A stretch of 64,000 bases of DNA from Flavobacterium beibuense. GTDB lineage: Bacteria; Bacteroidota; Bacteroidia; Flavobacteriales; Flavobacteriaceae. Location: NCBI RefSeq assembly GCF_004151245.1, contig NZ_JUIW01000005.1, positions 62,001 to 126,000 on the forward strand. Reading direction: 5' to 3'. Positions 1-64,000 of the stretch are shown here, piece by piece (within the stretch, counting starts at the first letter, position 1; each line of letters opens with the position of its first letter). The position numbers were made by a program, and so were the translations under genes. The notes beneath the pieces were generated by a model. The model saw nothing but the letters and a program-made list of their open reading frames with translations, made no database searches and was not told where the DNA came from.

Positions 1-504
1 GATGCTGAGAAGTATATTAAGATATTCACTTTCCTTCCGCAGGAAGAAATTGAGCAGATTATAGCGGAACATAAGCAGGCTCCGCATTTAAGGGTGCTTC
101 AAAAAAGACTTGCTCAGGAGGTAACTACATTTGTTCACTCTAAAGAAGATTTTGAAGATGCGGTAAAGAAAGCCGAATTTGTTTTCTCTAATTATGACCG
201 TGAGGCTATTGAGAACGAAAGTGAAGAATTCTTTACAGATATTTTTGGTGAGTTCTTTACGGCTCCGGTAAAAAAATCGGTACTTACACAAGGTGAGGAT
301 ATCGTTGTGGTACTAAGCGATATTACAGGTATATTCCCTTCAAGGAAAGAAGCAAGAAAATCATTAGCAGCTAACGCTGTTGCTATCAATAAAGTGAAAG
401 TTGATGAAAGCTATGCTTTGAGTACTAACGATTTGCTTTTTGGTAAATACATCCTGGTTTCTTTTGGTAAGAAAAAGAATTTTGTTGTTCCTGTAGAGGA
501 TTAA
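1..504 (+). CDS. tyrS: Tyrosyl-tRNA synthetase, C-terminal part
   Basis: This is the 3' part of a gene that begins before the window; 167 codons are visible. TyrS charges tRNA-Tyr with tyrosine in the cytoplasm. The visible start (FLPQEEIEQI, then HKQAPHLRVLQKRLAQEVT) matches the end of the alpha-helical anticodon-binding region of bacterial TyrS. The last 65 or so residues (from KKSVLTQG, with FPSRKEARKSL) match the S4-type RNA-binding domain that closes bacterial TyrS. An internal ATG at base 94 is in frame but is not the start. A strong bidirectional terminator follows 40 bases after the stop. The identification is confident; the catalytic HIGH/KMSKS motifs lie outside the window. Confidence 0.93.
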   Translation, partial: DAEKYIKIFTFLPQEEIEQIIAEHKQAPHLRVLQKRLAQEVTTFVHSKEDFEDAVKKAEFVFSNYDREAIENESEEFFTDIFGEFFTAPVKKSVLTQGEDIVVVLSDITGIFPSRKEARKSLAANAVAINKVKVDESYALSTNDLLFGKYILVSFGKKKNFVVPVED

Positions 505-540
505 TAAATATAAGTTGCTTAGTTGCAAAGTAACTTTATA

Positions 541-571
541 AAAAAATCCGCTCATTGAGCGGATTTTTTTT
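541..571. terminator. Bidirectional terminator between tyrS and the sulfatase gene
   Basis: A perfect inverted repeat (arms ATCCGCTCA / TGAGCGGAT) is flanked by a run of A on the left and a run of T on the right. It sits between the converging ends of tyrS and the sulfatase gene and can serve both. Confidence 0.9.
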
Positions 572-2210
572 ATTTCATAGGAGTACCCCTTAGTTTTTTA
601 AAATTATCGTAGGCTTTGTCTACTTTTTCTTTAGGAGTGGTTTCAAATTCTTTGTCAGTTACTTTATACTCTGCCTGAAGCTCTTTTAGCCTTGCATGTA
701 GCTCTTTCTGGATGCTGGCATATTCCGGACTGTTATAAATATTATGCTGTTCCTCAGGGTCTGTTTTAAGGTCGTACATTTCCCATACATCAATGTCGTC
801 ATAAAAATGGATTAGCTTATAACGGCTTGTTCTTACACCATAATGCCTTTTTACCATGTGGAAAGCCGGGTAGTCGTAATAATGATAGTAAAGGGCATCT
901 CTGAAGTTGTCATCCTTTATGGTGTTTTCCAGCAATGGCCTCAATGATTTGCCCTGAAAATCGGACGGTATCTGTACGCCGGCATAATCAAGGAAGGTAG
1001 AGGCGAAGTCAAGGTTTTGGGTCATGCCCGAAACAATTTTTCCTTTCTGTATTTTTTCAGGATACTGTATAAGTAATGGCTGTTTCATGGATATCTCGTA
1101 CATAAAACGCTTGTCAAACCAGCCATTTTCACCCATGTAAAACCCTTGGTCAGAAGTATAAACCACAATAGTGTTTTCGGTTAGTCCGTTTGCGTCAAGG
1201 TAATCCAGTATTTTACCTACGCCTTCGTCTACAGAAGCGATTGTTGCAAGATAATCCTGTACATAGCGTTGGTATTTGTATTCTGCCAGTTCCTTACCAT
1301 GAAGGTTAGCTTTGTGAAAAGCATCGTTTTTTGCCTGATAGGCCGAATCCCATACTTTGCGCTGTAACGGGGTCATTCTGTCAAAGTCATTCGTCCACGG
1401 GTTGTGTGCAAGTTCAGGGCTTCCTTCTTTTTTAGTCATTTTAAGGTCATGTCCCTCATACATATCATCATAAATGGTCATAAGCTGCTGTTGTGCGGCA
1501 GGCTGTCCTTCATGTTTTACATAATAAGTGTCGGGTATAGGGAATTGTATAGTGTCGTACATGTTTAAATGACGAAGGGCCGGCATCCAGTTGCGGTGTG
1601 GTGCTTTGTGGTGTACCATTAAAAAGAAAGGCTTATCTCCTTTTGCATTTTTATCCATCCAGGCAATACTTTTATCGGTAATCAGGTCGGTAGCATAACC
1701 GTCGGTAACAACTTTGCCTTTTGTAGTTATAAACTCGGGATTGTAATAATTGCCCTGATCGTTCAGGATGTCCCAATGGTCAAAACCTGTAGGGTCTGAT
1801 GAAAGGTGCCATTTCCCTATAACGGCCGTTTTATAGCCTGCTTCCTGTAGGTATTTTGGTAATGTGTTTTGTGTGTTGTCAAATTTATCGCCGTTCATCC
1901 TAAAACCATTCATATGGCTGAATTTTCCGGTAAGTATGGTAGCGCGGCTAGGTCCGCAAAGGGAATTGGTGCAAAAATTATTGGTAAAAAGTGCCCCGTT
2001 TTTTGCCAATCGGTCTATGTTAGGGGTTTTTGCCAGCTGACTTAAGGGGTGACCGTATGCGCTAATGGCCTGTAGGGCATGGTCGTCGGTCATTATAAAA
2101 ATGATGTTGGGTTTTTGCGGAGCCTCCACAACTTGTTCGGTTTCCTTTTTTTTGCCGCAGGAAACCATTGCCAGCATTGCCAGTATAACGGCTAAGATAT
2201 GTTTGGTCAT
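570..2210 (-). CDS. Sulfatase lipoprotein (arylsulfatase / N-acetylglucosamine-6-sulfatase-like)
   Basis: This predicted exported sulfatase of 546 residues hydrolyses sulfate esters, probably on glycans. A lipoprotein signal with Cys18 (AMVSCGKKK) suggests anchoring in an outer membrane. The type I sulfatase signature CGPSR is at residues 85-89; Cys85 (not Ser) is the residue that a maturase would convert to formylglycine. TDDH near residue 41 and SDQGFYMGENGWFDKR in the second half match calcium-binding and active-site positions of the family. The C-terminal stretch with YDLKTDPEEQHN is usual for S1-family enzymes. The architecture is closest to GlcNAc-6-sulfatase-like groups, but the substrate cannot be read from sequence. 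No SusC/SusD pair or glycosidase lies next to it, so it does not sit in an obvious polysaccharide utilization locus. The maturase is not in the window. Confidence 0.9.
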   Translation of the reverse strand: MTKHILAVILAMLAMVSCGKKKETEQVVEAPQKPNIIFIMTDDHALQAISAYGHPLSQLAKTPNIDRLAKNGALFTNNFCTNSLCGPSRATILTGKFSHMNGFRMNGDKFDNTQNTLPKYLQEAGYKTAVIGKWHLSSDPTGFDHWDILNDQGNYYNPEFITTKGKVVTDGYATDLITDKSIAWMDKNAKGDKPFFLMVHHKAPHRNWMPALRHLNMYDTIQFPIPDTYYVKHEGQPAAQQQLMTIYDDMYEGHDLKMTKKEGSPELAHNPWTNDFDRMTPLQRKVWDSAYQAKNDAFHKANLHGKELAEYKYQRYVQDYLATIASVDEGVGKILDYLDANGLTENTIVVYTSDQGFYMGENGWFDKRFMYEISMKQPLLIQYPEKIQKGKIVSGMTQNLDFASTFLDYAGVQIPSDFQGKSLRPLLENTIKDDNFRDALYYHYYDYPAFHMVKRHYGVRTSRYKLIHFYDDIDVWEMYDLKTDPEEQHNIYNSPEYASIQKELHARLKELQAEYKVTDKEFETTPKEKVDKAYDNFKKLRGTPMK

Positions 2211-2263
2211 GAGTAACAGATTTGCGAAAGGTAAATATACGACTATAAGTGTATAACGTATTG

Positions 2264-3244
2264 TTAAAGTACCATGAGGTTACACCCGCGGATATCGGAA
2301 TTATCAAAACGGCCCAATACTTCAAAGGACTGGTTTGTGTATTTTTTCCCTAAATCCTGAGTAGCTATAAAGGAGCAGGAATTGATGTTGGCAAGATCTA
2401 TTACATTTATGCCGCCTGTTTTACCGGTTTCTACATAGCTTAAAGCATCTTCGGTGTCACGAATAAGAATATCCATCCATGGCGGGCATTCAAAAATACC
2501 ATCGCCAAGTGAATACGCCTGCGAAAGCAGTTCGGTCATACCGTATTCCGAATGGATTTTACTTACGCCAAAACCTTTACACAGTATTTCATGAAGTTCC
2601 TCACGTATCATTTCACGACGTTTGCCTTTCATCCCCCCAGTCTCCATTATAATAGTATTCTTAAGGTTAAAATCCTGTTTTTCTGCCAGGTCGAGAAGGG
2701 CATAAGTAACACCAATAAGTAAAACATTCTGTCCTGCATTATCCAGTGCTGTAAGCTTTTGTATAAGCTCGTCGTAGTTGTGCAGGTAAAAGCCGCTATC
2801 AGGATTATTAGAACGCTCAATTAGGTCTTTCACCATGTAAATTAATGAAGAGCCTTCGCGCTCCAGATAGGAGGGTAGAAGAGCCAAAATGGCATAGTCT
2901 TCTATATTGCCGTAAAACTGTGAAAAAGCCAGTCTGAAACTGTCTTCATAATAGCTTAAATCGGTAACAAGATGTCTACTGGTTGTCATTCCAGTTGTTC
3001 CGCTACTGGTAAAAGTGATTTGTGCAGGGTTAATGCTGCTTACTATGTCATGACTTTTAAAAAACTGTATCGGCAGGAACGGAATGTGGTGTATGGATTT
3101 TACATTTTGCCTGTCTTTACCCAAAAGTTCACAAAAATTTCGGTATACGGCATTATTGTCATACTGGTGCCTGTATACTTTTAGTGTAATTTTTTCAAAC
3201 TCCTTTTTAGAAGCAATGGTAAATATGTCGTTTTGGGTAAGCAA
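2264..3244 (-). CDS. LuxE-like acyl-protein synthetase
   Basis: This 326-residue protein belongs to the LuxE / acyl-protein synthetase family (adenylate-forming, PaaK-like fold). LuxE activates fatty acids in bioluminescent bacteria; homologues in Bacteroidota are thought to activate carboxylic acids for unknown acceptors. The AMP-binding P-loop ITFTSSGTTGMT lies near residues 76-87, METGGMKGKRR near 205, and SEYGMTELLSQAYS near 238 is the A5-like motif. No luxC/luxD-like gene is adjacent, so bioluminescence is not implied. The start appears to be TTG at 3244 because no in-frame ATG precedes the conserved N-terminus LTQNDIFTI. A hairpin upstream separates it from the preceding gene. Substrate is unknown. 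Confidence 0.82.
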   Translation of the reverse strand: MLTQNDIFTIASKKEFEKITLKVYRHQYDNNAVYRNFCELLGKDRQNVKSIHHIPFLPIQFFKSHDIVSSINPAQITFTSSGTTGMTTSRHLVTDLSYYEDSFRLAFSQFYGNIEDYAILALLPSYLEREGSSLIYMVKDLIERSNNPDSGFYLHNYDELIQKLTALDNAGQNVLLIGVTYALLDLAEKQDFNLKNTIIMETGGMKGKRREMIREELHEILCKGFGVSKIHSEYGMTELLSQAYSLGDGIFECPPWMDILIRDTEDALSYVETGKTGGINVIDLANINSCSFIATQDLGKKYTNQSFEVLGRFDNSDIRGCNLMVL

Positions 3245-3275
3245 TGCACAAAAAGTTTTGGCAAAAATACAAATA

Positions 3276-3304
3276 AAAAAGCACCGCTGTTGCAGTGCTT
3301 TAAT
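3276..3304. terminator. Hairpin between the LuxE-like gene and the short T9SS gene
   Basis: Arms AAGCAC and GTGCTT enclose a 10-base loop and are preceded by an A run, so on the minus strand the hairpin is followed by T residues. It would end the transcript of the short T9SS gene (3326-3664) before the LuxE-like gene. Confidence 0.65.
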
Positions 3305-3325
3305 TATGTTATACTATTGAATATC

Positions 3326-3664
3326 TTATTTAACAATCAGTTTTCTGGTTGCTGTAGCTTCACCTTCCTTAACCTTAACAATATATACACCTGCAGTCAG
3401 GTTAGATATATTTAATTCTTTACCGGTTATGGTAGCCTGAAGTATTTTTTTACCCAGTACATCGTAAATCTCTACCTCTTTGCTTTGACCAGACTTAGAG
3501 GTGATATAAACCCTGTCTGAACTTACCGGGTTAGGGTATATGTTCAGGTCTTCTATGTTCTGCTGTTGCATTACAGCTGTATTCCCTTTGCTATCCTGTG
3601 CAGCAGCGCTGAAGGACATAAGGAAAAAGAACAGTAAAGTGATATAAAAGTAGTTTTTCTTCAT
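3326..3664 (-). CDS. Very short T9SS-sorted secreted protein
   Basis: This is a protein of 112 residues consisting of a signal peptide (MKKNYFYITLLFFFLMSFSA, cleavage near AAAQ), about 18 residues of linker, and a complete type A T9SS C-terminal sorting domain (NIYPNPVSSDRVYI, VEIYDVLGKKIL, LTAGVYIVKVKEGE, ending RKLIVK). The domain directs export through the type IX system and attachment or release at the surface. I chose ATG at 3664 because it directly precedes the signal peptide; a longer in-frame opening to 3832 runs through a terminator and is not credible. Almost nothing is left after removal of the signals, so it may be a remnant of a larger secreted protein or a genuine small surface peptide. 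Confidence 0.85.
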   Translation of the reverse strand: MKKNYFYITLLFFFLMSFSAAAQDSKGNTAVMQQQNIEDLNIYPNPVSSDRVYITSKSGQSKEVEIYDVLGKKILQATITGKELNISNLTAGVYIVKVKEGEATATRKLIVK

Positions 3665-3720
3665 TGACGACGATTGATAGTGTAAAGATATAAAAATATT
3701 TTCAAATATCATACCAAAAA

Positions 3721-3751
3721 AAAAGCCCCTCAATTTTATGAGGGGCTTTTT
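3721..3751. terminator. Terminator downstream of the beta-helix lipoprotein gene
   Basis: Perfect 12-base arms (AAAAGCCCCTCA / TGAGGGGCTTTT) around a short AT loop lie just beyond the minus-strand stop at 3774. Confidence 0.9.
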
Positions 3752-3773
3752 GATATGTTGATTATAACTTTTC

Positions 3774-4913
3774 TTAGTTAAATCTTGTCCATCCCTGAGC
3801 CCAAGTAGGAACAGCAGCACCGTTACCAGCACCAGTTACGTTAGCACCTACAGTGTAGAAACCTGTGTTAGTACCTAGGTAGTTAGTGATTGCAGTAACG
3901 TTGTCAAACATTACGTTTGTAAATTTGATTTCATTGTTGTCAACGTGAGCGTTAGCTACAGGATCTGCAGCAGCATCTTTAATGTTGATACCAGTAGCGA
4001 AACCTGAAACGTAGAAGTTATCTACTGTCCAAAGTCCTCCACCTTCTTTGATGAAGATACCACCTTCTGAACCAGGACCCACTACAGTGATATTTTTAAG
4101 TGTAGCTGTAGTTGTAGGAAGAGCTGCACCGTTATCACCATTGTTAGAACCTTCTATACCAGCTTTAGCACCGCCTGTGATGTACCAGTACTCACCAGTA
4201 CCTTTCCAACCGTCAGCAAAGTCGATTGAATCGTCACCACTGTTAGTAGCTACTAAATATTTACCGTTTACAGCGCCACCGAAGAACTCTATACCGTCAT
4301 CACCACCTTCGAAAGACTGAACGTACTCAACTGTAGTACCAGAACCAACTCCGAAAAGAGAAAGACCATTAAATTCTTTATCACCGTTAAAAGCGGCACC
4401 AGTGTACTCAATTCTTAGGTAACGGATAACACCAGAGTTATCGTTATCTACTGTACCACCATAAGTAAGGTCAGAAACCTCAGCAGTAGCAGTTTGTCCT
4501 GTAGAACCACCTTTGTTAGTGTTTGCTTTACCACAAATTACAAGACCACCCCAATCACCTTGTGCAGGGTTAGATGAAGCAGAAGTCATAACTACCGGGC
4601 TAGTAGCTGTACCGTTGATGAATATTTGTCCACCTTGAGCTACTGCGATATAAGCGCTAGTTCCACCTGAAGCCTTAACAGTTGTACCTGCAGGAATAGT
4701 TAATTTAGCACCATCTCTTACAATGAATGAACCTGTTAGGTTGTAAGTTTTAGTAGCGTCTAAAGTAGCTTCTTCACCTGATTTAAGTTCACCCTGAAAG
4801 TTTGTAGGGTCAATTACAGTTTGGTTGTTGTTGTTTGAGTTGTCATCATCGCTGCTGCAAGATGTTAAAGCTAATGCTGCAACTGCTAACGTAGAGAAAA
4901 GCAATTTTTTCAT
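3774..4913 (-). CDS. Beta-helix surface lipoprotein next to a TonB receptor
   Basis: This 379-residue lipoprotein has Cys19 in a lipobox (ALTSCSSDDD) followed by the D/N-rich tether usual for Bacteroidota lipoproteins. The rest is rich in Gly, Asn, Thr and short beta-strand repeats (IPAGTTVKASGGT, GDWGGLVICGKA, FEGGDDGIEFFGG, NSGDDSIDFADGW), which indicates a right-handed parallel beta helix. The acidic GDD turns may bind calcium or a ligand. It lies immediately downstream of the TonB-dependent receptor gene with only about 125 bases between, and the two probably form one operon as a receptor plus surface ligand-binding partner, analogous to but not homologous with SusC/SusD. The ligand is unknown. 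Similar receptor/lipoprotein pairs are common in Flavobacterium. Confidence 0.8.
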   Translation of the reverse strand: MKKLLFSTLAVAALALTSCSSDDDNSNNNNQTVIDPTNFQGELKSGEEATLDATKTYNLTGSFIVRDGAKLTIPAGTTVKASGGTSAYIAVAQGGQIFINGTATSPVVMTSASSNPAQGDWGGLVICGKANTNKGGSTGQTATAEVSDLTYGGTVDNDNSGVIRYLRIEYTGAAFNGDKEFNGLSLFGVGSGTTVEYVQSFEGGDDGIEFFGGAVNGKYLVATNSGDDSIDFADGWKGTGEYWYITGGAKAGIEGSNNGDNGAALPTTTATLKNITVVGPGSEGGIFIKEGGGLWTVDNFYVSGFATGINIKDAAADPVANAHVDNNEIKFTNVMFDNVTAITNYLGTNTGFYTVGANVTGAGNGAAVPTWAQGWTRFN

Positions 4914-5038
4914 CTGTTGTGTTTTTAAAGTTTAAGTTAATTTACTGAGGCAAAAGTATTTTAGCCGTATTAAAAAGCGTTTAAGTCAATATTAAGTGTT
5001 TATTAAACCTAAACGCTTTTGTGTTACTTCAATGTTAA

Positions 5039-7819
5039 TTACAGTTTATAGGTTAGGCCTACCTTGAAAACCATACCTTTTTTGTATTGTGCAACAATTA
5101 CATCCTGATCTTCCTGTATTCTTTCTACTGTAGGGTCAAGTATGTTTCTTACACTTAGTCCTATACTGAACTTCTTGCTCAGGTCAGATTTAACGATGAA
5201 ATCAAGAGTGCCAACAGCTTTATCAACAATGTTACCTTTTGTATTAGTACCGATAGCATATACCCTGTCAGAGAAATAGTTGTAAGTAAGTGTTGCTGTA
5301 AGTTTTTTGTCTTCGCTAAATTCGTTAAGGTAGCTTATGTCAGCATTTAAAAGTAGATCTGAAGCTCCTGTAAGTTTGCCTTCGGTGTTTGTAAAGCCTA
5401 CGTTCAGGTTAGTTTCGTCTGATACTTTCTGGGAACTAAAATCCTGATTGTTGTACATGTATGATGCATTAAAACCTGCTGATACTATGTTGTTTAATAT
5501 TGCGTCTTCACCAGAGAATTTAAACAGGTCTTTTCTTATTTCAAATTCACCACCTATAGCAATTGCTTTTTCTCCTGTGTTAACATAAGAGATGTCGTTT
5601 GTTGCAGATGCTACAGTTACTTCGTTTATTGGGTTTTGAATGTATTTACCAAAAGCTGTGAATGAGATTATTTCAGTAGCAGTTGGGAAGTATTCCCATT
5701 TAATATCAGCATTATAATCTGTTGAAGCATATAGGTCAGGGTTACCGAATGTTACCTGAGTAACTTCTTCATACTGGAACGGAGCTCTTTCTTTAAACTG
5801 AGGCAGTGTATAGGTTTTACTGGCTGCAAATTTTAAGTTTTGTTTTTCAGTAAGCTCATATTTAATAGCTGTACTTGGCATAAACTCTGTAGATTCAAAA
5901 CTACTGTCACCACCGTTTGGTTGTAATGAAGTTTTCCATTCAATATCCTGAGTAATCATTTCAAGCCTTAAAGCAGCAATTGCTGTTAACCTTGGGTTGA
6001 ATTTGTATTCTACTGCTCCATAACCTGCATTGATAATTTGTGTACCGTTGTAGGTTTGAGGGTCAAGGGCATTTGGTACGCCTGCGCCACCTCTAAAGGT
6101 AATGATGTCAAATCTGCCCGCATCCATATTTGCCTGGTTAAAGTAACCGTCAATATTGTTAAGGTCTATTTGTACAGGATCAACAAGGTTTGTCTGTCTG
6201 TCAATTCTAAAGTTGAACTGAGTAGCATCAAAGTCAGTGTTTTTAAAACGTCCGCTGTAACCTACTGTAAATTTACCTTTGTAGTTGTCATCCGCATCTT
6301 TATTGAATTTATAATTTGCAGAGATGTTTGCTGCTATTTCGTCTTCAGTAAGATTTTGATAATAGCGGTGGTTGTCTGATGTTGCTAAGTCAGATACTTT
6401 AAGCCCCTGTGAGAAATCATCATTGTCTATAGGGACAAAAGTGTTTTGCATCCTGTCTGGTATTACGTTCTTCACTACATTGTAAGAAGTACCCCATTCA
6501 AGGTCTGTTCTTTCGTTAAATGTATGGTTACCTAATAACTGGTTTACATAAAGCGAAGTTCTGTCAAAGGTAGAACGTCTTACAAAACCGCCTCCGTTTG
6601 GAGCGTTGTCAAAAATATCTATAGTACCGTTAAATTCGTCATGACTTTGAGATGTTGAGTTAACAAAAAGTGAGTTGAATTTAAGGTTGTTGTCTGCATT
6701 GATTTTATAGTTGGCATTACCCATTAAAGTAGTGTTTGTTAAATGGGTATATGACTCATAATCAAAATCTTTTCTTGCAATTCCCTGGTTACTTACGTTA
6801 CCCCTTGCAATACCTTCTCTGTAGCTGTACTCACTGTCAAATGATCCTGTAGCAAAAAAGCTTAATCTTCCTTCTTCGCCTACATCATAACTGTCGCCGC
6901 CTTTTAGAGAGATGCTCATATTTACCGGAGTTACAGTTTGCTTATTCCAACTTGTAGTGAAGTTGTAAGCATCTAATGGATTTGCAGGGGCTTCCTGATT
7001 TGAGAATCCTGAAAAAGCCGGGCCATCCTGTTGGTAGAAGTTGTCTACGTTTACAGCATTTTGACTAACACCTGTTCCTACGCCTACTTCAAAAAATCCG
7101 TTTCCTTTGTAGTTTTTAGAAGCGATATCTATGTTTGCTCCCGAAAAGTCTCCGTAGTTTTTAAAGTAATACGTTTTGTCTATACCAATATATTCAACAA
7201 TGTCAGTAGAGAATATTTCAAGGCTTATGTTTTTCTTAGAAGGGTTGTTAGACGGTAACGGTAATCCGTTCATGGTAGTCATATTGTATCTGTCGCCAAG
7301 ACCCCTTACATATACACTACCTGATCCTTCTTGTTTAGATATACCTGTAGTTTTAGTAACGGCAGTAGCTACGTCGCTAACTCCTTTACGCTCTAATTCC
7401 TGCGCACCAATGTTTTGTTTTATCTCAACCGCTTTTTTCTGTTCAGCTAAAAGGGTTGATTCTTTTTCGCGGCTAACCGTCTTTTCTATTACAAGGTCAG
7501 TAAGTACTACACTGGTAGAACCTAAAGCCTGGTTTATCGTTTTTGTTTCGCCTGCCTTAATAGTAAAAGGTATTTCTACGTTTTCATAACCAAGAAATGC
7601 TACTACTAAAGTGTGGCTTCCTTCAGGAACCGTTAGAGAGTACTTTCCGTTCTCGTCTGTGTTAGTTCCAATTGTTGTTCCTTTTATCACCACACTGGCA
7701 AAAGGAAGGGTTTCATCATTTAAGTCTTTGTCGGTAATTGTACCGGTTACTGTTCCTTTGTTTTGGGCAAAGCTTAAAGCAAAGGTAAACAGTGTGATAA
7801 TTAAAAATTTAAGTTTCAT
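5039..7819 (-). CDS. TonB-dependent receptor with carboxypeptidase-like N-terminal domain
   Basis: This is a 926-residue outer-membrane receptor that imports a substrate using energy from TonB. A signal peptide (ends SFAQN at about residue 20) precedes a carboxypeptidase-D regulatory-like beta-sandwich (about 22-105, GTVTGTITDKDLNDETLPFA ... ENGKYSLTVPEGSH). A plug domain (about 130-240, with SVYVRGLGDRYNMTTMNGL) and a 22-strand type barrel follow, ending VGLTYKL. No SusD partner is present; the partner seems to be the downstream beta-helix lipoprotein. The gene is divergent from a PhoB/PhoR-like pair, so control by that system (possibly phosphate) is a reasonable inference but unproved. Substrate cannot be assigned. 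Confidence 0.88.
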   Translation of the reverse strand: MKLKFLIITLFTFALSFAQNKGTVTGTITDKDLNDETLPFASVVIKGTTIGTNTDENGKYSLTVPEGSHTLVVAFLGYENVEIPFTIKAGETKTINQALGSTSVVLTDLVIEKTVSREKESTLLAEQKKAVEIKQNIGAQELERKGVSDVATAVTKTTGISKQEGSGSVYVRGLGDRYNMTTMNGLPLPSNNPSKKNISLEIFSTDIVEYIGIDKTYYFKNYGDFSGANIDIASKNYKGNGFFEVGVGTGVSQNAVNVDNFYQQDGPAFSGFSNQEAPANPLDAYNFTTSWNKQTVTPVNMSISLKGGDSYDVGEEGRLSFFATGSFDSEYSYREGIARGNVSNQGIARKDFDYESYTHLTNTTLMGNANYKINADNNLKFNSLFVNSTSQSHDEFNGTIDIFDNAPNGGGFVRRSTFDRTSLYVNQLLGNHTFNERTDLEWGTSYNVVKNVIPDRMQNTFVPIDNDDFSQGLKVSDLATSDNHRYYQNLTEDEIAANISANYKFNKDADDNYKGKFTVGYSGRFKNTDFDATQFNFRIDRQTNLVDPVQIDLNNIDGYFNQANMDAGRFDIITFRGGAGVPNALDPQTYNGTQIINAGYGAVEYKFNPRLTAIAALRLEMITQDIEWKTSLQPNGGDSSFESTEFMPSTAIKYELTEKQNLKFAASKTYTLPQFKERAPFQYEEVTQVTFGNPDLYASTDYNADIKWEYFPTATEIISFTAFGKYIQNPINEVTVASATNDISYVNTGEKAIAIGGEFEIRKDLFKFSGEDAILNNIVSAGFNASYMYNNQDFSSQKVSDETNLNVGFTNTEGKLTGASDLLLNADISYLNEFSEDKKLTATLTYNYFSDRVYAIGTNTKGNIVDKAVGTLDFIVKSDLSKKFSIGLSVRNILDPTVERIQEDQDVIVAQYKKGMVFKVGLTYKL

Positions 7820-7912
7820 TTCGTGTCGTTTAATTTCGCTGCAAAGAAACTTCAGGTATCCGAACCGATTGTTAGATAAACGTTACCTTTGGATTTAGGT
7901 TTTATTATTAAA

Positions 7913-7940
7913 TTGTTAACAGATTAAATAATTGTTAACA
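7913..7940. promoter_or_regulatory. Direct repeat in the receptor / response-regulator intergenic region
   Basis: TTGTTAACA occurs twice (7913-7921 and 7932-7940), 19 bases apart, with a related TTGTTAGA at 7869-7876. A TAnnTTTG-like box, TATCTTTA, follows at 7959-7966 toward the response-regulator gene. Repeated half-sites two helical turns apart are typical of OmpR/PhoB-family binding sites. Assignment to the adjacent regulator is inference. Confidence 0.5.
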
Positions 7941-8002
7941 CGTTTGTTCATTTTGTATTATCTTTACCTTTACAGCCGCAAAACATAATATGCCAAAGCA
8001 TT

Positions 8003-8689
8003 ATGAAGAAAAAAGACATTAAGATCTTATTGGTTGATGATGAGCAGGATATCCTGGAAATTGTGGGGTATAACCTATCTCAGGAAGGTTACCAGATTAT
8101 CACTGCATCAAATGGCAGGGATGCCATTGCGAAAGCAAAAAAAGAGCTTCCTCACCTTATCATTATGGATGTAATGATGCCCGAAATGGATGGTATGGAA
8201 GCGGTTGAGAACATCAGGAAATTACCTGAGCTTAACAATGTAATTATCACTTTCCTTACTGCAAGAAGCGAAGACTATTCTCAGGTTGCAGGGTTTGATG
8301 CCGGAGCCGATGATTATATTGCAAAGCCTATTAAGCCAAAATTACTGGTAAGCAAAGTAAAAGCTCTACTAAGAAGGCTTAAGGAAGATGAAAGCAAAGG
8401 CGATGTTCTTAAAGTAGGTAATATTGAAATAAACCGCGAAGAATATAAAATTATTCTTGAAGATAACGGAGAGATCGTACTGCCAAGAAAAGAGTTTGAG
8501 CTTTTCTATCTGTTAGCTTCTAAGCCCGGTAAAGTATTTAAGAGAGAAGAAATTCTTGACAAAGTATGGGGTAATGAGGTTGTAGTAGGCGGAAGGACTA
8601 TTGATGTACACATTAGAAAGCTTCGTGAAAAAATAGGTGACGAACTATTTAAAACGATAAAAGGAGTAGGCTATAAGCTGGAAATTTAG
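8003..8689 (+). CDS. OmpR/PhoB-family response regulator
   Basis: This 228-residue regulator has a receiver domain (about 5-120) with acidic residues D12-D13, phosphoacceptor D56 (LIIMDVMMPEMDG), T86 and K108, and a C-terminal winged-helix DNA-binding domain (about 130-228, ending TIKGVGYKLEI). It is phosphorylated by a sensor kinase and then binds promoter repeats. The cognate kinase is the next gene, whose start overlaps this stop (TAGTG). The overall sequence resembles the PhoB/PhoP type common in flavobacteria. The divergent TonB receptor gene and the 19-base-spaced TTGTTAACA repeats between them suggest a local target. Confidence 0.93.
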   Translation: MKKKDIKILLVDDEQDILEIVGYNLSQEGYQIITASNGRDAIAKAKKELPHLIIMDVMMPEMDGMEAVENIRKLPELNNVIITFLTARSEDYSQVAGFDAGADDYIAKPIKPKLLVSKVKALLRRLKEDESKGDVLKVGNIEINREEYKIILEDNGEIVLPRKEFELFYLLASKPGKVFKREEILDKVWGNEVVVGGRTIDVHIRKLREKIGDELFKTIKGVGYKLEI

Positions 8690-9732
8690 TGGCAATAAAT
8701 TTTAAGAAAACATATAAGTTTGCTGTTAAGTCAGCGCTTTACATATCCCTATTTTCTGCTGCCTTAATGGCAGCGATGAAATTCTTTTACACCGAAATAA
8801 GCTGGGCGTTTATTTCGGCCTTATCCTCGGCAATTCTCATATTTTCATTTTTTGTGCTGCAATATCGCGTAGAGCGTTTTATTTACCGCAGGGTAAAAAA
8901 AATATACGACGATGTTTCGCTATTGGAATCGAGTTCTTTAAGAAACAAGTCGATTACTACTGATATGGCTACACTTACACGTGAAGTTGAGAAATTTGCC
9001 CGCGATAAGAAAATTGAGATTGAAACCTTAAAGGTTCGTGAAGAATACCGCCGTGAGTTTATTGGTAATGTATCACACGAACTAAAAACCCCTCTTTTTA
9101 CCGTACAGGGTTATCTGCTTACACTGCTTGATGGTGCCATGAGTGATAAAACCCTGCGCAAAAAATACCTGCAACGTGCCGAAAAAGGTGTGGAAAGGCT
9201 TATTTATATTGTGCAGGATCTTGACATGATTACCAAGCTTGAGGTAGGAGACCTTAACCTTAATTACACCAAATTCAACATTGTTGAGGTTGTACAAAAT
9301 GTATTTGACCTGCTTGAAATGAAAGCTGATAAAAAAGGTATTATCCTGATGTTTGATATGAAGTATTTCAAGCCAATAATGGTGTATGCCGACAGGGAAA
9401 AAATACAGCAGGTGGTAACCAATTTAGTGGTGAACTCCATTAAGTATGGCCGTGAAAACGGTACTACCGAAGTAAGTATTGAAGACCTTGTAAACAATAA
9501 GATTATTGTAAGGATAAAAGATAACGGAGAGGGTATAGAGAAAAAGAATGTACCAAGATTGTTTGAACGCTTTTACCGTGTAGATAAAAGTGGTGCGCGT
9601 ACCGAGGGTGGCTCCGGTTTAGGGCTTTCCATAGTAAAACACATCATAGAAGGCCATGATGAAAAAATATATGTGGAAAGTAAATATGGTGAGGGTTCAG
9701 AATTTTCATTTACCCTCGAAAAGACCAAATAA
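8689..9732 (+). CDS. Sensor histidine kinase (PhoR-like)
   Basis: This 347-residue inner-membrane kinase is partner of the preceding regulator. It starts with GTG at 8689, sharing one base with the stop of the upstream gene. Two N-terminal membrane helices (about 12-30 and 37-57) with almost no periplasmic loop are followed by a helical linker and the HisKA domain with His130 in GNVSHELKTPLFTVQGYL. The ATPase domain shows the N box (TNLVVNSIKYG), G1 (DNGEGI), F box (LFERFYRVDK) and G2 (GGSGLGLSIV). The lack of an extracellular sensor domain suggests that it senses through membrane partners, as PhoR does. Its 3' end overlaps the convergent glycosyltransferase gene by 27 bases. Confidence 0.92.
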   Translation: MAINFKKTYKFAVKSALYISLFSAALMAAMKFFYTEISWAFISALSSAILIFSFFVLQYRVERFIYRRVKKIYDDVSLLESSSLRNKSITTDMATLTREVEKFARDKKIEIETLKVREEYRREFIGNVSHELKTPLFTVQGYLLTLLDGAMSDKTLRKKYLQRAEKGVERLIYIVQDLDMITKLEVGDLNLNYTKFNIVEVVQNVFDLLEMKADKKGIILMFDMKYFKPIMVYADREKIQQVVTNLVVNSIKYGRENGTTEVSIEDLVNNKIIVRIKDNGEGIEKKNVPRLFERFYRVDKSGARTEGGSGLGLSIVKHIIEGHDEKIYVESKYGEGSEFSFTLEKTK

Positions 9733-10767
9733 GTCTTTCCAGGTTACTTCTTCCGTATCCATATTTTTAAGTCCCTTATATTCGCTTACCTCTTCAAGGT
9801 CGCTAATCTTAAAATCGTCCTGAAGGGCATAAGGTACCAATCCCGATTTTTTAAGTTTTTGTGCCAGGTACTCTTGTTCGTACTGCCCCGGCGTAGGTAT
9901 AAAAAATGCTTTCTTGCCCAATTTGGCCAGGTCCATAACTGTGGTATAGCCTGATCGGCAAAGTACCAGTTCACTCTCATTAAAAGCTTGTTCCAATTCT
10001 TCGCGGCCCATGTAGTTGTATGTGGTAATGTTGTCTTCTTCTGTAACGGTTTGATTGCCGTCTATAACCCCGCGAATAAAAATTACCTCACCCTCATAAT
10101 CCAAAAGTTCCTTTTGAAGTTTCTCTTCCAGTAATGTCCTTTGTGGTTCCGGACCCGAAAGTATTATCATAAGATCGTATTTTTTAGGAAGGCATTTTTT
10201 GTTCAGCCTGCTAAGAGGTCCTATGTATTTTATGTTTAACGTACAGTTTTCAGGATGTCCCAGTTTTCCGGTAAGGTTTGGCGATGTGGCAACATCCGGT
10301 ACCCAGCATTGTTTATGTTTTTTAATAAACAGCTGATGTATGTAGGTGGTAAACCAAGTGGTGTTTCCGGTAAGTACGTTAAGCTGATGCGTCATGAAAG
10401 CCGAAGGTACTTTAGGGCTATACACTCCCATACGGTTATCAGAAATGATACCGCTAATGCCATATTCCTTGATCCATTTCTTTACGGTTCTGTTCTCGCT
10501 TCTTACAGCTTTTATCATGTTGGGTATCTGGAAGAACATCTTCAGCTTAAAAAAGCTTCCGTTTTTGGCATATTCTATTTTATATGAAGGGAGTTCCAGT
10601 ATCTTTTTATCAGGAAACTCTTTTTTAAGTAACTCAAGAGCAACGCCGTCGGAAGCTATAATTGGTTCAAATCCGTGGTTCTCTAATGCTTCAATAACGG
10701 GAATACAGCGTGTAGCATGGCCCAGCCCCCAGTTTAAAGGGGTTACCAGTATTTTTTTGTTTTGCAA
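9706..10767 (-). CDS. Glycosyltransferase, MurG/UGT-like (GT-B fold)
   Basis: This 353-residue protein has a GT-B fold. The N-terminal domain opens with LVTPLNWGLGHATRCIPVIE, a glycine-rich acceptor-side motif as in MurG-like enzymes. The C-terminal domain carries the nucleotide-sugar motif ELVLCRSGYTTVMDLAKLGK followed by FIPTPGQYEQEYLA. It probably transfers a sugar to a lipid or surface acceptor; donor and acceptor are unknown. Flavobacterial homologues are usually just called glycosyltransferase. The start seems to be TTG at 10767 since no ATG precedes the conserved N-terminus. The last 27 bases overlap the 3' end of the histidine kinase gene on the other strand. Confidence 0.82.
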   Translation of the reverse strand: MQNKKILVTPLNWGLGHATRCIPVIEALENHGFEPIIASDGVALELLKKEFPDKKILELPSYKIEYAKNGSFFKLKMFFQIPNMIKAVRSENRTVKKWIKEYGISGIISDNRMGVYSPKVPSAFMTHQLNVLTGNTTWFTTYIHQLFIKKHKQCWVPDVATSPNLTGKLGHPENCTLNIKYIGPLSRLNKKCLPKKYDLMIILSGPEPQRTLLEEKLQKELLDYEGEVIFIRGVIDGNQTVTEEDNITTYNYMGREELEQAFNESELVLCRSGYTTVMDLAKLGKKAFFIPTPGQYEQEYLAQKLKKSGLVPYALQDDFKISDLEEVSEYKGLKNMDTEEVTWKDLFGLFEGK

Positions 10768-10863
10768 AACTTTAAGTTTTTAATAACTATTTAATAAGTG
10801 CAAGCTAAAACTATTCTCTGTTTCGTATATTTCCCTAATTTTACCAAAATTTTAAATTTAACC

Positions 10864-11538
10864 GTGGGAAGTAAAAATAAACTGAAGCGTTTTAAGGAAA
10901 ATGAGACTTTTAACAACGTGCTGCAGCCTACCCGTGAGGAAGCAGTTTCGGGTAATTTTCCTTTAAAAGGTAAATGGGGGAGTGACTTTTTTAAAAATGA
11001 CAACCCGATAGTTCTTGAGTTGGGTTGTGGTAAAGGCGAATATTCTGTAGGCCTTGCCCAAAGATATCCTGAAAAGAATTTTATAGGTATAGATATTAAA
11101 GGTGCCCGTTTTTGGCGTGGTGCCAAAACTGCTGTAGAAGGCGGTATTAATAATGTTGGTTTCCTGCGTACACAAATTGAGCTTATTGAGCACTTTTTTG
11201 CTCAAGGCGAAGTTTCTGAAATATGGATAACCTTCCCCGATCCGCAAATAAAATACAAGCGTACCAAACACAGGCTTACCAATTCGGAATTCCTGCAGCG
11301 TTACAAGAAAGTCCTTAAACCGGACGGACTGATGAACCTTAAAACTGACAGCGAGTTTATGCATGGTTATACGTTAGGGTTACTACACGGCGAAGGGCAC
11401 GAAGTAATTTATGCCAACCATAATGTGTATGAAAACCATGGTGCACCCGAGGTGGTAACTGCCATACAAACGTTCTACGAACAACAATATCTTGAAAAAG
11501 GAAAACCAATAACGTATATTCAGTTTAAAATTAAGTAG
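10864..11538 (+). CDS. trmB: tRNA (guanine-N7)-methyltransferase
   Basis: This protein methylates N7 of G46 in tRNA using S-adenosylmethionine. The SAM-binding motif VLELGCGKGEYSVGLA is at about 50-65, and the family motif FPDPQIKYKRTKHRL lies in the middle. I chose GTG at 10864, giving 224 residues beginning MGSKNKLKRF, because that is the usual start of flavobacterial TrmB; the in-frame opening continues upstream to 10798 with hydrophobic sequence atypical of the family. It is followed after 7 bases by a LysE-family exporter gene and then an alkyltransferase-like gene, apparently co-transcribed. Confidence 0.92.
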   Translation: MGSKNKLKRFKENETFNNVLQPTREEAVSGNFPLKGKWGSDFFKNDNPIVLELGCGKGEYSVGLAQRYPEKNFIGIDIKGARFWRGAKTAVEGGINNVGFLRTQIELIEHFFAQGEVSEIWITFPDPQIKYKRTKHRLTNSEFLQRYKKVLKPDGLMNLKTDSEFMHGYTLGLLHGEGHEVIYANHNVYENHGAPEVVTAIQTFYEQQYLEKGKPITYIQFKIK

Positions 11539-11545
11539 ATAAAGA

Positions 11546-12181
11546 ATGGATATAATACTCCCTTTGCTTTTGGGTATAGCTGTTGCAACACCGGGTATAG
11601 TGCTTCCGGGGTTAATTAATATGACGGCTGCCAAAATTAGCGTAAGGGACGGCAGGGCATGTGCGATAGTGTTTTCTATAGGTGCTACCGTTATAGTTTT
11701 TATCCAGTCTTATATAGCGGTTTCCTTTGCTAAGTTTATTAGCAAAAGAGACGATATCATTAACCTGCTTGAGGAAGTTGGGCTTGGTATTTTTGTGCTG
11801 CTTACCATCTACTTTATTTTTATTGCAAAAAAGCCTCAGTCAAAAGACGACGAAGAGCCTGCAAAAATGAGGTCCCGTACAGGATGCTTTTTTTTAGGAG
11901 TACTGCTTTCGGTACTTAACTTTTTCCCTATTCCTTATTATGTGGTTATGAGTGTTACACTCTCCACCTATAAGTTCTTTTCGTTTGATAATCTTTTTGT
12001 TTTTTTATTTGTAATAGGAGCCATAACAGGAACATTTGCCGTGTTCTATCTGTATATTATTTTCTTTAAAAAGCTGGAGCAGAAAACTGACTTTTTTATG
12101 AAGAACATCAACTATTTTATAGGTGGTGTTACCGGCCTTGTATCTGTAATTACCCTGATTAAGTTGTTGAGAAACATGTAA
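11546..12181 (+). CDS. LysE-family transporter
   Basis: This 211-residue inner-membrane protein has about six membrane helices and the LysE/RhtB-type N-terminus (PLLLGIAVATPGIVLPGLINM). LysE-family members export amino acids or related small molecules; the substrate here cannot be told. A short charged loop with KKPQSKDDEEPAKMRSR separates helices three and four. It is tightly coupled to trmB (7 bases) and to the following alkyltransferase-like gene (2 bases), so the three are probably one transcript without an obvious functional link. Confidence 0.8.
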   Translation: MDIILPLLLGIAVATPGIVLPGLINMTAAKISVRDGRACAIVFSIGATVIVFIQSYIAVSFAKFISKRDDIINLLEEVGLGIFVLLTIYFIFIAKKPQSKDDEEPAKMRSRTGCFFLGVLLSVLNFFPIPYYVVMSVTLSTYKFFSFDNLFVFLFVIGAITGTFAVFYLYIIFFKKLEQKTDFFMKNINYFIGGVTGLVSVITLIKLLRNM

Positions 12182-12183
12182 TC

Positions 12184-12525
12184 ATGACACAGGACAAAAA
12201 CCAAAACTTTTTTGAACGGGTGTATGATGTAGCCCGTCTTATACCTCATGGCAGGGTAACATCCTATGGGGCTATTGCCAGCTTTCTTGGGGCAGCCCGT
12301 TCGGCAAGAATGGTGGGTTGGGCTATGAATGCCTGTCACGGCCGCGACGATGTGCCTGCACACAGAGTGGTTAACAGGGTTGGGCTGCTTTCTGGCAAGC
12401 ATCATTTTCCTGGTACTAACCTTATGCAACAGCTGCTGGAAAGCGAAGGTGTTGAGATAAATGACAATAAAGTGACCGATTTCGACAAACTTTTTTGGGA
12501 TCCTGCAAAAGAATTAGACTTTTAA
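12184..12525 (+). CDS. Alkyltransferase-like protein (ATL, MGMT family)
   Basis: This 113-residue protein consists only of the DNA-binding domain of the O6-methylguanine methyltransferase family. The helix-turn-helix with RLIPHGRVTSYGAIA and the Arg finger region (SARMVGWAMNAC) are present, but the catalytic PCHRV motif reads PAHRV with Ala59 in place of cysteine. Such proteins bind O6-alkylguanine lesions without repairing them and hand them to nucleotide excision repair. Role is by family knowledge; the Cys-to-Ala change is directly visible. It is co-transcribed with the upstream exporter gene. Confidence 0.88.
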   Translation: MTQDKNQNFFERVYDVARLIPHGRVTSYGAIASFLGAARSARMVGWAMNACHGRDDVPAHRVVNRVGLLSGKHHFPGTNLMQQLLESEGVEINDNKVTDFDKLFWDPAKELDF

Positions 12526-12559
12526 CTTCTGTTAATGTACTTTTTACTGCTTTAAAAAC

Positions 12560-12590
12560 TTTATTGTATAAAGTTTTCATACTATCTTTG
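12560..12590 (+). promoter_or_regulatory. Promoter of the mrp operon
   Basis: TATCTTTG at 12583-12590 matches the Bacteroidota -7 box TAnnTTTG; TTTA at 12560-12563 lies 19 bases upstream, in place of the TTTG box. The start codon is about 52 bases downstream. Confidence 0.65.
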
Positions 12591-12642
12591 CAATTTGAAA
12601 TCAGTCTTAATAAGAGGCTGAAACTGAATAGTATAATATATT

Positions 12643-13773
12643 ATGAAACTTGATAGAAAAGAGATATTAAAAGCCCTTGAAACCATTACAATAGCCGGAG
12701 AAGGCCAAAACATGGTAGAAAGCGGGGCTGTAAGAAACGTACTTACTTTTGGTGATGAGGCAGTTGTAGAAGTAGTGCTTACTACTCCTGCAATGCATAT
12801 TAGAAAGCGTGCCGAAGCTGATATTATAAAAACAATTCAGGAAAAGGTAAATGCCGATGCTAAGGTAAAAGTAAACGTAAAAGTAGAATCGCCTGAAAAA
12901 CCTGAGATAAAAGGTAAAGGTATCCCCGGTATATCAAACATTATAGCTGTATCTTCCGGTAAGGGAGGTGTAGGTAAATCTACAATTACGGCAAACCTAG
13001 CTGTTACCCTTGCTAAAATGGGCTTTAAGGTTGGTGTTCTTGATGCCGATATTTATGGTCCGTCTATGCCGATAATGTTTGACGTAGAGAGGGAAAGGCC
13101 AATATCGGTAGAGGTAGACGGAAAGTCTAAAATGAAACCGATACAAAGCTATGGTGTGGAATTACTTTCAATAGGGTTCTTCACTACGCCGGAGCAGGCT
13201 ATCATCTGGAGAGGCCCAATGGCTTCTAAAGCACTTAACCAGATGCTTTTTGATGCCGACTGGGGTGAACTTGACTTTATGCTTATCGATCTTCCTCCTG
13301 GAACGGGAGATATCCACTTATCTATAATGCAGTCATTACCTATTACCGGTGCGGTTGTGGTTAGTACACCACAGGCAGTTGCCCTTGCCGATGCCAAAAA
13401 AGGTGTGGCAATGTTCCAGCAGGAAAGCATAAATGTTCCTGTACTGGGTATTATAGAAAACATGGCTTACTTTACTCCGGAAGAACTTCCTGATAACAAA
13501 TACTACATTTTTGGAAAAGAAGGTGCAAGGAATCTTGCAGCAGATTTAGATGTGCCTTTCCTTGGCGAAGTGCCAATCGTGCAGAGCATTCGCGAAGCAG
13601 GAGACTATGGCCGACCTGCAGCATTGCAAACGGCTACTCCGCTTGAAGCGTCGTTTGAAGAGCTGGCACGTTCGGTAGTACAGGAAACCGTGAACAGAAA
13701 CGACAACCTTCCGCCTACAGAGGCAATAAAAATCACTACCATGGCTGGCTGTTCAGCAGTTAAAAAGAAATAA
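12643..13773 (+). CDS. mrp: Mrp/NBP35-type iron-sulfur cluster carrier ATPase
   Basis: This 376-residue ATPase is thought to carry and insert Fe-S clusters in the cytoplasm. It has an N-terminal MIP18/DUF59 domain (about 5-80), then a P-loop ATPase domain with the deviant Walker A SSGKGGVGKST (104-114), DADIYGPSMP and LIDLPPGTGD. The CxxC that bridges clusters in typical Mrp/NBP35 proteins is not seen; after ENMAYF comes TPEELPDNKYYIFG with no cysteine, and the only late Cys is in MAGCSAVKKK at the C-terminus. The NifU-like gene starts 2 bases after the stop, which supports a cluster-assembly role. Confidence 0.9.
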   Translation: MKLDRKEILKALETITIAGEGQNMVESGAVRNVLTFGDEAVVEVVLTTPAMHIRKRAEADIIKTIQEKVNADAKVKVNVKVESPEKPEIKGKGIPGISNIIAVSSGKGGVGKSTITANLAVTLAKMGFKVGVLDADIYGPSMPIMFDVERERPISVEVDGKSKMKPIQSYGVELLSIGFFTTPEQAIIWRGPMASKALNQMLFDADWGELDFMLIDLPPGTGDIHLSIMQSLPITGAVVVSTPQAVALADAKKGVAMFQQESINVPVLGIIENMAYFTPEELPDNKYYIFGKEGARNLAADLDVPFLGEVPIVQSIREAGDYGRPAALQTATPLEASFEELARSVVQETVNRNDNLPPTEAIKITTMAGCSAVKKK

Positions 13774-13775
13774 CG

Positions 13776-14015
13776 ATGACAACAGAAGAAATTAAATTTA
13801 ATGTGGAAAAGGCGCTGGATGAAATCCGCCCGTTCCTTGAGTCTGACGGAGGAAACATTACCCTTATCGATATTGAGGACGACAAACACGTAAAGGTTCG
13901 CCTTGAAGGTGCATGTGTGGGTTGCAGCGTAAACCAAATGACATTAAAAGCCGGTGTGGAAACAACCATTAAAAAATTTGTTCCGCAAATAGAAACCGTA
14001 GTAAATATTGCTTAA
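13776..14015 (+). CDS. NifU-like C-terminal domain scaffold protein
   Basis: This 79-residue protein consists of the NifU C-terminal domain, a scaffold for assembling or carrying 4Fe-4S clusters. The CxxC pair is C47 and C50 in GACVGCSVNQMTLKAG. It follows mrp after 2 bases and is very likely translated from the same mRNA; the pair forms a small Fe-S maturation unit. A downstream ferredoxin and ferredoxin reductase could be clients. Confidence 0.92.
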   Translation: MTTEEIKFNVEKALDEIRPFLESDGGNITLIDIEDDKHVKVRLEGACVGCSVNQMTLKAGVETTIKKFVPQIETVVNIA

Positions 14016-14046
14016 GGTTCGGCTGATAAATATCATGAAATAAAAG

Positions 14047-14080
14047 AACAGTTTTAGAGACTTTTGCTTTAAAACTGTTT
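14047..14080 (+). terminator. Hairpin between the nifU-like and ferredoxin-reductase genes
   Basis: Arms AACAGTTTT (14047-14055) and AAAACTGTT (14071-14079) form a 9-bp stem with a 15-base loop, five bases before the next start codon. The T tract is short, so it may be a partial terminator or a leader hairpin. Confidence 0.5.
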
Positions 14081-14084
14081 TATT

Positions 14085-15152
14085 ATGAAAAAAAAGAAAA
14101 TGATTAGTACAGATATATTAATAATCGGCGCTGGTCCAACAGGGCTTTTTGCCGTATTTGAAGCAGGATTACTAAAGCTTAAATGCCACATTATAGATGC
14201 GCTCCCACAACCGGGCGGGCAGCTTGCCGAGCTTTATCCTAAAAAACCCATTTTTGATATTCCCGGTTTTCCTTCTGTTTTAGCGGGAGACCTTGTAACA
14301 AACCTGATGGAACAGATAAAGCAGTTCCAGCCGGGCTTTACCCTTAACGAAAAGGCAGAGACTATAGAAAGGCAGGAAGATGGTACTTTTATAGTTACCA
14401 CAAACAAAGGGACACAGCACCATGCTAAGGCTGTTGCCATTGCAGGTGGCCTGGGTAGCTTTGAGCCGAGAAAACCTATTATAGAAGACCTTGAGTTTTA
14501 TGAAGATAAAGGGGTTGAGTATTTTGTAAAAGATCCTGAGCTTTTCCGTGATAAACGTATTGTTATTGCAGGTGGTGGCGACAGTGCATTGGACTGGAGT
14601 ATTTTCCTTGCCGATGTTGCTAAAGAGGTTACCCTTGTACACAGGAGAAACGAGTTTAGGGGTGCTTTAGATTCTGTAGAGAAAGTGCAGGAACTTAAAA
14701 AGCAGGGTAAAATAAATCTTATTACTCCGGCAGAGGTAACAGGTATTCGTGGTGCAGAGCATGTGGAAGAACTGGATATTGAACAGGATGGCGGACACAG
14801 AACCATAAAAACCGATTATTTCATTCCGCTTTTTGGTTTGTCACCTAAACTGGGAGCTATTGCTAACTGGGGTCTTGAAATAGAAAAGAATGCCATTAAG
14901 GTTAACAACGCGTTAGATTATCAAACGAATATAGAAGGTATATATGCCATAGGTGATGTTAATACCTATCCGGGTAAACTTAAGCTTATACTTTGTGGTT
15001 TTCATGAGGCAACCCTTATGTGCCAAAGCGTATATAACAAGTTGAACCCCGGTAAAAAATATGTTCTTAAATATACAACCGTAAGCGGTGTTGACGGGTT
15101 TGACGGGACACGTAAGGAAGCCGAGAAACAGGTTGTAAAAGCGATTGAATAG
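14085..15152 (+). CDS. Thioredoxin-reductase-like ferredoxin/flavodoxin-NADP reductase
   Basis: This 355-residue flavoprotein binds FAD through GAGPTG (15-20) and NAD(P)H through GGGDSA (163-168). The redox-active CxxC of true thioredoxin reductases is absent, and the C-terminal extension (TTVSGVDGFDG) is that of the TrxR-like ferredoxin-NADP reductases of Bacteroidota and Firmicutes. It should move electrons between NADPH and ferredoxin or flavodoxin. A 2Fe-2S ferredoxin gene starts 1 base after its stop, giving an obvious partner. An ATG five codons further in (14100) is an alternative start. Confidence 0.88.
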   Translation: MKKKKMISTDILIIGAGPTGLFAVFEAGLLKLKCHIIDALPQPGGQLAELYPKKPIFDIPGFPSVLAGDLVTNLMEQIKQFQPGFTLNEKAETIERQEDGTFIVTTNKGTQHHAKAVAIAGGLGSFEPRKPIIEDLEFYEDKGVEYFVKDPELFRDKRIVIAGGGDSALDWSIFLADVAKEVTLVHRRNEFRGALDSVEKVQELKKQGKINLITPAEVTGIRGAEHVEELDIEQDGGHRTIKTDYFIPLFGLSPKLGAIANWGLEIEKNAIKVNNALDYQTNIEGIYAIGDVNTYPGKLKLILCGFHEATLMCQSVYNKLNPGKKYVLKYTTVSGVDGFDGTRKEAEKQVVKAIE

Positions 15153-15153
15153 T

Positions 15154-15483
15154 ATGGCAGATGTAACCATAAAGATAAAAGACAGGGATGGGGTTATGCA
15201 CGAAGTGCAGGCACCTACCGATATGTCTATGAATTTAATGGAACTGGTAAGGGCTTATGAGCTGGCTCCAGAAGGTACTATAGGAGTATGCGGAGGGATG
15301 GCCATGTGTGCTTCCTGCCAGTGTTATGTGCTTAACGATGTGGAGTTGCCGGAAATGGGTCCTGATGAGGATGCCATGCTTGCCGAAGCTTTTTATGTTA
15401 AGCCAAACAGCAGGCTGGGTTGCCAGATACCTATAACAAACGAACTGGAGGGACTTGAAATTGAACTTGCTCCCGAGTCATAA
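15154..15483 (+). CDS. 2Fe-2S ferredoxin (adrenodoxin type)
   Basis: This 109-residue electron carrier has cluster ligands C46, C52, C55 and C90 (GVCGGMAMCASC ... RLGCQI), the CX5CX2C...C pattern of vertebrate-type ferredoxins, plus one extra Cys at 57. I used ATG at 15154 because the family starts ADVTIKIKDRDG; an ATG at 15145 inside the preceding gene is less likely. It probably receives electrons from the reductase encoded immediately upstream. A strong terminator follows. Confidence 0.92.
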   Translation: MADVTIKIKDRDGVMHEVQAPTDMSMNLMELVRAYELAPEGTIGVCGGMAMCASCQCYVLNDVELPEMGPDEDAMLAEAFYVKPNSRLGCQIPITNELEGLEIELAPES

Positions 15484-15484
15484 A

Positions 15485-15518
15485 TAAAAAAAGCGCTTCA
15501 TTTGAAGCGCTTTTTTTA
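15485..15518 (+). terminator. Terminator after the ferredoxin gene
   Basis: Arms AAAGCGCTTCA and TGAAGCGCTTT are followed by a T run; this is a perfect stem just after the stop codon. Confidence 0.92.
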
Positions 15519-15584
15519 TTTTAATGTTTTTGTTTTTTGGTAAATAAAAATATCTTTGGGCAAAACAATGCCCAGCCTTACTAA

Positions 15585-15947
15585 ATGACAAACACTGCAT
15601 ATTCGCCCGGGCTTCATAAACTGCTTACGCTCAGGGTGAAAAATATTGATAAACTTACAAACCTTAATGGGTTTAAAAACTTTTCTGATGGTATTTTATT
15701 AAAATACGGATTGGAAGAGGTAGGCTTTTCATCTCATGTTTTTGAAAACGGAAGCTATACTGCGGCCTACTGTTTAAAAGAATCTCATTTATGTATACAT
15801 ACATGGCCTGAGTTTAATCAGCTAACCATGGATGTGTATTTGTGTAATTATCTTAAAGATAATAGTGATAAGGTAAGGGCCATTGCCAATGAATATATAG
15901 TTTATTTTGAAGCAGAGGTAATTAAAGATTTTGAAATTAACCGTTAA
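15585..15947 (+). CDS. AdoMet decarboxylase-like protein (SpeD family)
   Basis: This 120-residue protein resembles the small bacterial S-adenosylmethionine decarboxylase, which self-cleaves to make a pyruvoyl enzyme and produces the aminopropyl donor for polyamines. The cleavage motif is KESHLCIHTWPE: E66-S67 would be the cleavage site and Ser67 the pyruvoyl source. H72 and C87 keep the same +5 and +20 spacing from the serine as the catalytic His and Cys of Thermotoga SpeD, so activity is plausible. It heads a seven-gene run that also encodes an aminopropyltransferase-like protein, supporting an AdoMet-derived aminopropylation pathway. It lacks an adjacent ordinary arginine or ornithine decarboxylase. 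Confidence 0.83.
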   Translation: MTNTAYSPGLHKLLTLRVKNIDKLTNLNGFKNFSDGILLKYGLEEVGFSSHVFENGSYTAAYCLKESHLCIHTWPEFNQLTMDVYLCNYLKDNSDKVRAIANEYIVYFEAEVIKDFEINR

Positions 15948-15951
15948 GCCT

Positions 15952-17181
15952 ATGACTGTTACCTGTCCTGAATGTAAAGCTGTTACAGAAGCCGAAATAG
16001 AGCTTGATGTGATTAATTTTGTATGCCCTAAATGCGCTTCCCTTTTTAATTATAGTTCAGATGGGCCCAAAACTGTGATGAGGACTTTTGATTATACCTT
16101 TAATAATGTTACTTTAAAGGTAGGTCAGCGAGGAAAACTTAACGGGATAAAATATATACTGACCGGAGTTTTGGTTAAAAAAGTTCCTGCCGGTTACATG
16201 TGGCGTGAATATATTTTAACATCCCCAGACGATGAACAGTTGTACCTTTCTGAATATGACGGCCACTGGATAGCACTTCACGAAGCAAAAGAAAAAGCTG
16301 AGAAAGGCCTCTCTCCCGGGACTATTGCTTATGATGGTATGCAGATGGAAATTTTTAGTAAGGGCAATACAAGTATTGTTTCTGCTGAAGGTTTTTTTGA
16401 TTTTAACCTCCCGGAAAAAAATATACAGTTAATTGAATATATCAGTCCGCCATATATTTATTCTGTAGAAAAAATCGGAAAAAACCAAACAGGATATTTT
16501 GGAGAATATATTGCCGCATCAAAAATTAAAAGAGCTTTTGAGGTCAAGAGTATGCCTGCAAGAACAGGTATTGGAATGGCACAGCCATTTAGGTTTGGAG
16601 TCAGGAAAATGGCAATAATCTTTTCTTGTTTTGCTGTCCTTATCCTTATTAGTCATCTGCTGATATACAATGGCAGGGCAGAAAAAGAGGTGTTTAGGAA
16701 AAAGATGGAATTCAGTGAATTTAATAATAAAGATTTTGTAAGCGATTCTTTTGAGTTAAAAGGAGGTGCAGCACCTCTTACAATTTCGGTTCAGTCTGAT
16801 GTAGATAATTCCTGGGCTTCTCTGCAGGTTTCTTTGGTTAATGAGGTTACTAATGAGGAGTTTTATGCTACTAAGGATATAGAGTATTATCATGGCTACA
16901 GTGACGGGGAAATTTGGAAAGAAGGCAGTACTAACGAAAAGTTTAACCTTTGTGGTGTAGGTGCAGGCAAATACCATTTGACAGTTACCCCTGCCAAGCC
17001 GCTGGAAGATTTCTCTAATAAGCAATTAAGTGTAACTGCAACCTGGAATGTGCCTACCCTTTGGAATGTATTTATGTTTATAGGGATTATGCTGATAATA
17101 GTTATTATAGCTTATGTAGCCCAGGCGTTCTTTGAACAGAGAAGATGGTCTGAAAGTGATTATTCGCCATATAATACTTAA
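15952..17181 (+). CDS. DUF4178 membrane protein with zinc ribbon
   Basis: This 409-residue protein begins with a zinc-ribbon (C5-x2-C8 ... C25-x2-C28). It is followed by DUF4178-type beta-rich regions (GQRGKLNGIKYILTGVLVKK; GHWIALHEAKEKAE) and two membrane helices, one about 225-243 (IIFSCFAVLILISHLLI) and one near the C-terminus (FMFIGIMLIIVIIAYVA). The region between would be extracytoplasmic. DUF4178 proteins recur beside DUF350 and spermidine-synthase-like genes in many bacteria, but the function is unknown. I chose ATG at 15952; a TTG at 15931 would give a seven-residue extension overlapping the preceding gene. Confidence 0.78.
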   Translation: MTVTCPECKAVTEAEIELDVINFVCPKCASLFNYSSDGPKTVMRTFDYTFNNVTLKVGQRGKLNGIKYILTGVLVKKVPAGYMWREYILTSPDDEQLYLSEYDGHWIALHEAKEKAEKGLSPGTIAYDGMQMEIFSKGNTSIVSAEGFFDFNLPEKNIQLIEYISPPYIYSVEKIGKNQTGYFGEYIAASKIKRAFEVKSMPARTGIGMAQPFRFGVRKMAIIFSCFAVLILISHLLIYNGRAEKEVFRKKMEFSEFNNKDFVSDSFELKGGAAPLTISVQSDVDNSWASLQVSLVNEVTNEEFYATKDIEYYHGYSDGEIWKEGSTNEKFNLCGVGAGKYHLTVTPAKPLEDFSNKQLSVTATWNVPTLWNVFMFIGIMLIIVIIAYVAQAFFEQRRWSESDYSPYNT

Positions 17182-17186
17182 CAGAT

Positions 17187-17387
17187 ATGAGGAAAGACAG
17201 AATAGTACCATTTATAAAAAACAATATTGCAGCATTGTTAATAGGCGCGGCGGTCTTTGTTTTATTCCTTAAATATACTTTTGAGGGGAATAAGCTTTGT
17301 GATTGCCAAAAAACCGAAAAATATAATTCCGCCACTAACAGCACGCATAGTCGTGCCGCGGGAGTGAATCATTTTTATCATAAATAA
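17187..17387 (+). CDS. Small single-pass membrane protein in the polyamine-like operon
   Basis: This protein of 66 residues has a basic N-terminus (MRKDRIVPFIK), one membrane helix (about 13-30, IAALLIGAAVFVLFL) and a tail with CDC at about 38-40 and several His and Asn residues. No family is recognised. It fits exactly between the DUF4178 gene (5 bases away) and DUF350 gene (11 bases away), on the same strand, which supports that it is real. The position corresponds to that of small DUF4247-like proteins in related clusters, but the sequence is too short to claim homology. Confidence 0.7.
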   Translation: MRKDRIVPFIKNNIAALLIGAAVFVLFLKYTFEGNKLCDCQKTEKYNSATNSTHSRAAGVNHFYHK

Positions 17388-17398
17388 AAACAAATACT

Positions 17399-17611
17399 AT
17401 GGATATTTTTTTAAAACCCGTTTTGAGTTCGTTACTGTTCTCCTTTTTAGGACTTGCTATTTTGTTAATCTCTTACTTTATTGTAGAGAAGCTAACACCT
17501 GAAAACACATGGAAAGAAATAGTACAAAATAAAAACATTGCGCTTGCCATAGTTTTTGCAGCCTTTATAATAGGTATTGCCATTATTATAAGCGGAGCTA
17601 TACATGGGTAA
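17399..17611 (+). CDS. DUF350 (YjfL-like) membrane protein, single repeat
   Basis: This is a 70-residue protein with two membrane helices (SSLLFSFLGLAILLISYFIV and IALAIVFAAFIIGIAIIISG) separated by the short soluble loop KLTPENTWKEIVQNKN. This is the DUF350 unit found twice in E. coli YjfL; here only one copy is present, so it probably acts as an oligomer. Function is unknown. The gene overlaps the start of the aminopropyltransferase gene by 8 bases, showing translational coupling. Confidence 0.8.
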   Translation: MDIFLKPVLSSLLFSFLGLAILLISYFIVEKLTPENTWKEIVQNKNIALAIVFAAFIIGIAIIISGAIHG

Positions 17612-19121
17612 CAAAAAAATCGGTTTTGAAGTATTGCTTTTTCTGGCGGTTTTTACCATAGCCACCTGTGGGCTTGTGTACGAACTAGTGGCCGGTACCC
17701 TGGCGAGTTATCTTTTGGGCGATTCGGTAAAGCAGTTTTCCTTTATAATAGGGGTTTACCTTTTTTCTATGGGGGTAGGTTCTTATTTCTCAAAATTCAT
17801 AAACCGTAACCTTTTAAACACTTTTGTAGATATAGAGATACTGGTAGGGCTTATAGGAGGGCTTAGCTCGGTAATACTTTTTGTACTGTTTGAGAGTGTT
17901 TACTATTTTCAGTTTATACTTTATTTACTGGTTTTTATAACCGGATGTTTAGTGGGGCTGGAAATTCCGCTTCTTATGAACATACTTAAAGACAGGGTTA
18001 CTTTTAAAGACCTTGTGTCTAACGTATTCACTTTTGATTATATAGGAGCCCTGTTGGCATCCATTCTTTTTCCCCTGGTGCTGGTGCCAAAATTAGGTAT
18101 AATGAAAACCTCCCTTTTCTTTGGGATGATTAATGTTAGTATTGCCATAGTGCTTTGCTTTATGCTTAAAAAAGACCTTAAAAATCCTGGGTTACTTAAG
18201 GCAAAAGCTATATTTTCCTTTTTGCTGTTATTAATTGTTTTTGTTTTCTCGGAGAGTATATTGTCGTATTCTGAAGGAAAACTGTATGGGGAAAATATAA
18301 TTTATACACATACCACTTCTTACCAGCGCATAGTACTTACCCATAATAAAAATGACTACAGGCTTTACCTTAATAATAACCTGCAGTTTAGCTCTAAGGA
18401 TGAATACCGCTACCACGAAGCTTTGGTGCACCCTGTAATGTCTATGGCAAATAAGGTTGACAATGTTTTGGTTTTGGGTGGGGGTGACGGACTTGCAGTA
18501 CGTGAAATATTAAAATATGATGAGGTTAATCATGTAACATTAGTAGACCTTGATGAGGGTATGACGGAGTTGTTCAAGACCAATACCGTTTTATCTGATT
18601 TTAATAAGCATTCGTTAACTAATTCTAAGGTAACGGTAATTAACAGTGATGCCTATATATGGCTTAAGGAATGCAAACAAAAGTTTGATGTGGTAATTAT
18701 CGATTTTCCCGATCCTTCAAATTATAGTCTGGGGAAACTGTATTCGCTTAATTTTTACAAGACCCTCAATAAGGTATTGACAGACGATGCAATTACCGTA
18801 ATACAAACCACTTCTCCTTTTTTTGCGCCAAAGTCATTTTGGTGTATCAATAAAACCGCAGCTCAGGTTTTTCCGGTTACCGATGCCTACCATGTTTATG
18901 TACCTTCTTTTGGGGAGTGGGGATATACCATAGCTGCCAGGAGCCTTTCAACACCGTTAGGCAGTGCAAAACGCAGGGTGCAGGGTTTAAGGTTTTATGA
19001 TTATGATTACAGCAGGTTAAACGACTTTCCCAAAGACATGCGGGTTAATGATATAGAGATAAACAGACTGGATAACCAGATATTAGTACGTTATTTTGAT
19101 GAAGAATGGGGAAGACTATAG
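17604..19121 (+). CDS. Membrane-bound spermidine-synthase-like aminopropyltransferase
   Basis: This 505-residue protein has about seven N-terminal membrane helices (residues 8-215) and a C-terminal cytoplasmic domain of the spermidine synthase fold (about 235-500). The domain shows YRYHEALVHPVM, the nucleotide-binding glycine motif VLVLGGGDGLAVREIL, the acidic VTLVDLDE and the catalytic-loop IIDFPDPSNYSLGKLYS. It should transfer an aminopropyl (or similar) group from decarboxylated AdoMet to an amine acceptor, perhaps membrane-associated. It overlaps DUF350 upstream by 8 bases and the FAD enzyme downstream by 26 bases. Acceptor and product are not known. Confidence 0.85.
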   Translation: MGNKKIGFEVLLFLAVFTIATCGLVYELVAGTLASYLLGDSVKQFSFIIGVYLFSMGVGSYFSKFINRNLLNTFVDIEILVGLIGGLSSVILFVLFESVYYFQFILYLLVFITGCLVGLEIPLLMNILKDRVTFKDLVSNVFTFDYIGALLASILFPLVLVPKLGIMKTSLFFGMINVSIAIVLCFMLKKDLKNPGLLKAKAIFSFLLLLIVFVFSESILSYSEGKLYGENIIYTHTTSYQRIVLTHNKNDYRLYLNNNLQFSSKDEYRYHEALVHPVMSMANKVDNVLVLGGGDGLAVREILKYDEVNHVTLVDLDEGMTELFKTNTVLSDFNKHSLTNSKVTVINSDAYIWLKECKQKFDVVIIDFPDPSNYSLGKLYSLNFYKTLNKVLTDDAITVIQTTSPFFAPKSFWCINKTAAQVFPVTDAYHVYVPSFGEWGYTIAARSLSTPLGSAKRRVQGLRFYDYDYSRLNDFPKDMRVNDIEINRLDNQILVRYFDEEWGRL

Positions 19122-20724
19122 CAGTTCGCGCAGGACATTTTTAAAAAGTCTGGGGGCTCTAGCTGTCGGGGCTGCCTTTATACAGTCTTGTGCTAAGAAA
19201 ATTAAGTCAATCGCTTTAAGGCTTACAGGTACCTCTCATATTTTGGGACACAGGTTGTGGGCTAAAGATTTTCCTAATGCTACAAAGCAGCTGAGTGTTC
19301 CTGTACTTATTGTAGGAGGGGGCATAACAGGATTAAGTGCTGCAAGGCAACTTTGCCGAAGAGGCTTTAATGATTTTTTGCTTGTTGAACTTGAAGATCA
19401 TACCGGAGGTAATTCCTCAAACGGAGAAAATGCCTACTCAAAATATCCACTAGGGGCACACTACCTGCCTCTTCCAAATTTTCACGATAAAGAGCTTATT
19501 AGCTTTTTAGAGGAAGAAAATATAATAACCGGATATGATAATGCCGGATACCCTGTTTTTGATGAAGAGCAGCTTACTTTTTCGCCTCAGGAACGGCTTT
19601 TTTACAAAAATACATGGCAGGAGGGACTTATACCCCGTTATGGCACATCGGAAAAGACGATAGCCGAATTTGACCGTTTCTTTAAGCTGATGGAAGGCTT
19701 TAAGTCTCAAAAAGGGAACGACGGGAAGTATAGCTTTGATTTGCCAATAGAGAACGGTTCTCTCGACACTAAGAATGAAGAACTGGATGCGGTAACCATG
19801 CAGCAATGGCTAACGGATAATGGTTTTACAACTGAAGAGGTTTTTGAGTATGTTGACTATTGCTGTCGTGACGATTTTGGTTTGGGTATAAAGTATGTGT
19901 CTGCCTGGGCGGGCATTCATTATTTTGCTGCCAGAAAACATAACGGCGGAGAAGCTAACAAAGAAGGCGTGCTTACCTGGCCGGAAGGTAATGCCAGGCT
20001 GGCGTCTCACCTTAAAAAATATGCATTAAACAAAACTCTGGTCAATCATATTGTTTTTGAGGTTATTCCTGTTGATGATAAGGTTGTGGTTAAGGCTTTT
20101 GATGCCCAAGCCAAACAAACTATTGATATTATAGCAAACAAGGTGATAATGGCAACACCCCAGTTTGTTAACGGTTATATTTTTAAGGAAAGAAAGCCAC
20201 TTGTTAAAGCATTTAATTATGCCCCGTGGCTATTGGCAACCCTTACATTAAGTGATTTGCCAGATGATTTTGGCCAACCGCTTTCATGGGATAATGTTAT
20301 TTATAAAGGGGAGGGTGTAGGTTATATATACGATCAGCATCAGTCATTAAAGCAGGTACATCAAAAAAAGGTAATTACTTATTATCATGTTTTTTCCTGT
20401 AAGGATATCGTAGCTAAGCGAAAAGAAATTTACGGTAAGCGAAAAGAATATTGGAAAGAATTTGTACTTAACGATATAAAAAAGGCTCATCCCGGGATTG
20501 AAGATTTTACTGAAGATATAACAATACATATTTTGGGACATGGCATGATAAGCCCTGTTCCCGGATTTATATTTGGTGAAGCCAGAAAGCAGGCTTCATC
20601 TGTTATAGAGAATAAAATATTTTTTGCCCATAGCGACCTTTCCGGAATTTCGGTTTTTGAAGAGGCTTTTCATCAGGGTATTAATGCAGCAAATAAATTA
20701 ATAAATGAAACAGCCCTGGATTGA
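19096..20724 (+). CDS. Tat-type FAD-dependent amine-oxidase-like protein
   Basis: This 542-residue flavoprotein has a twin-arginine signal (SRRTFLKSLG, residues 11-20) and a possible lipoprotein Cys32 (FIQSCAKK), implying export folded with its cofactor. The FAD-binding motif VPVLIVGGGITGLSAARQL begins near 69 and the acidic end VELEDHTGGNSSN follows, as in amine oxidases and protoporphyrinogen oxidases. The C-terminal FAD contact looks like FAHSDLSGISVFEEAFHQG. In this operon it could oxidise an aminopropylated product on the outer side of the membrane; this is inference. Overlaps are 26 bases with the upstream gene and 20 bases with the downstream one. Confidence 0.82.
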   Translation: MMKNGEDYSSSRRTFLKSLGALAVGAAFIQSCAKKIKSIALRLTGTSHILGHRLWAKDFPNATKQLSVPVLIVGGGITGLSAARQLCRRGFNDFLLVELEDHTGGNSSNGENAYSKYPLGAHYLPLPNFHDKELISFLEEENIITGYDNAGYPVFDEEQLTFSPQERLFYKNTWQEGLIPRYGTSEKTIAEFDRFFKLMEGFKSQKGNDGKYSFDLPIENGSLDTKNEELDAVTMQQWLTDNGFTTEEVFEYVDYCCRDDFGLGIKYVSAWAGIHYFAARKHNGGEANKEGVLTWPEGNARLASHLKKYALNKTLVNHIVFEVIPVDDKVVVKAFDAQAKQTIDIIANKVIMATPQFVNGYIFKERKPLVKAFNYAPWLLATLTLSDLPDDFGQPLSWDNVIYKGEGVGYIYDQHQSLKQVHQKKVITYYHVFSCKDIVAKRKEIYGKRKEYWKEFVLNDIKKAHPGIEDFTEDITIHILGHGMISPVPGFIFGEARKQASSVIENKIFFAHSDLSGISVFEEAFHQGINAANKLINETALD

Positions 20725-21736
20725 TAAGGCAAAAACCGACAGCATATTTATACTGATGCCGCCATTTGTGGTTTTGGCAATTGTATTTTTTTGTCAGGGG
20801 TGGCTTGTGCGTCTTGAAAAAGAATATTCATTTTATACATGGTTATTTTTTGTGGTATTTATAGATGTTGCCCATGTATATGCCACTTTATTTAAAACAT
20901 ACTTAGTGCCGCAAACTTTTAGGAAAAAAAAGAGACTGTTAATAGGCTTGCCTGTAGTATGTTTCTTTATTGGCCTTATGCTTTTTATGCTGGGGAGCAG
21001 GGTGTTTTGGATAACGCTTGCCTACATTGCCGTTTTTCACTTTATAAGGCAGCAATATGGCTTTATGAGGTTGTATTCCAGACTCGAAACTAAAACCCGT
21101 TTTACTGTATTTTTTGATAACCTAACCATATATGCGGCAACCGGATACCCAATGCTTTACTGGTTTATGAGCGCGCCAAGAAAGTATACATGGTTTATGG
21201 AAAATGAGTTTTTTACTTACAGGAATGATGAACTGCTTGCTGTTTTTGGTTATGTGTATGTGTTGATATTGGTTATCTATACGGTGAGGGTTATATATGC
21301 TTTTGCTAAAAGAGGTTATTTTAATATTCCTAAAAATGCCATAATAATTGGTACCGCCGCTTCCTGGTATTTTGGGATTGTATATTACAATAACGACCTT
21401 GTCTTTACCATGCTGAATATAGTTTCACATGGAGTGCCTTACATGGCATTAATTTATCTTAAAGAAATAAGGCAGCCAAGGCAAAATGCGTCGTCATTTA
21501 TGCAGTATATTAATAGCTATAAAGGAATTATAATATATATTGGCCTTTTGTTGCTATTGGCTTTTTTTGAAGAATACCTTTGGGAAATTACGGTTTGGCA
21601 GGAACAGTTCTCTTTTTCAGGAACAGCCGTCTTTCAAAACTGGCATTTTTTACTTGTACCATTGCTGGTAGTGCCGCAGTTTACCCACTACATACTTGAC
21701 GGATTTATCTGGAAAACTCCTAAGAAAGCAGCATAG
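20705..21736 (+). CDS. Polytopic membrane protein with conserved-looking histidines
   Basis: This 343-residue integral membrane protein has about eight or nine helices. No family is recognised with certainty. Several histidines sit at the ends of helices in motifs such as DVAHVYATL, VFHFIRQQYGF, VSHGVPYMA and FTHYILDGFIWK. This pattern resembles membrane enzymes that bind metal (desaturase, hydroxylase or carotenoid-cleavage type), so a metal-dependent membrane oxygenase is possible but unproved. It starts inside the 3' end of the FAD-protein gene and is the last gene of the operon. Confidence 0.68.
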   Translation: MKQPWIDKAKTDSIFILMPPFVVLAIVFFCQGWLVRLEKEYSFYTWLFFVVFIDVAHVYATLFKTYLVPQTFRKKKRLLIGLPVVCFFIGLMLFMLGSRVFWITLAYIAVFHFIRQQYGFMRLYSRLETKTRFTVFFDNLTIYAATGYPMLYWFMSAPRKYTWFMENEFFTYRNDELLAVFGYVYVLILVIYTVRVIYAFAKRGYFNIPKNAIIIGTAASWYFGIVYYNNDLVFTMLNIVSHGVPYMALIYLKEIRQPRQNASSFMQYINSYKGIIIYIGLLLLLAFFEEYLWEITVWQEQFSFSGTAVFQNWHFLLVPLLVVPQFTHYILDGFIWKTPKKAA

Positions 21737-21830
21737 TTAAAAGCTGAAATGGTTTTCATACTTATTTTTTTCTATCGGGCCTTGATTTTTAAAATATCTT
21801 TTTAACTTTTATAATATGAACATCAATAAA

Positions 21831-21856
21831 AAAGCCCCTTCAACTGAAGAGGCTTT
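21831..21856. terminator. Terminator of the polyamine-like operon
   Basis: Arms AAAGCC-CTTC and GAAG-GGCTTT with one internal C/A mismatch lie between the operon end and the convergent protease gene. Flanking A and T runs would serve either strand. Confidence 0.7.
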
Positions 21857-21876
21857 GAATATAAAAGATATAAAAC

Positions 21877-23922
21877 TTAGTTTTTGATAAACTTAAGCGT
21901 TGCGCTTTGACCGTCTTTATCAATTTTTATGAAATAGATACCATTGCTGTATGCAGAAGTATTGATGCTAAGATTAGCAGTTGAGCTAACTTTAGACTGT
22001 GCTACTACCTGACCTAAATTATTGTAGATAGTATAGCTTTCCGGTAGCTCGTTGTTTTTCATACTGATGTTGATAATACCATTAGTAGGGTTAGGATAAA
22101 GTTTAATTCCATTTTCATAAACAAAATCATTAGTGCCTAAAGTGGTATCTACATAGAATGAAGTTTCTTCTGTAACTCCAAAGGAACCGCCTGAAGCAAC
22201 AACTGTTCCGTCTATTGTAGTAACCTCATAATATCCTTCCCCATATTCACAGCACATACCGTCTCCTGCCTGGTCAATTATTACAAAAGTATAACACTGG
22301 CTAATTTCAAGCTCAACGGTTTCGGTATATAATGTGTCGTCATCATATGGGCCGCCATAAGTAATCAGTTCTTCATTAGCATCTAAAACAGCCCATAGCG
22401 TTTCGTCTCCCCATCCGTCAGTTAAAATAGTAACTGTTAGGGCCTGAGTGTTGTATGATGCTACAGGTGTATAAGTGAAATCTTGTGTTATAGTATCGTT
22501 TAACGGAGCTTCATCTTCTGTGTTGTTTACAGAAATAATAGATAGTTCAAGTGTGTGCTCTCCTTGTGCAGGCTCTGCTACAGGAAGTTCTATAGTAGTG
22601 GTTTCTCCATTTTCAAGTTCACCTGTCCAGCTGTAAACGGCAGCTTCCTCATCAAGTGTATAGCTTATTTCGGCAGCTGTAATTGTATTAGTACCTGTAT
22701 TTTTAAGGTTGATAGTTAAAGCAAACTCTTCTCCACAAGATTGCTGAAGTTGGTTTATGTTTAGTGATCCGTCATTATCATAAACAACTCCCGGTACACA
22801 ACCGTCAGATGTTATTAATGATACTCTTCTTGGTGAGTTCGCTAATACAGCCTGCATTCTTTCTTTTTGGTTTTGAGTGAATACATTCTGACAGCTGTCG
22901 TTTGTATAGTCCATGTAATTTTCAATCATGTCCAGCCCGGGAGAGCTAGGGCATGAATCCAGCCCTTCAGGGCATCCGCTATTAGCATTCTCAGCTACAG
23001 GAGTATCAGCACAATAGTCATCAAAGCTACAGTCACCGTCACCCCAAATGTGTCTTAGTCCAAAGTAGTGCCCTACTTCATGTGAAGCAGAACGTCCTTT
23101 GTCTTTGCCGCCTTCCTCATTATAGTATCCGTTAGGGTAAATGTCTGAAGAACCGCAATACATTGCGCCAAGTGCAACACCGTCTGTTTCGGCAAGTACA
23201 GGTAGCCCTTCTTCTTCAAGTCCCTCAAGTCCTGATTGTGTTGGGAACTGTGCATATCCTGCAAGCTCACCTATAGGTGTTCCATTGAAACTGATATATA
23301 GATTGCTAACAACCCAAATGTTTAGGTATTTGTTAGGGTCCCATTGGGTTTGTGGTTTTATTATGGTTTCAACTGCATTCATTTCCCAGCCGTAAGGATC
23401 GTCGTTTTCATAATAATGTCTTGTAATACCGCTTGTTGCAATTCCGTACTCATCTCTTTGTGCTAAACAAAATTCTATTTCCATATCAGCACCTACAGGG
23501 TTTGTGTTAAAGCCCGGGGTGTCTGCCATTCTTCTAAAATCCTGGTTTAGTACAGTAAGCTGAGAAAGTATCTGCTCATCGGCAATGTTTTCGTTTTGAC
23601 CAATAGCATCTCCATCATGTATAACGTGAAATACTACCGGGATGGTTACCACTTCGTTAGTGGTTTGAGTGTTTTTTAAAAAACCTTTGGCTTTTTGTTC
23701 CTCAATTTTTTGTGCTATCCATTCTTCAAACTGTACAGTATTAGACCTGTTTGGGAATTTTCTCTGTAAGCTTTCTTCATATTGTGTGGTGGCACAGTTA
23801 ATGAACCCGTTTTCTTGGGGCCCAAATTGTTTTGTTTTCTTGGTTTGAGCAAAAGCTCCTGCAGATAGCAGACCTGACAATGTTAGTAAACCGATTTTAA
23901 TAGTAGTAGTGTTTAATTTCAT
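21877..23922 (-). CDS. Secreted M43 (pappalysin-type) metalloprotease with T9SS sorting domain
   Basis: This 681-residue protease has a signal peptide (ends AGAFAQ, residue 26) and a propeptide-like region with EEWIAQKIEEQKAKG. The M43 zinc domain contains HEVGHYFGLRHIWG, giving zinc ligands H281, H285 and H291 and catalytic E282, and the downstream Met-turn MIENYMDY. Two beta-sandwich regions follow (CARDB-like about 385-490 and a C-terminal beta domain about 500-595). It ends with a type A T9SS domain (LYPNPTNGIINIS ... NGIYFIKIDKDG ... LKFIKN). It is expected to be secreted through the type IX system and degrade proteins outside the cell. It has its own terminators on both sides. Confidence 0.92.
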   Translation of the reverse strand: MKLNTTTIKIGLLTLSGLLSAGAFAQTKKTKQFGPQENGFINCATTQYEESLQRKFPNRSNTVQFEEWIAQKIEEQKAKGFLKNTQTTNEVVTIPVVFHVIHDGDAIGQNENIADEQILSQLTVLNQDFRRMADTPGFNTNPVGADMEIEFCLAQRDEYGIATSGITRHYYENDDPYGWEMNAVETIIKPQTQWDPNKYLNIWVVSNLYISFNGTPIGELAGYAQFPTQSGLEGLEEEGLPVLAETDGVALGAMYCGSSDIYPNGYYNEEGGKDKGRSASHEVGHYFGLRHIWGDGDCSFDDYCADTPVAENANSGCPEGLDSCPSSPGLDMIENYMDYTNDSCQNVFTQNQKERMQAVLANSPRRVSLITSDGCVPGVVYDNDGSLNINQLQQSCGEEFALTINLKNTGTNTITAAEISYTLDEEAAVYSWTGELENGETTTIELPVAEPAQGEHTLELSIISVNNTEDEAPLNDTITQDFTYTPVASYNTQALTVTILTDGWGDETLWAVLDANEELITYGGPYDDDTLYTETVELEISQCYTFVIIDQAGDGMCCEYGEGYYEVTTIDGTVVASGGSFGVTEETSFYVDTTLGTNDFVYENGIKLYPNPTNGIINISMKNNELPESYTIYNNLGQVVAQSKVSSTANLSINTSAYSNGIYFIKIDKDGQSATLKFIKN

Positions 23923-23994
23923 TCTAAGGAATTTAAATTCAGCGCCGAAAATACATTAATATTTTATATGCAAGCCGGCTAATTTCCTTTTTAA

Positions 23995-24026
23995 CAAAAA
24001 ATCCCGATATAATATATCGGGATTTT
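23995..24026. terminator. Terminator downstream of the DUF3050 gene
   Basis: Arms AATCCCGATAT and ATATCGGGATT are flanked by A and T runs. It lies just past the minus-strand stop of the DUF3050 gene. Confidence 0.92.
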
Positions 24027-24046
24027 AAAGTTTTATATTTTATTTC

Positions 24047-24832
24047 TTATATAGAAGCCATATCGTGGTGAAGAATGTTTTCTTCTATAGCATTCCATAA
24101 TCCTATTCTTTTTTCAAGAGCCTGTTTAGAGGTTTCTTCCACTTCACGCCATTTTTGCTCATCGTCTCCGCAAAGCTCATTTATCATTTGCATTGCCATT
24201 GGGCCGTGCTCGTCGGCATCCAGTTCAATGTGTCTTTCAAAGTAGTATATAAGCTTGTCAAGATTTGTTTCCGGGAAGTTTTTCTGAAAGTTTTTCAGTA
24301 TCTCGGTAAACATGCTAGGGATAAGATCTTCACGGCCAAATGTAAATGCTGCAGCTATCTGGTGAGGCTGGCCCTGGTCTATGGTCATGAAAGTAAAGTT
24401 TAAAAAATCCTTTATCTTATCGTGCAGGTGACTTTGCTTTATGGAAACAAAAATGTTTTGTGTTGCCACTACATCTTCTAAAAATGCTTTTACATCGGTA
24501 GTATTGGCACCACAATCTTTCATGGCATCCACATACATTTCATAGTGGCTTAGCCTTTTTCCTTCAGCAGAAATATCAGTTTCTTCAGCAAGTACAATTT
24601 CGTTAATAAGGTAACGGATGTCAGGGTTACCTACAGGAAGCCACGGGGTAGTGGTGCATGTAAGTTTAGACTGTAATGCCTTTAACAGTGACATAAAATC
24701 CCAAACGGCATATACGTGCCCTTCTAAAAAGCACTTAAGGTCGTCTATGGTTTTTACTTTACCGTATAAAGAGTGCGTTAACAGAAGGTCTTTTTGGGGT
24801 TGGATACTTTTGTTAATGGTATCTGTATTCAT
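24047..24832 (-). CDS. DUF3050 protein, haem-oxygenase-like fold
   Basis: This 261-residue, mostly helical cytoplasmic protein is of the DUF3050 family. Conserved-looking acidic and His residues occur at LEGHVYAVWDFM (about 37-48), INEIVLAEETD (about 75-85), AFTFGREDLIP, and YYFERHIELDADEHGPMAM (about 197-215). This E/H spacing resembles the haem-oxygenase-like diiron enzymes, so a diiron oxygenase or oxidase activity is possible; this is inference from residue pattern. The gene stands alone between two strong terminators. Confidence 0.8.
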   Translation of the reverse strand: MNTDTINKSIQPQKDLLLTHSLYGKVKTIDDLKCFLEGHVYAVWDFMSLLKALQSKLTCTTTPWLPVGNPDIRYLINEIVLAEETDISAEGKRLSHYEMYVDAMKDCGANTTDVKAFLEDVVATQNIFVSIKQSHLHDKIKDFLNFTFMTIDQGQPHQIAAAFTFGREDLIPSMFTEILKNFQKNFPETNLDKLIYYFERHIELDADEHGPMAMQMINELCGDDEQKWREVEETSKQALEKRIGLWNAIEENILHHDMASI

Positions 24833-24854
24833 AGCCTTAGTTTTTTACAAAATT

Positions 24855-24888
24855 AAAAAAGCTTCTTTGTATAAAGAAGCTTTTTTTG
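24855..24888. terminator. Terminator downstream of the acyl-CoA dehydrogenase gene
   Basis: Arms AAAAGCTTCTTT and AAAGAAGCTTTT are followed by T residues. It lies between the minus-strand stop of the acyl-CoA dehydrogenase gene and the DUF3050 gene. Confidence 0.9.
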
Positions 24889-24927
24889 ATTGATTTTTTA
24901 AATAAACGTATAATTTCTAATTATATT

Positions 24928-26106
24928 TTATTTGAAAGCCGCATGACCAGTAATATCAAGACCGGTTATTAAAAGGTGAATATCATGTGTTCCCTCATAA
25001 GTAATTACACTTTCAAGGTTCATCATATGTCGCATGATAGAATATTCTCCTGTAATACCCATACCGCCTAAAATCTGACGTGTTTCGCGGGCAATGTTAA
25101 GGGCCATATCCACATTGTTTCTTTTTGCCATAGAGATTTGTGCCGTTGTGGCTTTGCCTTCATTCCTTAAAACACCAAGCCTCCATGTTAGCAATTGTGC
25201 TTTGGTAATTTCGGTAATCATTTCGGCAAGTTTCTTTTGCTGAAGTTGTGTTGCGGCAATAGGTTTATCAAACTGAACACGCTCTTTTGCATAACGCAGT
25301 GCAGTGTCATAACAATCCATTGCGGCACCTATGGCACCCCAGGCAATTCCGTAACGGGCAGAGTCAAGGCATCCAAGCGGAGCACCAAGACCTGATTTAT
25401 TTGGTAATAGGTTTTCTTTAGGGACTTTTACATTGTCAAAAATAAGTTCACCGGTAGCCGATGCTCTTAATGACCATTTGTTGTGAGTTTCCGGAGTGGA
25501 GAATCCTTCCATACCACGCTCTACGATAAGACCGTGAATTCTTCCTGTTTCGTCTTTAGCCCAAACCACTGCAATATCAGCAAAGGGAGCATTAGAAATC
25601 CACATTTTAGCACCGTTTAAAAGATAATGGTCGCCCATATCCTTAAAGTTGGTTATCATGCCACCCGGGTTAGAGCCATAGTCTGGTTCTGTTAAACCAA
25701 AACAACCCATAAACTCACCCGAAGCAAGTTTTGGAAGGTATTTTTTGCGTTGCTCTTCGTTACCGTATTTCCATATCGGGTACATAACCAGTGATGACTG
25801 TACAGAAGCTGTAGAACGAACACCGCTGTCGCCGCGCTCAATTTCCTGCATGATAAGTCCGTAAGAAATCTGGTCAAGACCGGCACCGCCGTACTCTTCC
25901 GGAATGTAAGGGCCAAATGCGCCTATATCGGCAAGTCCCTGTATTATTTGTTTTGGGAATTCTGCCTTTTGGGCATAATCTTCAATTATTGGAGATACTT
26001 CGCGTTTTACCCATTCGCGGGCAGCATCGCGAACCATTTTATGTTCGTCTGTCAGTAACTCGTCAAGTAAATAGTAATCAGGAGCCTGAAATAAATCTGG
26101 TTTCAT
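24928..26106 (-). CDS. gcdH: Acyl-CoA dehydrogenase, glutaryl-CoA dehydrogenase type
   Basis: This 392-residue FAD enzyme probably oxidises and decarboxylates glutaryl-CoA to crotonyl-CoA in lysine/tryptophan breakdown. The N-terminal motif REWVKREVSPIIEDYAQ, substrate motif GCFGLTEPDYGSNPGGM, Arg-rich ATGELIFDNV and the C-terminal ITYEGTHDIHLLITG are present. The catalytic base would be Glu371, in the position used by glutaryl-CoA dehydrogenases. The sequence is more similar to GCDH than to short-chain acyl-CoA dehydrogenases, but a different short-chain substrate cannot be ruled out. It is a single-gene unit. Confidence 0.85.
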   Translation of the reverse strand: MKPDLFQAPDYYLLDELLTDEHKMVRDAAREWVKREVSPIIEDYAQKAEFPKQIIQGLADIGAFGPYIPEEYGGAGLDQISYGLIMQEIERGDSGVRSTASVQSSLVMYPIWKYGNEEQRKKYLPKLASGEFMGCFGLTEPDYGSNPGGMITNFKDMGDHYLLNGAKMWISNAPFADIAVVWAKDETGRIHGLIVERGMEGFSTPETHNKWSLRASATGELIFDNVKVPKENLLPNKSGLGAPLGCLDSARYGIAWGAIGAAMDCYDTALRYAKERVQFDKPIAATQLQQKKLAEMITEITKAQLLTWRLGVLRNEGKATTAQISMAKRNNVDMALNIARETRQILGGMGITGEYSIMRHMMNLESVITYEGTHDIHLLITGLDITGHAAFK

Positions 26107-26243
26107 TTATAACGTTTTAGTTGAAGGCAAAAGTAAACAAGAATTGTAACAAATCAAGAATAAAATGTTGTATTTTTTAGTTGACATATGGAAATACCTC
26201 ATTAAACTGTTATATATTGGTAAATCTTAAAACCAGCTAAAAT

Positions 26244-27032
26244 ATGAAACCATTATTAATTGCTTCAGCAACATTGTTAAGTGTTGCGCTTTATGCTCAG
26301 GATACGGCAATGGCAAACGTTGACAGTGCAAATGGCACTGTTGTAAATTACAGGCTTAATGAGCTTGTTGTGAGTGACGATACTCCCGAAGTTTTATTGG
26401 GTGAGCTTAACGGTAAGAAATCCAGAAAAGGGCAAACTATTAGTGCTGATAGTAAAGTTGCCTATTATTTTGAGAATACTACAGGTGAAGAAGGCGTTTA
26501 TCTTAAATCCATGCTTTTTAAAGTGGCTAAAGTAAAGCATAAAACTGAGGCGCGAATTAAAATATACAAAAAGCACGATTATGTGCAGGATACTTATCAT
26601 CCTAAGACAGGTGCTAAATTTTCCTATGCTACTTTTATACCGGGAGATCCTATTGCTACACAGGAAATAGTTGTTTTTCTTGAGCCCGGACAAAAAGGTG
26701 TTGTTGAGGTCGATTTAACGGAGTACAGTATAATGATGCCTGAGGAAGGACTGTTTTTAAGTCTCGAAGGCGTGGGATATTATGATGCTGCAGGAAAACC
26801 AGCAAAAATTACAGATCCCAAAGAAATGACCTGGATTGATTTTCATCCTACTACAACAGATAATTATTGCGGATGGATTAATCCCGTTGGAACCAATAGT
26901 TACTTTTGGAACAATATAAACAAACATCTTAAGGTAGATTATGAAGTTGTGTTTGAGCATAAACCATCTAAAAAAACTATTATGTCTCCTAACTTTGGGC
27001 TTAAGGTAATTATGCCGAAACTAAAGTTTTAA
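26244..27032 (+). CDS. Secreted hypothetical protein
   Basis: This 262-residue protein has a signal peptide (MKPLLIASATLLSVALYAQ). The mature part is beta-rich, with GVYLKSMLFKVAKVKHKTEARIKI split over one region and a Trp/Tyr-rich segment near PTTTDNYCGWINPVG. It is not recognised as a named domain, but the pattern of a jelly-roll-like carbohydrate-binding module or peptidase-associated domain common in Bacteroidota is possible. The gene is monocistronic and its last 12 bases overlap the convergent trmN6-like gene. Confidence 0.75.
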   Translation: MKPLLIASATLLSVALYAQDTAMANVDSANGTVVNYRLNELVVSDDTPEVLLGELNGKKSRKGQTISADSKVAYYFENTTGEEGVYLKSMLFKVAKVKHKTEARIKIYKKHDYVQDTYHPKTGAKFSYATFIPGDPIATQEIVVFLEPGQKGVVEVDLTEYSIMMPEEGLFLSLEGVGYYDAAGKPAKITDPKEMTWIDFHPTTTDNYCGWINPVGTNSYFWNNINKHLKVDYEVVFEHKPSKKTIMSPNFGLKVIMPKLKF

Positions 27033-27728
27033 ATAAAAATCTTTAGTAAGGGCAGTATATTCCGGAGTGTAGTGATGACGGGCTGTTTCTATAACGAGTT
27101 CATCAACAGCAGTTTCGGTTTGCAGTCGTATAAAGGCTAAAAGGCTTCTCTTGATTTCTGTTTCAGGGGTGCCTTTTACCCTTGTTATTTTGGCAGGGTA
27201 AAGCCCGAATTCAGCAGCAATAGCTTTAAATTTTTCTTCTTCCTTAAAAGCAATAATAACAGAAAAAATTCCGTTTTCAGACAGTAGGATGGCAGCAGCT
27301 TTAATAAGCTCTTCAAATGGCAGCGATTCGGTAAATCGTGCTTTGTCGCGCTGTTCGTTTCCTGAGCTGTAATTTTCGGTATAAAAAGGAGGGTTGGATA
27401 CAATAATATCATATTCCTCATCTTCCATTTCCTCTACAAACTCATCAAGCCCGGCATGATAACAAAACAGGCGGTCGCCCCATGGGCTTTCCTCAAAATT
27501 TTCTACAGCCTGTTCGTAGGCATCATCATCAATCTCAATAGCGTCAATCTGTTCTGCATGGCTGCGCTGTGCAAGCATCAGGGCTATAAGTCCGGTTCCG
27601 GCTCCTATGTCAAGTATGCTGAAAGGGTTGTTTACAACCGGTGTCCAGGCGCCAAGCAAAACACCATCGGTGCCCACTTTCATGGCACATTTATCCTGTT
27701 GTATGGTAAATTGCTTGAATTGGAACAT
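27021..27728 (-). CDS. trmN6: tRNA1(Val) (adenine37-N6)-methyltransferase
   Basis: This 235-residue SAM-dependent methyltransferase is YfiC/TrmN6-like. The N-terminus FQFKQFTIQQDKCAMKVGTD is characteristic; the SAM motif is ILDIGAGTGLIALMLAQ, and the N6-adenine methylation motif is NPPFY in DIIVSNPPFYTEN. It methylates A37 of tRNA-Val. It is encoded on the same strand as rimM and rpsP, about 60 bases downstream of rimM, and may be part of that transcript. Its 3' end overlaps the convergent hypothetical gene by 12 bases. Confidence 0.88.
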   Translation of the reverse strand: MFQFKQFTIQQDKCAMKVGTDGVLLGAWTPVVNNPFSILDIGAGTGLIALMLAQRSHAEQIDAIEIDDDAYEQAVENFEESPWGDRLFCYHAGLDEFVEEMEDEEYDIIVSNPPFYTENYSSGNEQRDKARFTESLPFEELIKAAAILLSENGIFSVIIAFKEEEKFKAIAAEFGLYPAKITRVKGTPETEIKRSLLAFIRLQTETAVDELVIETARHHYTPEYTALTKDFYLKL

Positions 27729-27788
27729 TTCTGTAGAAGGGAGATGTTAGATTTGAGTAATGAGATAAGATGTTTTAACCAAAAACAA

Positions 27789-28319
27789 TTAGCTGTTTAG
27801 GTATAGGTCTATCAGTCCTTCCGGAGTGTTAAGGATAATTTTTTTGTTTTCGCGGTCTACCTTCACGATAAAATCGTCTATCATAGGGATAAGGATCTCT
27901 ATATCGCCTTTAAGTATTTCAAAAAGCGGCTGAGCCGATGTGTCGTTAATGCCTACTATTTTACCAACATTGCCTAAACGCTGGTCTTCGGCATCAAAAC
28001 CTATTATTTCGTGAAAATAAAACTTATCACCTTCCAGTTCGGGTAGCATAGACAGTGGCAGGTATACTTCACAGCCTAAAATCTTTTCGGCTTCTTCCTC
28101 GCTGCTCACATCTTCAAAGCGTGTTCTTAAAAAGTCGCCTTTATGTAGTGAAGATGTTTCAATAAAAAATGGAACCAGGTGTTTGTTTATTTCAACAAAC
28201 ACTGATTCCATGTTTTCATACAAACCCGGCTCATCGGTATCTAAATAGATAAGGACTTCGCCTTTGTAACTGAATTTTTTGGCGATTTTGCCTAAATAGA
28301 AACAATCTTCTTTACGCAT
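27789..28319 (-). CDS. rimM: Ribosome maturation factor RimM
   Basis: This 176-residue protein assists maturation of the head of the 30S subunit by binding S19. The RimM N-terminal beta-barrel (CFYLGKIAKKFSYKGEVLI) and C-terminal PRC-like barrel (FYFHEIIGFDAEDQRLGNVG ... ILIPMIDDFIVKVD) are visible, and the length is typical. It lies 14 bases downstream of rpsP, the conserved rpsP-rimM order of bacteria, though trmD is not present next to it. Confidence 0.95.
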   Translation of the reverse strand: MRKEDCFYLGKIAKKFSYKGEVLIYLDTDEPGLYENMESVFVEINKHLVPFFIETSSLHKGDFLRTRFEDVSSEEEAEKILGCEVYLPLSMLPELEGDKFYFHEIIGFDAEDQRLGNVGKIVGINDTSAQPLFEILKGDIEILIPMIDDFIVKVDRENKKIILNTPEGLIDLYLNS

Positions 28320-28333
28320 AAATCGCAGTCAAA

Positions 28334-28888
28334 TTAAGCTTGGGTTTCTTCTGTGTTTTCTTCTGAAGTTGTATCAGCTTCAGCTACAGTCTCTTCGCTT
28401 TCAGCAGCAGCAGTTTCTTCAGCAGCGGCATCAGCTTCAGCTTGTTTAGCAGCAGCTATACGATCTTCGTTAACTTTTTTCTCTGCAGCAAGAGCTTTTG
28501 CTTTAGCATCAGCCTGAGCAGTAGAAAGTCCATTTTTCTTAGCGTCGATCTTAGTTTCTTTTTCTTCTAACCAAGCAGCTAGTTTAGCGTCAGCCTGTTC
28601 TTGTGTAAGTGCACCTTTACGTACACCTCCGTCAAGGTGGTGTTTAAGTAAAGCACCTTTGTAAGAAAGGATTGCTCTTGCAGTGTCAGTTGGCTGAGCA
28701 CCATCATGTAACCACTTAACAGCGCTATCAAGGTTTAGGTCGATAGTTGCAGGGTTAGTGTTTGGATTGTAAGTTCCTAGTTTTTCAAGGAATTTACCAT
28801 CTCTTTTAGCGCGTGAATCCGCAGCTACTACCCAGTAAAAAGGTTTACCTTTTTTACCGTGTCTTTGTAATCTGATTTTTACAGGCAT
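28334..28888 (-). CDS. rpsP: 30S ribosomal protein S16 with long C-terminal extension
   Basis: This 184-residue protein has residues 1-80 that match S16 (MPVKIRLQRHGKKGKPFYWV ... LGTYNPNTNP). The remaining 100 residues form a Lys/Ala/Glu-rich, probably helical and then acidic extension (ADAAAEETAAAESEETVAEA), typical of Bacteroidota S16 but absent from E. coli, where the protein is about 82 residues. It starts the rpsP-rimM(-trmN6) operon. A TATCTTTG promoter box lies about 50 bases upstream of the start. Confidence 0.95.
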   Translation of the reverse strand: MPVKIRLQRHGKKGKPFYWVVAADSRAKRDGKFLEKLGTYNPNTNPATIDLNLDSAVKWLHDGAQPTDTARAILSYKGALLKHHLDGGVRKGALTQEQADAKLAAWLEEKETKIDAKKNGLSTAQADAKAKALAAEKKVNEDRIAAAKQAEADAAAEETAAAESEETVAEADTTSEENTEETQA

Positions 28889-28936
28889 AATCTTTAGATT
28901 AAATGTGAGGTTCCCGACCTCTGTTAATTAAGGGTG

Positions 28937-28944
28937 CAAAGATA
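28937..28944 (-). promoter_or_regulatory. -7 promoter box of the rpsP operon
   Basis: The minus strand reads TATCTTTG, a match to the Bacteroidota TAnnTTTG box, 49 bases upstream of the rpsP start. A clear TTTG box 19-20 bases further upstream is not seen. Confidence 0.55.
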
Positions 28945-29122
28945 TAAAAGTTTAGGAGATAATTGTTTTAAAACTTATTTTTTATGATTTTTTGTTGGAT
29001 GAAAGCTCAAATTGTATACTTTTAACGCGATTTATTATATTTTAATTAGGATATATGTCATAAAAAACTATTTTTGTCGTTGTAAAAATTGATACACCAT
29101 TTCTTTAAGATATATTAATATA

Positions 29123-29593
29123 ATGAAAAAGATTTTATCACTATTAGTGCTATTGGTAACTTTTGCCTCATGTGAAGAAGACGTTAAGTTCAATAATCCT
29201 GCGGTTCAGGGTCTTAAAGACGATGAGCTGTGGAGGGCTGCACAGTATACCGCAACAAGAGAGACGGATAATTCCCTAACGATAGTTGCTACAAACGGTT
29301 TTGAAATCCTTACATTAAGAACTGCTTCGGTAGATCCGGGTGTTTATGACCTGGGTGTAAATGAGCAGAATAAGGCAACTTTCAGCGTTTCTGTAGATGG
29401 TATAGAGCAAAATTACCAGACAGGTACTGATTTAGGTGATGGGAAAATTGAGATAACTGTAGAAGATACTGATATTACTCAGGGCTTTATTACAGGTACG
29501 TTCCGTTTCAATGCAGTTGAAGACGACGGGACTGTTCTTAACTTCCGAAACGGTGTGTTTTACAGGGTTCCGATACAGCCAGTAGGTCAATAA
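29123..29593 (+). CDS. DUF6252-like lipoprotein
   Basis: This 156-residue lipoprotein has lipobox FASCEED (Cys17). The mature part is a small beta-rich domain with EDDELWRAAQYTAT near the start, IEITVEDTDITQGFITGTF, and FRNGVFYRVPI at the end, matching the DUF6252 family of flavobacterial lipoproteins. Function is unknown. It is a single gene followed directly by a terminator. Confidence 0.78.
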   Translation: MKKILSLLVLLVTFASCEEDVKFNNPAVQGLKDDELWRAAQYTATRETDNSLTIVATNGFEILTLRTASVDPGVYDLGVNEQNKATFSVSVDGIEQNYQTGTDLGDGKIEITVEDTDITQGFITGTFRFNAVEDDGTVLNFRNGVFYRVPIQPVGQ

Positions 29594-29603
29594 TAATATT
29601 AAG

Positions 29604-29625
29604 CCACCGTTAAGGTGGTTTTTTT
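29604..29625 (+). terminator. Terminator after the DUF6252 gene
   Basis: A short stem CCACC / GGTGG with a GTTAA loop is followed by seven T residues, eleven bases after the stop. Confidence 0.85.
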
Positions 29626-29669
29626 GTTTACAATAATTTTATATTAAAATTTTATTAAATATTGCATCT

Positions 29670-29702
29670 TTTGTTTTTTGAAGCCAAATAAGATTACATT
29701 TG
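29670..29702 (+). promoter_or_regulatory. Promoter of the RRM-protein gene
   Basis: TTTG at 29670-29673 and TACATTTG at 29695-29702, 21 bases apart, fit the Bacteroidota TTTG / TAnnTTTG pattern. The start codon is 35 bases downstream. Confidence 0.6.
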
Positions 29703-29736
29703 TATAAGCCTTATAAGGAACAAATAATTAATTTAT

Positions 29737-30108
29737 ATGAATATATTCGTTGGTAGCCTTCCTTTCACAGCAAAGGAAGCTGATTTAAGAGAGTCCTTTG
29801 AGGCTTATGGTTCAGTTGAGTCTGTAAAAATAATTACAGATAGAGAGACTGGAAGAAGTAAAGGTTTTGGCTTTGTAGAAATGCCGGACGAGGAAGAAGG
29901 TGCGGCTGCAATTGAAGGACTTAATGGTTCTGATTTTGGAGGTCGTAGCATTGTTGTGAATAAATCGGAGCCGAAGCCGCAAGGTGAACGCAGAAGTTTT
30001 AATAACAACCGTAGCGGTGGTTATGGTAACAACCGTGGCGGTGGTGACAGAGGAGGTTATAACCGTGGCGGTGGAGATCGTGGAGGTTATAATCGCGGTG
30101 GTTACTAA
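29737..30108 (+). CDS. RNA-binding protein with RRM and Gly-rich tail
   Basis: This 123-residue protein has one RNA recognition motif (about 1-80) with RNP2 NIFVGSLPF and RNP1 RSKGFGFVEM, followed by an RGG-like tail of NNRGGGDRGGYNRGGG repeats. Such proteins bind single-stranded RNA and, in bacteria, often act like cold-shock or RNA-chaperone proteins; RRM proteins of this form are common in Bacteroidota and cyanobacteria. A low-complexity tail suggests phase-separating or RNA-annealing behaviour. It has its own promoter and terminator. Confidence 0.92.
   Translation: MNIFVGSLPFTAKEADLRESFEAYGSVESVKIITDRETGRSKGFGFVEMPDEEEGAAAIEGLNGSDFGGRSIVVNKSEPKPQGERRSFNNNRSGGYGNNRGGGDRGGYNRGGGDRGGYNRGGY
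30031..30105 (+). repeat. In-frame 30-bp tandem repeat encoding the RGG tail
   Basis: Two 30-bp units (30031-30060 and 30061-30090) and a partial third encode NRGGGDRGGY-type units at the C-terminus of the RRM protein. Such a repeat can change copy number by slippage. Confidence 0.8.
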
Positions 30109-30130
30109 GATACGCTTTACTTTTTAATAC

Positions 30131-30158
30131 AAATCCCGGCTAATGCCGGGATTTTTTA
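30131..30158 (+). terminator. Terminator after the RRM-protein gene
   Basis: Arms AATCCCGGC and GCCGGGATT with a TAAT loop are followed by a T run. Confidence 0.9.
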
Positions 30159-30243
30159 TTTTATCGTTTTTACTTTAAAAACGGGACACGAGAGACTTAA
30201 TAACCGTTTGTTGAAAACATATATGCTGCACCCTTAAACAAGG

Positions 30244-30275
30244 TTTGTAGTTGAAGGGTAAAAACCTTAATTTTG
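30244..30275 (+). promoter_or_regulatory. Promoter of dnaE
   Basis: TTTG at 30244-30247, a 20-base spacer, then TAATTTTG at 30268-30275 gives a near-consensus Bacteroidota promoter about 56 bases before the dnaE start. Confidence 0.68.
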
Positions 30276-30330
30276 AAAAGTTGGCCGTAAGGCATTCCTT
30301 TTCTTTTAACCTCCAAATAATTAACCGGTT

Positions 30331-33300
30331 ATGTACCTGATTTTTGACACCGAAACCACCGGATTACCCAAGCGATGGGATGCGCCGCTTACCGATACCG
30401 ATAACTGGCCCCGCTGTATACAGATAGCGTGGCAGCTGCATGATGAGATGGGACAGCTTATAGAGCATCAGGATTATCTTATAAAACCTGAAGGCTTTAA
30501 TATACCTTATGATGCCGAACGTATACACGGTATTTCTACCGAGCTTGCTTTAGAGCAGGGTGTAGACCTGCAGGGTGTATTGGAGAAGTTTAATGAGGCT
30601 ATGGGTAAGGCCAAGTTTATAGTGGGACAAAATGTAGGGTTTGATGTTAATATTATGGGGTGTGAATTCCATAGGTTTACTATGGACAGCCCAATGGCAG
30701 GCATGCCTATACTGGATACCTGTACCGAGGTTACTGCAGAACTGCTTCAGATTCCCGGAGGTCGTGGAGGTAAATTTAAACTGCCGACACTAACCGAACT
30801 TCACGAATATCTTTTTGGAGAACCGTTTGCAGAAGCGCATAACGCTACGGCCGACGTTGAGGCTACTACACGCTGTTTTCTTGAGCTGGTAAAAAGAGAA
30901 GTCTTTACCAAAGAGGAACTGGATGTAGCGCCAACTTATTTTCATGATTTTAAAGAAAAGAACCCGCAGACCATACAGCTGATAGGGTTAAAGCATATAA
31001 ACCTTAAAGCGGCTTCGGCCGAAGTAAGGAAACGTCTTGAAAAGCTGAAAGGGGAAGAGGTTATAAAACCTGTATCGCCTGAGCTGAAACAGGACATGAA
31101 TGAGGTGGAGTTTGTGCACCTGCACAACCATACTCAATTTTCGGTACTGCAGTCTACCATTGCGGTGCCCGATTTGGTTAAGGCTGCAGCTAAATACAAA
31201 ATGCCTGCTGTTGCCATGACCGATCATGCCAACATGATGGGAGCGTTTCACTTTGTAAGTAATGTTCTTAATCATAACAAAGCAGCCGAAGCAAAAAACA
31301 AGGAACTTGTTGAAAAAGGGGAAGAACCTACCGAGGTGATTATGAAACCTATTGTAGGTTGTGAGTTTTTTGTTTGCGAAGATCATAAAGATAAAACCAG
31401 AAAAGATAACGGTTACCAGATAGTAATGCTTGCCAAGAACAAGAAGGGCTATCACAATCTGGCAAAAATGTCGTCTATAGCCTATACTGACGGGTTCTAT
31501 TATGTGCCAAGGATTGATAAGAGAGTTATCGAGAAGTATAAGGAAGATATCATGGTGCTTTCGGGTAACCTTTACGGGGAAATACCAAGTAAGGTACTTA
31601 ACGTGGGTGAAAACCAGGCAGAGGAAGCTTTGTTATGGTGGAAATCACAGTTTGGTGATGACTTCTATATAGAGCTGATGCGTCACGGTCAGGAAGACGA
31701 GAATCGTGTAAACGATACCCTTGTAAAACTGGCCCGAAAACATGAAGTAAAGCTAATAGCTACAAACAATACTTATTATGTAGATAAGGAAGATGCCCAC
31801 GCCCACGATATTTTATTGTGTGTTAAGGACGGGGAAAAACTGGCTACGCCAAAAGGACGCGGACGTGGTTTCCGTTATGGGCTTCCTAATAACGAATATT
31901 ACTTTAAGCCGGGCGATGAGATGAAAAAGCTCTTTGCCGACACTCCTGATGCCATAGTGAATATTCAGGAAATAGTGGATAAGGTAGAAACCTACTCGCT
32001 GTACCGTGATGTACTGTTGCCTAAGTTTGATATACCGGAAGAGTTTCTGGTTGCAGAGGATGAGCAGGATGGCGGTAAGCGTGGGGAAAACAAATTTTTG
32101 CGCCACCTTACTTATGTGGGGGCAGAAAAACGCTATGCCGAAATTACAGATGACATAAGGGAGAGGCTTGACTTTGAGCTTAAGACTATTGAAAATACCG
32201 GTTATCCGGGGTACTTTCTTATTGTACAGGATTTTATTGCCGAGGCACGAAACCTTGGGGTATCGGTAGGACCGGGCCGTGGTTCGGCAGCAGGATCGGC
32301 GGTTGCCTATTGTTTGGGTATTACCAATATCGACCCTATTGCCTACGATCTGCTATTTGAGCGTTTCCTTAATCCTGACCGTGTATCGATGCCCGATATT
32401 GATATCGACTTTGATGATGAGGGCAGAGGGCGCGTAATGGATTATGTAATCAATAAGTACGGGGCCAATCAGGTAGCGCAGATTATTACCTATGGTACCA
32501 TGGCGGCAAAATCGTCTATACGTGATACTGCAAGGGTACTCGATCTTCCGCTTTTTGAAGCCGATAAGATTGCTAAGCTTATCCCTAATATGAAGCTGGC
32601 TAAGATATTTAATCTTGATGCCAATGCGCTTAAGGGTGCACTTCGTTCGGATGAGTTTGAAAAAGTACAGGAGCTTTTGGGTCTTGCCGATGGGGAAGAC
32701 TTAGGAGCGGAAACCATTCAGCAGGCAAAAGTACTGGAAGGGTCGTTGCGTAATACGGGGATCCATGCCTGTGGTGTAATTATTACGCCCGATGATATTA
32801 CCAATTTCGTTCCGGTATCGGTAGCTAAGGATTCCGATCTGTATGTTACCCAGTTTGATAACTCGGTGGTAGAGAGTGCAGGACTACTGAAGATGGACTT
32901 CCTGGGGTTAAAGACCCTAACCCTGATAAAAGATACGGTTAAGCTTGTTAAGTACAAGCACAATATAGACCTAGACCCGGATAATTTCCCTATTGACGAT
33001 GTTAAGACGTATGAGCTTTTCCAGCGCGGTGAAACCGTAGGGGTGTTTCAGTACGAGTCGCCTGGTATGCAAAAGTACATGAAGGAACTTAAGCCTACCG
33101 TGTTTGCCGACCTTATTGCGATGAACGCATTGTACCGTCCGGGACCGCTGGAGTACATCCCTAGTTTCATTAGAAGGAAAAACGGAGAAGAGGAAATAAA
33201 GTATGACCTTGATGCCTGTGAAGAATACCTTAAGGAGACTTATGGTATTACCGTTTATCAGGAGCAGGTAATGCTACTGTCGCAAAAGCTGGCAGGCTTT

Positions 33301-34827
33301 ACTAAAGGCGAGGCCGACGTACTGCGTAAGGCGATGGGTAAAAAGCAAAAGGACGTACTTGATAAAATGAAACCTAAGTTTGTGGAGCAGGCCGCTGCAA
33401 AGGGTCATGATGCTACAGTACTTGAAAAAATATGGAAAGACTGGGAGGCATTTGCTAGTTATGCCTTCAACAAATCGCACTCTACCTGTTATGCATGGGT
33501 AGCTTACCAAACAGCTTACCTAAAGGCGCATTATCCGGCAGAGTACATGGCGGCGGTACTTTCCAATAACATGAATGATATTAAGCAGGTTTCTTTCTTT
33601 ATGGAAGAGTGTAAGCGAATGGGCTTAGAGGTATTGGGGCCTGATGTTAACGAGTCGTATTATAAGTTTACGGTAAACGACCACGGTGCAGTACGTTTTG
33701 GTATGGGCGCTATTAAAGGTGTGGGTGCCGGTGCGGTTGATACCATTGTAGAAAACCGTAAAGACGGAAGATACAGGTCGATATTCGATCTTGCCAAGCG
33801 TATTGATTTGCGTGCGGCCAATAAAAAGGCTTTTGAGAACCTTGCTCTTGCAGGAGGTTTCGACTGCTTTAACGATACACACAGGGCTCAGTATTTTCAT
33901 GATGACGGGGAGAATCTTACCTTCCTTGAAAAGGCTATGCGCTACGGGTCTAAGTATCAGGAAAATGAAAACTCATCTCAGGTAAGCCTCTTTGGTGAGG
34001 CCAGTGAAGTGCAGATACCGGAACCGGTTGTACCGCCATGTGAGGAATGGAGTACTATGGAAAAACTGGCGAAGGAAAAAGAGGTTGTGGGTATTTATAT
34101 CTCCGGTCACCCGCTGGATGACTACAAGTTTGAGATGAAGTATTTTTGTAATGCAAGGCTCGAGGCGCTTAAATCGCTGGAGCAGCATGTAAATAAGAAC
34201 CTTAGCTTTGGTGGTATAATTTCAAACGTGCAGCACCGTGTTGCCAAAAACGGTAAGGGCTGGGCTTCGTTTATGCTCGAGGGTTATGACGAAAACCATG
34301 AGTTTCGTATTTATGGGGAGGAATATCTAAAGTTCAGGCATTTCCTTATCCCTAATAACTTTACCTACCTTAAGGTAATGGTTAGGGAAGGCTGGGTAAA
34401 TGCCGAAGGCAAGCGGGGAGAACCAAGGATACAGTTTATAGCCATACAGTACCTGCAGGATGTACTTACCACTTTTGCGAAAAAGCTTATTATACAGTTT
34501 AATGTATTGGATTTACAGGAGCAGTTAATTGTTCATCTTAGTGAACTGTTTAAACATAACAGGGGCGATCATTCGGTGCAGTTTGAGGTGCTGGAACTGG
34601 AGAAGGTGAAACGAAAAGTAGAAGTGGCGGCTACCGCTGTGGAACAGTTGGACGATGATGCTGAAGCTGAATTTGAGGGAGAGATGCCGGAAAGCGTAAT
34701 GGCAGATGTGGAAGATATACAGGTAGTGACTAAGCTGAGCATGCCAAGCAGGAAGTTAAAGATAAAAATATCAAACGAACTTTTGCATGAGCTTGAAAGA
34801 CTGCAGGTTAACTTTAAACTGAATTAG
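30331..34827 (+). CDS. dnaE: DNA polymerase III alpha subunit with fused proofreading domain
   Basis: This 1498-residue replicative DNA polymerase has, unlike the E. coli protein of about 1160 residues, an N-terminal DnaQ-like 3'-5' exonuclease domain of the DEDDh type. It shows FDTETTG (D6, E8), VGQNVGFDVNIM and HNATADVEATTRCF. After a linker the PHP domain starts near 265 (FVHLHNHTQFSVLQ, AVAMTDHANMMGAF). The polymerase core has VGPGRGSAAGS and PDIDIDFDDEGRGRV carrying the catalytic aspartates, followed by the finger, beta-clamp and OB-fold regions to the C-terminus. Polymerase and proofreading are thus on one chain. The gene stands alone. Confidence 0.96.
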   Translation: MYLIFDTETTGLPKRWDAPLTDTDNWPRCIQIAWQLHDEMGQLIEHQDYLIKPEGFNIPYDAERIHGISTELALEQGVDLQGVLEKFNEAMGKAKFIVGQNVGFDVNIMGCEFHRFTMDSPMAGMPILDTCTEVTAELLQIPGGRGGKFKLPTLTELHEYLFGEPFAEAHNATADVEATTRCFLELVKREVFTKEELDVAPTYFHDFKEKNPQTIQLIGLKHINLKAASAEVRKRLEKLKGEEVIKPVSPELKQDMNEVEFVHLHNHTQFSVLQSTIAVPDLVKAAAKYKMPAVAMTDHANMMGAFHFVSNVLNHNKAAEAKNKELVEKGEEPTEVIMKPIVGCEFFVCEDHKDKTRKDNGYQIVMLAKNKKGYHNLAKMSSIAYTDGFYYVPRIDKRVIEKYKEDIMVLSGNLYGEIPSKVLNVGENQAEEALLWWKSQFGDDFYIELMRHGQEDENRVNDTLVKLARKHEVKLIATNNTYYVDKEDAHAHDILLCVKDGEKLATPKGRGRGFRYGLPNNEYYFKPGDEMKKLFADTPDAIVNIQEIVDKVETYSLYRDVLLPKFDIPEEFLVAEDEQDGGKRGENKFLRHLTYVGAEKRYAEITDDIRERLDFELKTIENTGYPGYFLIVQDFIAEARNLGVSVGPGRGSAAGSAVAYCLGITNIDPIAYDLLFERFLNPDRVSMPDIDIDFDDEGRGRVMDYVINKYGANQVAQIITYGTMAAKSSIRDTARVLDLPLFEADKIAKLIPNMKLAKIFNLDANALKGALRSDEFEKVQELLGLADGEDLGAETIQQAKVLEGSLRNTGIHACGVIITPDDITNFVPVSVAKDSDLYVTQFDNSVVESAGLLKMDFLGLKTLTLIKDTVKLVKYKHNIDLDPDNFPIDDVKTYELFQRGETVGVFQYESPGMQKYMKELKPTVFADLIAMNALYRPGPLEYIPSFIRRKNGEEEIKYDLDACEEYLKETYGITVYQEQVMLLSQKLAGFTKGEADVLRKAMGKKQKDVLDKMKPKFVEQAAAKGHDATVLEKIWKDWEAFASYAFNKSHSTCYAWVAYQTAYLKAHYPAEYMAAVLSNNMNDIKQVSFFMEECKRMGLEVLGPDVNESYYKFTVNDHGAVRFGMGAIKGVGAGAVDTIVENRKDGRYRSIFDLAKRIDLRAANKKAFENLALAGGFDCFNDTHRAQYFHDDGENLTFLEKAMRYGSKYQENENSSQVSLFGEASEVQIPEPVVPPCEEWSTMEKLAKEKEVVGIYISGHPLDDYKFEMKYFCNARLEALKSLEQHVNKNLSFGGIISNVQHRVAKNGKGWASFMLEGYDENHEFRIYGEEYLKFRHFLIPNNFTYLKVMVREGWVNAEGKRGEPRIQFIAIQYLQDVLTTFAKKLIIQFNVLDLQEQLIVHLSELFKHNRGDHSVQFEVLELEKVKRKVEVAATAVEQLDDDAEAEFEGEMPESVMADVEDIQVVTKLSMPSRKLKIKISNELLHELERLQVNFKLN

Positions 34828-34901
34828 TTTTTATAGTTTGCGTCTATGCGTTGATAACTAAAACTAATAAATGTTTAACTAATCTTTTAAATATTTATAC
34901 C

Positions 34902-34909
34902 TATTTTTG
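34902..34909 (+). promoter_or_regulatory. -7 promoter box of trxA
   Basis: TATTTTTG matches TAnnTTTG, 26 bases upstream of the trxA start; the upstream TTTG-type box is weak. Confidence 0.5.
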
Positions 34910-34935
34910 TCTTTTAAAACTTAACTATTATACAT

Positions 34936-35253
34936 ATGGCACAGGCAATAACAGATGCTACTTTTGAAGATGTAGTATTAAAATCAGATAAACCGGTATT
35001 AGTAGATTTTTGGGCAGCATGGTGTGGTCCATGTAGAATGGTAGGCCCAATCATTGACGAAATCAGCAAAGATTACGAAGGTAAAGCTGTTGTTGGTAAA
35101 GTTGATGTTGATGCTAACCAGGAGTTTGCTGCAAAATACGGAGTTAGAAACATTCCTACAGTTTTAGTTTTCCAAAACGGAGAAGTGGTAGGAAGACAGG
35201 TAGGTGTTGCTCCTAAGCAAACTTATACTGATGCTATCGACGCATTACTATAA
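34936..35253 (+). CDS. trxA: Thioredoxin
   Basis: This 105-residue cytoplasmic thioredoxin reduces protein disulfides. The active site is WCGPC with C30 and C33 (FWAAWCGPCRM), the cis-proline loop is VRNIPTVLVF, and the length is standard. It has its own promoter and a strong terminator, and no operon partner is visible. Confidence 0.97.
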   Translation: MAQAITDATFEDVVLKSDKPVLVDFWAAWCGPCRMVGPIIDEISKDYEGKAVVGKVDVDANQEFAAKYGVRNIPTVLVFQNGEVVGRQVGVAPKQTYTDAIDALL

Positions 35254-35279
35254 TCATCTGATTACTTAGATATACATTA

Positions 35280-35306
35280 ACTCCCGCAACAGCGGGAGTT
35301 TTTGTT
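35280..35306 (+). terminator. Terminator after trxA
   Basis: Arms ACTCCCGC and GCGGGAGT are followed by a T run. The next gene converges on this site; its stop is only 2 bases further. Confidence 0.9.
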
Positions 35307-35307
35307 T

Positions 35308-35670
35308 TTATACTGCAGCCTCTTTTTGTGCAGGATGATTCTTTTTATTGTGTTCGTAGTGCTCGTTATCCCACTTGGCCAGTTGTATTATAATGGGTAC
35401 AAGCGTGCGGCCTCTTTCTGTAAGGCTGTATTCTACCCTTGGTGGCAGTTCTTTAAATTCTTTCCGGTGTAAAATACCGTCTTCTTCAAGTTCCTTTAAG
35501 GTGGTGGTAAGTACTTTTTTAGAAATACTTCCTATAGCGGCATGCAGTTGCCCAAAACGTGCCGTGCGTTCCCTTAGCATGTAAATTACTATTGGTTTCC
35601 ATTTTGTGCCCAGTATTGCCATAGAGCGGTGCATGGGGCAGTCACTGTATTTAAAAAGGTTTCGTGTCAT
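35308..35670 (-). CDS. HxlR-family transcriptional regulator
   Basis: This 120-residue winged-helix regulator is of the HxlR/MarR-like family. CPMHRSMAILGTKWKPIVIYML is the characteristic N-terminus; the recognition region is SKKVLTTTLKELEEDGILHR and the wing is PPRVEYSLTERGRTL. Such proteins respond to electrophiles or oxidants and repress divergent genes. It is divergent from an old-yellow-enzyme gene, with repeated GGTTAC elements in the 121 bases between, so it very likely controls that gene and itself. Confidence 0.9.
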   Translation of the reverse strand: MTRNLFKYSDCPMHRSMAILGTKWKPIVIYMLRERTARFGQLHAAIGSISKKVLTTTLKELEEDGILHRKEFKELPPRVEYSLTERGRTLVPIIIQLAKWDNEHYEHNKKNHPAQKEAAV

Positions 35671-35673
35671 AAT

Positions 35674-35747
35674 GGTTACTTACAGGTTACCACTTTAAAC
35701 TAAAGTAGGTTACAAAAGTAAACTATTATCAGTTACTTTGTGTAACT
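35674..35747. promoter_or_regulatory. Repeated GGTTAC/AGTTAC elements, candidate HxlR operators
   Basis: GGTTAC occurs at 35674-35679, 35685-35690 and 35708-35713. A perfect inverted repeat AGTTAC-N5-GTAACT is at 35731-35747, and a second inverted repeat ACTTTA-N3-TAAAGT is at 35692-35706. All lie between the divergent HxlR and oxidoreductase genes. Confidence 0.6.
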
Positions 35748-35791
35748 ATTTGATAATAATAAGAAACCTTAAAATTTTTAAAAGACTAAAA

Positions 35792-36856
35792 ATGAATTTT
35801 GATTCCCTATTTACACCGTTTCAATATAAAGGCCTGCACCTGAAGAACAGGTTTGTTATGGCACCTATGACCCGCGCTTTTGCCACAGATGGTATTCCTA
35901 ATCAGCTGATAGTAGATTATTATGCCCGACGTGCAGCAGGTGAGGTAGGTCTTATACTTACTGAAGGAACCGTAATAAACAGGCCGGCTTCTAAAAACAT
36001 GAAAGACATCCCTAATTTTTATGGGGATGAAGCACTTGCCAACTGGAAAAAGGTAGCAGAGGAAGTACATGCTGCCGGAGGAAAAATAGCACCTCAAATA
36101 TGGCATGTTGGAAACACACAGGCGGGAGAATGGCTGCCATCGTCGCCGCTTGAAAGTCCGGATACTATGACACTGGCCGATATTCATGCAACTATTGATG
36201 CTTTTGCTGCTGCGGCAAAAGACGCACAAACACTTGGCTTTGATGCAGTGGAAATACATGGTGCACATGGCTATCTTATAGATCAGTTCTTTTGGCAGCA
36301 AACTAATAACCGCACCGATGAGTATGGTGGTAAGACACTTAAAGAGCGCAGCCGTTTTGCGGTTGAGGTGGTAAAGGCCATCCGTAAAGCTGTTGGGCCT
36401 GATATGGTAATTATTATGAGACTGTCGCAATGGAAGCAACAGGATTTTACCGTAAAGTTGGCTTATACATCTCAGGAGCTTGAAGAGTGGGTAGTGCCGT
36501 TAGCTGAGGCAGGGGTTGATATTTTTCACGGTTCACAACGCCGCTATTGGGAGAATGAATTTGATGGCAGTGACCTTAATTTTGCAGGCTGGTTAAAAAA
36601 AGTAACAGGTAAGCCTACCATTACAGTAGGTTCTGTAGGGCTTAACGGAGATTTTCTTGAGTTTTTCGGGGAAGGTAAAGGCGCAAACACAGTAGATTTA
36701 AACGAATTGTTACGCAGGTTTGATCGTGGTGATTTTGATTTGGTCGCCGTTGGTCGATCACTTCTTCAGGATCCGGAATGGGTAAAGAAAGTAAAATCGG
36801 GAAGTTTTGAAGAGCTTAGATCTTTTGAGGCTGCAAGTGCCCAAAAGCTTTATTAA
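35792..36856 (+). CDS. Old-yellow-enzyme family NADH:flavin oxidoreductase
   Basis: This 354-residue FMN TIM-barrel enzyme reduces activated C=C bonds of enals, enones or nitro-compounds with NAD(P)H. Typical motifs are LKNRFVMAPMTRAF, PQIWHVGN, EIHGAHGYLIDQFFWQQTN with NRTDEYGG, and DLVAVGRSLLQDPEW. I chose ATG at 35792, which starts the conserved MNFDSLFTPFQYKGL; an in-frame extension to 35738 is not family-like. It is divergent from an HxlR regulator, an arrangement known for electrophile- or quinone-responsive oxidoreductases. Confidence 0.92.
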   Translation: MNFDSLFTPFQYKGLHLKNRFVMAPMTRAFATDGIPNQLIVDYYARRAAGEVGLILTEGTVINRPASKNMKDIPNFYGDEALANWKKVAEEVHAAGGKIAPQIWHVGNTQAGEWLPSSPLESPDTMTLADIHATIDAFAAAAKDAQTLGFDAVEIHGAHGYLIDQFFWQQTNNRTDEYGGKTLKERSRFAVEVVKAIRKAVGPDMVIIMRLSQWKQQDFTVKLAYTSQELEEWVVPLAEAGVDIFHGSQRRYWENEFDGSDLNFAGWLKKVTGKPTITVGSVGLNGDFLEFFGEGKGANTVDLNELLRRFDRGDFDLVAVGRSLLQDPEWVKKVKSGSFEELRSFEAASAQKLY

Positions 36857-36881
36857 TAAAGGATTTAAACTGATTATTTAG

Positions 36882-36907
36882 ACCCGGGGCAAATGCTCCG
36901 GGTTTTT
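36882..36907 (+). terminator. Terminator after the oxidoreductase gene
   Basis: Arms ACCCGG and CCGGGT, extended by GGC/CTC pairs around AAATG, are followed by a T run. Confidence 0.85.
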
Positions 36908-36998
36908 ATTTTCTGTACATTTAGAAAAAAAATTACAACCTCAGGCAACTTGAAATACAAATTTTCCGTCTTAGAGATATAAACCAATTTTAAACCTT

Positions 36999-37556
36999 TT
37001 GAAGATTATCAGATTACATACTTCTGATGAAGTGATTATAAAAAAGATCCTGCAGGGAGACAGCCGTGCCGAAAGGCAGCTGTATGACCGTTATGCTGCA
37101 AAAATGCTTGGCGTATGCAGGATATATATAAAAGACCTTCATTATGCCGAAGATGTAATGATACAGGGTTTTACCCGTGCACTTGATAATTTAGGAAGGT
37201 TTAGGTTTGAAGGCAGCTTTGAGGGCTGGCTGAGAAGGATAATGGTGAGGGAAGCTATTGATTTTTTAAGAGAGCGTACCCAGCTTTATTTTGAAAATAT
37301 TGAAACGGCCGAAGTGCCTCCGGTAGCTACAGGAGATATTGATATAGATGCCGATTTGCTTCAACTGCTTATAGACAGGCTGCCGGAAGGTTACCGAACT
37401 GTGTTGGTCATGTTTGCCATTGAAGGGCACAGCCATAAGGAAATAGCAGAAATGCTGGCTATTAGTGAAAACACGTCGAAGTCACAATTGTTCAAGGCAC
37501 GCAAGCAATTGCAGGAACAGTTAGGCGTATTAAAGAGAATGGAAAATGAAAGATAA
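36999..37556 (+). CDS. ECF-type RNA polymerase sigma factor
   Basis: This 185-residue sigma factor has region 2 (LYDRYAAKMLGVCRIYIKDL, then AEDVMIQGFTRALDNL) and region 4 (LPEGYRTVLVMFAIEGHSHK, then EIAEMLAISENTSKSQLFKA). It directs RNA polymerase to a specific regulon. The start seems to be TTG at 36999, which gives a family-like N-terminus KIIRLHTSDEVIIKKILQGD; no ATG lies in a suitable place. It overlaps the next gene by 11 bases, and that gene encodes a membrane protein that could be its anti-sigma factor. Confidence 0.88.
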   Translation: MKIIRLHTSDEVIIKKILQGDSRAERQLYDRYAAKMLGVCRIYIKDLHYAEDVMIQGFTRALDNLGRFRFEGSFEGWLRRIMVREAIDFLRERTQLYFENIETAEVPPVATGDIDIDADLLQLLIDRLPEGYRTVLVMFAIEGHSHKEIAEMLAISENTSKSQLFKARKQLQEQLGVLKRMENER

Positions 37557-38244
37557 TAAAAACCTGGAACAGCAACTTGCCGAAAAGCTCGGCAGCCGAA
37601 GCATTGCCCCGAGTGCTCAGGCATGGGACCGTATTGCGCAGAACAGGCAACAGGGAAAAGATAAAAAGAAGAAGAAAAGAGTAACGTTTTATTATGCCGC
37701 CTCCGTTGTGCTGGTATTGCTTTCTGCGGGATACTTCTTTGTGTCGGGTAATAATAACGATGTTATCACAGAACCTGGGGTAGTTGTTGATTCTGACAAG
37801 ACAGAAAAAATAATTAAGGAAGAAGAGCCTGTAATTATATCGGAAACTGTTTTACAGCCACAGCAAAACCATGAAGTTGTAGCTTATCATGAAGAAAAGT
37901 TGCCACAAGCTGATTTTGTGCAGTCTAGAGACGAAGTAAAGGTAATTGCATCATCTTATAGAAATATTCAGGTGAATGAGAGTCTTCCTGAAGTGAGTGT
38001 TGCAGCTCTGCAGGATATAAAAATACTCACTAAAGAGGAACTGTATGAGCAGGAAGTAGATTATCTTCTTAAAGATGCCGTAAAAGAAATGGCGACAGAC
38101 AAACTGCTTAAAGCCCCTACCGATGATACTGCCCTGCTTAAGGAGGTAGAATCGGAAATGAATGACTATTATCGCGAAAAAGCCATGAAGATTTTTTCGC
38201 TTCAAAACAGAACCATACGCATAGCCGTAAAAGACAAACAATAA
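37546..38244 (+). CDS. Putative anti-sigma-like single-pass membrane protein
   Basis: This 232-residue protein has a cytoplasmic N-terminus of about 45 residues (LEQQLAEKLGSRSIAPSAQA, then WDRIAQ), a Lys-rich stop-transfer and one membrane helix (about 47-65, TFYYAASVVLVLLSAGYFF). A charged periplasmic domain of about 165 residues follows. This topology and the 11-base overlap with the sigma gene suggest an anti-sigma role; no ZAS-type zinc motif is seen. The alternative is a structural partner of the following outer-membrane-like protein. Confidence 0.7.
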   Translation: MKDNKNLEQQLAEKLGSRSIAPSAQAWDRIAQNRQQGKDKKKKKRVTFYYAASVVLVLLSAGYFFVSGNNNDVITEPGVVVDSDKTEKIIKEEEPVIISETVLQPQQNHEVVAYHEEKLPQADFVQSRDEVKVIASSYRNIQVNESLPEVSVAALQDIKILTKEELYEQEVDYLLKDAVKEMATDKLLKAPTDDTALLKEVESEMNDYYREKAMKIFSLQNRTIRIAVKDKQ

Positions 38245-38259
38245 CTTAATCTTTTAATT

Positions 38260-39405
38260 ATGAAACGCACCTTATTGTGTATCGCCTTTTTGGCAACAGG
38301 AATTTTTTTGCCTAAAGTTAACGCTCAAACAGAGCAGGATTCGGTAAAAAAACAGGATAAAGAAAAAAAAGAAAATTGGTGGAATGAAACCGATCAGGAG
38401 TACTATGAAAGGTTGAAAAAACGAAAGCTGGAAGCTTTTGAAGGGGAAAAGGAGAATATTGTGGAAGCCGAAAAGTTTGACCTTAAAAAACAGATTGAAA
38501 AGATAGACGAAAGGCTTGAAAAAGGTGATATAACCCAAGACAAAGCTACTGCCCTTAAACAGGAAGCTGCTAAAAAAACGGCAGAGAATATAGATAATAA
38601 AATTGCAATAATAAATAATCAGATTGAACTTACCGAAAGGGATGTAGTTTATAATTACTCACCAAACTTAGGAGGTTATATTGCAATAGGCTGGGGTAAT
38701 GTGGTTGATGATAACGGAAGTTTTTTGCTTGGAATGGAGTATAAAGCTCCCAGTAAAAAGCCAAAATATGATAAACGTACTTATACAGATGTGGTATTTG
38801 CCTTTGGATTAGGAGGTACTACAGGAGGAGGAACCGACCTGGGGGGTACTTATAAGGTTGGTAAAAGCGCATTTGCCGAAATAGGGTTCACTTTCCGTAC
38901 ACGTTTGCTTAAAGAGTCAAATTTCTGGAGGCTGGCTTATGGTATTTCTTATCAGCAGAATCAGTTGGGGCCAAGAGATAATAAATACTTTGTAAATAAT
39001 GACGGTTATACTGCGTTGGAGGTTTTTCCTTATCAGATTAAGCGAAATGTACTTATGATAGGTAATATAGTTGTTCCTGTGTTTTTGGAGTTTGGTTCGT
39101 CTAAAAAAAGAGAGTATGCCGATTATTTCAGGTATGATACCTCACAAAGCTTTAAAGTAGGTATAGGTGGTTATGCAGGTATTAATACAGGTGCCATGCA
39201 ATGGATGAAATATGTTGAAAACGGAAAAGATGTAAGAGTAAAAACCCGCCAGGATTTCAATACAGAGAAATTTGTGTACGGACTTAAAGGTTATGTGGGT
39301 TTCGGCAGTCTGAGCCTTTTTGCAAGCTACGAACTGAACAATGTATTTACGAACTCGGCATATAAGGATCATGCAGTGTTCTTCGGGTTGAGAGTTGATC
39401 TTTAA
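38260..39405 (+). CDS. Secreted protein, predicted outer-membrane beta barrel
   Basis: This 381-residue protein has a signal peptide (ends PKVNAQ, about residue 23). A charged coiled-coil-like segment follows (about 30-125: KKQIEKIDERLEKGDITQDK and similar). The last 250 residues look like an outer-membrane barrel: alternating aromatic strands (YIAIGWGNVV, AEIGFTFRTRL, FGSLSLFASYELNN) and a C-terminal FFGLRVDL. It is 15 bases downstream of the putative anti-sigma gene, so the three may form a stress-response unit. Function is unknown. Confidence 0.75.
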   Translation: MKRTLLCIAFLATGIFLPKVNAQTEQDSVKKQDKEKKENWWNETDQEYYERLKKRKLEAFEGEKENIVEAEKFDLKKQIEKIDERLEKGDITQDKATALKQEAAKKTAENIDNKIAIINNQIELTERDVVYNYSPNLGGYIAIGWGNVVDDNGSFLLGMEYKAPSKKPKYDKRTYTDVVFAFGLGGTTGGGTDLGGTYKVGKSAFAEIGFTFRTRLLKESNFWRLAYGISYQQNQLGPRDNKYFVNNDGYTALEVFPYQIKRNVLMIGNIVVPVFLEFGSSKKREYADYFRYDTSQSFKVGIGGYAGINTGAMQWMKYVENGKDVRVKTRQDFNTEKFVYGLKGYVGFGSLSLFASYELNNVFTNSAYKDHAVFFGLRVDL

Positions 39406-39435
39406 TAACAATCATTTTTTCGCTACATTTGGGAT

Positions 39436-40362
39436 ATGAAGCTAGAATCACAATTAGAAAAAATATCCTCTTTTGGGCATCTGGAACTTTTGGCTAACCA
39501 GATAGTGGAAGGTTTTATATCGGGCATGCATAAGAGTCCGTTTCACGGGTTCTCTTCCGAGTTTGCCGAACATAAGGTCTATAACCCCGGGGAGAGTACA
39601 CGTCATATCGACTGGAAACTGTTTGCAAAGACCGACAGGCTTTATACTAAGCGTTATGAGGAAGAAACAAACCTGAGGTGTCACATTATACTGGATAACT
39701 CATCGTCGATGCATTACCCGCGACTAAAAGACGGGCAGCCCTTTTATGAAAATAAAATAGGTTTCTCGGTTCTGGCTTCAGCCGTATTAATGGATTTGCT
39801 GAAAAGGCAGCGTGATGCAGTAGGGTTAAGTGTGTATTCTGATAATTATGAGTTTTATGCTCCCGAAAAGGGAAGCGGACGCCATCACAGGATGCTTATC
39901 AATAAGCTGGAAGAGGTTTTAGAGAAGCCAAGAGAGTCTAAAAGTACCGATACGATTACTTATTTGCACCAGATAGCACAAAAGATGCACAGGAGGTCTA
40001 TGATTATCCTTTTTACCGATATGTTTCAGGGAGAGGATAATGAGGATTTGTTTAATGCCCTGCAGCATTTGAAACATAATAAGCATAAAGTGGTGCTTTT
40101 TCATGTAATTGATAAGAAAACGGAGTTCAGCTTTGATTTTGACAATACACCACGCAAGTTTGTTGACTTGGAAACAGGAGAGCAGGTTAACCTTTTTGCC
40201 GAAAACATAAAAGACGAATACGAAAAACTGGTTAAGGATTACTTTAAAAAAATAGAGGATACCTGCATGCAGTACCGTATAAAGTATGTGCCGGTTTCGG
40301 TAGACGAAAAATTTGAAAAAATTTTACTGACATACTTAGTTGAAAAACAAAAGTTTGGGTAA
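39436..40362 (+). CDS. DUF58 protein with vWA-like domain
   Basis: This 308-residue cytoplasmic protein is of the DUF58 family, often encoded beside MoxR ATPases. The N-terminal motif YNPGESTRHIDWKLFAKTDR is diagnostic. A vWA-like MIDAS site LDNSSSMHYP (D-x-S-x-S) and later FTDMFQGEDNED follow, suggesting Mg-dependent protein binding. MoxR/DUF58 pairs act as chaperones for protein complexes, but no MoxR gene is adjacent here. It precedes the tRNA-Asp gene, the insertion site of the downstream mobile element. Confidence 0.88.
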   Translation: MKLESQLEKISSFGHLELLANQIVEGFISGMHKSPFHGFSSEFAEHKVYNPGESTRHIDWKLFAKTDRLYTKRYEEETNLRCHIILDNSSSMHYPRLKDGQPFYENKIGFSVLASAVLMDLLKRQRDAVGLSVYSDNYEFYAPEKGSGRHHRMLINKLEEVLEKPRESKSTDTITYLHQIAQKMHRRSMIILFTDMFQGEDNEDLFNALQHLKHNKHKVVLFHVIDKKTEFSFDFDNTPRKFVDLETGEQVNLFAENIKDEYEKLVKDYFKKIEDTCMQYRIKYVPVSVDEKFEKILLTYLVEKQKFG

Positions 40363-40400
40363 AAACGGAAATTTTTTTTGAAAAATTTCTTTGTAAATGC

Positions 40401-40430
40401 TTGCAAATGTCAAAAAGCGCCGTATATTTG
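40401..40430 (+). promoter_or_regulatory. Promoter of tRNA-Asp
   Basis: TTG at 40401-40403 (CTTG context), a spacer of exactly 19 bases, then TATATTTG at 40423-40430 form a consensus Bacteroidota promoter. The mature tRNA starts 59 bases further, leaving a leader of about 50 bases. Confidence 0.8.
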
Positions 40431-40489
40431 CACCCGTAATAATGAAACAAACAACGCACTCAAAAGGTGTTAGTTTTATTAGAAACGCT

Positions 40490-40566
40490 GGTTTGGTAGT
40501 TCAGTTGGTTAGAATACATGCCTGTCACGCATGGGGTCGCGGGTTCGAGTCCCGTCCAGACCGCCA
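40490..40566 (+). tRNA. tRNA-Asp (anticodon GTC)
   Basis: The cloverleaf can be drawn: acceptor GGTTTGG (40490-40496) pairs with CCAGACC (40556-40562); the anticodon stem is CATGC/GCATG with loop CTGTCAC, so anticodon GTC at 40524-40526; the T arm contains GGTTCGAGTCC; discriminator G and encoded CCA (40564-40566) follow. The last 16 bases belong to the long direct repeat that is present again at 56059, which marks this gene as the insertion site of an integrative element. Confidence 0.97.
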
Positions 40567-40710
40567 GTAAAGGAGAAGTAGCCTCGCAATTGCGGGGCTT
40601 TTTTCGCCTCAAAGCATTTAAGATTAGTTGTGTTGTTTGCCCTAACGGGCTGGTTTAGTAGTTAAACCGAATGAAAGGCTTTCCATTAAATTGGAGGGCT
40701 TTTTTGATTT
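40551..40710 (+). repeat. Left attachment repeat (attL) overlapping the tRNA-Asp 3' end
   Basis: This is a 160-bp block. Its first 93 bases (40551-40643) are identical to 56059-56151, and the rest matches the right copy except for a 2-base difference and a few substitutions around the GCCC/GGGC hairpin. It includes the tRNA 3' end, a terminator at 40581-40605 (GCCTCGC / GCGGGGC arms, T run) and a second hairpin (AAAGGCTTTCCA / TGGAGGGCTTT). The integrase gene starts 108 bases downstream. Confidence 0.9.
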
Positions 40711-40818
40711 ATAGACTTCTTGTAACACAACTTTATTACTTCATAATCTGGAAAAAGGTGTCCTTTTTTGTGTCCCAAAAAAAATCTCGTGTGTCCCATT
40801 TTTGAAATTGCTTAAATT

Positions 40819-42045
40819 ATGAGTAATAACAAAATAGCTCTATCATTTTTGCTACAGAAAGCAAAAGTTAATAGAAAAGGTAAATGCCCAATTAAATGTA
40901 GAATTATATATAAGAAAGAGAAAAAAGAATTTGCTATTGGCTATTCAATAGAAGAACCATATTGGGATAGCAAAATGCAGGAAGGTATATCTCCAAGTGA
41001 AGATTTTGAATTTATAAATACTCAACTGAGCCTGATTAAGACAAAAATTAATCAGGCTTTTTTATTTCTACAGGTTAATAATCCTGACTTTGATGTAAAT
41101 GACCTTTATAACCAATACTTAGGTAAATCTCTCAGAAAAGATATGGGGTTAATTGAAGTCTATGATGAGTACTTAAATAGAATTCATAAACTGATTGATA
41201 AGGAGATTAAACTCGTTACCTATAACAAATACAAAGAGTCTAAAGTTCATCTTGTAGATTTTATCTACTGGAACATGAAAACTAAGGATGTCAAATTAAA
41301 TGCTCTTAAATCCAATTTTGTGACTGACTATGAGTATTTCCTTAAGACAGAGAAGAACTTTCAAACAGGGACAATTTATAAGGCTATACAGAGGTTTAGG
41401 AAAGTAGTTAGGTACGCAGTAGGGAATGACTATTTAGCTAAAGACCCTTTCATGCTGTATAAATCCCTTAGACCTAAAAAGGAATTGGTTTATCTGACTA
41501 ATAAGGAACTCAGAGATTTAGAAGATTATGATTTTGCTCAATCAAGATTAGAACAGGTTAGGGATATGTTTGTGTTCTGTTGTTATACTGGACTTGCATT
41601 TAAAGAGATGTCAAACCTCAGACAGCAAAATATCATTTCAGGGTTTGATGGGAATAAATGGATAAGCATGAAAAGGGAAAAAACCAATAAGGAAATATCA
41701 ATACCTCTTTTACCTAATGCCCTCAAATTACTTGATAAGTTATCTCAGACAAAAGAAAGTGATATGGATTGGTTGTTACCAAGTATTTCAAATCAGAAGT
41801 TTAATTCTTACCTTAAAGAGATAGCTGCTGTAGTTGGAATTACTAAAAATCTAACTCATCACCTGGCAAGAAAGACCTTTGCTACAACTGTGTTACTCTA
41901 TAATGATGTACCTATGGAGATTGTATCTGAATTATTAGGCCACTCTAAAATGAGTATCACTCAGGAACACTATGGTAAGGTTGTACAAAAGAAAGTAAGT
42001 GAACATATGCAAAACCTTACAAAAAGATTAAGTTCTAAAGAATAA
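40819..42045 (+). CDS. int: Tyrosine-type site-specific integrase
   Basis: This 408-residue recombinase integrates and excises the element. The N-terminal arm-binding domain is about 1-90 (KAKVNRKGKCPIKCRIIYKK), the SAM-like core-binding domain about 105-205, and the catalytic domain about 220-400. Visible catalytic residues are HHLARKTFA (H-x-x-R box), LLGHSKMSITQEHYGK with the nucleophile Tyr385. The first catalytic Arg region reads YTGLAFKEMSNL with Ala where many families have Arg; similar substitution is known in Bacteroides conjugative-transposon integrases. The gene lies next to attL, as expected, and its last 11 bases overlap the convergent HNH gene. Confidence 0.93.
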   Translation: MSNNKIALSFLLQKAKVNRKGKCPIKCRIIYKKEKKEFAIGYSIEEPYWDSKMQEGISPSEDFEFINTQLSLIKTKINQAFLFLQVNNPDFDVNDLYNQYLGKSLRKDMGLIEVYDEYLNRIHKLIDKEIKLVTYNKYKESKVHLVDFIYWNMKTKDVKLNALKSNFVTDYEYFLKTEKNFQTGTIYKAIQRFRKVVRYAVGNDYLAKDPFMLYKSLRPKKELVYLTNKELRDLEDYDFAQSRLEQVRDMFVFCCYTGLAFKEMSNLRQQNIISGFDGNKWISMKREKTNKEISIPLLPNALKLLDKLSQTKESDMDWLLPSISNQKFNSYLKEIAAVVGITKNLTHHLARKTFATTVLLYNDVPMEIVSELLGHSKMSITQEHYGKVVQKKVSEHMQNLTKRLSSKE

Positions 42046-43012
42046 ATATCTTTTGATTGTGCCAAGTTAAAGATTCTATTGATGGATACCATTTAGGTTC
42101 TTTAGGAAGTGAAATTTTAAATCCATCAAATTGTGAAATAGAATAAACAGAGTCAGATTCTTTTACTTCAGGGGAAATACGCACAATATAATCTTTATTG
42201 ATTGTAAGTAAACCTCTGTCAAAAGCTCTATGAAGATTTGGGGATAGAGAAATTCCATTTGGTATAGTATCATCAAGAGATGTCCTGAAAGGTATGATGT
42301 GGCATGCATCAATCATTTGTATGCTTTTAGATGTTTCAATTTTCATACCTGATACACAACAGGTATTATTGTAAATTTTTGGAATCATTCTTTTAAACAA
42401 GCCACCTCTCACAAATATCTCTTCCTCAAATTCTTCTTTATCAAGTTTATCTCTTAATTCCTTTATATGACTTTGATATTGTTCTTTAGGATCATTGAGA
42501 ATCTGAATTTCAATTTGTTGTTCAGTACTGTTATGCTCAGAAAGAAAATAATATTCTTTAGTAGCAGGAAAGTAAGTATCAAGAAGTACTTGAATAAATA
42601 TTGTAGAATTTAAACTATCTGAAATTAGAGTAAATAGTTCTTTGTCAATTTCAGCGAAAGCTATATTGTCTTTAAGAGTTTTAAAACTTTTAATACTCTT
42701 GGAACTTGTCAATAAATTATCCAAGCCATTATATGTAACAAGATTCCAAAAAGGCTCACTTTTCAGGTGAAAGAAGGGGAGAGCAAAGTTTTCAGTATGT
42801 GGTGTATCAACTAATTTTTTCCAAATTTCTTTAAAAGTTAAAACTAATTCAGGAGTAATGAATATTCTATTTGATGTAATTAACCTTTTCTGAATAAGGT
42901 TAATTACAGATAACAAGAGTATTGGTTTATGAGGAGCATATCCTAATCCTTTATTAAATCCTCTATTTAATTTTAAGAAATAATGGATATATTTTTCTAT
43001 TGAGCTATGCAT
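42035..43012 (-). CDS. HNH endonuclease domain protein
   Basis: This 325-residue protein has an N-terminal helical part (about 1-150) with YAPHKPILLLSVINLI, a motif shared with restriction-associated HNH proteins. The C-terminal HNH nuclease domain (about 215-300) shows TCCVSGMKIE, MIDACHIIPF and NGISLSPNLHRAFDRGLL. The His pair and Asn should bind metal and cut DNA. It is divergent from the helicase-like gene across a 71-base region with an inverted repeat. No methyltransferase lies nearby, so it is not a classical restriction-modification pair; a defence or element-maintenance role is possible. Confidence 0.85.
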   Translation of the reverse strand: MHSSIEKYIHYFLKLNRGFNKGLGYAPHKPILLLSVINLIQKRLITSNRIFITPELVLTFKEIWKKLVDTPHTENFALPFFHLKSEPFWNLVTYNGLDNLLTSSKSIKSFKTLKDNIAFAEIDKELFTLISDSLNSTIFIQVLLDTYFPATKEYYFLSEHNSTEQQIEIQILNDPKEQYQSHIKELRDKLDKEEFEEEIFVRGGLFKRMIPKIYNNTCCVSGMKIETSKSIQMIDACHIIPFRTSLDDTIPNGISLSPNLHRAFDRGLLTINKDYIVRISPEVKESDSVYSISQFDGFKISLPKEPKWYPSIESLTWHNQKIFIL

Positions 43013-43044
43013 GTAGCCAAAATAAGCAATTATAGTGTAAGTAC

Positions 43045-43069
43045 AACTATGTATATTTACAACATAGTT
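43045..43069. promoter_or_regulatory. Inverted repeat between the HNH and helicase genes
   Basis: AACTATGT and ACATAGTT are separated by nine bases in the 71-base gap between divergent genes. It is a likely binding site for a regulator of one or both. Confidence 0.45.
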
Positions 43070-43083
43070 TTAACCTTACGACA

Positions 43084-45612
43084 ATGAATCTACCAAATAG
43101 TCTTTTTGAAGACTTTCCTATCGAATTTAAAGAAATCAATCCTGAAGATTTTCCATTATTTGAAGTTGAAAACAACAGAGAAAAAATTATAATAGAACCT
43201 GATAATAGAGGTTATATTAATGATACATTTCAGGAAAAAATAGACCTCAGGCATAAGAATACTGTAGTAGTAAATGCAGCAGTAGGACAAGGGAAGAGTA
43301 CAGCAATAATAAATACAATTGGTAAATATTATCGTAATCATCCTAATACAATTATAATAGTAGCCTCACCTTTTGTAAGTTTAGTTGAGCAGTACTGTAA
43401 TGATATACATGTAAAGGCAGAAATACCTGAAGAGCAAATCTATAATTATGGGTTAATTGGGAGGAATTCTACAATTGATTATAAGCAAAGGAGGATTCAT
43501 GTTATTACCGCAAATACTTTATTAGGTAATCCTGGAGAAGATGCTTTTAGAAACTCAGATAAAAAGAGACAGTATCTCAATGGATTAATAAGTCATTGTG
43601 AAGAGAATCATTTAGAAGTTGTATTTGTTTATGATGAGATTCATGATGCTATCCAGAACTTTAAAGAAGAATATATCTTTAGTCTTTGGAAGTGGAAGAA
43701 TGTAATCCTAAAGAATTATATACTAAGTGCTACGTATAACGAGGCTTCAAAGGTGGTTATAGAATATCTCGCAGAACTTACTGATAAGAAGATACAGATT
43801 ATAGAGTCTAAAAGAGTAGTGTTTCCAGAGAAACAGAGTAAACTATATCTTCATTATAGTCCAGCTTTTAGTTTTCAAAGTTCAAATCCTGAATTAGAAA
43901 GATTAGTTAAAGACCTAATTGATAAAGATAAGCAGATAGATATATTGTCATTTTCCAAAAAATTAGCAAAGGAGATTATAAATGATGAGGAAGGAATAGG
44001 TAAACTTTTAAAAGATAAGTTTGGGGAGCTTAATGACTGCACTTCAGAACTAAATTATAATCAAAGGTTGGAAAATGCAGCACCTACTAATAGGTTTGAT
44101 AACACAATGTGTAATGTGGGAACAAATTTTAAAACAGGAGTTAGTATTGAAAAAGATAATCATGCATTTATTATCATATTGCCAAGCAGAAGTACAAGAA
44201 TGGAGTTTGCTAACCAAAATGGTATATTTTCAGGAGGAATAAACTCCATTATTCAAGCTTTAGCAAGACAAAGGACTCCTGGAGAAATCCATATACTGTT
44301 GCCTAACCCTGATAAGTTTGTTTATGATTCATTACTTAGGGCAGGAATGTCTGAAACACAGATAGGAGCTTTTAAACAACAATATGATGTAATTATGCAT
44401 CATGATGCAAGAAGTAAAAATAAAGTAGAATATTTCAAGCTTGATTCTCAGGACGAATTAATATCTACATTTTATCAAACTGAATTATATGGGAATGTAG
44501 TTGATGAGGTTACATATATGGAAAATAAAGATAGGGACTCTTTGGCTCCTTTACGTTACCCTCCTTATAAGTTGTTTAAATTGAGTATAGGAGAAGATTA
44601 CTTAGCAAGTTATTATGGCTTCTTTGGTAAAGATGTCTCAGCTTATCTTACTTACTGTGCAATCACAAATCAATTTGTGAACTGTAAACTTGCTGAAGTA
44701 TCTTATAAACCTACATTATACTTCAAGGAGGGAAAAATTCAAAAAAGGTTATGGTTCTATTTTAAAACTTATTTTGAAGATTATAGGCAAATTAAACGAT
44801 TTACTACTTTTAACCATTTTTATAATGAAGTGAGGGCGAGGTTTTTTAGCACCTTCAAGTTAATTTTAAAATCTGAAAATAGTAGTGATGTAATTAAGCC
44901 TTATCATAAGCTTTTTGAAAGCCAGTTGCTTTTGTTCTGTGCTAAGGAATATTTTGGAAGAGGTTATCATTACTGGAATAGAAATTTTGATATAACATCT
45001 GATATTGAATTCAGCAGAAGTACTTATTTTTTAAGTTGTATTGCTATTGCTGAAACCCTAAAAGATGAAGAACCAGATTATTCTGAAGAACTAAATAATA
45101 AAATTCAGGCTTATAAAAATTTAGGGAAGCTCAGAGATAAGTTAATTGATAAGGTAGCAACCCAATCTCGTGGTAATACGCAATATAATTATCTACCTGT
45201 AAAGCCTATTGAGGGACTATTAACTCAAGAAGAAAAAGATTTACTTATTGATACGGCATCTATATTAATAGAATTTGATGATTTGATTAAAAATGATGTG
45301 TTTAACTTTAGGAGAAATCTACTTGAAGCAGATGAAAGTGCTAAACCAATAGATAAACAAATTGAATCAATATATAGGAGACTTGTTGAAGATTTCTTTG
45401 AATTAACTCCATTAGAGAATTATCCTATAGTTACAATTAATGGTGAAAGAGTAAAAGTTAAGCCAATTGCTCAAAATAAAGAATTGCCTAATCCTGAGAA
45501 AGTAGTTGATACTTTACGTATTGACCCATTAATAGTATTTGCAAATGAATATTATGGTAGTTTTGAAACTTATCAGAGTATGATAAATTCTGCTCTTGCT
45601 GAATCCAATTAA
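43084..45612 (+). CDS. Large helicase-like ATPase (superfamily 2 type)
   Basis: This 842-residue protein has an N-terminal P-loop NTPase with Walker A AAVGQGKST (65-73), Walker B FVYDEIHDAI with DEIH (184-187) and ILSATYNEA as a motif III-like element. An SF2-type motif VI lies in SIIQALARQRTPGEI. The overall layout resembles origin-binding or DEAH-like helicases rather than Snf2. The C-terminal 400 residues are alpha-rich and not recognised. It probably drives replication or recombination of the element, although an antiphage helicase paired with the divergent HNH nuclease is also possible. It ends with a 15-bp-stem terminator. Confidence 0.72.
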   Translation: MNLPNSLFEDFPIEFKEINPEDFPLFEVENNREKIIIEPDNRGYINDTFQEKIDLRHKNTVVVNAAVGQGKSTAIINTIGKYYRNHPNTIIIVASPFVSLVEQYCNDIHVKAEIPEEQIYNYGLIGRNSTIDYKQRRIHVITANTLLGNPGEDAFRNSDKKRQYLNGLISHCEENHLEVVFVYDEIHDAIQNFKEEYIFSLWKWKNVILKNYILSATYNEASKVVIEYLAELTDKKIQIIESKRVVFPEKQSKLYLHYSPAFSFQSSNPELERLVKDLIDKDKQIDILSFSKKLAKEIINDEEGIGKLLKDKFGELNDCTSELNYNQRLENAAPTNRFDNTMCNVGTNFKTGVSIEKDNHAFIIILPSRSTRMEFANQNGIFSGGINSIIQALARQRTPGEIHILLPNPDKFVYDSLLRAGMSETQIGAFKQQYDVIMHHDARSKNKVEYFKLDSQDELISTFYQTELYGNVVDEVTYMENKDRDSLAPLRYPPYKLFKLSIGEDYLASYYGFFGKDVSAYLTYCAITNQFVNCKLAEVSYKPTLYFKEGKIQKRLWFYFKTYFEDYRQIKRFTTFNHFYNEVRARFFSTFKLILKSENSSDVIKPYHKLFESQLLLFCAKEYFGRGYHYWNRNFDITSDIEFSRSTYFLSCIAIAETLKDEEPDYSEELNNKIQAYKNLGKLRDKLIDKVATQSRGNTQYNYLPVKPIEGLLTQEEKDLLIDTASILIEFDDLIKNDVFNFRRNLLEADESAKPIDKQIESIYRRLVEDFFELTPLENYPIVTINGERVKVKPIAQNKELPNPEKVVDTLRIDPLIVFANEYYGSFETYQSMINSALAESN

Positions 45613-45615
45613 ACT

Positions 45616-45675
45616 AAAAGTGCCACTTTTTGGGGGAGCTAATATAGTGCATACGAAAAGTGGTACTTTTTTATA
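45616..45675 (+). terminator. Long-loop terminator after the helicase-like gene
   Basis: Arms AAAAGTGCCACTTTT (45616-45630) and AAAAGTGGTACTTTT (45656-45670) pair over 15 bp with one G-T pair; a T run follows. It starts three bases after the stop codon. Confidence 0.75.
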
Positions 45676-45677
45676 AC

Positions 45678-45835
45678 TTTCTCAGAGTATAAAAGATTAT
45701 ATATAGCATTTTATCATCTCTGAGAAAATACCTTTCTGTATAAACTACAAATACATTTATACTTCTCTGAGAATAAATAGTTTTTCGGAAGACTCATAGG
45801 GGGTTCTTAATAATCTCCCCCATCCTAAAAATCTT
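45678..45835. repeat. Intergenic region with repeated TCTGAGAA motifs
   Basis: The rest of the 443-base gap between the helicase-like and ATPase genes has no gene. It holds TTTCTCAGAG at 45678-45687, TCTCTGAGAA at 45717-45726 and TTCTCTGAGAA at 45773-45783, then a GGGGG/CCCCC inverted repeat (45799-45803 and 45817-45821). Similar TTCTCAGAAA / CTGAGAAA words recur at about 51973 and 53332 in other gaps of the element. These may be replication iterons or regulator sites. Confidence 0.5.
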
Positions 45836-46055
45836 TGGATTTAACAACGCAGGAACTTCAGGACGAGGACAACTCAGTTGTAGATTTGGTATGCACAAAG
45901 CTACAAAATTTTCATGACTTTTTCCACTGTTTTAGAGGGTTAAGCCTCATTTTAAAGCTAATAGCCAAAAGTTGATTTTGGCTTATTTTATTTTCATTCA
46001 TTTCAATATGAATGATTCTTCATTTCAATATTAACCATTTTAAATACTAAACTTT

Positions 46056-46934
46056 ATGCAATTAAGACCATCAGAAAGAAGGCAGGTAAAGTTACGCTTA
46101 GGAATAAGTGGAGCAAGTGGGTTTGGTAAAACCAAATCAGCCTTATTATTAGCCTATGGCATGACAAATGACTGGAATAAAATTGCAGTCATTGACACAG
46201 AAAATTCCTCTGCCTCACTCTATTCAGATTTAGGCAGTTTTAATGTGCTTGATTTATCTCCACCTTATACTCCTGAGAGATATATAGAGGCTATTTCAGT
46301 ATGTGAGAAAGCTAAAATATCAGTAGTTATCATAGACAGTATAACCCATGAGTGGAATGGTTCAGGAGGTTGTCTTGAAATACATGAGAAGTTAGGAGGA
46401 AGGTTTCAAGACTGGTCTCAGGTAAGTCCAAGACATCAGGCATTCATAGATAAGATACTTCAGTCTGAGTGTCATATAATAACTACAGCACGTAGAAAGA
46501 TTGAATATGATATAGACAGAGATTCCTCAGGTAAGCTTAAGGTACAGAAGTTAGGTACTAAGGAAATCACTAAAGAGGGTTTTGAGTATGAGCTTACTAT
46601 AAACTTTGAACTTATAAATGAAAACCATTTGGTAAGGGCAAGTAAGGACAGGACTGGCTTATTTATGAATAAACCTGAATTTATTATCAATTCTGCTACA
46701 GGTAGGAAGATACTGGATTGGTGTAATTCAGGTACTAATCTTCAGGATGCCAGGAATAAGATTAAAGGGTGTGAGAACCTTAATGATTTAAAAGTACTCT
46801 ATAACCACTATGCACAATGGAGGGAACTATTAGAGTATGATTTTAAACAGCAGAAAGATACTATTACAACTAATGAACATTTATTAACTACACAAAATTT
46901 CAGCAACAATGGAAGTATACACTATCAATCCTAA
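46056..46934 (+). CDS. Sak4/RecA-like AAA ATPase
   Basis: This 292-residue ATPase has Walker A GASGFGKTK (19-27) and a Walker B at VVIIDSITHEW (about 90-100). The core resembles the phage Sak4-type single-strand annealing and RecA-like proteins that promote homologous recombination of mobile DNA. RRKIEYDIDRDSSGKLKVQK and the later NENHLVRASKDRTGLF fit that family. It overlaps the DUF3871 gene by 26 bases, so the two are co-expressed and probably work together. Confidence 0.75.
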   Translation: MQLRPSERRQVKLRLGISGASGFGKTKSALLLAYGMTNDWNKIAVIDTENSSASLYSDLGSFNVLDLSPPYTPERYIEAISVCEKAKISVVIIDSITHEWNGSGGCLEIHEKLGGRFQDWSQVSPRHQAFIDKILQSECHIITTARRKIEYDIDRDSSGKLKVQKLGTKEITKEGFEYELTINFELINENHLVRASKDRTGLFMNKPEFIINSATGRKILDWCNSGTNLQDARNKIKGCENLNDLKVLYNHYAQWRELLEYDFKQQKDTITTNEHLLTTQNFSNNGSIHYQS

Positions 46935-47994
46935 TACAAACACTAATGGGATGCAATTAAAACCTGTTATAAGGCATTCTAATAACAATACCTTTATGAA
47001 GCCTCTGAGAAATAACGAAGCTTCAATACAGCCCGTCATAGCAAGTCCAGTTTCTCAGAAAGCTATAGATATTCCTAAAAGACCATTTATAGAATCTAAT
47101 ACTACAGAAGTAGAATTGGAACACCTGAGTAATGACTGTATTATTCCTGTGTTTTCAAGGGATAATGAAAAGACTATAGCACATCAGGAATTTATAGAGG
47201 CAGTACAGGAAGCAGCCTATAAGGCATTTCCTAATGCTAAGTTTCAGTCTCCTGAGATTAGGGTAAGCCATCAGATTAAAGGTAGAACCCCTGAGGCTAT
47301 ACATAAGCCTGTAAAGGAGTTGTTAGATAACGAAAAGACTATCTATTATGAGAGGATGGCTTTTATAATGAAATCTACTACCATAATAGAGAAGATAGGA
47401 GGGAATGAGTTACAGCTTACTATAGGGGGTGTGAGAGCATACAATCAGGAGAATTTATATAGTAGGAAATCAGCAGAGAAATTTAAGTTCTTTATTGGTT
47501 TCCAAAATCAGGTTTGTTTAAATCTGTGTGTTTCTACAGATGGATTTCAGGAGAGTCTGAAGGTTATGCATGTGAGGGATTTAGAAAGTAAGGCACTTGA
47601 AATAATGCAGAATTATCATGCTGAATCACATCTAAGGGCTATGCAGGAATTTACCAATTATTCACTTTCTGAGCATCAATTTGCTCAATTGATAGGTAAA
47701 GCAAGATTATACCAACACCTTCCTAAGAAGTTTAAATCTGAAATTCCACAATTAGACTTTAATGATGGACAATTTAGTACTATAGCTAAAGAGTACTATC
47801 AGGATGAGAGTTTCTGTAGGGATGATGTAGGTAATATAGATTTATGGAAAGTATATAACCTATTTACACAGGCTAATAAATCCAGTTATATAGATACTTT
47901 TCTGGAAAGGAATGTAAATGCCTTTGATTTTAATCACGGTATTGTAAAAGCACTAAGTGGTAGTAATTCTGACTATACTTGGTTTTTGAGTTGA
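46909..47994 (+). CDS. DUF3871 family protein
   Basis: This 361-residue protein belongs to the DUF3871 family found on Bacteroidota mobile elements. The N-terminal 75 residues are low-complexity. The core has NAKFQSPEIRVSHQIKGRTP, IGGVRAYNQENLYSRKS and EKFKFFIGFQNQVCLNLCVS, followed by a helical C-terminal domain. Homologues lie beside recombination ATPases, as here, where the start overlaps the Sak4-like gene by 26 bases. The biochemical role is unknown; a DNA-binding partner of the ATPase is a reasonable guess. Confidence 0.78.
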   Translation: MEVYTINPNTNTNGMQLKPVIRHSNNNTFMKPLRNNEASIQPVIASPVSQKAIDIPKRPFIESNTTEVELEHLSNDCIIPVFSRDNEKTIAHQEFIEAVQEAAYKAFPNAKFQSPEIRVSHQIKGRTPEAIHKPVKELLDNEKTIYYERMAFIMKSTTIIEKIGGNELQLTIGGVRAYNQENLYSRKSAEKFKFFIGFQNQVCLNLCVSTDGFQESLKVMHVRDLESKALEIMQNYHAESHLRAMQEFTNYSLSEHQFAQLIGKARLYQHLPKKFKSEIPQLDFNDGQFSTIAKEYYQDESFCRDDVGNIDLWKVYNLFTQANKSSYIDTFLERNVNAFDFNHGIVKALSGSNSDYTWFLS

Positions 47995-47995
47995 G

Positions 47996-48020
47996 AAGTG
48001 CGGTAAAAACCGCACTTTTA
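47996..48020. terminator. Bidirectional terminator between the DUF3871 and NACHT genes
   Basis: Arms AAGTGCGG and CCGCACTT with a TAAAAA loop lie directly between the two convergent stop codons and overlap the NACHT gene's last bases. Confidence 0.85.
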
Positions 48021-51000
48021 TTCTACAAACCATTTATTGCTTTTTGCAACTTTTCCTACGTGCTTTATGTGTTTATTCGCATTTAGTCTACAAGTTTTTT
48101 CGCATATGATTGAAATAATCCGTGGATATACTTTAGGGTTTTTCATAACTTTTTCAGCAATTTCAAGAGGGATAAGTATTTCTTTAGACTCATAATGGTA
48201 GTGCCTTGAACGTAGATGTCGATTTGAAAATCTATCACTTAATGCGTAAACCTTTTCAATCTCATCTAACAAATCTAAATTAGGTTTTTTTAAGAAAACC
48301 GATATAATATTATCGAGTTTTATTATTTTGTAGTTACTTAATTTAGGAGAGTCTAAGTTTACATATTCACTGATAAATTTTTTACTTCTGTCATCATTGA
48401 ATCTTAAACAAATCATAAATTTAAATTCATTGCTTAAACTGTTGTTTTTTAGTAAACTTAAAAGTATTTGGGAATTTGTTTTTCCACTGTTATTTACTTT
48501 TTGTACCGCGCTTACTAAATCCATATAATCATCATCGGATAAATTTTTAAGTAGATTAGAAGAATCATTTGATAATAAGAAAATTGTTCGATCAGTAGCC
48601 CAACTAAAAAATATTAAGAGAGATAACTTAATGTTTTCATCTTTAAATACTTCTTGCCAAAATTTGATATTTCCTGATTTCAATCGAGCATACCTTATTC
48701 TCTTAACCAATGATTTAGAATTATCTTGAAGATTTGCAAAATCGCTTAAGGAATCATTCCTTGATTTTATACCTGCGGAGATTACTGCTAAAACATTAAA
48801 GTTCCATCTTTCTCCAAAACTATCTCTTAAACTTTCAATGATTAGATCCCAAGGCTCAGTGGAACTACAGAACTCTTTTGTACTACTATTTAAAGCGGAG
48901 TCAATTTGCTTAATAAAGTTATTTACTTTTCTGTCAAGGCTATCTACGATATTAGTTTCAGGTGGATCAACTTTATGGTGAAGATATAAAATAACATACT
49001 CTTTAAATGATCCATTAAAATCGGAATTAAATAAATTTCCTAAAAGATAAGGATTTAAAATTTCCCCAAGTTGAGACAAAACTGTGTAACCTGATTTTCT
49101 ATTTGTTACAAATATTTTACCATCTAAAATTCCCTCTAAAACTTGCTCCTTTAAATTAAAGTCATTTAAAACATTTTCAAGCCCATTACCATTGATAAGA
49201 GTTTGTAATCTCTTATACTTTGTGTTAATATCTTTACTTTCTTCTAATATGTTTATAACGTGTTCCTTATCGATAATATGCGTCAGCTGTAATTGGTAAC
49301 CATATTCAAACCAATTTGTTAAATCATCATTTTTAAAGGATGAAATTTTTTCAGCCCAAAGCCTGTATTTATCTAAAGGATTATTATTAATAATCTCTAT
49401 TAATTCAATAGCGTAATCCTTCTTCGGCATCATGGCTAATTGCTTAAAACATTCCGTAACTAATTCAATTCTTCCACTATTATCAGGTAATATTATTGCA
49501 TCATTTGATGAAGGAGCGTCAATTACTAAGCCTCCCATGCCATTTAAAATTATCTCAACAACCTTTTTTAATAATGATGGATATTGAGTAAATACATGAT
49601 CAAACAAAATTTGACTTGTTAAAACACGCGGGTAATTGGTGTATTGGAGGTATTTATCATCTTGAAGTTCATTTAATTTTTCTATAAGCATTGGCAATTC
49701 GCCTTTGTCAAAACATCCTGCAAAAAATCTTACAACATTTTGCCAATAAAAACTTCTGGCAATTGCGTCAAATCTTTCAGGTTTGGTTCCTGGTTTTTCT
49801 CTTCCCGGGGGAGAGTAGGGAGATGTTTCGTAAAGATATTTCGCACAAAAATATTCTCTCAATGGTTGAATTTCAAATTCAAAAGTGCCTTGTACTCTTG
49901 ATATTAGTGCACAAACTCGCTCTTTTACAACATTAAATAATTTATCAGCAATATCAGTTTTATGACCTTCTTCTTCTAAATATAGTTTTAGCCTTTTTAT
50001 TAAATTGTCAAAACTTATACTACCACTATTTTTCAGATATTCTGCTTCGGAATGTAATATCCAAGCTAAATACTGATGAATATCGATAATTAAGTCTCTA
50101 TAATCTCTGATAATAGTATTTTTTTCTGACTCTCTATTAAAAAATAACTCGATATAGCTGTCATATAAAGCTGTTCTTTTATTAGGTAAAGATTCTCCTC
50201 TTGTTCTGAGTAGGCTTATAAAAATAGCCAATTGCATTGGACTTTTCGTTAACTCCTTCAGGTGCGGTAATTCTAATTTATCTTTAAGTAATTTTTTTAT
50301 ATCCTTAGCTTCTCTGGGGGTCAAATTACTTGCTTTAATCCATTTTTCTAAATATTCTTCAATGATTTGAGTAGTAATATCTGTAAGCTCAAAATGTGGA
50401 TAAAGATCAACCTCAAAGCCAATTGTATCACTAAATGCTGCTGGTCTGCTCGTTATTAATACTTGAATAGATTTGGCATTTTCTGAAATTCTATTTATAC
50501 CTTTATTGATAAATTCAACTACATCTTTTCTTACACTTAAGTTAGCAATTTCATCAAAACCATCAAAAACTAATAAGATCGAGCTTTGTTTGATTATTGC
50601 ACTTAGATCAGATGTGTTAAATTCTGTAATTTTGCTATGATAGATTATATGTGAAACCAAAAATGATTCTAAGGAATTTTTCCAATTAGATTCAAAAAAT
50701 GAATTGTTTAGATCTGCTTCATACGGGTTTTTTCTCTCTATCCATGAAGCTATGTCTCTTAAATCTATTTTAAAAGGTAACCTAATTGATGATTGGAGGA
50801 TGTCCTCAGGAATAAATTTTAGATCTTCAGATTTATTTAAAAGTCTGGCACGATGTACTTGACTTATATATTGCGATATTGTTGATTTTCCTTGCCCAGG
50901 CCCACCTTCTAAAAGTATTCTCTCAATTTCATTTTGAATTCTTGAATGTAGTAAAAATTTAGCTGCTCCAATAGTTTCGGGATTATCATAATAAAGATAT

Positions 51001-51737
51001 TCATCTATTGAAACAGCTCTTCTAAATAAATTACCTTCAAAATATTGAAGGGTTTTTCGTAAAGATTTATTTTTGACATTTAATTTTTTTACTTTAATGG
51101 GGACATCAGTAAATAAGTTAAATAATTTATTGTGTAAATCTATTTGTTTGAATTTTACCTCATTATCAATGGAATACTGATCTGCTAAATATGCTCTCAA
51201 AATTTGCTCTCTACGTTCCCTATTTTCATGAATTTGACTAAAAAGTGCTGAATTCATAAAGTCTTGAGCATTTAAAATTTCAGGAAAAGACCATTTGAAT
51301 AGAGGGTCTTTTTCTATTAACCTTGATAAATCATCTCGCCACCAACAGAGGGATGGTATTGAAATGTTTTCTTCAAGTAGTTTGTTCACTTTGTCAATGC
51401 TTCCTCCATCTAAATGAGATGTTCCTTTTACATTCGTGAGGATATAATATTTTACGGCTCCACGTGGAATCAAATTTTTAATTTTTGGTATTTCACCTTT
51501 CAAGATTTCAAAAAGCCATTTATGAGGGTCAGCTATGTTATTTGGATTTCTTACAAATTTTACTTGATAAACATTAAAGCTTTTTTTTGATGAATTCATA
51601 TAATATGAAAGAGCATCTCTGCCTCCATCTGGTTGGCCAACAGGTAATGATTGAACATCTATAAATTCTTTGGTAATTATTGTATTACATAATTCCTGAA
51701 ATCTTTCATCACCTAAATTTTCAAAGAAATAGTCCAT
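48018..51737 (-). CDS. Nuclease-NACHT STAND NTPase (probable antiphage protein)
   Basis: This 1239-residue protein has an N-terminal restriction-endonuclease-like domain (about 1-150) with the PD-(D/E)xK core PDGGRD (37-41 with D41) and QVK (58-60; Lys60). A NACHT NTPase (about 260-560) follows with Walker A GGPGQGKST (278-286), Walker B LLVFDGFDEI (388-397) and sensor-type VLITSRPAA. The long C-terminal part (about 560-1239) is helical and should be the sensor. Such proteins detect a phage product, oligomerise, and cut DNA or otherwise kill the infected cell. It is monocistronic cargo of the integrative element; the phage trigger cannot be told from sequence. Effector, NTPase and sensor order is that of Avs and bacterial NACHT proteins. 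Confidence 0.85.
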   Translation of the reverse strand: MDYFFENLGDERFQELCNTIITKEFIDVQSLPVGQPDGGRDALSYYMNSSKKSFNVYQVKFVRNPNNIADPHKWLFEILKGEIPKIKNLIPRGAVKYYILTNVKGTSHLDGGSIDKVNKLLEENISIPSLCWWRDDLSRLIEKDPLFKWSFPEILNAQDFMNSALFSQIHENRERREQILRAYLADQYSIDNEVKFKQIDLHNKLFNLFTDVPIKVKKLNVKNKSLRKTLQYFEGNLFRRAVSIDEYLYYDNPETIGAAKFLLHSRIQNEIERILLEGGPGQGKSTISQYISQVHRARLLNKSEDLKFIPEDILQSSIRLPFKIDLRDIASWIERKNPYEADLNNSFFESNWKNSLESFLVSHIIYHSKITEFNTSDLSAIIKQSSILLVFDGFDEIANLSVRKDVVEFINKGINRISENAKSIQVLITSRPAAFSDTIGFEVDLYPHFELTDITTQIIEEYLEKWIKASNLTPREAKDIKKLLKDKLELPHLKELTKSPMQLAIFISLLRTRGESLPNKRTALYDSYIELFFNRESEKNTIIRDYRDLIIDIHQYLAWILHSEAEYLKNSGSISFDNLIKRLKLYLEEEGHKTDIADKLFNVVKERVCALISRVQGTFEFEIQPLREYFCAKYLYETSPYSPPGREKPGTKPERFDAIARSFYWQNVVRFFAGCFDKGELPMLIEKLNELQDDKYLQYTNYPRVLTSQILFDHVFTQYPSLLKKVVEIILNGMGGLVIDAPSSNDAIILPDNSGRIELVTECFKQLAMMPKKDYAIELIEIINNNPLDKYRLWAEKISSFKNDDLTNWFEYGYQLQLTHIIDKEHVINILEESKDINTKYKRLQTLINGNGLENVLNDFNLKEQVLEGILDGKIFVTNRKSGYTVLSQLGEILNPYLLGNLFNSDFNGSFKEYVILYLHHKVDPPETNIVDSLDRKVNNFIKQIDSALNSSTKEFCSSTEPWDLIIESLRDSFGERWNFNVLAVISAGIKSRNDSLSDFANLQDNSKSLVKRIRYARLKSGNIKFWQEVFKDENIKLSLLIFFSWATDRTIFLLSNDSSNLLKNLSDDDYMDLVSAVQKVNNSGKTNSQILLSLLKNNSLSNEFKFMICLRFNDDRSKKFISEYVNLDSPKLSNYKIIKLDNIISVFLKKPNLDLLDEIEKVYALSDRFSNRHLRSRHYHYESKEILIPLEIAEKVMKNPKVYPRIISIICEKTCRLNANKHIKHVGKVAKSNKWFVE

Positions 51738-52169
51738 TTTTTGATCTTTATGAATTGTAGTAAAAATAGTTATAATTTTTTTTAAAAAATTAAAAAATTA
51801 CGTACATCCGAATCTCCCCATAAAACAAGCCCCCTCTTTTTTAAAATGTAAACTCCCCCGTACCCTTTTAATACAGAAACTTTTTTCAGGGCAGATATAT
51901 AAATCTTCGGAAATTTATTTAAAGGTTTTTCTGCAATGAATTTGTAATCTCACTTTACAATTCAATCTCATGTTTCTCAGAAAGTAGTAATGTTATGCTT
52001 TGAGCGTAAAAAAACAGTTCGTCGATTTTTTTTGTATTTTATCGAAAATGGAAATTATATAATTATAGTAGAAATTATTTTTGCAGTGATATCAAACTTA
52101 AATACTTTAAAAGCTTTTAGAGATTTGAATTTATTTAAATAATTAAAAAATTAATTTAATATTTTAATA
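51738..52169. repeat. Gene-free region with an element-internal duplicated segment
   Basis: These 432 bases lie between the divergent NACHT and Cys-rich lipoprotein genes and hold no gene. Its part around 51825-51995 resembles 53170-53300: both read an AAGCC-C-CTCTTTT-like line, a CTC-CCC-rich stretch, TGCA-GATGAATTT, then a TTTCTCAGAAAGTAGTAAT-like end (TTCTCGGAAAGAAGTAAT in the other copy). A TATTTTTG box at 52076-52083 may be a promoter for the lipoprotein gene. Confidence 0.55.
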
Positions 52170-52832
52170 ATGAAAAATTTAAAAGTAACAGTTCTTGCTA
52201 TTTTAAGCGCTGCTTTTTTTATCGTATCTTGCTCAGAAGAGCAAAATCCCGCAGAAGTAGAAACAAGTTCCATAGCATTAAAGACCATAAATAACGATGG
52301 TGACATGGCTTTACAAAAGGCTTTTGCTTTAACCAAAATCCAGGACATAAATAAAATTGATTTGAATTTCTTAAAGGAAGAAATTAATGATTTTACATAT
52401 GATAATATTTATGGGTATGAAAAAGCAGAAACCAATGAGAAAATCTTAGTTGTTGAAAATACTACTACAGATGAATTATATGTTCTTAAAGGAATTTATG
52501 AAAATAATAAGTTTACTACTTCAAAGAAAATCTTTGGAAGAATTAATTTAGACGAAAAAGGAACTGGAACTATATCAGCAGATAATGTTTACGCAGGTGT
52601 TAGTTTCGATTTAGTTCTTGATGGAGGCTATACTCAAGATATTATCCAAGTAGGGACGGATGATAATGATGATGATGATGGTTTTACACTATGTCAAAGA
52701 GAAGAAGGTGAAGGTACAATAGATTGTTACAAAAGAGAAGCTGATGAATTTTGTGATGATTGGATTAGCTGTGCAGCGATAGCTACTAATACCACAATAC
52801 ATTTATTAATTTTAGCTGTTTGTAGTTGTTAA
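52170..52832 (+). CDS. Lipoprotein with Cys-rich hydrophobic tail
   Basis: This 220-residue protein has a lipobox at FFIVSCSEE (Cys21). The middle part is unremarkable, then comes an Asp run (DDNDDDDGF, about 165-173) and a 50-residue C-terminal part with cysteines in TLCQ, DCYK, EFCDD, ISCAA and a final VCSC. The end is hydrophobic (HLLILAVCSC). No family is recognised. The tail looks like a bacteriocin-type or disulfide-bonded secreted module, but nothing proves it. It is followed after 17 bases by a small membrane protein gene, as toxin and immunity genes sometimes are. Confidence 0.65.
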   Translation: MKNLKVTVLAILSAAFFIVSCSEEQNPAEVETSSIALKTINNDGDMALQKAFALTKIQDINKIDLNFLKEEINDFTYDNIYGYEKAETNEKILVVENTTTDELYVLKGIYENNKFTTSKKIFGRINLDEKGTGTISADNVYAGVSFDLVLDGGYTQDIIQVGTDDNDDDDGFTLCQREEGEGTIDCYKREADEFCDDWISCAAIATNTTIHLLILAVCSC

Positions 52833-52849
52833 TTTAAACATTTATAATT

Positions 52850-53041
52850 ATGATATTTTTAAATAGAGTTAACCCAATAATACTTCTTATAGTTGGAATG
52901 ATTCTGGTACTTATTGGAGCATTCATAAAGATAACTACCAAATTTCCAATTTACTATTTGTTTATTGGAATAGGAATTCTTTTAGAAGTTTATTCAATAA
53001 TTAGAATTGTTTTAAAACTAAATATTTTTTTTAAAAAGTAA
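52850..53041 (+). CDS. Small membrane protein next to the Cys-rich lipoprotein
   Basis: This 63-residue protein has two membrane helices (IILLIVGMILVLIGAFI and YYLFIGIGILLEVYSII) and a Lys-rich end. It is not a recognised family. It is 17 bases behind the lipoprotein gene, followed by a strong terminator, so the two form a two-gene unit. An immunity or anchoring role for the partner is speculation. Confidence 0.6.
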   Translation: MIFLNRVNPIILLIVGMILVLIGAFIKITTKFPIYYLFIGIGILLEVYSIIRIVLKLNIFFKK

Positions 53042-53050
53042 TTGATTTTT

Positions 53051-53080
53051 ATAAAGGGCAAAAATTATTTTGCCCTTTAT
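53051..53080 (+). terminator. Terminator after the small membrane protein gene
   Basis: Arms AAAGGGCAAAA and TTTTGCCCTTT with a TTA-like loop lie ten bases after the stop. Confidence 0.88.
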
Positions 53081-53164
53081 TACATTTGGGAAAACAGCAT
53101 TTGTCCTGTTGTCTCATCATTATTTATATAAAGGGAATACAAATTTTTAAAAATTTGTATGTAC

Positions 53165-53466
53165 TTAAGCCTCCCGTAAATCAAGCCTCTCTTTTAAAAG
53201 AAAGAAACTCTCCCTCGTAGCCCTGTTGTACTATAGATTTGCAGGGATGAATTTATGATCTCTTTTCAGCTTTTATTTCTTGCTTCTCGGAAAGAAGTAA
53301 TTTATATACTTCTTACAGATGTCTGAGAAATAACGTAAACATCTAAACAAGCTAAAGTAGGAATCTCTTATTAATCCCTCATCACCACGTAGTACACCAC
53401 ACTAAGCACCCTTACTTATTGGTGCAGGCTATACAGCCTGCCATTATGGATTAATGTTATTCCATA
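53165..53466. repeat. Gene-free region with duplicated segment and inverted repeats
   Basis: The 458-base gap after the terminator holds no gene. Its first part resembles 51825-51995. It also holds three inverted repeats: AAGAAGTA / TACTTCTT (53292-53299 and 53307-53314), nested between TTCTCGGA and TCTGAGAA; GCAGGCT / AGCCTGC (53424-53430 and 53435-53441); and TATGGA / TCCATA (53445-53450 and 53461-53466). They may be an origin or regulator-binding region ahead of the small gene at 53500. Confidence 0.5.
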
Positions 53467-53499
53467 GTGTAATGTAAAACTCAAAAACCTTTAAGTATT

Positions 53500-53874
53500 A
53501 TGGTACGAATTGTAAACTTTAAAAAAAGACAATCTGAAGATGGTAAAGAATTCTTTGTTCTTGAAATCACAGCAGGAATTGAAATGGTAATGAGCCAGTC
53601 TACAGGTCAGTTCTATGCTACAGCTAAGAAAGCTTATATAGCTTCAACCTTTGATGAAGAAACATGTAAGGCATTGGTAGGCTCAGAAATGCCAGGAAGT
53701 ATTATTAAGGCAGAATGTGAGCCTTATGAATATACTATTCGTGATACTGGAGAAGTAATTTCTCTAAGCTATAGGTATGTATATCTACCTGAGCAAATGA
53801 AGAACTTAGTTAATGATGTGAGTTTATCTTCAGGAAATGTTCAGCATGAAGAATTACCTATGCAACAAGTCTAA
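53500..53874 (+). CDS. Hypothetical protein of the mobile element
   Basis: This 124-residue protein has a beta-rich start (MVRIVNFKKRQSEDGKEFFV) and ends LPMQQV. It is not recognised. Size, strand pattern and place before a JAB/RadC gene are compatible with a single-stranded-DNA-binding or accessory replication protein of the element, but there is no motif that proves it. It stands alone on a short transcript ending with a hairpin. Confidence 0.6.
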   Translation: MVRIVNFKKRQSEDGKEFFVLEITAGIEMVMSQSTGQFYATAKKAYIASTFDEETCKALVGSEMPGSIIKAECEPYEYTIRDTGEVISLSYRYVYLPEQMKNLVNDVSLSSGNVQHEELPMQQV

Positions 53875-53888
53875 AGTCTAACTTATAG

Positions 53889-53944
53889 TCCGTCCACTTT
53901 TGAATTATGTATATTATATGTACCTCAATTCTGGACGGATTTTT
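53889..53944 (+). terminator. Hairpin between the hypothetical and JAB/RadC genes
   Basis: Arms TCCGTCCA (53889-53896) and TGGACGGA (53932-53939) enclose 35 bases and are followed by TTTTTA. It could terminate transcription before the JAB gene at 53957. Confidence 0.5.
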
Positions 53945-53956
53945 AATTTCTAAATC

Positions 53957-54391
53957 ATGCAATTAGCAGAAATAAAAGTGTCTTACACTAATCAAAATAC
54001 TCAGAAGAAAAAGGTATTACACAGTAAAGATATTTATGAGGCAATAATACCTAATTGGAACTCAGAGACAATAGAATATATTGAGGAATCCAAAATTATA
54101 TTACTCAATAGGGCAAGTGTAATCCTCGGAGTATATGAATTATCTAAAGGAGGTATCTCAGGTACAGTAGTAGATTTACGTATTATCCTTGCAGTAGCTT
54201 TAAAATGCAATGCCAGTAATATTGTATTAATACATAATCATCCTTCAGGTAATTTACAACCCAGTGAACAGGATAAGATTATAACTAAGAAACTCAGAGA
54301 AGCAAGTAAGCTATTGGATTTACTATTACTGGATCACGTGATTATATCCAAAGAAGGATATTACAGTTTTGCTGATAATGGGATTTTATAA
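53957..54391 (+). CDS. JAB/RadC-type metalloprotease domain protein
   Basis: This 144-residue protein has a RadC/JAB domain with the JAMM motif HNHPSGNLQPSEQD, giving H93, H95, S103 and D106 as the metal ligands and catalytic pocket, and ILAVALKCNASNIVLI before it. Plasmid- and island-borne RadC-like proteins of this length lack the N-terminal HhH domain of chromosomal RadC, as here. The role is unclear, with DNA processing or anti-restriction proposed for similar genes. The start ATG lies 13 bases after a hairpin. Confidence 0.88.
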   Translation: MQLAEIKVSYTNQNTQKKKVLHSKDIYEAIIPNWNSETIEYIEESKIILLNRASVILGVYELSKGGISGTVVDLRIILAVALKCNASNIVLIHNHPSGNLQPSEQDKIITKKLREASKLLDLLLLDHVIISKEGYYSFADNGIL

Positions 54392-54584
54392 TTTATGTGT
54401 ATGTGTAAAGGAGTGAATAAAAAGCTATAACTGCCTATAATGTACTTTCAAATAAAATTCCGAGATATAATATTATAGCCAAAATGTGCTTACGATAGAG
54501 TTTTAAATAATAATTCTATACTCTTATTATCTGTCTGAGTTTATTATCAGCTATTTAAGTAGTGTAACTACTAAATAGCCAAAT

Positions 54585-54806
54585 TTATAGTTCAAAAGAA
54601 AAGAATTCCTGTAGTGATATTTCTAAGGCAGTACAAATTTTATAAAGTGTAAAAGTGTTTGTACTTGTATTGCCAGATTCAATTCTATTCATATTAGACT
54701 TTTCAAAATTGCATAAGTGAGCCAGCTCTACTTGGGTCATATTTTTTGACTCCCTGAGTTGTCTAATCCTAATGCCTAATTTATTTTGAAAGCTTTGTTT
54801 GTCCAA
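54585..54806 (-). CDS. XRE-family helix-turn-helix regulator
   Basis: This 73-residue protein is a single Cro/C1-type HTH domain (RIRQLRESKNMTQVELAHLC, NFEKSNMNRIESGNTSTN). It binds DNA as a dimer. The divergent gene at 54914 encodes a lipoprotein, and a perfect 20-bp palindrome (54852-54871) overlaps the promoter of that gene. The palindrome is 46 bases upstream of this gene's start, so the protein probably represses the lipoprotein gene and perhaps itself. Confidence 0.88.
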   Translation of the reverse strand: MDKQSFQNKLGIRIRQLRESKNMTQVELAHLCNFEKSNMNRIESGNTSTNTFTLYKICTALEISLQEFFSFEL

Positions 54807-54851
54807 CTTTTAAATATCTCATTCAAAAGTTGTCATATTTGATAAATTAAG

Positions 54852-54883
54852 GGTTATCAATATTGATAACCTTGCTATATTTG
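54852..54883 (+). promoter_or_regulatory. Palindromic operator overlapping a TATATTTG promoter
   Basis: GGTTATCAATATTGATAACC at 54852-54871 is a perfect 20-bp palindrome. The -7 box TATATTTG is at 54876-54883, so the palindrome covers the -33 to -12 region of the promoter for the lipoprotein gene at 54914. It is the best candidate site for the adjacent XRE repressor. Confidence 0.75.
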
Positions 54884-54913
54884 TCTTTATAATAATTAAC
54901 CAATCACCTAAAA

Positions 54914-55771
54914 ATGAAGATAATCTATAAAACTCAGGTAGTAATACTATCTATGTTTCTTTTACTCTCTTGTAAAGAGCAGACAAATCATAATGATGAA
55001 AGTAATGATATAGTTCTTTCAGATGATACTTTAATATCTAAAGACACTCTTTTTGGAAGCTTTTACTCTGGAATGGATAAAGACAGTCCATCAATAAACT
55101 ATAATGATGGATATACTTTTTATAATAAAAGTGATTCAATACATTTTGATTTTTCTTTTGAATTTGATAGAAAAAATAAACTTGACACCCTTGTCCTAAA
55201 TCACTACAATGAAGATAGCAATGACAAAGACTTTGAGTATATTTTACGTTTATATGAGGACAAATATGGAAAGTTTACAAAGAAGCAAATAACCAAAAAA
55301 GAGATTGCTTTTCAATACTATAAGATAAAGAGAATATTTTGGGGAAATAAAAATAAATACGATTATGCTGTAGATAACAGAAAGATTCATGAATGTGATG
55401 AAAATCCATTTATATGTGGGTCATTTAAATGTTACATCTCTTGTAAAGATGAATATGGATTCCATATACAGACTACAAATTTGAAAACAGGAGATTTAGA
55501 ATTCCTTAATGTTGAAATGGAAAAGAAAGATGCTGAGTTTTCAAATTACAATCTAACCTCATATTATAAAGTGGTGGATTCAAAGTATATCGAATTAAAC
55601 CAAGTAAATTATATGGAGAAGGGTAGAGATAAAAAAAGGTTTGATTATACAAAACTGATTAACTTTTCCAATAACGTAATTACAATCAAATATTCGAGTG
55701 TCATTAATAAGGTACGTACAGATTCATTATTTATAGATGAGCAAAAAATGAAGAATAAATCAGATATCTAA
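54914..55771 (+). CDS. Lipoprotein of unknown function
   Basis: This 285-residue lipoprotein has Cys20 (FLLLSCKEQ). The mature part is rich in Lys, Asp, Tyr and Asn, and has CDENPFICGSFKCYISCKDE with four cysteines in the middle (about 155-175), perhaps a disulfide-linked loop. No domain is recognised. It is the last gene before attR and is probably controlled by the divergent XRE regulator. Confidence 0.7.
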   Translation: MKIIYKTQVVILSMFLLLSCKEQTNHNDESNDIVLSDDTLISKDTLFGSFYSGMDKDSPSINYNDGYTFYNKSDSIHFDFSFEFDRKNKLDTLVLNHYNEDSNDKDFEYILRLYEDKYGKFTKKQITKKEIAFQYYKIKRIFWGNKNKYDYAVDNRKIHECDENPFICGSFKCYISCKDEYGFHIQTTNLKTGDLEFLNVEMEKKDAEFSNYNLTSYYKVVDSKYIELNQVNYMEKGRDKKRFDYTKLINFSNNVITIKYSSVINKVRTDSLFIDEQKMKNKSDI

Positions 55772-55884
55772 AACTTTCGGAGGATAGAAATTAATAATTT
55801 AATGAATTATATTACAGATAGAAATTAACTATTATTCAGTTTTAAATGTCTATTTTTACAGGCTTACTAAGGTAAGGTGTGGTT

Positions 55885-55925
55885 AAAAGATGGGGTTGAG
55901 CAATTTGCCCTGTCTTTTATTTTTT
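55885..55925 (+). terminator. Possible terminator after the lipoprotein gene
   Basis: An imperfect stem, AAAAGATGGG with CCCTGTCTTTT, encloses about 14 bases and is followed by TTTTTT. It is about 115 bases after the stop codon at 55771. The rest of the gap up to attR shows no gene. Confidence 0.5.
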
Positions 55926-56058
55926 AATAATGTTTAACCCATAAAAGTGGAGTAACTGAGAAGGGCATTTAAGTGTTTTTTATACTTGTATGTGTCCTGA
56001 AATTTTTTTGGAAAGCTAAGGTTTTGAATTATAATGATATAAGTTTGGATAGTAAGGA

Positions 56059-56220
56059 CCCGTCCAGACCGCCAGTAAAGGAGAAGTAGCCTCGCAATTG
56101 CGGGGCTTTTTTCGCCTCAAAGCATTTAAGATTAGTTGTGTTGTTTGCCCTTAACCGGGCTGGCTTAGTAGTTAAACCGAATGAAAGGCTTTCCATTAAA
56201 TTGGAGGGCTTTTTTGATTT
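56059..56220 (+). repeat. Right attachment repeat (attR)
   Basis: This is a 162-bp copy of the block at 40551-40710, starting with the 16 last bases of tRNA-Asp (CCCGTCCAGACCGCCA) but without the rest of the tRNA. The first 93 bases are identical to attL; later there are few differences. The chromosome resumes beyond it. Confidence 0.9.
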
Positions 56221-56251
56221 TAATACCTTTATGTTTTAAAATTTCTTCACA

Positions 56252-56692
56252 ATGGCACTATGGCAGATTTCCTTTTTTATTATTCCTAAAGACGAATTTG
56301 AGAGTCATATCCAACTATATAAAAATGAGGATGGATTATTTGATAATACAGATTACTGGAAAGAAAATGTAGATCCTTTAATTTTTAAATCTTTGGATGT
56401 TTTTCTGCCTAAAGTTAAGTCATGGTCTGATAATATTATACAATATGGAACTCTTGATTCTAATGTGTTTGAGATTCGAATAGAAGACAATTTGATAGAA
56501 TCAGTGTCTTTTAGGATAAATTTTACTTCTGATTATGAAGGTGTTTTGAGGGAGATAATAAGACTTTGTATTATAAACAGTCTGGTAATACTTACTGCTG
56601 ATTTAAAATTGATGCCTTTGAATTTCGAGATTATTAATACATATGTGCAGCAATCTCCGCAAGTATTTAAATATAATAGTTTTTTAAACTAG
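56252..56692 (+). CDS. Hypothetical protein just outside attR
   Basis: This 146-residue soluble protein starts MALWQISFFIIPKDEFE and has mixed alpha/beta composition with many aromatic and acidic residues. It is not recognised. The size and flavour are like small immunity proteins or uncharacterised stress proteins, but there is no evidence for either. It starts 32 bases after the attR block, and a DUF4180 gene follows after about 45 bases. Confidence 0.68.
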   Translation: MALWQISFFIIPKDEFESHIQLYKNEDGLFDNTDYWKENVDPLIFKSLDVFLPKVKSWSDNIIQYGTLDSNVFEIRIEDNLIESVSFRINFTSDYEGVLREIIRLCIINSLVILTADLKLMPLNFEIINTYVQQSPQVFKYNSFLN

Positions 56693-56738
56693 TAAGCCTA
56701 TTTGATTTATACCTTTGGTTTCCAAACTTCTTACTTCA

Positions 56739-57098
56739 ATGGAAATAAAAACTCATCATATAAATAATCTAACCGTAGCCGAGATAGTTTCTCCTGGTGT
56801 TGTTATAACTACTGCTGAAGACGGTATAGACTTAGTTGGTAATCTATATTATCAGGGATTTGATAAGGCAATACTTTATAAAGAGCATATTACCCCTGCC
56901 TTTTTTGATTTGAAAAACCGACTAGCCGGTGAAATACTGCAAAAGTTTTCTAATTACAGGATGAAGCTTGTTATTGTGGGTGACTTTACCAAATATGAAA
57001 GTAAAAGCCTAAAGGATTTTATTTTTGAAAGTAATAAAGGGACAACAGTCAATTTTGTTGCCTCTGTAACGGAAGTCCTCAATAAGTCTGAGAAATAA
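56739..57098 (+). CDS. DUF4180 family protein
   Basis: This 119-residue protein is of the DUF4180 family: VITTAEDGIDLVGNLYYQGFD, then ITPAFFDLKNRLAGEILQKF and NYRMKLVIVGDFTKYESKSL. This region is STAS/alpha-beta-like and of unknown function. ATG at 56739 is chosen over an in-frame TTG at 56715 because it begins the conserved EIKTHHINNL. A terminator follows directly. Confidence 0.82.
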   Translation: MEIKTHHINNLTVAEIVSPGVVITTAEDGIDLVGNLYYQGFDKAILYKEHITPAFFDLKNRLAGEILQKFSNYRMKLVIVGDFTKYESKSLKDFIFESNKGTTVNFVASVTEVLNKSEK

Positions 57099-57100
57099 TA

Positions 57101-57128
57101 AAAAAGCCCCTCAATTGTGGGGCTTTTT
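57101..57128. terminator. Bidirectional terminator after the DUF4180 gene
   Basis: Arms AAAAAGCCCC and GGGGCTTTTT around TCAATTGT lie between convergent genes. Confidence 0.92.
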
Positions 57129-57141
57129 AATTTTGAATCTA

Positions 57142-57393
57142 TTAATTTCCTAATAGGGAAATGTCTATAATTTTTATCATTGCAGTAAAGTCGGTCATAA
57201 CTGTTCCTTTGGCTGCTGTGCTTTTTATGTTTTTTATATAGGCATCGCTGTTATAGTTCCAGAGGTACATGGCTTCTTCAGTATTGTTCTTGTCGCCCGA
57301 AGACATGGGTAGCCTTAATATTTCTGTAAATATTTTATTTCGCATTTCAGTTAAAGCAACAGTATCTGTTATCTTAAAGAACTCCGTTATCAT
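57142..57393 (-). CDS. Small hypothetical protein
   Basis: This has about 83 residues from ATG at 57393 (MITEFFKITDTVALTEMRNK ... IIDISLLGN). The in-frame opening continues to 57522 into the desaturase gene and includes KKSEKKEQLAKM, so a start at a non-ATG codon slightly upstream is possible. No family is recognised. It lies directly downstream of the desaturase gene on the same strand and could be co-transcribed. Confidence 0.5.
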   Translation of the reverse strand: MITEFFKITDTVALTEMRNKIFTEILRLPMSSGDKNNTEEAMYLWNYNSDAYIKNIKSTAAKGTVMTDFTAMIKIIDISLLGN

Positions 57394-57475
57394 TTTCGCC
57401 AATTGTTCTTTTTTTTCAGATTTTTTTATAGAGCTTATTATTAGATAAACAAGGTACGACAATAAAAGGCAGTTA

Positions 57476-58582
57476 TTACAAAGTGACAGCTTTATTTTTG
57501 TTTCTATATGCTTGTTTACCAAGCTTTTTAAGCATCGAGTAGTGTGATTTTAAAGCGTCAAAAAAGGTGGGGTTTTCTATGTAAGGCAAATTAAATTCAT
57601 GAGCTGTTTCCTTTACAATAGCTCCTATTTTTTTATAGTGAACATGGCAAACCCTTGGGAATAAATGATGCTCTATCTGTTGGTTCAATCCGCCTAAAAA
57701 GAATGCGGCAATACTGTTACCTGATGCAAAGTTAGCGGTTGTCCTTAGCTGATGCTCTGCCCAGTTATCTTCAATATTTCCTTCTTTATTAGGTTTTGGG
57801 AAATCGGTTCCTTCCACCACATGGGCTAACTGAAAAACAAGCCCCATTGTTAGGCCTTTTGTAATGTGAAGTGCCATAAATCCAATAAGAAACTGCCACC
57901 AGGTCAGGTTGAGTAGTAACAAGGGGAGTATGATGAACAGGAAATAGTATAATCCCTTAAAAAAGAAAAGATTAAAATATTCTATTTTGGGATGTTTAAT
58001 TCGGATTTCACCAATTTTTGACTGGAAGAATTTTTTATAGTCTTTTCTAAACACCCAAGACAGGGATGCCAGGCTGTATAACGGAAAGGCATATATATGC
58101 TGAAAACGCTGTATTTTATTTACGGGTTCTTCCTGCGAGATGCGTATCAGTCCAGGTGCAACTATAAGATCTTCGTCATGGCCCGGTATGTTTGTAAAAG
58201 TGTGATGTACTACATTATGCATAATGCTCCACATATATGGGTTTGCACCTACCAGATTAAACAAAAAACTAAAACCCTTATTTACATTTTTGTTTGATGA
58301 GAGCGAGTCGTGTATGGCGTCGTGGCAAATATTAAACCCTATAAATGCACTGAACATACCAAGAAGCACAGTTAATGAAAGTAATACCCAGTTATTGAAT
58401 AAACCTGTTATTATAAAAGTGTAAAGAAGCAAAAATATTCCCAGGAAAAAAGTGATCTTAAGCCACATGTTTCCGTTAGCGTTTGGGGAGATATCCGATT
58501 CTTTAAAGTAATTGTCTACTCTTAATCTGACTGTGGGGAAAAAAGCAGATTTTGCTGCGGTTTTAAATTTTAATCTTGACAT
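57476..58582 (-). CDS. Front-end acyl-lipid / acyl-CoA fatty acid desaturase
   Basis: This 368-residue integral membrane enzyme introduces a double bond in fatty acyl chains. The three His boxes are HDAIH (87-91), HNVVHH (122-127) and QQIEHHLFP (about 306-314). The Q in the third box is characteristic of front-end (delta-5/6 type) desaturases. Four membrane helices are visible. No cytochrome b5 domain is fused, so an external electron donor such as ferredoxin is needed; the 2Fe-2S ferredoxin/reductase pair at 14.1-15.5 kb is one candidate. Confidence 0.87.
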   Translation of the reverse strand: MSRLKFKTAAKSAFFPTVRLRVDNYFKESDISPNANGNMWLKITFFLGIFLLLYTFIITGLFNNWVLLSLTVLLGMFSAFIGFNICHDAIHDSLSSNKNVNKGFSFLFNLVGANPYMWSIMHNVVHHTFTNIPGHDEDLIVAPGLIRISQEEPVNKIQRFQHIYAFPLYSLASLSWVFRKDYKKFFQSKIGEIRIKHPKIEYFNLFFFKGLYYFLFIILPLLLLNLTWWQFLIGFMALHITKGLTMGLVFQLAHVVEGTDFPKPNKEGNIEDNWAEHQLRTTANFASGNSIAAFFLGGLNQQIEHHLFPRVCHVHYKKIGAIVKETAHEFNLPYIENPTFFDALKSHYSMLKKLGKQAYRNKNKAVTL

Positions 58583-58849
58583 AATATGAATAGCTGCAAC
58601 TTTTATTCACTATTCAAATCGTAAAAATTATATAAGTGCGAAGGAAGACTATATTATCAGAATACTGTAATTTTTTCGGAAGTCCTTTTTTGTTGAAGTT
58701 CTATGTGTCTAATATAACGAAAATAAAGGGTATTTATTGCAGGATAGTCCGATTTAACATGTGATTTAACTTTATAAGGAAAACGTTTTACTTTCCTTCC
58801 TGAAAATTTCCTTATTTTTGGCTGATATGCCAAAACTATTACCACAATA

Positions 58850-59326
58850 ATGAGAAAAGCAGCTGTTGTATTATCACTTTTACTATTCGGTTCCTGCCAA
58901 TATTTTGATAAGCGGGTTCCCGATGAGGAAGAATTGCTGCAACAACGCCGTGCTCAGATAGACATGCAGACTGTTAGTTCGTACCCTTCCATAGGGGAAT
59001 GTGACAGTGTTATTGATAGTGAGCAGCGTAAAGAATGCTTTTTTTCGTCTATGGCCAGGCTGGTTCAGGAGCGGTTAGACAGGGATACACTTTCATTATT
59101 ATATCCTGAGATAGACACCATAGAAATAAAGGTTACCATTTATCCTGATGCTTCCCTTACTTTCGAACCACAGTTTCCTAATGATAGTGTTGCCTACAAC
59201 AAATCTAAAATTGACAGCCTTTTAAGAAGCAGGCTTGCCGATTTCCCTACAGTTGAACCGGCGCAAAAAGAAGGTATACCGGTTAAAAGCCAGTTTATAC
59301 TTCCGGTTATTATTAATGTGGAATAG
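58850..59326 (+). CDS. Lipoprotein with TonB-like C-terminal pattern
   Basis: This 158-residue lipoprotein has lipobox LLFGSCQYF (Cys16). The C-terminal part (from VTIYPDASLTFEPQFPN to VKSQFILPVIINVE) resembles the beta-strand end of TonB-family C-terminal domains, often annotated energy-transducer-like in flavobacteria. The cysteines in GECDSVI and KECFFSS could form a disulfide. Function is unknown. A gene-free stretch of about 270 bases precedes it, in which I see no further gene. Confidence 0.7.
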   Translation: MRKAAVVLSLLLFGSCQYFDKRVPDEEELLQQRRAQIDMQTVSSYPSIGECDSVIDSEQRKECFFSSMARLVQERLDRDTLSLLYPEIDTIEIKVTIYPDASLTFEPQFPNDSVAYNKSKIDSLLRSRLADFPTVEPAQKEGIPVKSQFILPVIINVE

Positions 59327-59328
59327 CC

Positions 59329-60261
59329 TTATCGCTTAAAGCGGAAAACAAAATAACTTCCTACACATACCGGAATAACAATATTAAGCAGCCATTGCAG
59401 GGTTGCGGCAAATACCACTACCCATTCGTTTACTCCCATTAGCCCGAAAAACAATACGGCAACGCTACCACGCACGGCAAAATCAAATAACTGGAAGGTG
59501 GGTAACGACGACCCTAAAAAATATACGGCCGTAATGGCAGCAATCATATCAGGGTAGGGCAGGTGTACACCAAACAGTAAAAACAAAAAGTAGTGCTGGT
59601 GGATAAGGCAAAAATACCTCCCGAAAGCCAATAGTGTGTTTTTTCGGTGTATAGGTTTAGGCAGGGCGTTTACCTTGTCGATTATCTTTTGTAAAGAATA
59701 TCCTTTAACGGTAAAGTTACGGGCTGTAAAAAGAAGTACAATAACTATAGAGACTATTGCTAATAAAATTAGCAGATAACTTCCGCGTATTACAGGATAA
59801 TAAGCATTGAATGTTGCAAGTCCTATTAGTCCTGCCATAACGGCAATTATAAGCTGAATCCCATTACAAACAAGGTTAAGAAAGATTATATTTTTAGTTT
59901 GGACTTTCTCAAAATAAAGTGCCTTGGCGGCATATTCGCCTATACCGTTTGGGGTAAATAAGGAGGCTGTCATAGCCGAAAGCACCTGAGCAGTTGATTG
60001 CGCTAACGGTATTGCCTTAAAAGAGGAAACCAGGTTTTTCCATTTTATTATTTCCAGAAAGCGGTTTAAAAAGGTAAGTGCTATAATTATAGAAGCATAA
60101 AGATATGCCCTGTTATTATTAAATATCTCCCTGAAACGTAGCCAGTCGGGGCTTTCATCTCCCGCAAGCCTGCTGTATATAAAATAAAAAGCACCCCCAA
60201 CTATTAAAAGTTTAACGAGTACTGTAAGGAATTGTTTAGCTTTGCGAGAGAGAGTTAACAT
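59329..60261 (-). CDS. Lysylphosphatidylglycerol-synthase-like flippase (LPG_synthase_TM)
   Basis: This 310-residue inner-membrane protein has seven or eight helices, with the family-type core FLNRFLEIIKWKNLVSSFKA and FTPNGIGEYAAKALYFEKVQ. This domain is the flippase part of MprF/AglD-like proteins; without a synthase domain it may flip or handle glycolipids or isoprenoid-linked sugars. It ends two bases from the convergent lipoprotein gene, and it is divergent from ruvC. Substrate is unknown. Confidence 0.85.
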   Translation of the reverse strand: MLTLSRKAKQFLTVLVKLLIVGGAFYFIYSRLAGDESPDWLRFREIFNNNRAYLYASIIIALTFLNRFLEIIKWKNLVSSFKAIPLAQSTAQVLSAMTASLFTPNGIGEYAAKALYFEKVQTKNIIFLNLVCNGIQLIIAVMAGLIGLATFNAYYPVIRGSYLLILLAIVSIVIVLLFTARNFTVKGYSLQKIIDKVNALPKPIHRKNTLLAFGRYFCLIHQHYFLFLLFGVHLPYPDMIAAITAVYFLGSSLPTFQLFDFAVRGSVAVLFFGLMGVNEWVVVFAATLQWLLNIVIPVCVGSYFVFRFKR

Positions 60262-60284
60262 GGCTGCAAATTAAACAAATTAAA

Positions 60285-60836
60285 TTGGCAAACGAGCGCA
60301 TTATATTAGGGATAGATCCGGGAACTACAATTATGGGGTTTGGGCTTATTAAGGTTATTAATAAGAAAATGGAGTTTTTACAGCTTAACGAACTTCAGTT
60401 AAGTAAGTATGACGACCACTATGTAAAGCTGCGTGTTATTTTTGAAAGGACAATAGAACTTATAGATACTCACCTCCCAGACGAAATAGCTATTGAGGCA
60501 CCGTTTTTTGGTAAAAACGTGCAGTCTATGCTAAAACTGGGCAGGGCACAGGGAGTGGCTATGGCTGCCGGACTATCAAGGCAAATACCCATAACCGAAT
60601 ATGAGCCTAAGAAAATAAAAATGGCTATTACCGGTAATGGTAATGCCAGTAAAGAACAGGTGGCAAAAATGCTACAGCAGCTTTTAGGCTTAAAGGAAAT
60701 TCCTAAGAATCTTGACAGTACCGACGGACTTGCCGCGGCTGTGTGTCATTTCTTTAACTCGGGTAAAACTGCGGTAGGCAAGAGCTACACAGGGTGGGAT
60801 GCTTTTGTAAAGCAAAACCAAAACAGGGTTAAATAA
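60285..60836 (+). CDS. ruvC: Holliday junction resolvase RuvC
   Basis: This 183-residue endonuclease cuts Holliday junctions with RuvAB. Catalytic acidic residues are in LGIDPGTT (D11), IEAPFFGKNVQS (Glu) and DSTDGLAAAVCHFF (two Asp). The start is TTG at 60285; the conserved ANERIILGIDPGT begins just after it, and no ATG precedes it. It is followed by hemW 16 bases later, a common neighbour in Flavobacteriaceae. Confidence 0.95.
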   Translation: MANERIILGIDPGTTIMGFGLIKVINKKMEFLQLNELQLSKYDDHYVKLRVIFERTIELIDTHLPDEIAIEAPFFGKNVQSMLKLGRAQGVAMAAGLSRQIPITEYEPKKIKMAITGNGNASKEQVAKMLQQLLGLKEIPKNLDSTDGLAAAVCHFFNSGKTAVGKSYTGWDAFVKQNQNRVK

Positions 60837-60852
60837 TTTGTAACTTTAGTTC

Positions 60853-61992
60853 ATGGCAGGTATTTACATTCACATTCCGTTTTGCAGGCAGGCATGCCAT
60901 TACTGTGATTTCCATTTTTCCACTTCCATGAAAAAAAAGGATGAAATGGTAAATGCCCTTGCTAAGGAAATTAGCCAAAGAAAAAATGAGTTTTCTAATG
61001 AAACGGTAGAGACCATTTATTTTGGTGGTGGTACGCCTTCAGTGCTAAGCAATGAGGAGATTAACTTTCTTATTGATGCTGTTTATAAAAACTATAGTGT
61101 ATCTGCCAATCCTGAAATAACCTTGGAGGCGAATCCTGATGATTTATCCATAGACAGAATTAATAAACTATCTAAAAGTCCTATTAACCGATTAAGCATA
61201 GGGATACAATCATTTTTTGAGGATGACCTTAAGATGATGAACCGCGCGCATAATGCACAGCAGTCTGTTGAATGTCTAACCGAAGCGGTAAAACATTTTG
61301 ATAATATTTCCATAGATCTTATTTACGGAGTGCCGGGAATGACAAACGAGCGTTGGCTGCATAATATAGAAAAGGCATTGTCGTTTGGGGTGCCGCATAT
61401 TTCAAGCTATGCCCTTACGGTTGAGCCCAAAACAGCCCTGCACAGCTTTGTGCAAAAAGGTATTATTGCACAGCCCAGTGACGAAGCGGCACAGGAACAT
61501 TTTATGTTACTTGTGGACAAGCTCGAGGAAAATGGTTTTGTACATTACGAACTTTCTAATTTTGGTAAGGAAGGCTATTTTTCCAGAAACAATACAGCGT
61601 ATTGGCTTGGTAAAAAATATTTGGGTATAGGTCCGTCTGCGCATAGTTATGACGGTATTTCCCGTAGCTGGAATATTGCCAATAATGCACTTTACCTAAA
61701 AGCAATTGAAGAGAGTGAATTACCTTCTGAAAAAGAAAAACTAACGATTTCCGACAGGTATAATGAATATGTAATGACCGGGCTTCGTACCATTTGGGGT
61801 GTTTCTGCCGAAAGGGTAGAAAAGGAATTCGGCATACTTTATAAAAACTATATATTGCAGGAAGCTGCTAATTTTATTAGCAAAGGATTACTATCATTTG
61901 AAGGCGGTATTTTGAAAACCACAAAAAAAGGAAAGTTCCTTGCCGATGGACTGGCGAGTGACCTGTTTTTTATAAATTTGGAAGAAGCTTAA
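60853..61992 (+). CDS. hemW: Radical SAM haem chaperone HemW
   Basis: This 379-residue radical SAM protein is related to coproporphyrinogen III dehydrogenase HemN. The 4Fe-4S motif is FCRQACHYC with C11, C15 and C18, with FGGGTPSVLS, LEANPDDLS and RLSIGIQSF as in the HemN-like family. Without the HemN N-terminal residues, it is the HemW type, which binds haem and delivers it. It follows ruvC after 16 bases and precedes a cyclase-family gene after 16 bases. Confidence 0.93.
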   Translation: MAGIYIHIPFCRQACHYCDFHFSTSMKKKDEMVNALAKEISQRKNEFSNETVETIYFGGGTPSVLSNEEINFLIDAVYKNYSVSANPEITLEANPDDLSIDRINKLSKSPINRLSIGIQSFFEDDLKMMNRAHNAQQSVECLTEAVKHFDNISIDLIYGVPGMTNERWLHNIEKALSFGVPHISSYALTVEPKTALHSFVQKGIIAQPSDEAAQEHFMLLVDKLEENGFVHYELSNFGKEGYFSRNNTAYWLGKKYLGIGPSAHSYDGISRSWNIANNALYLKAIEESELPSEKEKLTISDRYNEYVMTGLRTIWGVSAERVEKEFGILYKNYILQEAANFISKGLLSFEGGILKTTKKGKFLADGLASDLFFINLEEA

Positions 61993-62008
61993 AAACATAC
62001 AACTATAA

Positions 62009-62770
62009 ATGAAAGCTACTATAAAGCATAACAATACTACATTTGAAATTGACTTTTCAAAACCCATAGATATTTCTATTCCGTTAACCAATACCGATAG
62101 TAACCCCATAGCATGGTATATAGATAAACCTGTAATAGAACCTGTAAAAATGGGTGACTGGGTAGGTAAGGTAAGCGAAGGGGCTTCTACAAATTTTAAT
62201 AATATATTCTTTAACCCACACGGGCATGGTACTCATACCGAATGCCTAGGGCATATCACTAAAGATTTCTATAGCATAAACCAGGCACTGAAACAGTTTT
62301 TCTTTTTGGCAGAAGTCGTTTCAATTCAGCCTGAAGTACAGGTGGAAGACCTTGTTATCACTAAACTACAGATTGAAGATGCTTTAGAAGGCAAATCGCC
62401 AGAAGCTATTGTTCTACGCTCTCTGCCGAATGATGTGGTAAAGAAGTCAAAGAACTATAGTAATACAAATCCGCCCTATTTAGAGGAAGCGGCAGCAACT
62501 TACATTCGCGAATGCGGTATTAAGCATTTGCTTATTGACCTGCCAAGTGTGGACAAGGAAAAGGATGAAGGGAAGCTGTTAGCCCACAAAGCGTTTTGGA
62601 ATGTAAAGGATGTAAACAATCTTAATGCCGATGCAAGGCATGATGCTACCATTACCGAAATGATTTATGTAAATGATGAGGTTACAGATGGTAGTTATTT
62701 GCTGAATTTACAGATAGCCTCTTTTGAAAATGATGCCAGCCCAAGTAAACCTGTATTATACAAACTATGA
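62009..62770 (+). CDS. Cyclase-family hydrolase (kynurenine formamidase-like)
   Basis: This 253-residue protein is of the cyclase / arylformamidase family (metal-dependent amide or lactone hydrolase). The metal motif is HGHGTHTECLGH (H73, H76, E78 and H82), the HxGTHxD/E..H pattern. The C-terminal part, DLPSVDKEKDEGK then ATITEMIYVND, is also family-like. It overlaps the next gene start by four bases (ATGA). Substrate is not determined; kynurenine formamidase activity is only one option. Confidence 0.88.
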   Translation: MKATIKHNNTTFEIDFSKPIDISIPLTNTDSNPIAWYIDKPVIEPVKMGDWVGKVSEGASTNFNNIFFNPHGHGTHTECLGHITKDFYSINQALKQFFFLAEVVSIQPEVQVEDLVITKLQIEDALEGKSPEAIVLRSLPNDVVKKSKNYSNTNPPYLEEAAATYIRECGIKHLLIDLPSVDKEKDEGKLLAHKAFWNVKDVNNLNADARHDATITEMIYVNDEVTDGSYLLNLQIASFENDASPSKPVLYKL

Positions 62771-63123
62771 TGAAAACACTTATAAAACTCGAAGAAGCCG
62801 CTTTGTTCCTGTTGGGAATCTATTTCTTTAGCCTGCTGGATTATGCATGGTGGTGGTTTTTGGTTTTAATATTGGTACCCGATTTTTCTATGCTTGGTTA
62901 CCTGTTTGGTAATAAAGCAGGGGCATGGGCCTATAATTTTTTTCATCACAGGGGAATGGCGATACTTATTTACCTTGCCGGGCTGTATTTCGATAATCAG
63001 TTGGTGCAGTTAACAGGGGTAATATGGTTTGCACATTCCAGTATGGACAGGCTGTTTGGCTACGGACTTAAATATGAAAAAGGATTTAAGTTTACCCACT
63101 TAGGCGAGGTGGGGAAAAACTAA
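62767..63123 (+). CDS. DUF4260 membrane protein
   Basis: This 118-residue inner-membrane protein has about three to four helices and belongs to the DUF4260 family, with LIKLEEAALFLLGIYFFSLL, PDFSMLGYLFGNKAGAWAYN and WFAHSSMDRLFGYGLKYEKG. Function is unknown. The start overlaps the stop of the preceding gene (ATGA), implying translational coupling. Confidence 0.85.
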   Translation: MMKTLIKLEEAALFLLGIYFFSLLDYAWWWFLVLILVPDFSMLGYLFGNKAGAWAYNFFHHRGMAILIYLAGLYFDNQLVQLTGVIWFAHSSMDRLFGYGLKYEKGFKFTHLGEVGKN

Positions 63124-63153
63124 GAATCTCATTAACCCAGTAACTATAAAAAT

Positions 63154-63522
63154 ATGAATATCCAGTCTTACTACGATTATTGCTTAGCTAAGAAAGGCGT
63201 AACCGAACATTTTCCGTTTGATGAGGATACACTGGTGTTTAAGGTAGGGGGTAAGATGTTTGCGCTTTCGTCATTAGCGGGTTGGGAAGCCAACACTCCT
63301 TCTATAAACCTTAAGTGCGATCCCGGCAGAAGCCAGGAATTGCGTGCCGAATATGAAGGTCTAAAACCCGGATACCATATGAGTAAAGTGCATTGGAATA
63401 CGGTTAAGGTAAACATTGATGTACCTCAAAAATTACTTTTGGAACTGATAGACCATTCCTATGATCTGGTTTTTAAAAGTCTTACAAAAAAACTTCAGGC
63501 GGAAATAGCTGCTCAAAAGTAA
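63154..63522 (+). CDS. MmcQ/YjbR family protein
   Basis: This 122-residue small cytoplasmic protein has the YjbR/CyaY-like fold: YDYCLAKKGVTEHFPFDED, then VFKVGGKMFAL, and SLAGWEANTPSINLKCDPGR, then HMSKVHWNTVKVN. Homologues bind DNA or act as unknown accessory proteins; no catalytic motif is evident. It follows the DUF4260 gene after 30 bases and probably belongs to the same transcript. Confidence 0.9.
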   Translation: MNIQSYYDYCLAKKGVTEHFPFDEDTLVFKVGGKMFALSSLAGWEANTPSINLKCDPGRSQELRAEYEGLKPGYHMSKVHWNTVKVNIDVPQKLLLELIDHSYDLVFKSLTKKLQAEIAAQK

Positions 63523-63563
63523 TAAGTAAGCAATTAAAGAGTTATACTTGCTTAACCTTATTA
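63520..63563 (+). other. Inverted repeat just before the FabZ-like start
   Basis: TAATAAG-T-AAGCAA and TTGCTT-AAC-CTTATTA form an imperfect stem that ends five bases before the start codon. It could be a weak terminator or a leader structure. Confidence 0.4.
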
Positions 63564-63567
63564 CCTT

Positions 63568-64000
63568 ATGAAAAGCACGACCAATATAGAACAGCTTATT
63601 CCGCACCGATATCCTTTTTTGTTTGTTGATGAAATAACCTCGGCAACTCAGGAAGAAATTATTGGTATTACAACATTTAATCATAATAATGTGCTTTTAA
63701 AAGGCAGTAACCCTGAAACAGGAATTGTACCCGGAACTATAATTTTAGAATCTATGGCGCAGTGCGGTGGGGCTGGAGTGCGATTGCTGGGAATAACAAA
63801 CGGGATATTTGCTTTAGCCCATATAGAGTCGGTTCAGTTTTTTGATGAGGTAAAATATGGTGAGAAAGTGCGTTATGAGATAAGTAACCTGCGGATGAGT
63901 GAAAAGATAATAAAACAATCGGGCAAAGCCTATTTTGAAGACATCTTGCTTATGGAAGCCTCATGGATGTCTATCAGGATTGATAGAGGACATAGTAAAT
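63568..64000 (+). CDS. FabZ-like hotdog protein, truncated by the window end
   Basis: At least 144 codons are visible. It resembles 3-hydroxyacyl-ACP dehydratase FabZ: LIPHRYPFLFVDEI at residues 10-23 and PGTIILESMAQCGG with the conserved Glu. Where FabZ has GHFPxxPVMPG this protein reads KGSNPETGIVPG, so the catalytic histidine is missing. It may be a non-catalytic or divergent enzyme, for instance of an aryl-polyene/flexirubin or modified fatty-acid pathway beyond the window. The gene continues past base 64000. Confidence 0.8.
   Translation, partial: MKSTTNIEQLIPHRYPFLFVDEITSATQEEIIGITTFNHNNVLLKGSNPETGIVPGTIILESMAQCGGAGVRLLGITNGIFALAHIESVQFFDEVKYGEKVRYEISNLRMSEKIIKQSGKAYFEDILLMEASWMSIRIDRGHSK

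Follow-up and report, generated by a model that had tools for sequence, protein, structure and literature searches.

Many bacterial genomes are said, after Li et al. 2019, to carry spermidine synthases (SpdSyn) fused to membrane domains, with the acceptor of these enzymes left open. The same work (Biochem J) reportedly describes clusters of an AdoMet decarboxylase (AdoMetDC) with such membrane SpdSyn fusions and DUF350, and is said to have proposed a non-polyamine acceptor without naming it. The operon analysed here resembles these clusters in having an AdoMetDC, a membrane aminopropyltransferase fusion (APT) and DUF350, and it is situated in the window, i.e. the whole 64,000-nucleotide stretch of Flavobacterium beibuense DNA under study. 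DUF350 and DUF4178 next to a 7TM spermidine-synthase-like protein are already in print (Ravi et al. 2024, PMC11237479), in agreement with the first-pass annotation of this DNA, which had mentioned comparable sets from comparative genomics. As the main text of that paper presents them, the PspA-linked operons resemble the window in that a 7TM-SpdSyn and a small exported protein stand together with DUF350 and DUF4178 in the same operon, while the window adds AdoMetDC, a Tat-exported FAD enzyme and a polytopic membrane protein (MEM), and the CesT/Tir-PspA dyad gave no Pfam match among the seven proteins of the window operon. The main text of PMC11237479 proposes effects on membrane structure via polyamine levels or via aminopropylation of other substrates; the word 'lysine' is missing from it, and a C-terminal Lys is not discussed there.

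According to our ORF check of the window, the seven genes occupy 15585-21736 on the + strand, and neighbouring frames overlap or are separated by no more than 11 nt, as had been noted at first sight (Table 1). The DUF4178 protein, as read from its sequence, has CxxC pairs at its N-terminal side, followed by two TMs that flank a putative extracytoplasmic domain; it ends ...SPYNT, without HK, as is also the case in other loci with a separate tiny protein. The tiny protein itself has no Pfam match over the cut-off.

Table 1. Features of the operon, in positions of the window.
Feature	Positions	Strand	Basis and remarks
AdoMet decarboxylase, PF02675 family (AMD)	15585..15947	+	AdoMet_dc 58.2 bits (cut-off 25); S67/H72/C87 kept; would supply the dcAdoMet donor
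DUF4178 protein	15955..17181	+	PF13785 32.2 bits (cut-off 25); alternative TTG start 15931 possible
Tiny single-TM carrier protein, 66 aa, proposed aminopropyl acceptor	17187..17387	+	Lys C-terminus in the same slot across phyla
Codons of the carrier's C-terminal His-Lys	17379..17384	+	Read from the sequence
DUF350 half unit, membrane protein	17399..17611	+	PF03994 55.9 bits (cut-off 26), positions 4-66 of the 133-position model
Membrane aminopropyltransferase (APT), predicted 7 TM domain + complete spermidine-synthase fold	17604..19121	+	NF002956, AF2, fold match to 1uir
Tat-exported FAD enzyme, amine-oxidase superfamily, accessory	19099..20724	+	PF13450/PF01593; alternative TTG start 19096 possible
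MEM, His-rich polytopic membrane protein, family not assigned, accessory	20705..21736	+	Invariant residues in 16/16; AF2

The core of the operon is conserved across several phyla and comprises AdoMetDC, DUF4178, DUF350, the 7-TM APT and, in most cases, the Tat FAD enzyme. Among 395 Bacteroidota genomes 29 have the APT, and AdoMetDC is present in all 29 (within 4 kb of APT in 24) against 51 of the 366 others (Fisher 7e-23, a value which, the genomes being related, is not an independent-trials probability). The first-pass annotation had named a search for co-occurrence as a check and its restriction to close relatives as part of what would refute it; the core proved to be conserved far beyond such relatives, contrary to that part. 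AdoMetDC is located away from APT in five of the 29 genomes (G005, G066, G087, G328, G345), where it may serve ordinary polyamines, and in 25 of 81 loci no match to it is seen within the stretch covered at the locus; sampled members of the window's own genus have both AdoMetDC and APT in 7 cases and neither in 17. The seven genes, which had been taken for one set, are not one unit: MEM is matched in 16/81 loci and the FAD enzyme in 74/81, and 11 distant Bacteroidota operons have no FAD enzyme labelled up to 5.6 kb from the APT. Both would be accessory. Of the earlier idea of aminopropylation followed by oxidation at the membrane, what finds support is an AdoMetDC/APT pair at the membrane together with an exported FAD enzyme, and oxidation, given these counts and the distant operons, looks like an add-on.

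On sequence we assign the decarboxylase to its Pfam family only and do not claim the TIGR03330 equivalog name, its score there being 51.1 bits, below the cut-off of 75.65. The residue spacing pointed out at the first pass is indeed kept in the operon homologues (S67 56/56, H72 56/56, C87 53/56), and it is that of T. maritima S63/H68/C83, the residues named in PMC10407285, which also describes neofunctionalised AdoMet decarboxylase relatives. In the host genome this protein is the sole PF02675 match. The APT scores 138.4 bits with Pfam Spermine_synth (cut-off 22.9) and 644.5 bits with NF002956 (cut-off 472), whose NCBIfam label is 'polyamine aminopropyltransferase', and its AF2 model (pLDDT 89.3) aligns to 1uir with Z 35.3 and rmsd 2.7 over 275 residues. 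D367, D370, Y270, E272 and Q261, which we take to be the active-site residues of the spermidine-synthase fold, occur in 80/80 sequences, and by sequence and model the APT is of the dcAdoMet-type fold, with its active-site residues conserved. One Haloarcula record (APT 25.6% identity) has no DUF350 or DUF4178 annotated beside the match and was left out of the counts.

An AdoMetDC together with a SpdSyn fold and the NCBIfam name could be taken for ordinary spermidine synthesis with transport, which we consider very improbable, as DUF4178, DUF350 and the tail protein are not needed for it, the host has DHS/homospermidine-type genes, and related fusions reportedly failed to complement a speE mutant (Li et al. 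2019). In the host, ADC- and DHS-like genes stand side by side (L085) with matches below equivalog cut-offs, and neither of two PF02784 matches is a carboxynorspermidine decarboxylase. L083 of the host passes the NF037959 subfamily cut-off with 40.8 bits against 40, and may be a second transferase.

The tiny membrane protein had been passed over as filler, and its -HK end was missed; its tail, ...AAGVNHFYHK, also holds a Cys-x-Cys. In a slot test gap ORFs were listed without requiring a terminal K at 93 loci where a short DUF350 lies downstream of DUF4178. In 50 of these the gap holds a hydrophobic ORF that ends K (42 HK, 7 GK and 1 VK); 41 loci are without such an ORF, and HK is there the end of the DUF4178 protein; the other two, L147 and L158, missed the filter, and targeted inspection gave ORFs ending HHK and SFGK. 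As a background, 113 of 1032 ORFs in these loci end K and 0/1032 end HK. The conserved C-terminal Lys in its slot excludes the filler interpretation and puts the tiny protein first among candidate aminopropyl acceptors, transfer to the tail being what we infer.

The script was given 116 loci (80 homologous loci, the window, 7 plasmid loci, L118-L124, and 10 + 18 Bacteroidota loci, L126-L135 and L146-L163), 23 of which were left out of the slot test because the order of DUF4178 followed by short DUF350 is missing. Among these 23, a K tail is found at the locus in L028, L039, L069, L119, L122, L124, L148, L149, L153-L156 and L160-L162, and elsewhere in the genome in L034, L037, L061, L063 and L072; L151 and L152 have a GG tail, and no tail was found in L080 (5.6-kb contig). 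The tally over all 116 loci is K 113, GG 2 and none 1, with the reservation that the loci share ancestry and the sets may overlap in some species, so that the small binomial p is not that of independent trials. The K or HK ending was itself the search filter for the first tail survey of loci, the plasmid loci, L147 and L158, and the genomes with a tail elsewhere. All seven bacterial plasmid records examined, out of 12 covering at least 80% of APT, have the K tail, and 5/6 genomes with no tail at the APT locus have it beside a DUF4178 gene elsewhere.

More distant relatives changed our description of this end. In 9 further Bacteroidota operons the proteins end GK and show a lipobox pattern in 7/9, as does an Alteromonas plasmid protein, and -HK as a constant feature was corrected to a C-terminal K in view of Planctomycetes (...WGGGK), Acidobacteria (...FGGK) and distant lipoproteins (...GFGK). 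In the separate tails the residues before the last two vary, and carriers among relatives use both codons for the terminal Lys (AAA 77, AAG 14) and for His (CAC 49, CAT 34); as these tails were picked by their K or HK end, zero entropy at the last position is by construction and only the inner variability and codon counts are informative.

The same ends might be considered a metal- or protein-binding motif of an envelope-stress sensor, with the enzymes making a free polyamine signal, and His-Lys with Cys-x-Cys in the window tail, PspA in the relatives presented in the main text of PMC11237479, and the SPFH, TelA and ion-channel neighbours of APTs in some relatives would fit such a sensor. We give it little credence, since in the slot test Lys is kept where Gly (7) or Val (1) stands in place of His. 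Another known use of a C-terminal Lys is that of Braun's lipoprotein, where it joins peptidoglycan, and our carriers, which resemble lipoproteins or have a membrane anchor and whose flexible tails end K, could be attached likewise, the operon modifying or regulating the link. In L034 a YkuD-like L,D-transpeptidase reading frame lies upstream (motif recognised by eye), but no transpeptidase was recognised among the recurrent neighbour clusters, also read by eye, and such attachment, which we find improbable, would leave unexplained both AdoMetDC/APT and the G/S/A-ended tails beside ATP-grasp genes described below.

We propose, with about even confidence, that the operon is an envelope protein-tail modification module in which the APT aminopropylates the C-terminal Lys of a carrier protein. 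AdoMetDC would make dcAdoMet, from which the APT would move the aminopropyl group to the epsilon-amine of this Lys, the carrier being the 66-aa protein in the window and, elsewhere, either a lipoprotein or a DUF4178 protein that has a tail of its own. Like putrescine, on which this enzyme fold usually acts as acceptor, the Lys side chain is an aminobutyl amine, and aminopropylation would turn it into N-epsilon-(3-aminopropyl)lysine, which has one carbon fewer than deoxyhypusine. The cationic donor would reach the outside through the 7-TM domain and DUF350, and in some lineages the Tat FAD enzyme and MEM may carry out later steps on the product. It might also be suggested that the target of the APT, which is membrane-embedded, is a lipid of the membrane or an amine linked to a lipid, with the Lys-tailed protein as a subunit for docking or regulation that binds the complex by its end, in line with the membrane-structure effects put forward for such operons in the main text of PMC11237479. 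We regard this as rather unlikely, for it predicts neither that the last residue stays constant while the rest of the tail varies nor that this residue is G/S/A beside an enzyme of a peptide-ligase family.

Four acidic residues are invariant in the TM helices of the APT membrane domain, whose K+R bias is to the N-terminal side in 47/47 sequences (mean 10.3 vs 1.6), which, with 7 TM, would place the enzyme domain outside, by a TM counting in which one long DSSP helix (134-187) was taken as two TMs. Sequence and model thereby suggest that the transferase domain and the carrier tail are both outside the cytoplasm. To our knowledge there is no precedent for dcAdoMet export, which an outside APT would need.

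As to the accessory proteins, the Tat signal reported earlier on the FAD enzyme is well conserved (R12 72/72, R13 70/72, numbered from the TTG at 19096), and Pfam matches are NAD_binding_8 (PF13450, 44.1 bits vs 21.9) and Amino_oxidase (PF01593, 28.9 vs 19.8). Its best PDB sequence match is polyamine oxidase 1b37 over residues 68-123 only, and the best stretches of its PDB matches all fall within residues 67-166, i.e. in the N-terminal FAD region, so that its reading as a plain polyamine oxidase was not adopted. MEM has no Pfam or NCBIfam match, and a Pfam scan of its 16 members gave 8 weak families, each matching one member only; invariant in 16/16 are D54, H57, H112, R115, N238, H242, E289, E290, H328 and D332. 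With its AF2 model (pLDDT 83.5) the best Foldseek PDB match has E 3.5 and the best VIA-align Z is 5.5 (rhodopsins), a level common among helical bundles. Distant MEM relatives in other Bacteroidota families (E 1e-15 to 1e-20) have no APT labelled nearby among the loci listed and gave no functional clue; kinship to Brp/Blh-like carotenoid oxygenases is a candidate idea.

A parallel arrangement is seen with GSP_synth ATP-grasp genes, which are matched in 31/395 genomes and not in the window's genome. The tail survey covered 17 loci with a strong match, the other 14 of the 31 genomes having weaker ones; at these loci the neighbour was picked by eye as an R/S/G-rich-tailed protein; such tails end G in 7, S in 7 and A in 2 (16/17), and none was found in one. 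A lipobox pattern is present in 6/16 of these neighbours, some loci hold a second small lipoprotein ending K (L164, L165, L169) or Q (L166, L168), and two of the operons contain the APT as well. In E. coli, by RefSeq names (cf. Pederick 2023), the YgiC/YjfC peptide-spermidine ligases occur with DUF1190 YgiB/YjfM and DUF350 YjfL, which resembles our operon in that a polyamine-type enzyme adjoins a protein with a flexible G/S/R-rich tail and has a DUF350 partner. The E. coli system differs in having an ATP-grasp ligase and neighbour tails ending GG, unlike the alkyl-transfer enzyme and K-ended tail of the window; YgiB and YjfM would be the substrates of the ligases. Since ATP-grasp ligases require ATP, theirs is probably a reaction inside the cell that precedes export, and as regards location the analogy is the weaker for it.

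Taken jointly, these data allow a more tentative suggestion of a new extracytoplasmic post-translational modification, where dcAdoMet would be exported via the 7-TM domain and DUF350, the APT would make the carrier's C-terminal Lys spermidine-like, the Tat FAD enzyme and MEM would then oxidise or hydroxylate it, and ATP-grasp/GG and APT/Lys would be two routes to a polyamine-tipped envelope tail. We found no description of an aminopropylated protein tip in the literature. If true, the suggestion would mean a new protein modification, bring chemistry derived from AdoMet to the outside of the cytoplasm, and give DUF350 and DUF4178 a role connected with ygiBC and yjfLMC of E. coli; a conserved C-terminal Lys on a dedicated partner turns the question of the acceptor into one mass-spectrometry experiment. 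Hypusine, made on eIF5A by deoxyhypusine synthase and hydroxylase, differs from the proposed chemistry, as there an aminobutyl group from spermidine goes to an internal Lys in the cytosol by enzymes of other folds; it is alike in that an aminoalkyl group is put onto a Lys epsilon-amine, and MEM, a metal-type membrane protein, might in its turn be the one that hydroxylates.

The seven genes of the operon form a run of overlapping or almost touching reading frames, as the first-pass annotation had it, and family scans matched the identities it had given to five of them: an AdoMet decarboxylase (AdoMetDC), DUF4178, a half-unit DUF350, the membrane aminopropyltransferase (APT; 644.5 bits against NCBIfam NF002956, cut-off 472) and the FAD enzyme with a Tat signal. 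The tiny membrane protein listed between DUF4178 and DUF350 is present as well, but its ending, ...VNHFYHK, had been passed over. According to our analysis the conservation of this lysine tail is strong: a K tail was found for 113 of 116 compared loci (5 of them elsewhere in the genome), GG in 2, and none in 1.

Coordinates of the operon and of features observed beside it and in related loci
Feature	Location	Strand	Remark
Seven-gene operon	window 15585-21736	+
Tiny protein	window 17187-17387	+	66 aa
Tat signal of the FAD enzyme	window 19099-19190
Spermidine-synthase-like protein	L083:1369-2028		host genome, outside the operon, 219 aa
Ion channel (Ion_trans)	L148:3508-4302		distant operon
TelA protein	L119:8563-9669		distant operon
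YkuD-like L,D-transpeptidase motif ORF	L034, about 2.1 to 1.15 kb upstream of APT		recognised by eye, noticed only here
MEM remnant	L137 (G363:C12, about 371045-371382)		internal stops

When ORFs near APT were selected by their ending, 67 of the 80 loci, and the window too, had one ending in -HK inside the operon; 2 more were stray. The Lys-tailed protein takes two forms. One is a protein with a single TM, in most cases 44-75 aa long, encoded in the slot between DUF4178 and DUF350; the other is the DUF4178 protein itself, lengthened by a TM segment and a tail ending in -HK. In loci without HK the tiny proteins end in ...WGGGK (Planctomycetes) or ...FGGK (Acidobacteria), so that the constant feature of the tail is its C-terminal lysine. 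The cluster also includes a K-ending ORF, hydrophobic or similar to a lipoprotein, in each of the seven relatives examined on plasmids (Gemmatirosa, two Novosphingobium, Burkholderia, Tritonibacter, Ensifer and Alteromonas; APT identity 34-51%). Five of six genomes with a tail-less APT locus have a DUF4178 gene elsewhere with a K tail, the gene itself ending in GHK or a neighbour of 67-68 aa in FHK; the sixth (L080) gave no match.

To make the choice of ORF independent of its ending, we examined the gap in every locus with DUF4178 upstream of a short DUF350 (93 of the 116 loci were eligible). The DUF4178 protein ends in HK in 41 of the 93, and there the gap, of 28-95 nt in 39 loci and 158 and 394 nt in two, never holds a K-ending hydrophobic ORF. 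Such an ORF occurs in 50 of the remaining 52 loci (42 HK, 7 GK, 1 VK) and is the longest hydrophobic gap ORF in each. Two tails missed by this test came from a targeted look for a K ending: a 61-aa ORF ending in HHK that overlaps the DUF4178 stop (L147), and a 76-aa ORF ending in SFGK just after the first of two DUF4178 genes (L158). As background, 1032 further ORFs that were 100 aa or longer include 113 ending in K and 0 in HK. For tails picked by their ending, the residues ahead of the final two differ among the 45 distinct separate ones (positions -3 to -12 have an entropy of 2.2-3.5 bits), and the codons are mixed (Lys AAA 77, AAG 14; His CAC 49, CAT 34). As judged from these sequences, selection acts on the end of the protein, not on the DNA.

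A search of species genomes returned 129 APT relatives, the best 80 of which come from Bacteroidota, Bdellovibrionota, Verrucomicrobia, Planctomycetes, Acidobacteria, Obscuribacterales and Proteobacteria. In these loci and the window, 81 in all and a non-random sample because they were picked by similarity to the window's APT, profiles matched DUF4178 in 75, the FAD enzyme in 74, DUF350 in 73, AdoMetDC in 56 and the terminal His-rich membrane protein (MEM) in 16, and a protein cluster with a band-7 (SPFH) representative recurs in 21. What these loci share is a conserved core, to which accessory genes are added. A less biased check of 395 Bacteroidota genomes (APT at E of at most 1e-60) found APT in 29 and AdoMetDC in 80. 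The conserved co-occurrence that the first-pass annotation had proposed to look for is seen both in the spread of the operons over several phyla and in the presence of AdoMetDC in all 29 APT genomes, within 4 kb of APT in 24 and away from it in 5 (G005, G066, G087, G328, G345). Within the window's genus both genes occur in 7 genomes and neither in 17. DUF4178 was found in at least 17 of the 395, a lower bound because the scan overlooks the window's own copy, and every one is an APT genome. The Ion_trans and TelA neighbours link distant operons to envelope or tellurite-type stress modules.

The host genome has one PF02675 match and two Spermine_synth matches, APT and L083, the latter just over subfamily model NF037959 (40.8 against 40 bits) and under every aminopropyltransferase equivalog cut-off. 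Its two PF02784 matches are LysA and a SpeA-like gene, with no carboxynorspermidine decarboxylase among them; the SpeA-like gene is followed by a deoxyhypusine/homospermidine-synthase-like gene, both under their equivalog cut-offs. On these matches the host probably makes homospermidine, and no further clear client of AdoMetDC is seen.

The AlphaFold2 model of APT (47 sequences, pLDDT 89.3) has seven TM helices, counting the long helix 134-187 as two, and then a complete spermidine-synthase fold. In each of the 47 sequences Lys and Arg prevail on the membrane face that bears the N-terminus (on average 10.3 against 1.6), and together with the seven helices this predicts that the enzyme domain lies outside. 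The acidic residues E27, E78, E120 and D145 within the helices are invariant in the 47; they would be suited to letting a cationic donor pass. A tail ending in GK is also found in nine Bacteroidota operons that are more distant, of which eight have a long DUF350, and the GK-ending protein matches a lipobox pattern in 7; since lipoproteins are exported, this speaks for a final location of the tails outside the cytoplasm. The FAD enzyme may itself be a Tat lipoprotein, because its signal ends in ...FIQSC.

MEM had no match in the family scans, and searches of the PDB gave no convincing one. In its model (pLDDT 83.5) invariant Asp, Asn, His and Glu residues are spread over five helices, which suggests a metal site. 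Strong matches (E below 1e-130) occur in 11 genomes, the window's and those of L126-L135, in all of which MEM directly follows the operon's FAD gene. Distant relatives of about 380-450 aa (L138-L145) occur in other Bacteroidota families, with no APT labelled near them among the matches listed, which makes MEM look like a member of a larger, unnamed family of membrane proteins. The remnant L137, around which the retrieved sequence has no labelled APT, reads as a decayed or lost operon.

PspA-linked operons that combine DUF350, DUF4178 and a lipoprotein with a 7TM-SpdSyn protein are described in PMC11237479, along with ATP-grasp variants. In the literature searched it was the only paper with the term DUF4178, and the word 'lysine' is absent from its main text; no report of a lysine tail of such operons was found in titles and abstract starts, most subscription papers and all preprints being outside the scope.

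An exception to the lysine tail offers a comparison. In two APT genomes (L151, L152) the tail ends in -SYGG and a GSP_synth ATP-grasp gene (PF03738) adjoins. A strong GSP_synth match was present in 17 of the 31 Bacteroidota genomes that had any; 16 of these 17 have an adjoining protein with an R/S/G-rich tail, ending in G (7), S (7) or A (2) and in K in none of the 16; no such neighbour was found in L174. A second small lipoprotein-like protein beside some of these ligases has no fixed end, K or Q (ITVK in L164 and L165, ITVQ in L166, VTVQ in L168, SEVK in L169). Both systems occur in one genome, G166, where each keeps its own kind of tail (APT/HK operon L135, ATP-grasp/GG pair L178), hence they are not strict alternatives. 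By this comparison of sequences the type of enzyme determines which residue ends the tail: small residues face the carboxylate-ligating type, and lysine faces the amine-alkylating type. It is mainly for this reason that we name the lysine as an acceptor and not as a docking signal; the acceptor is likely encoded within the gene cluster itself, and aminopropylation of the C-terminal lysine is the best explanation, one that we consider about evenly poised between right and wrong. E. coli YgiC and YjfC belong to the GSP_synth family, named peptide-spermidine ligases in RefSeq (see also Pederick 2023). Their DUF1190 neighbours YjfM and YgiB end in ...HWGG and ...SMGG.
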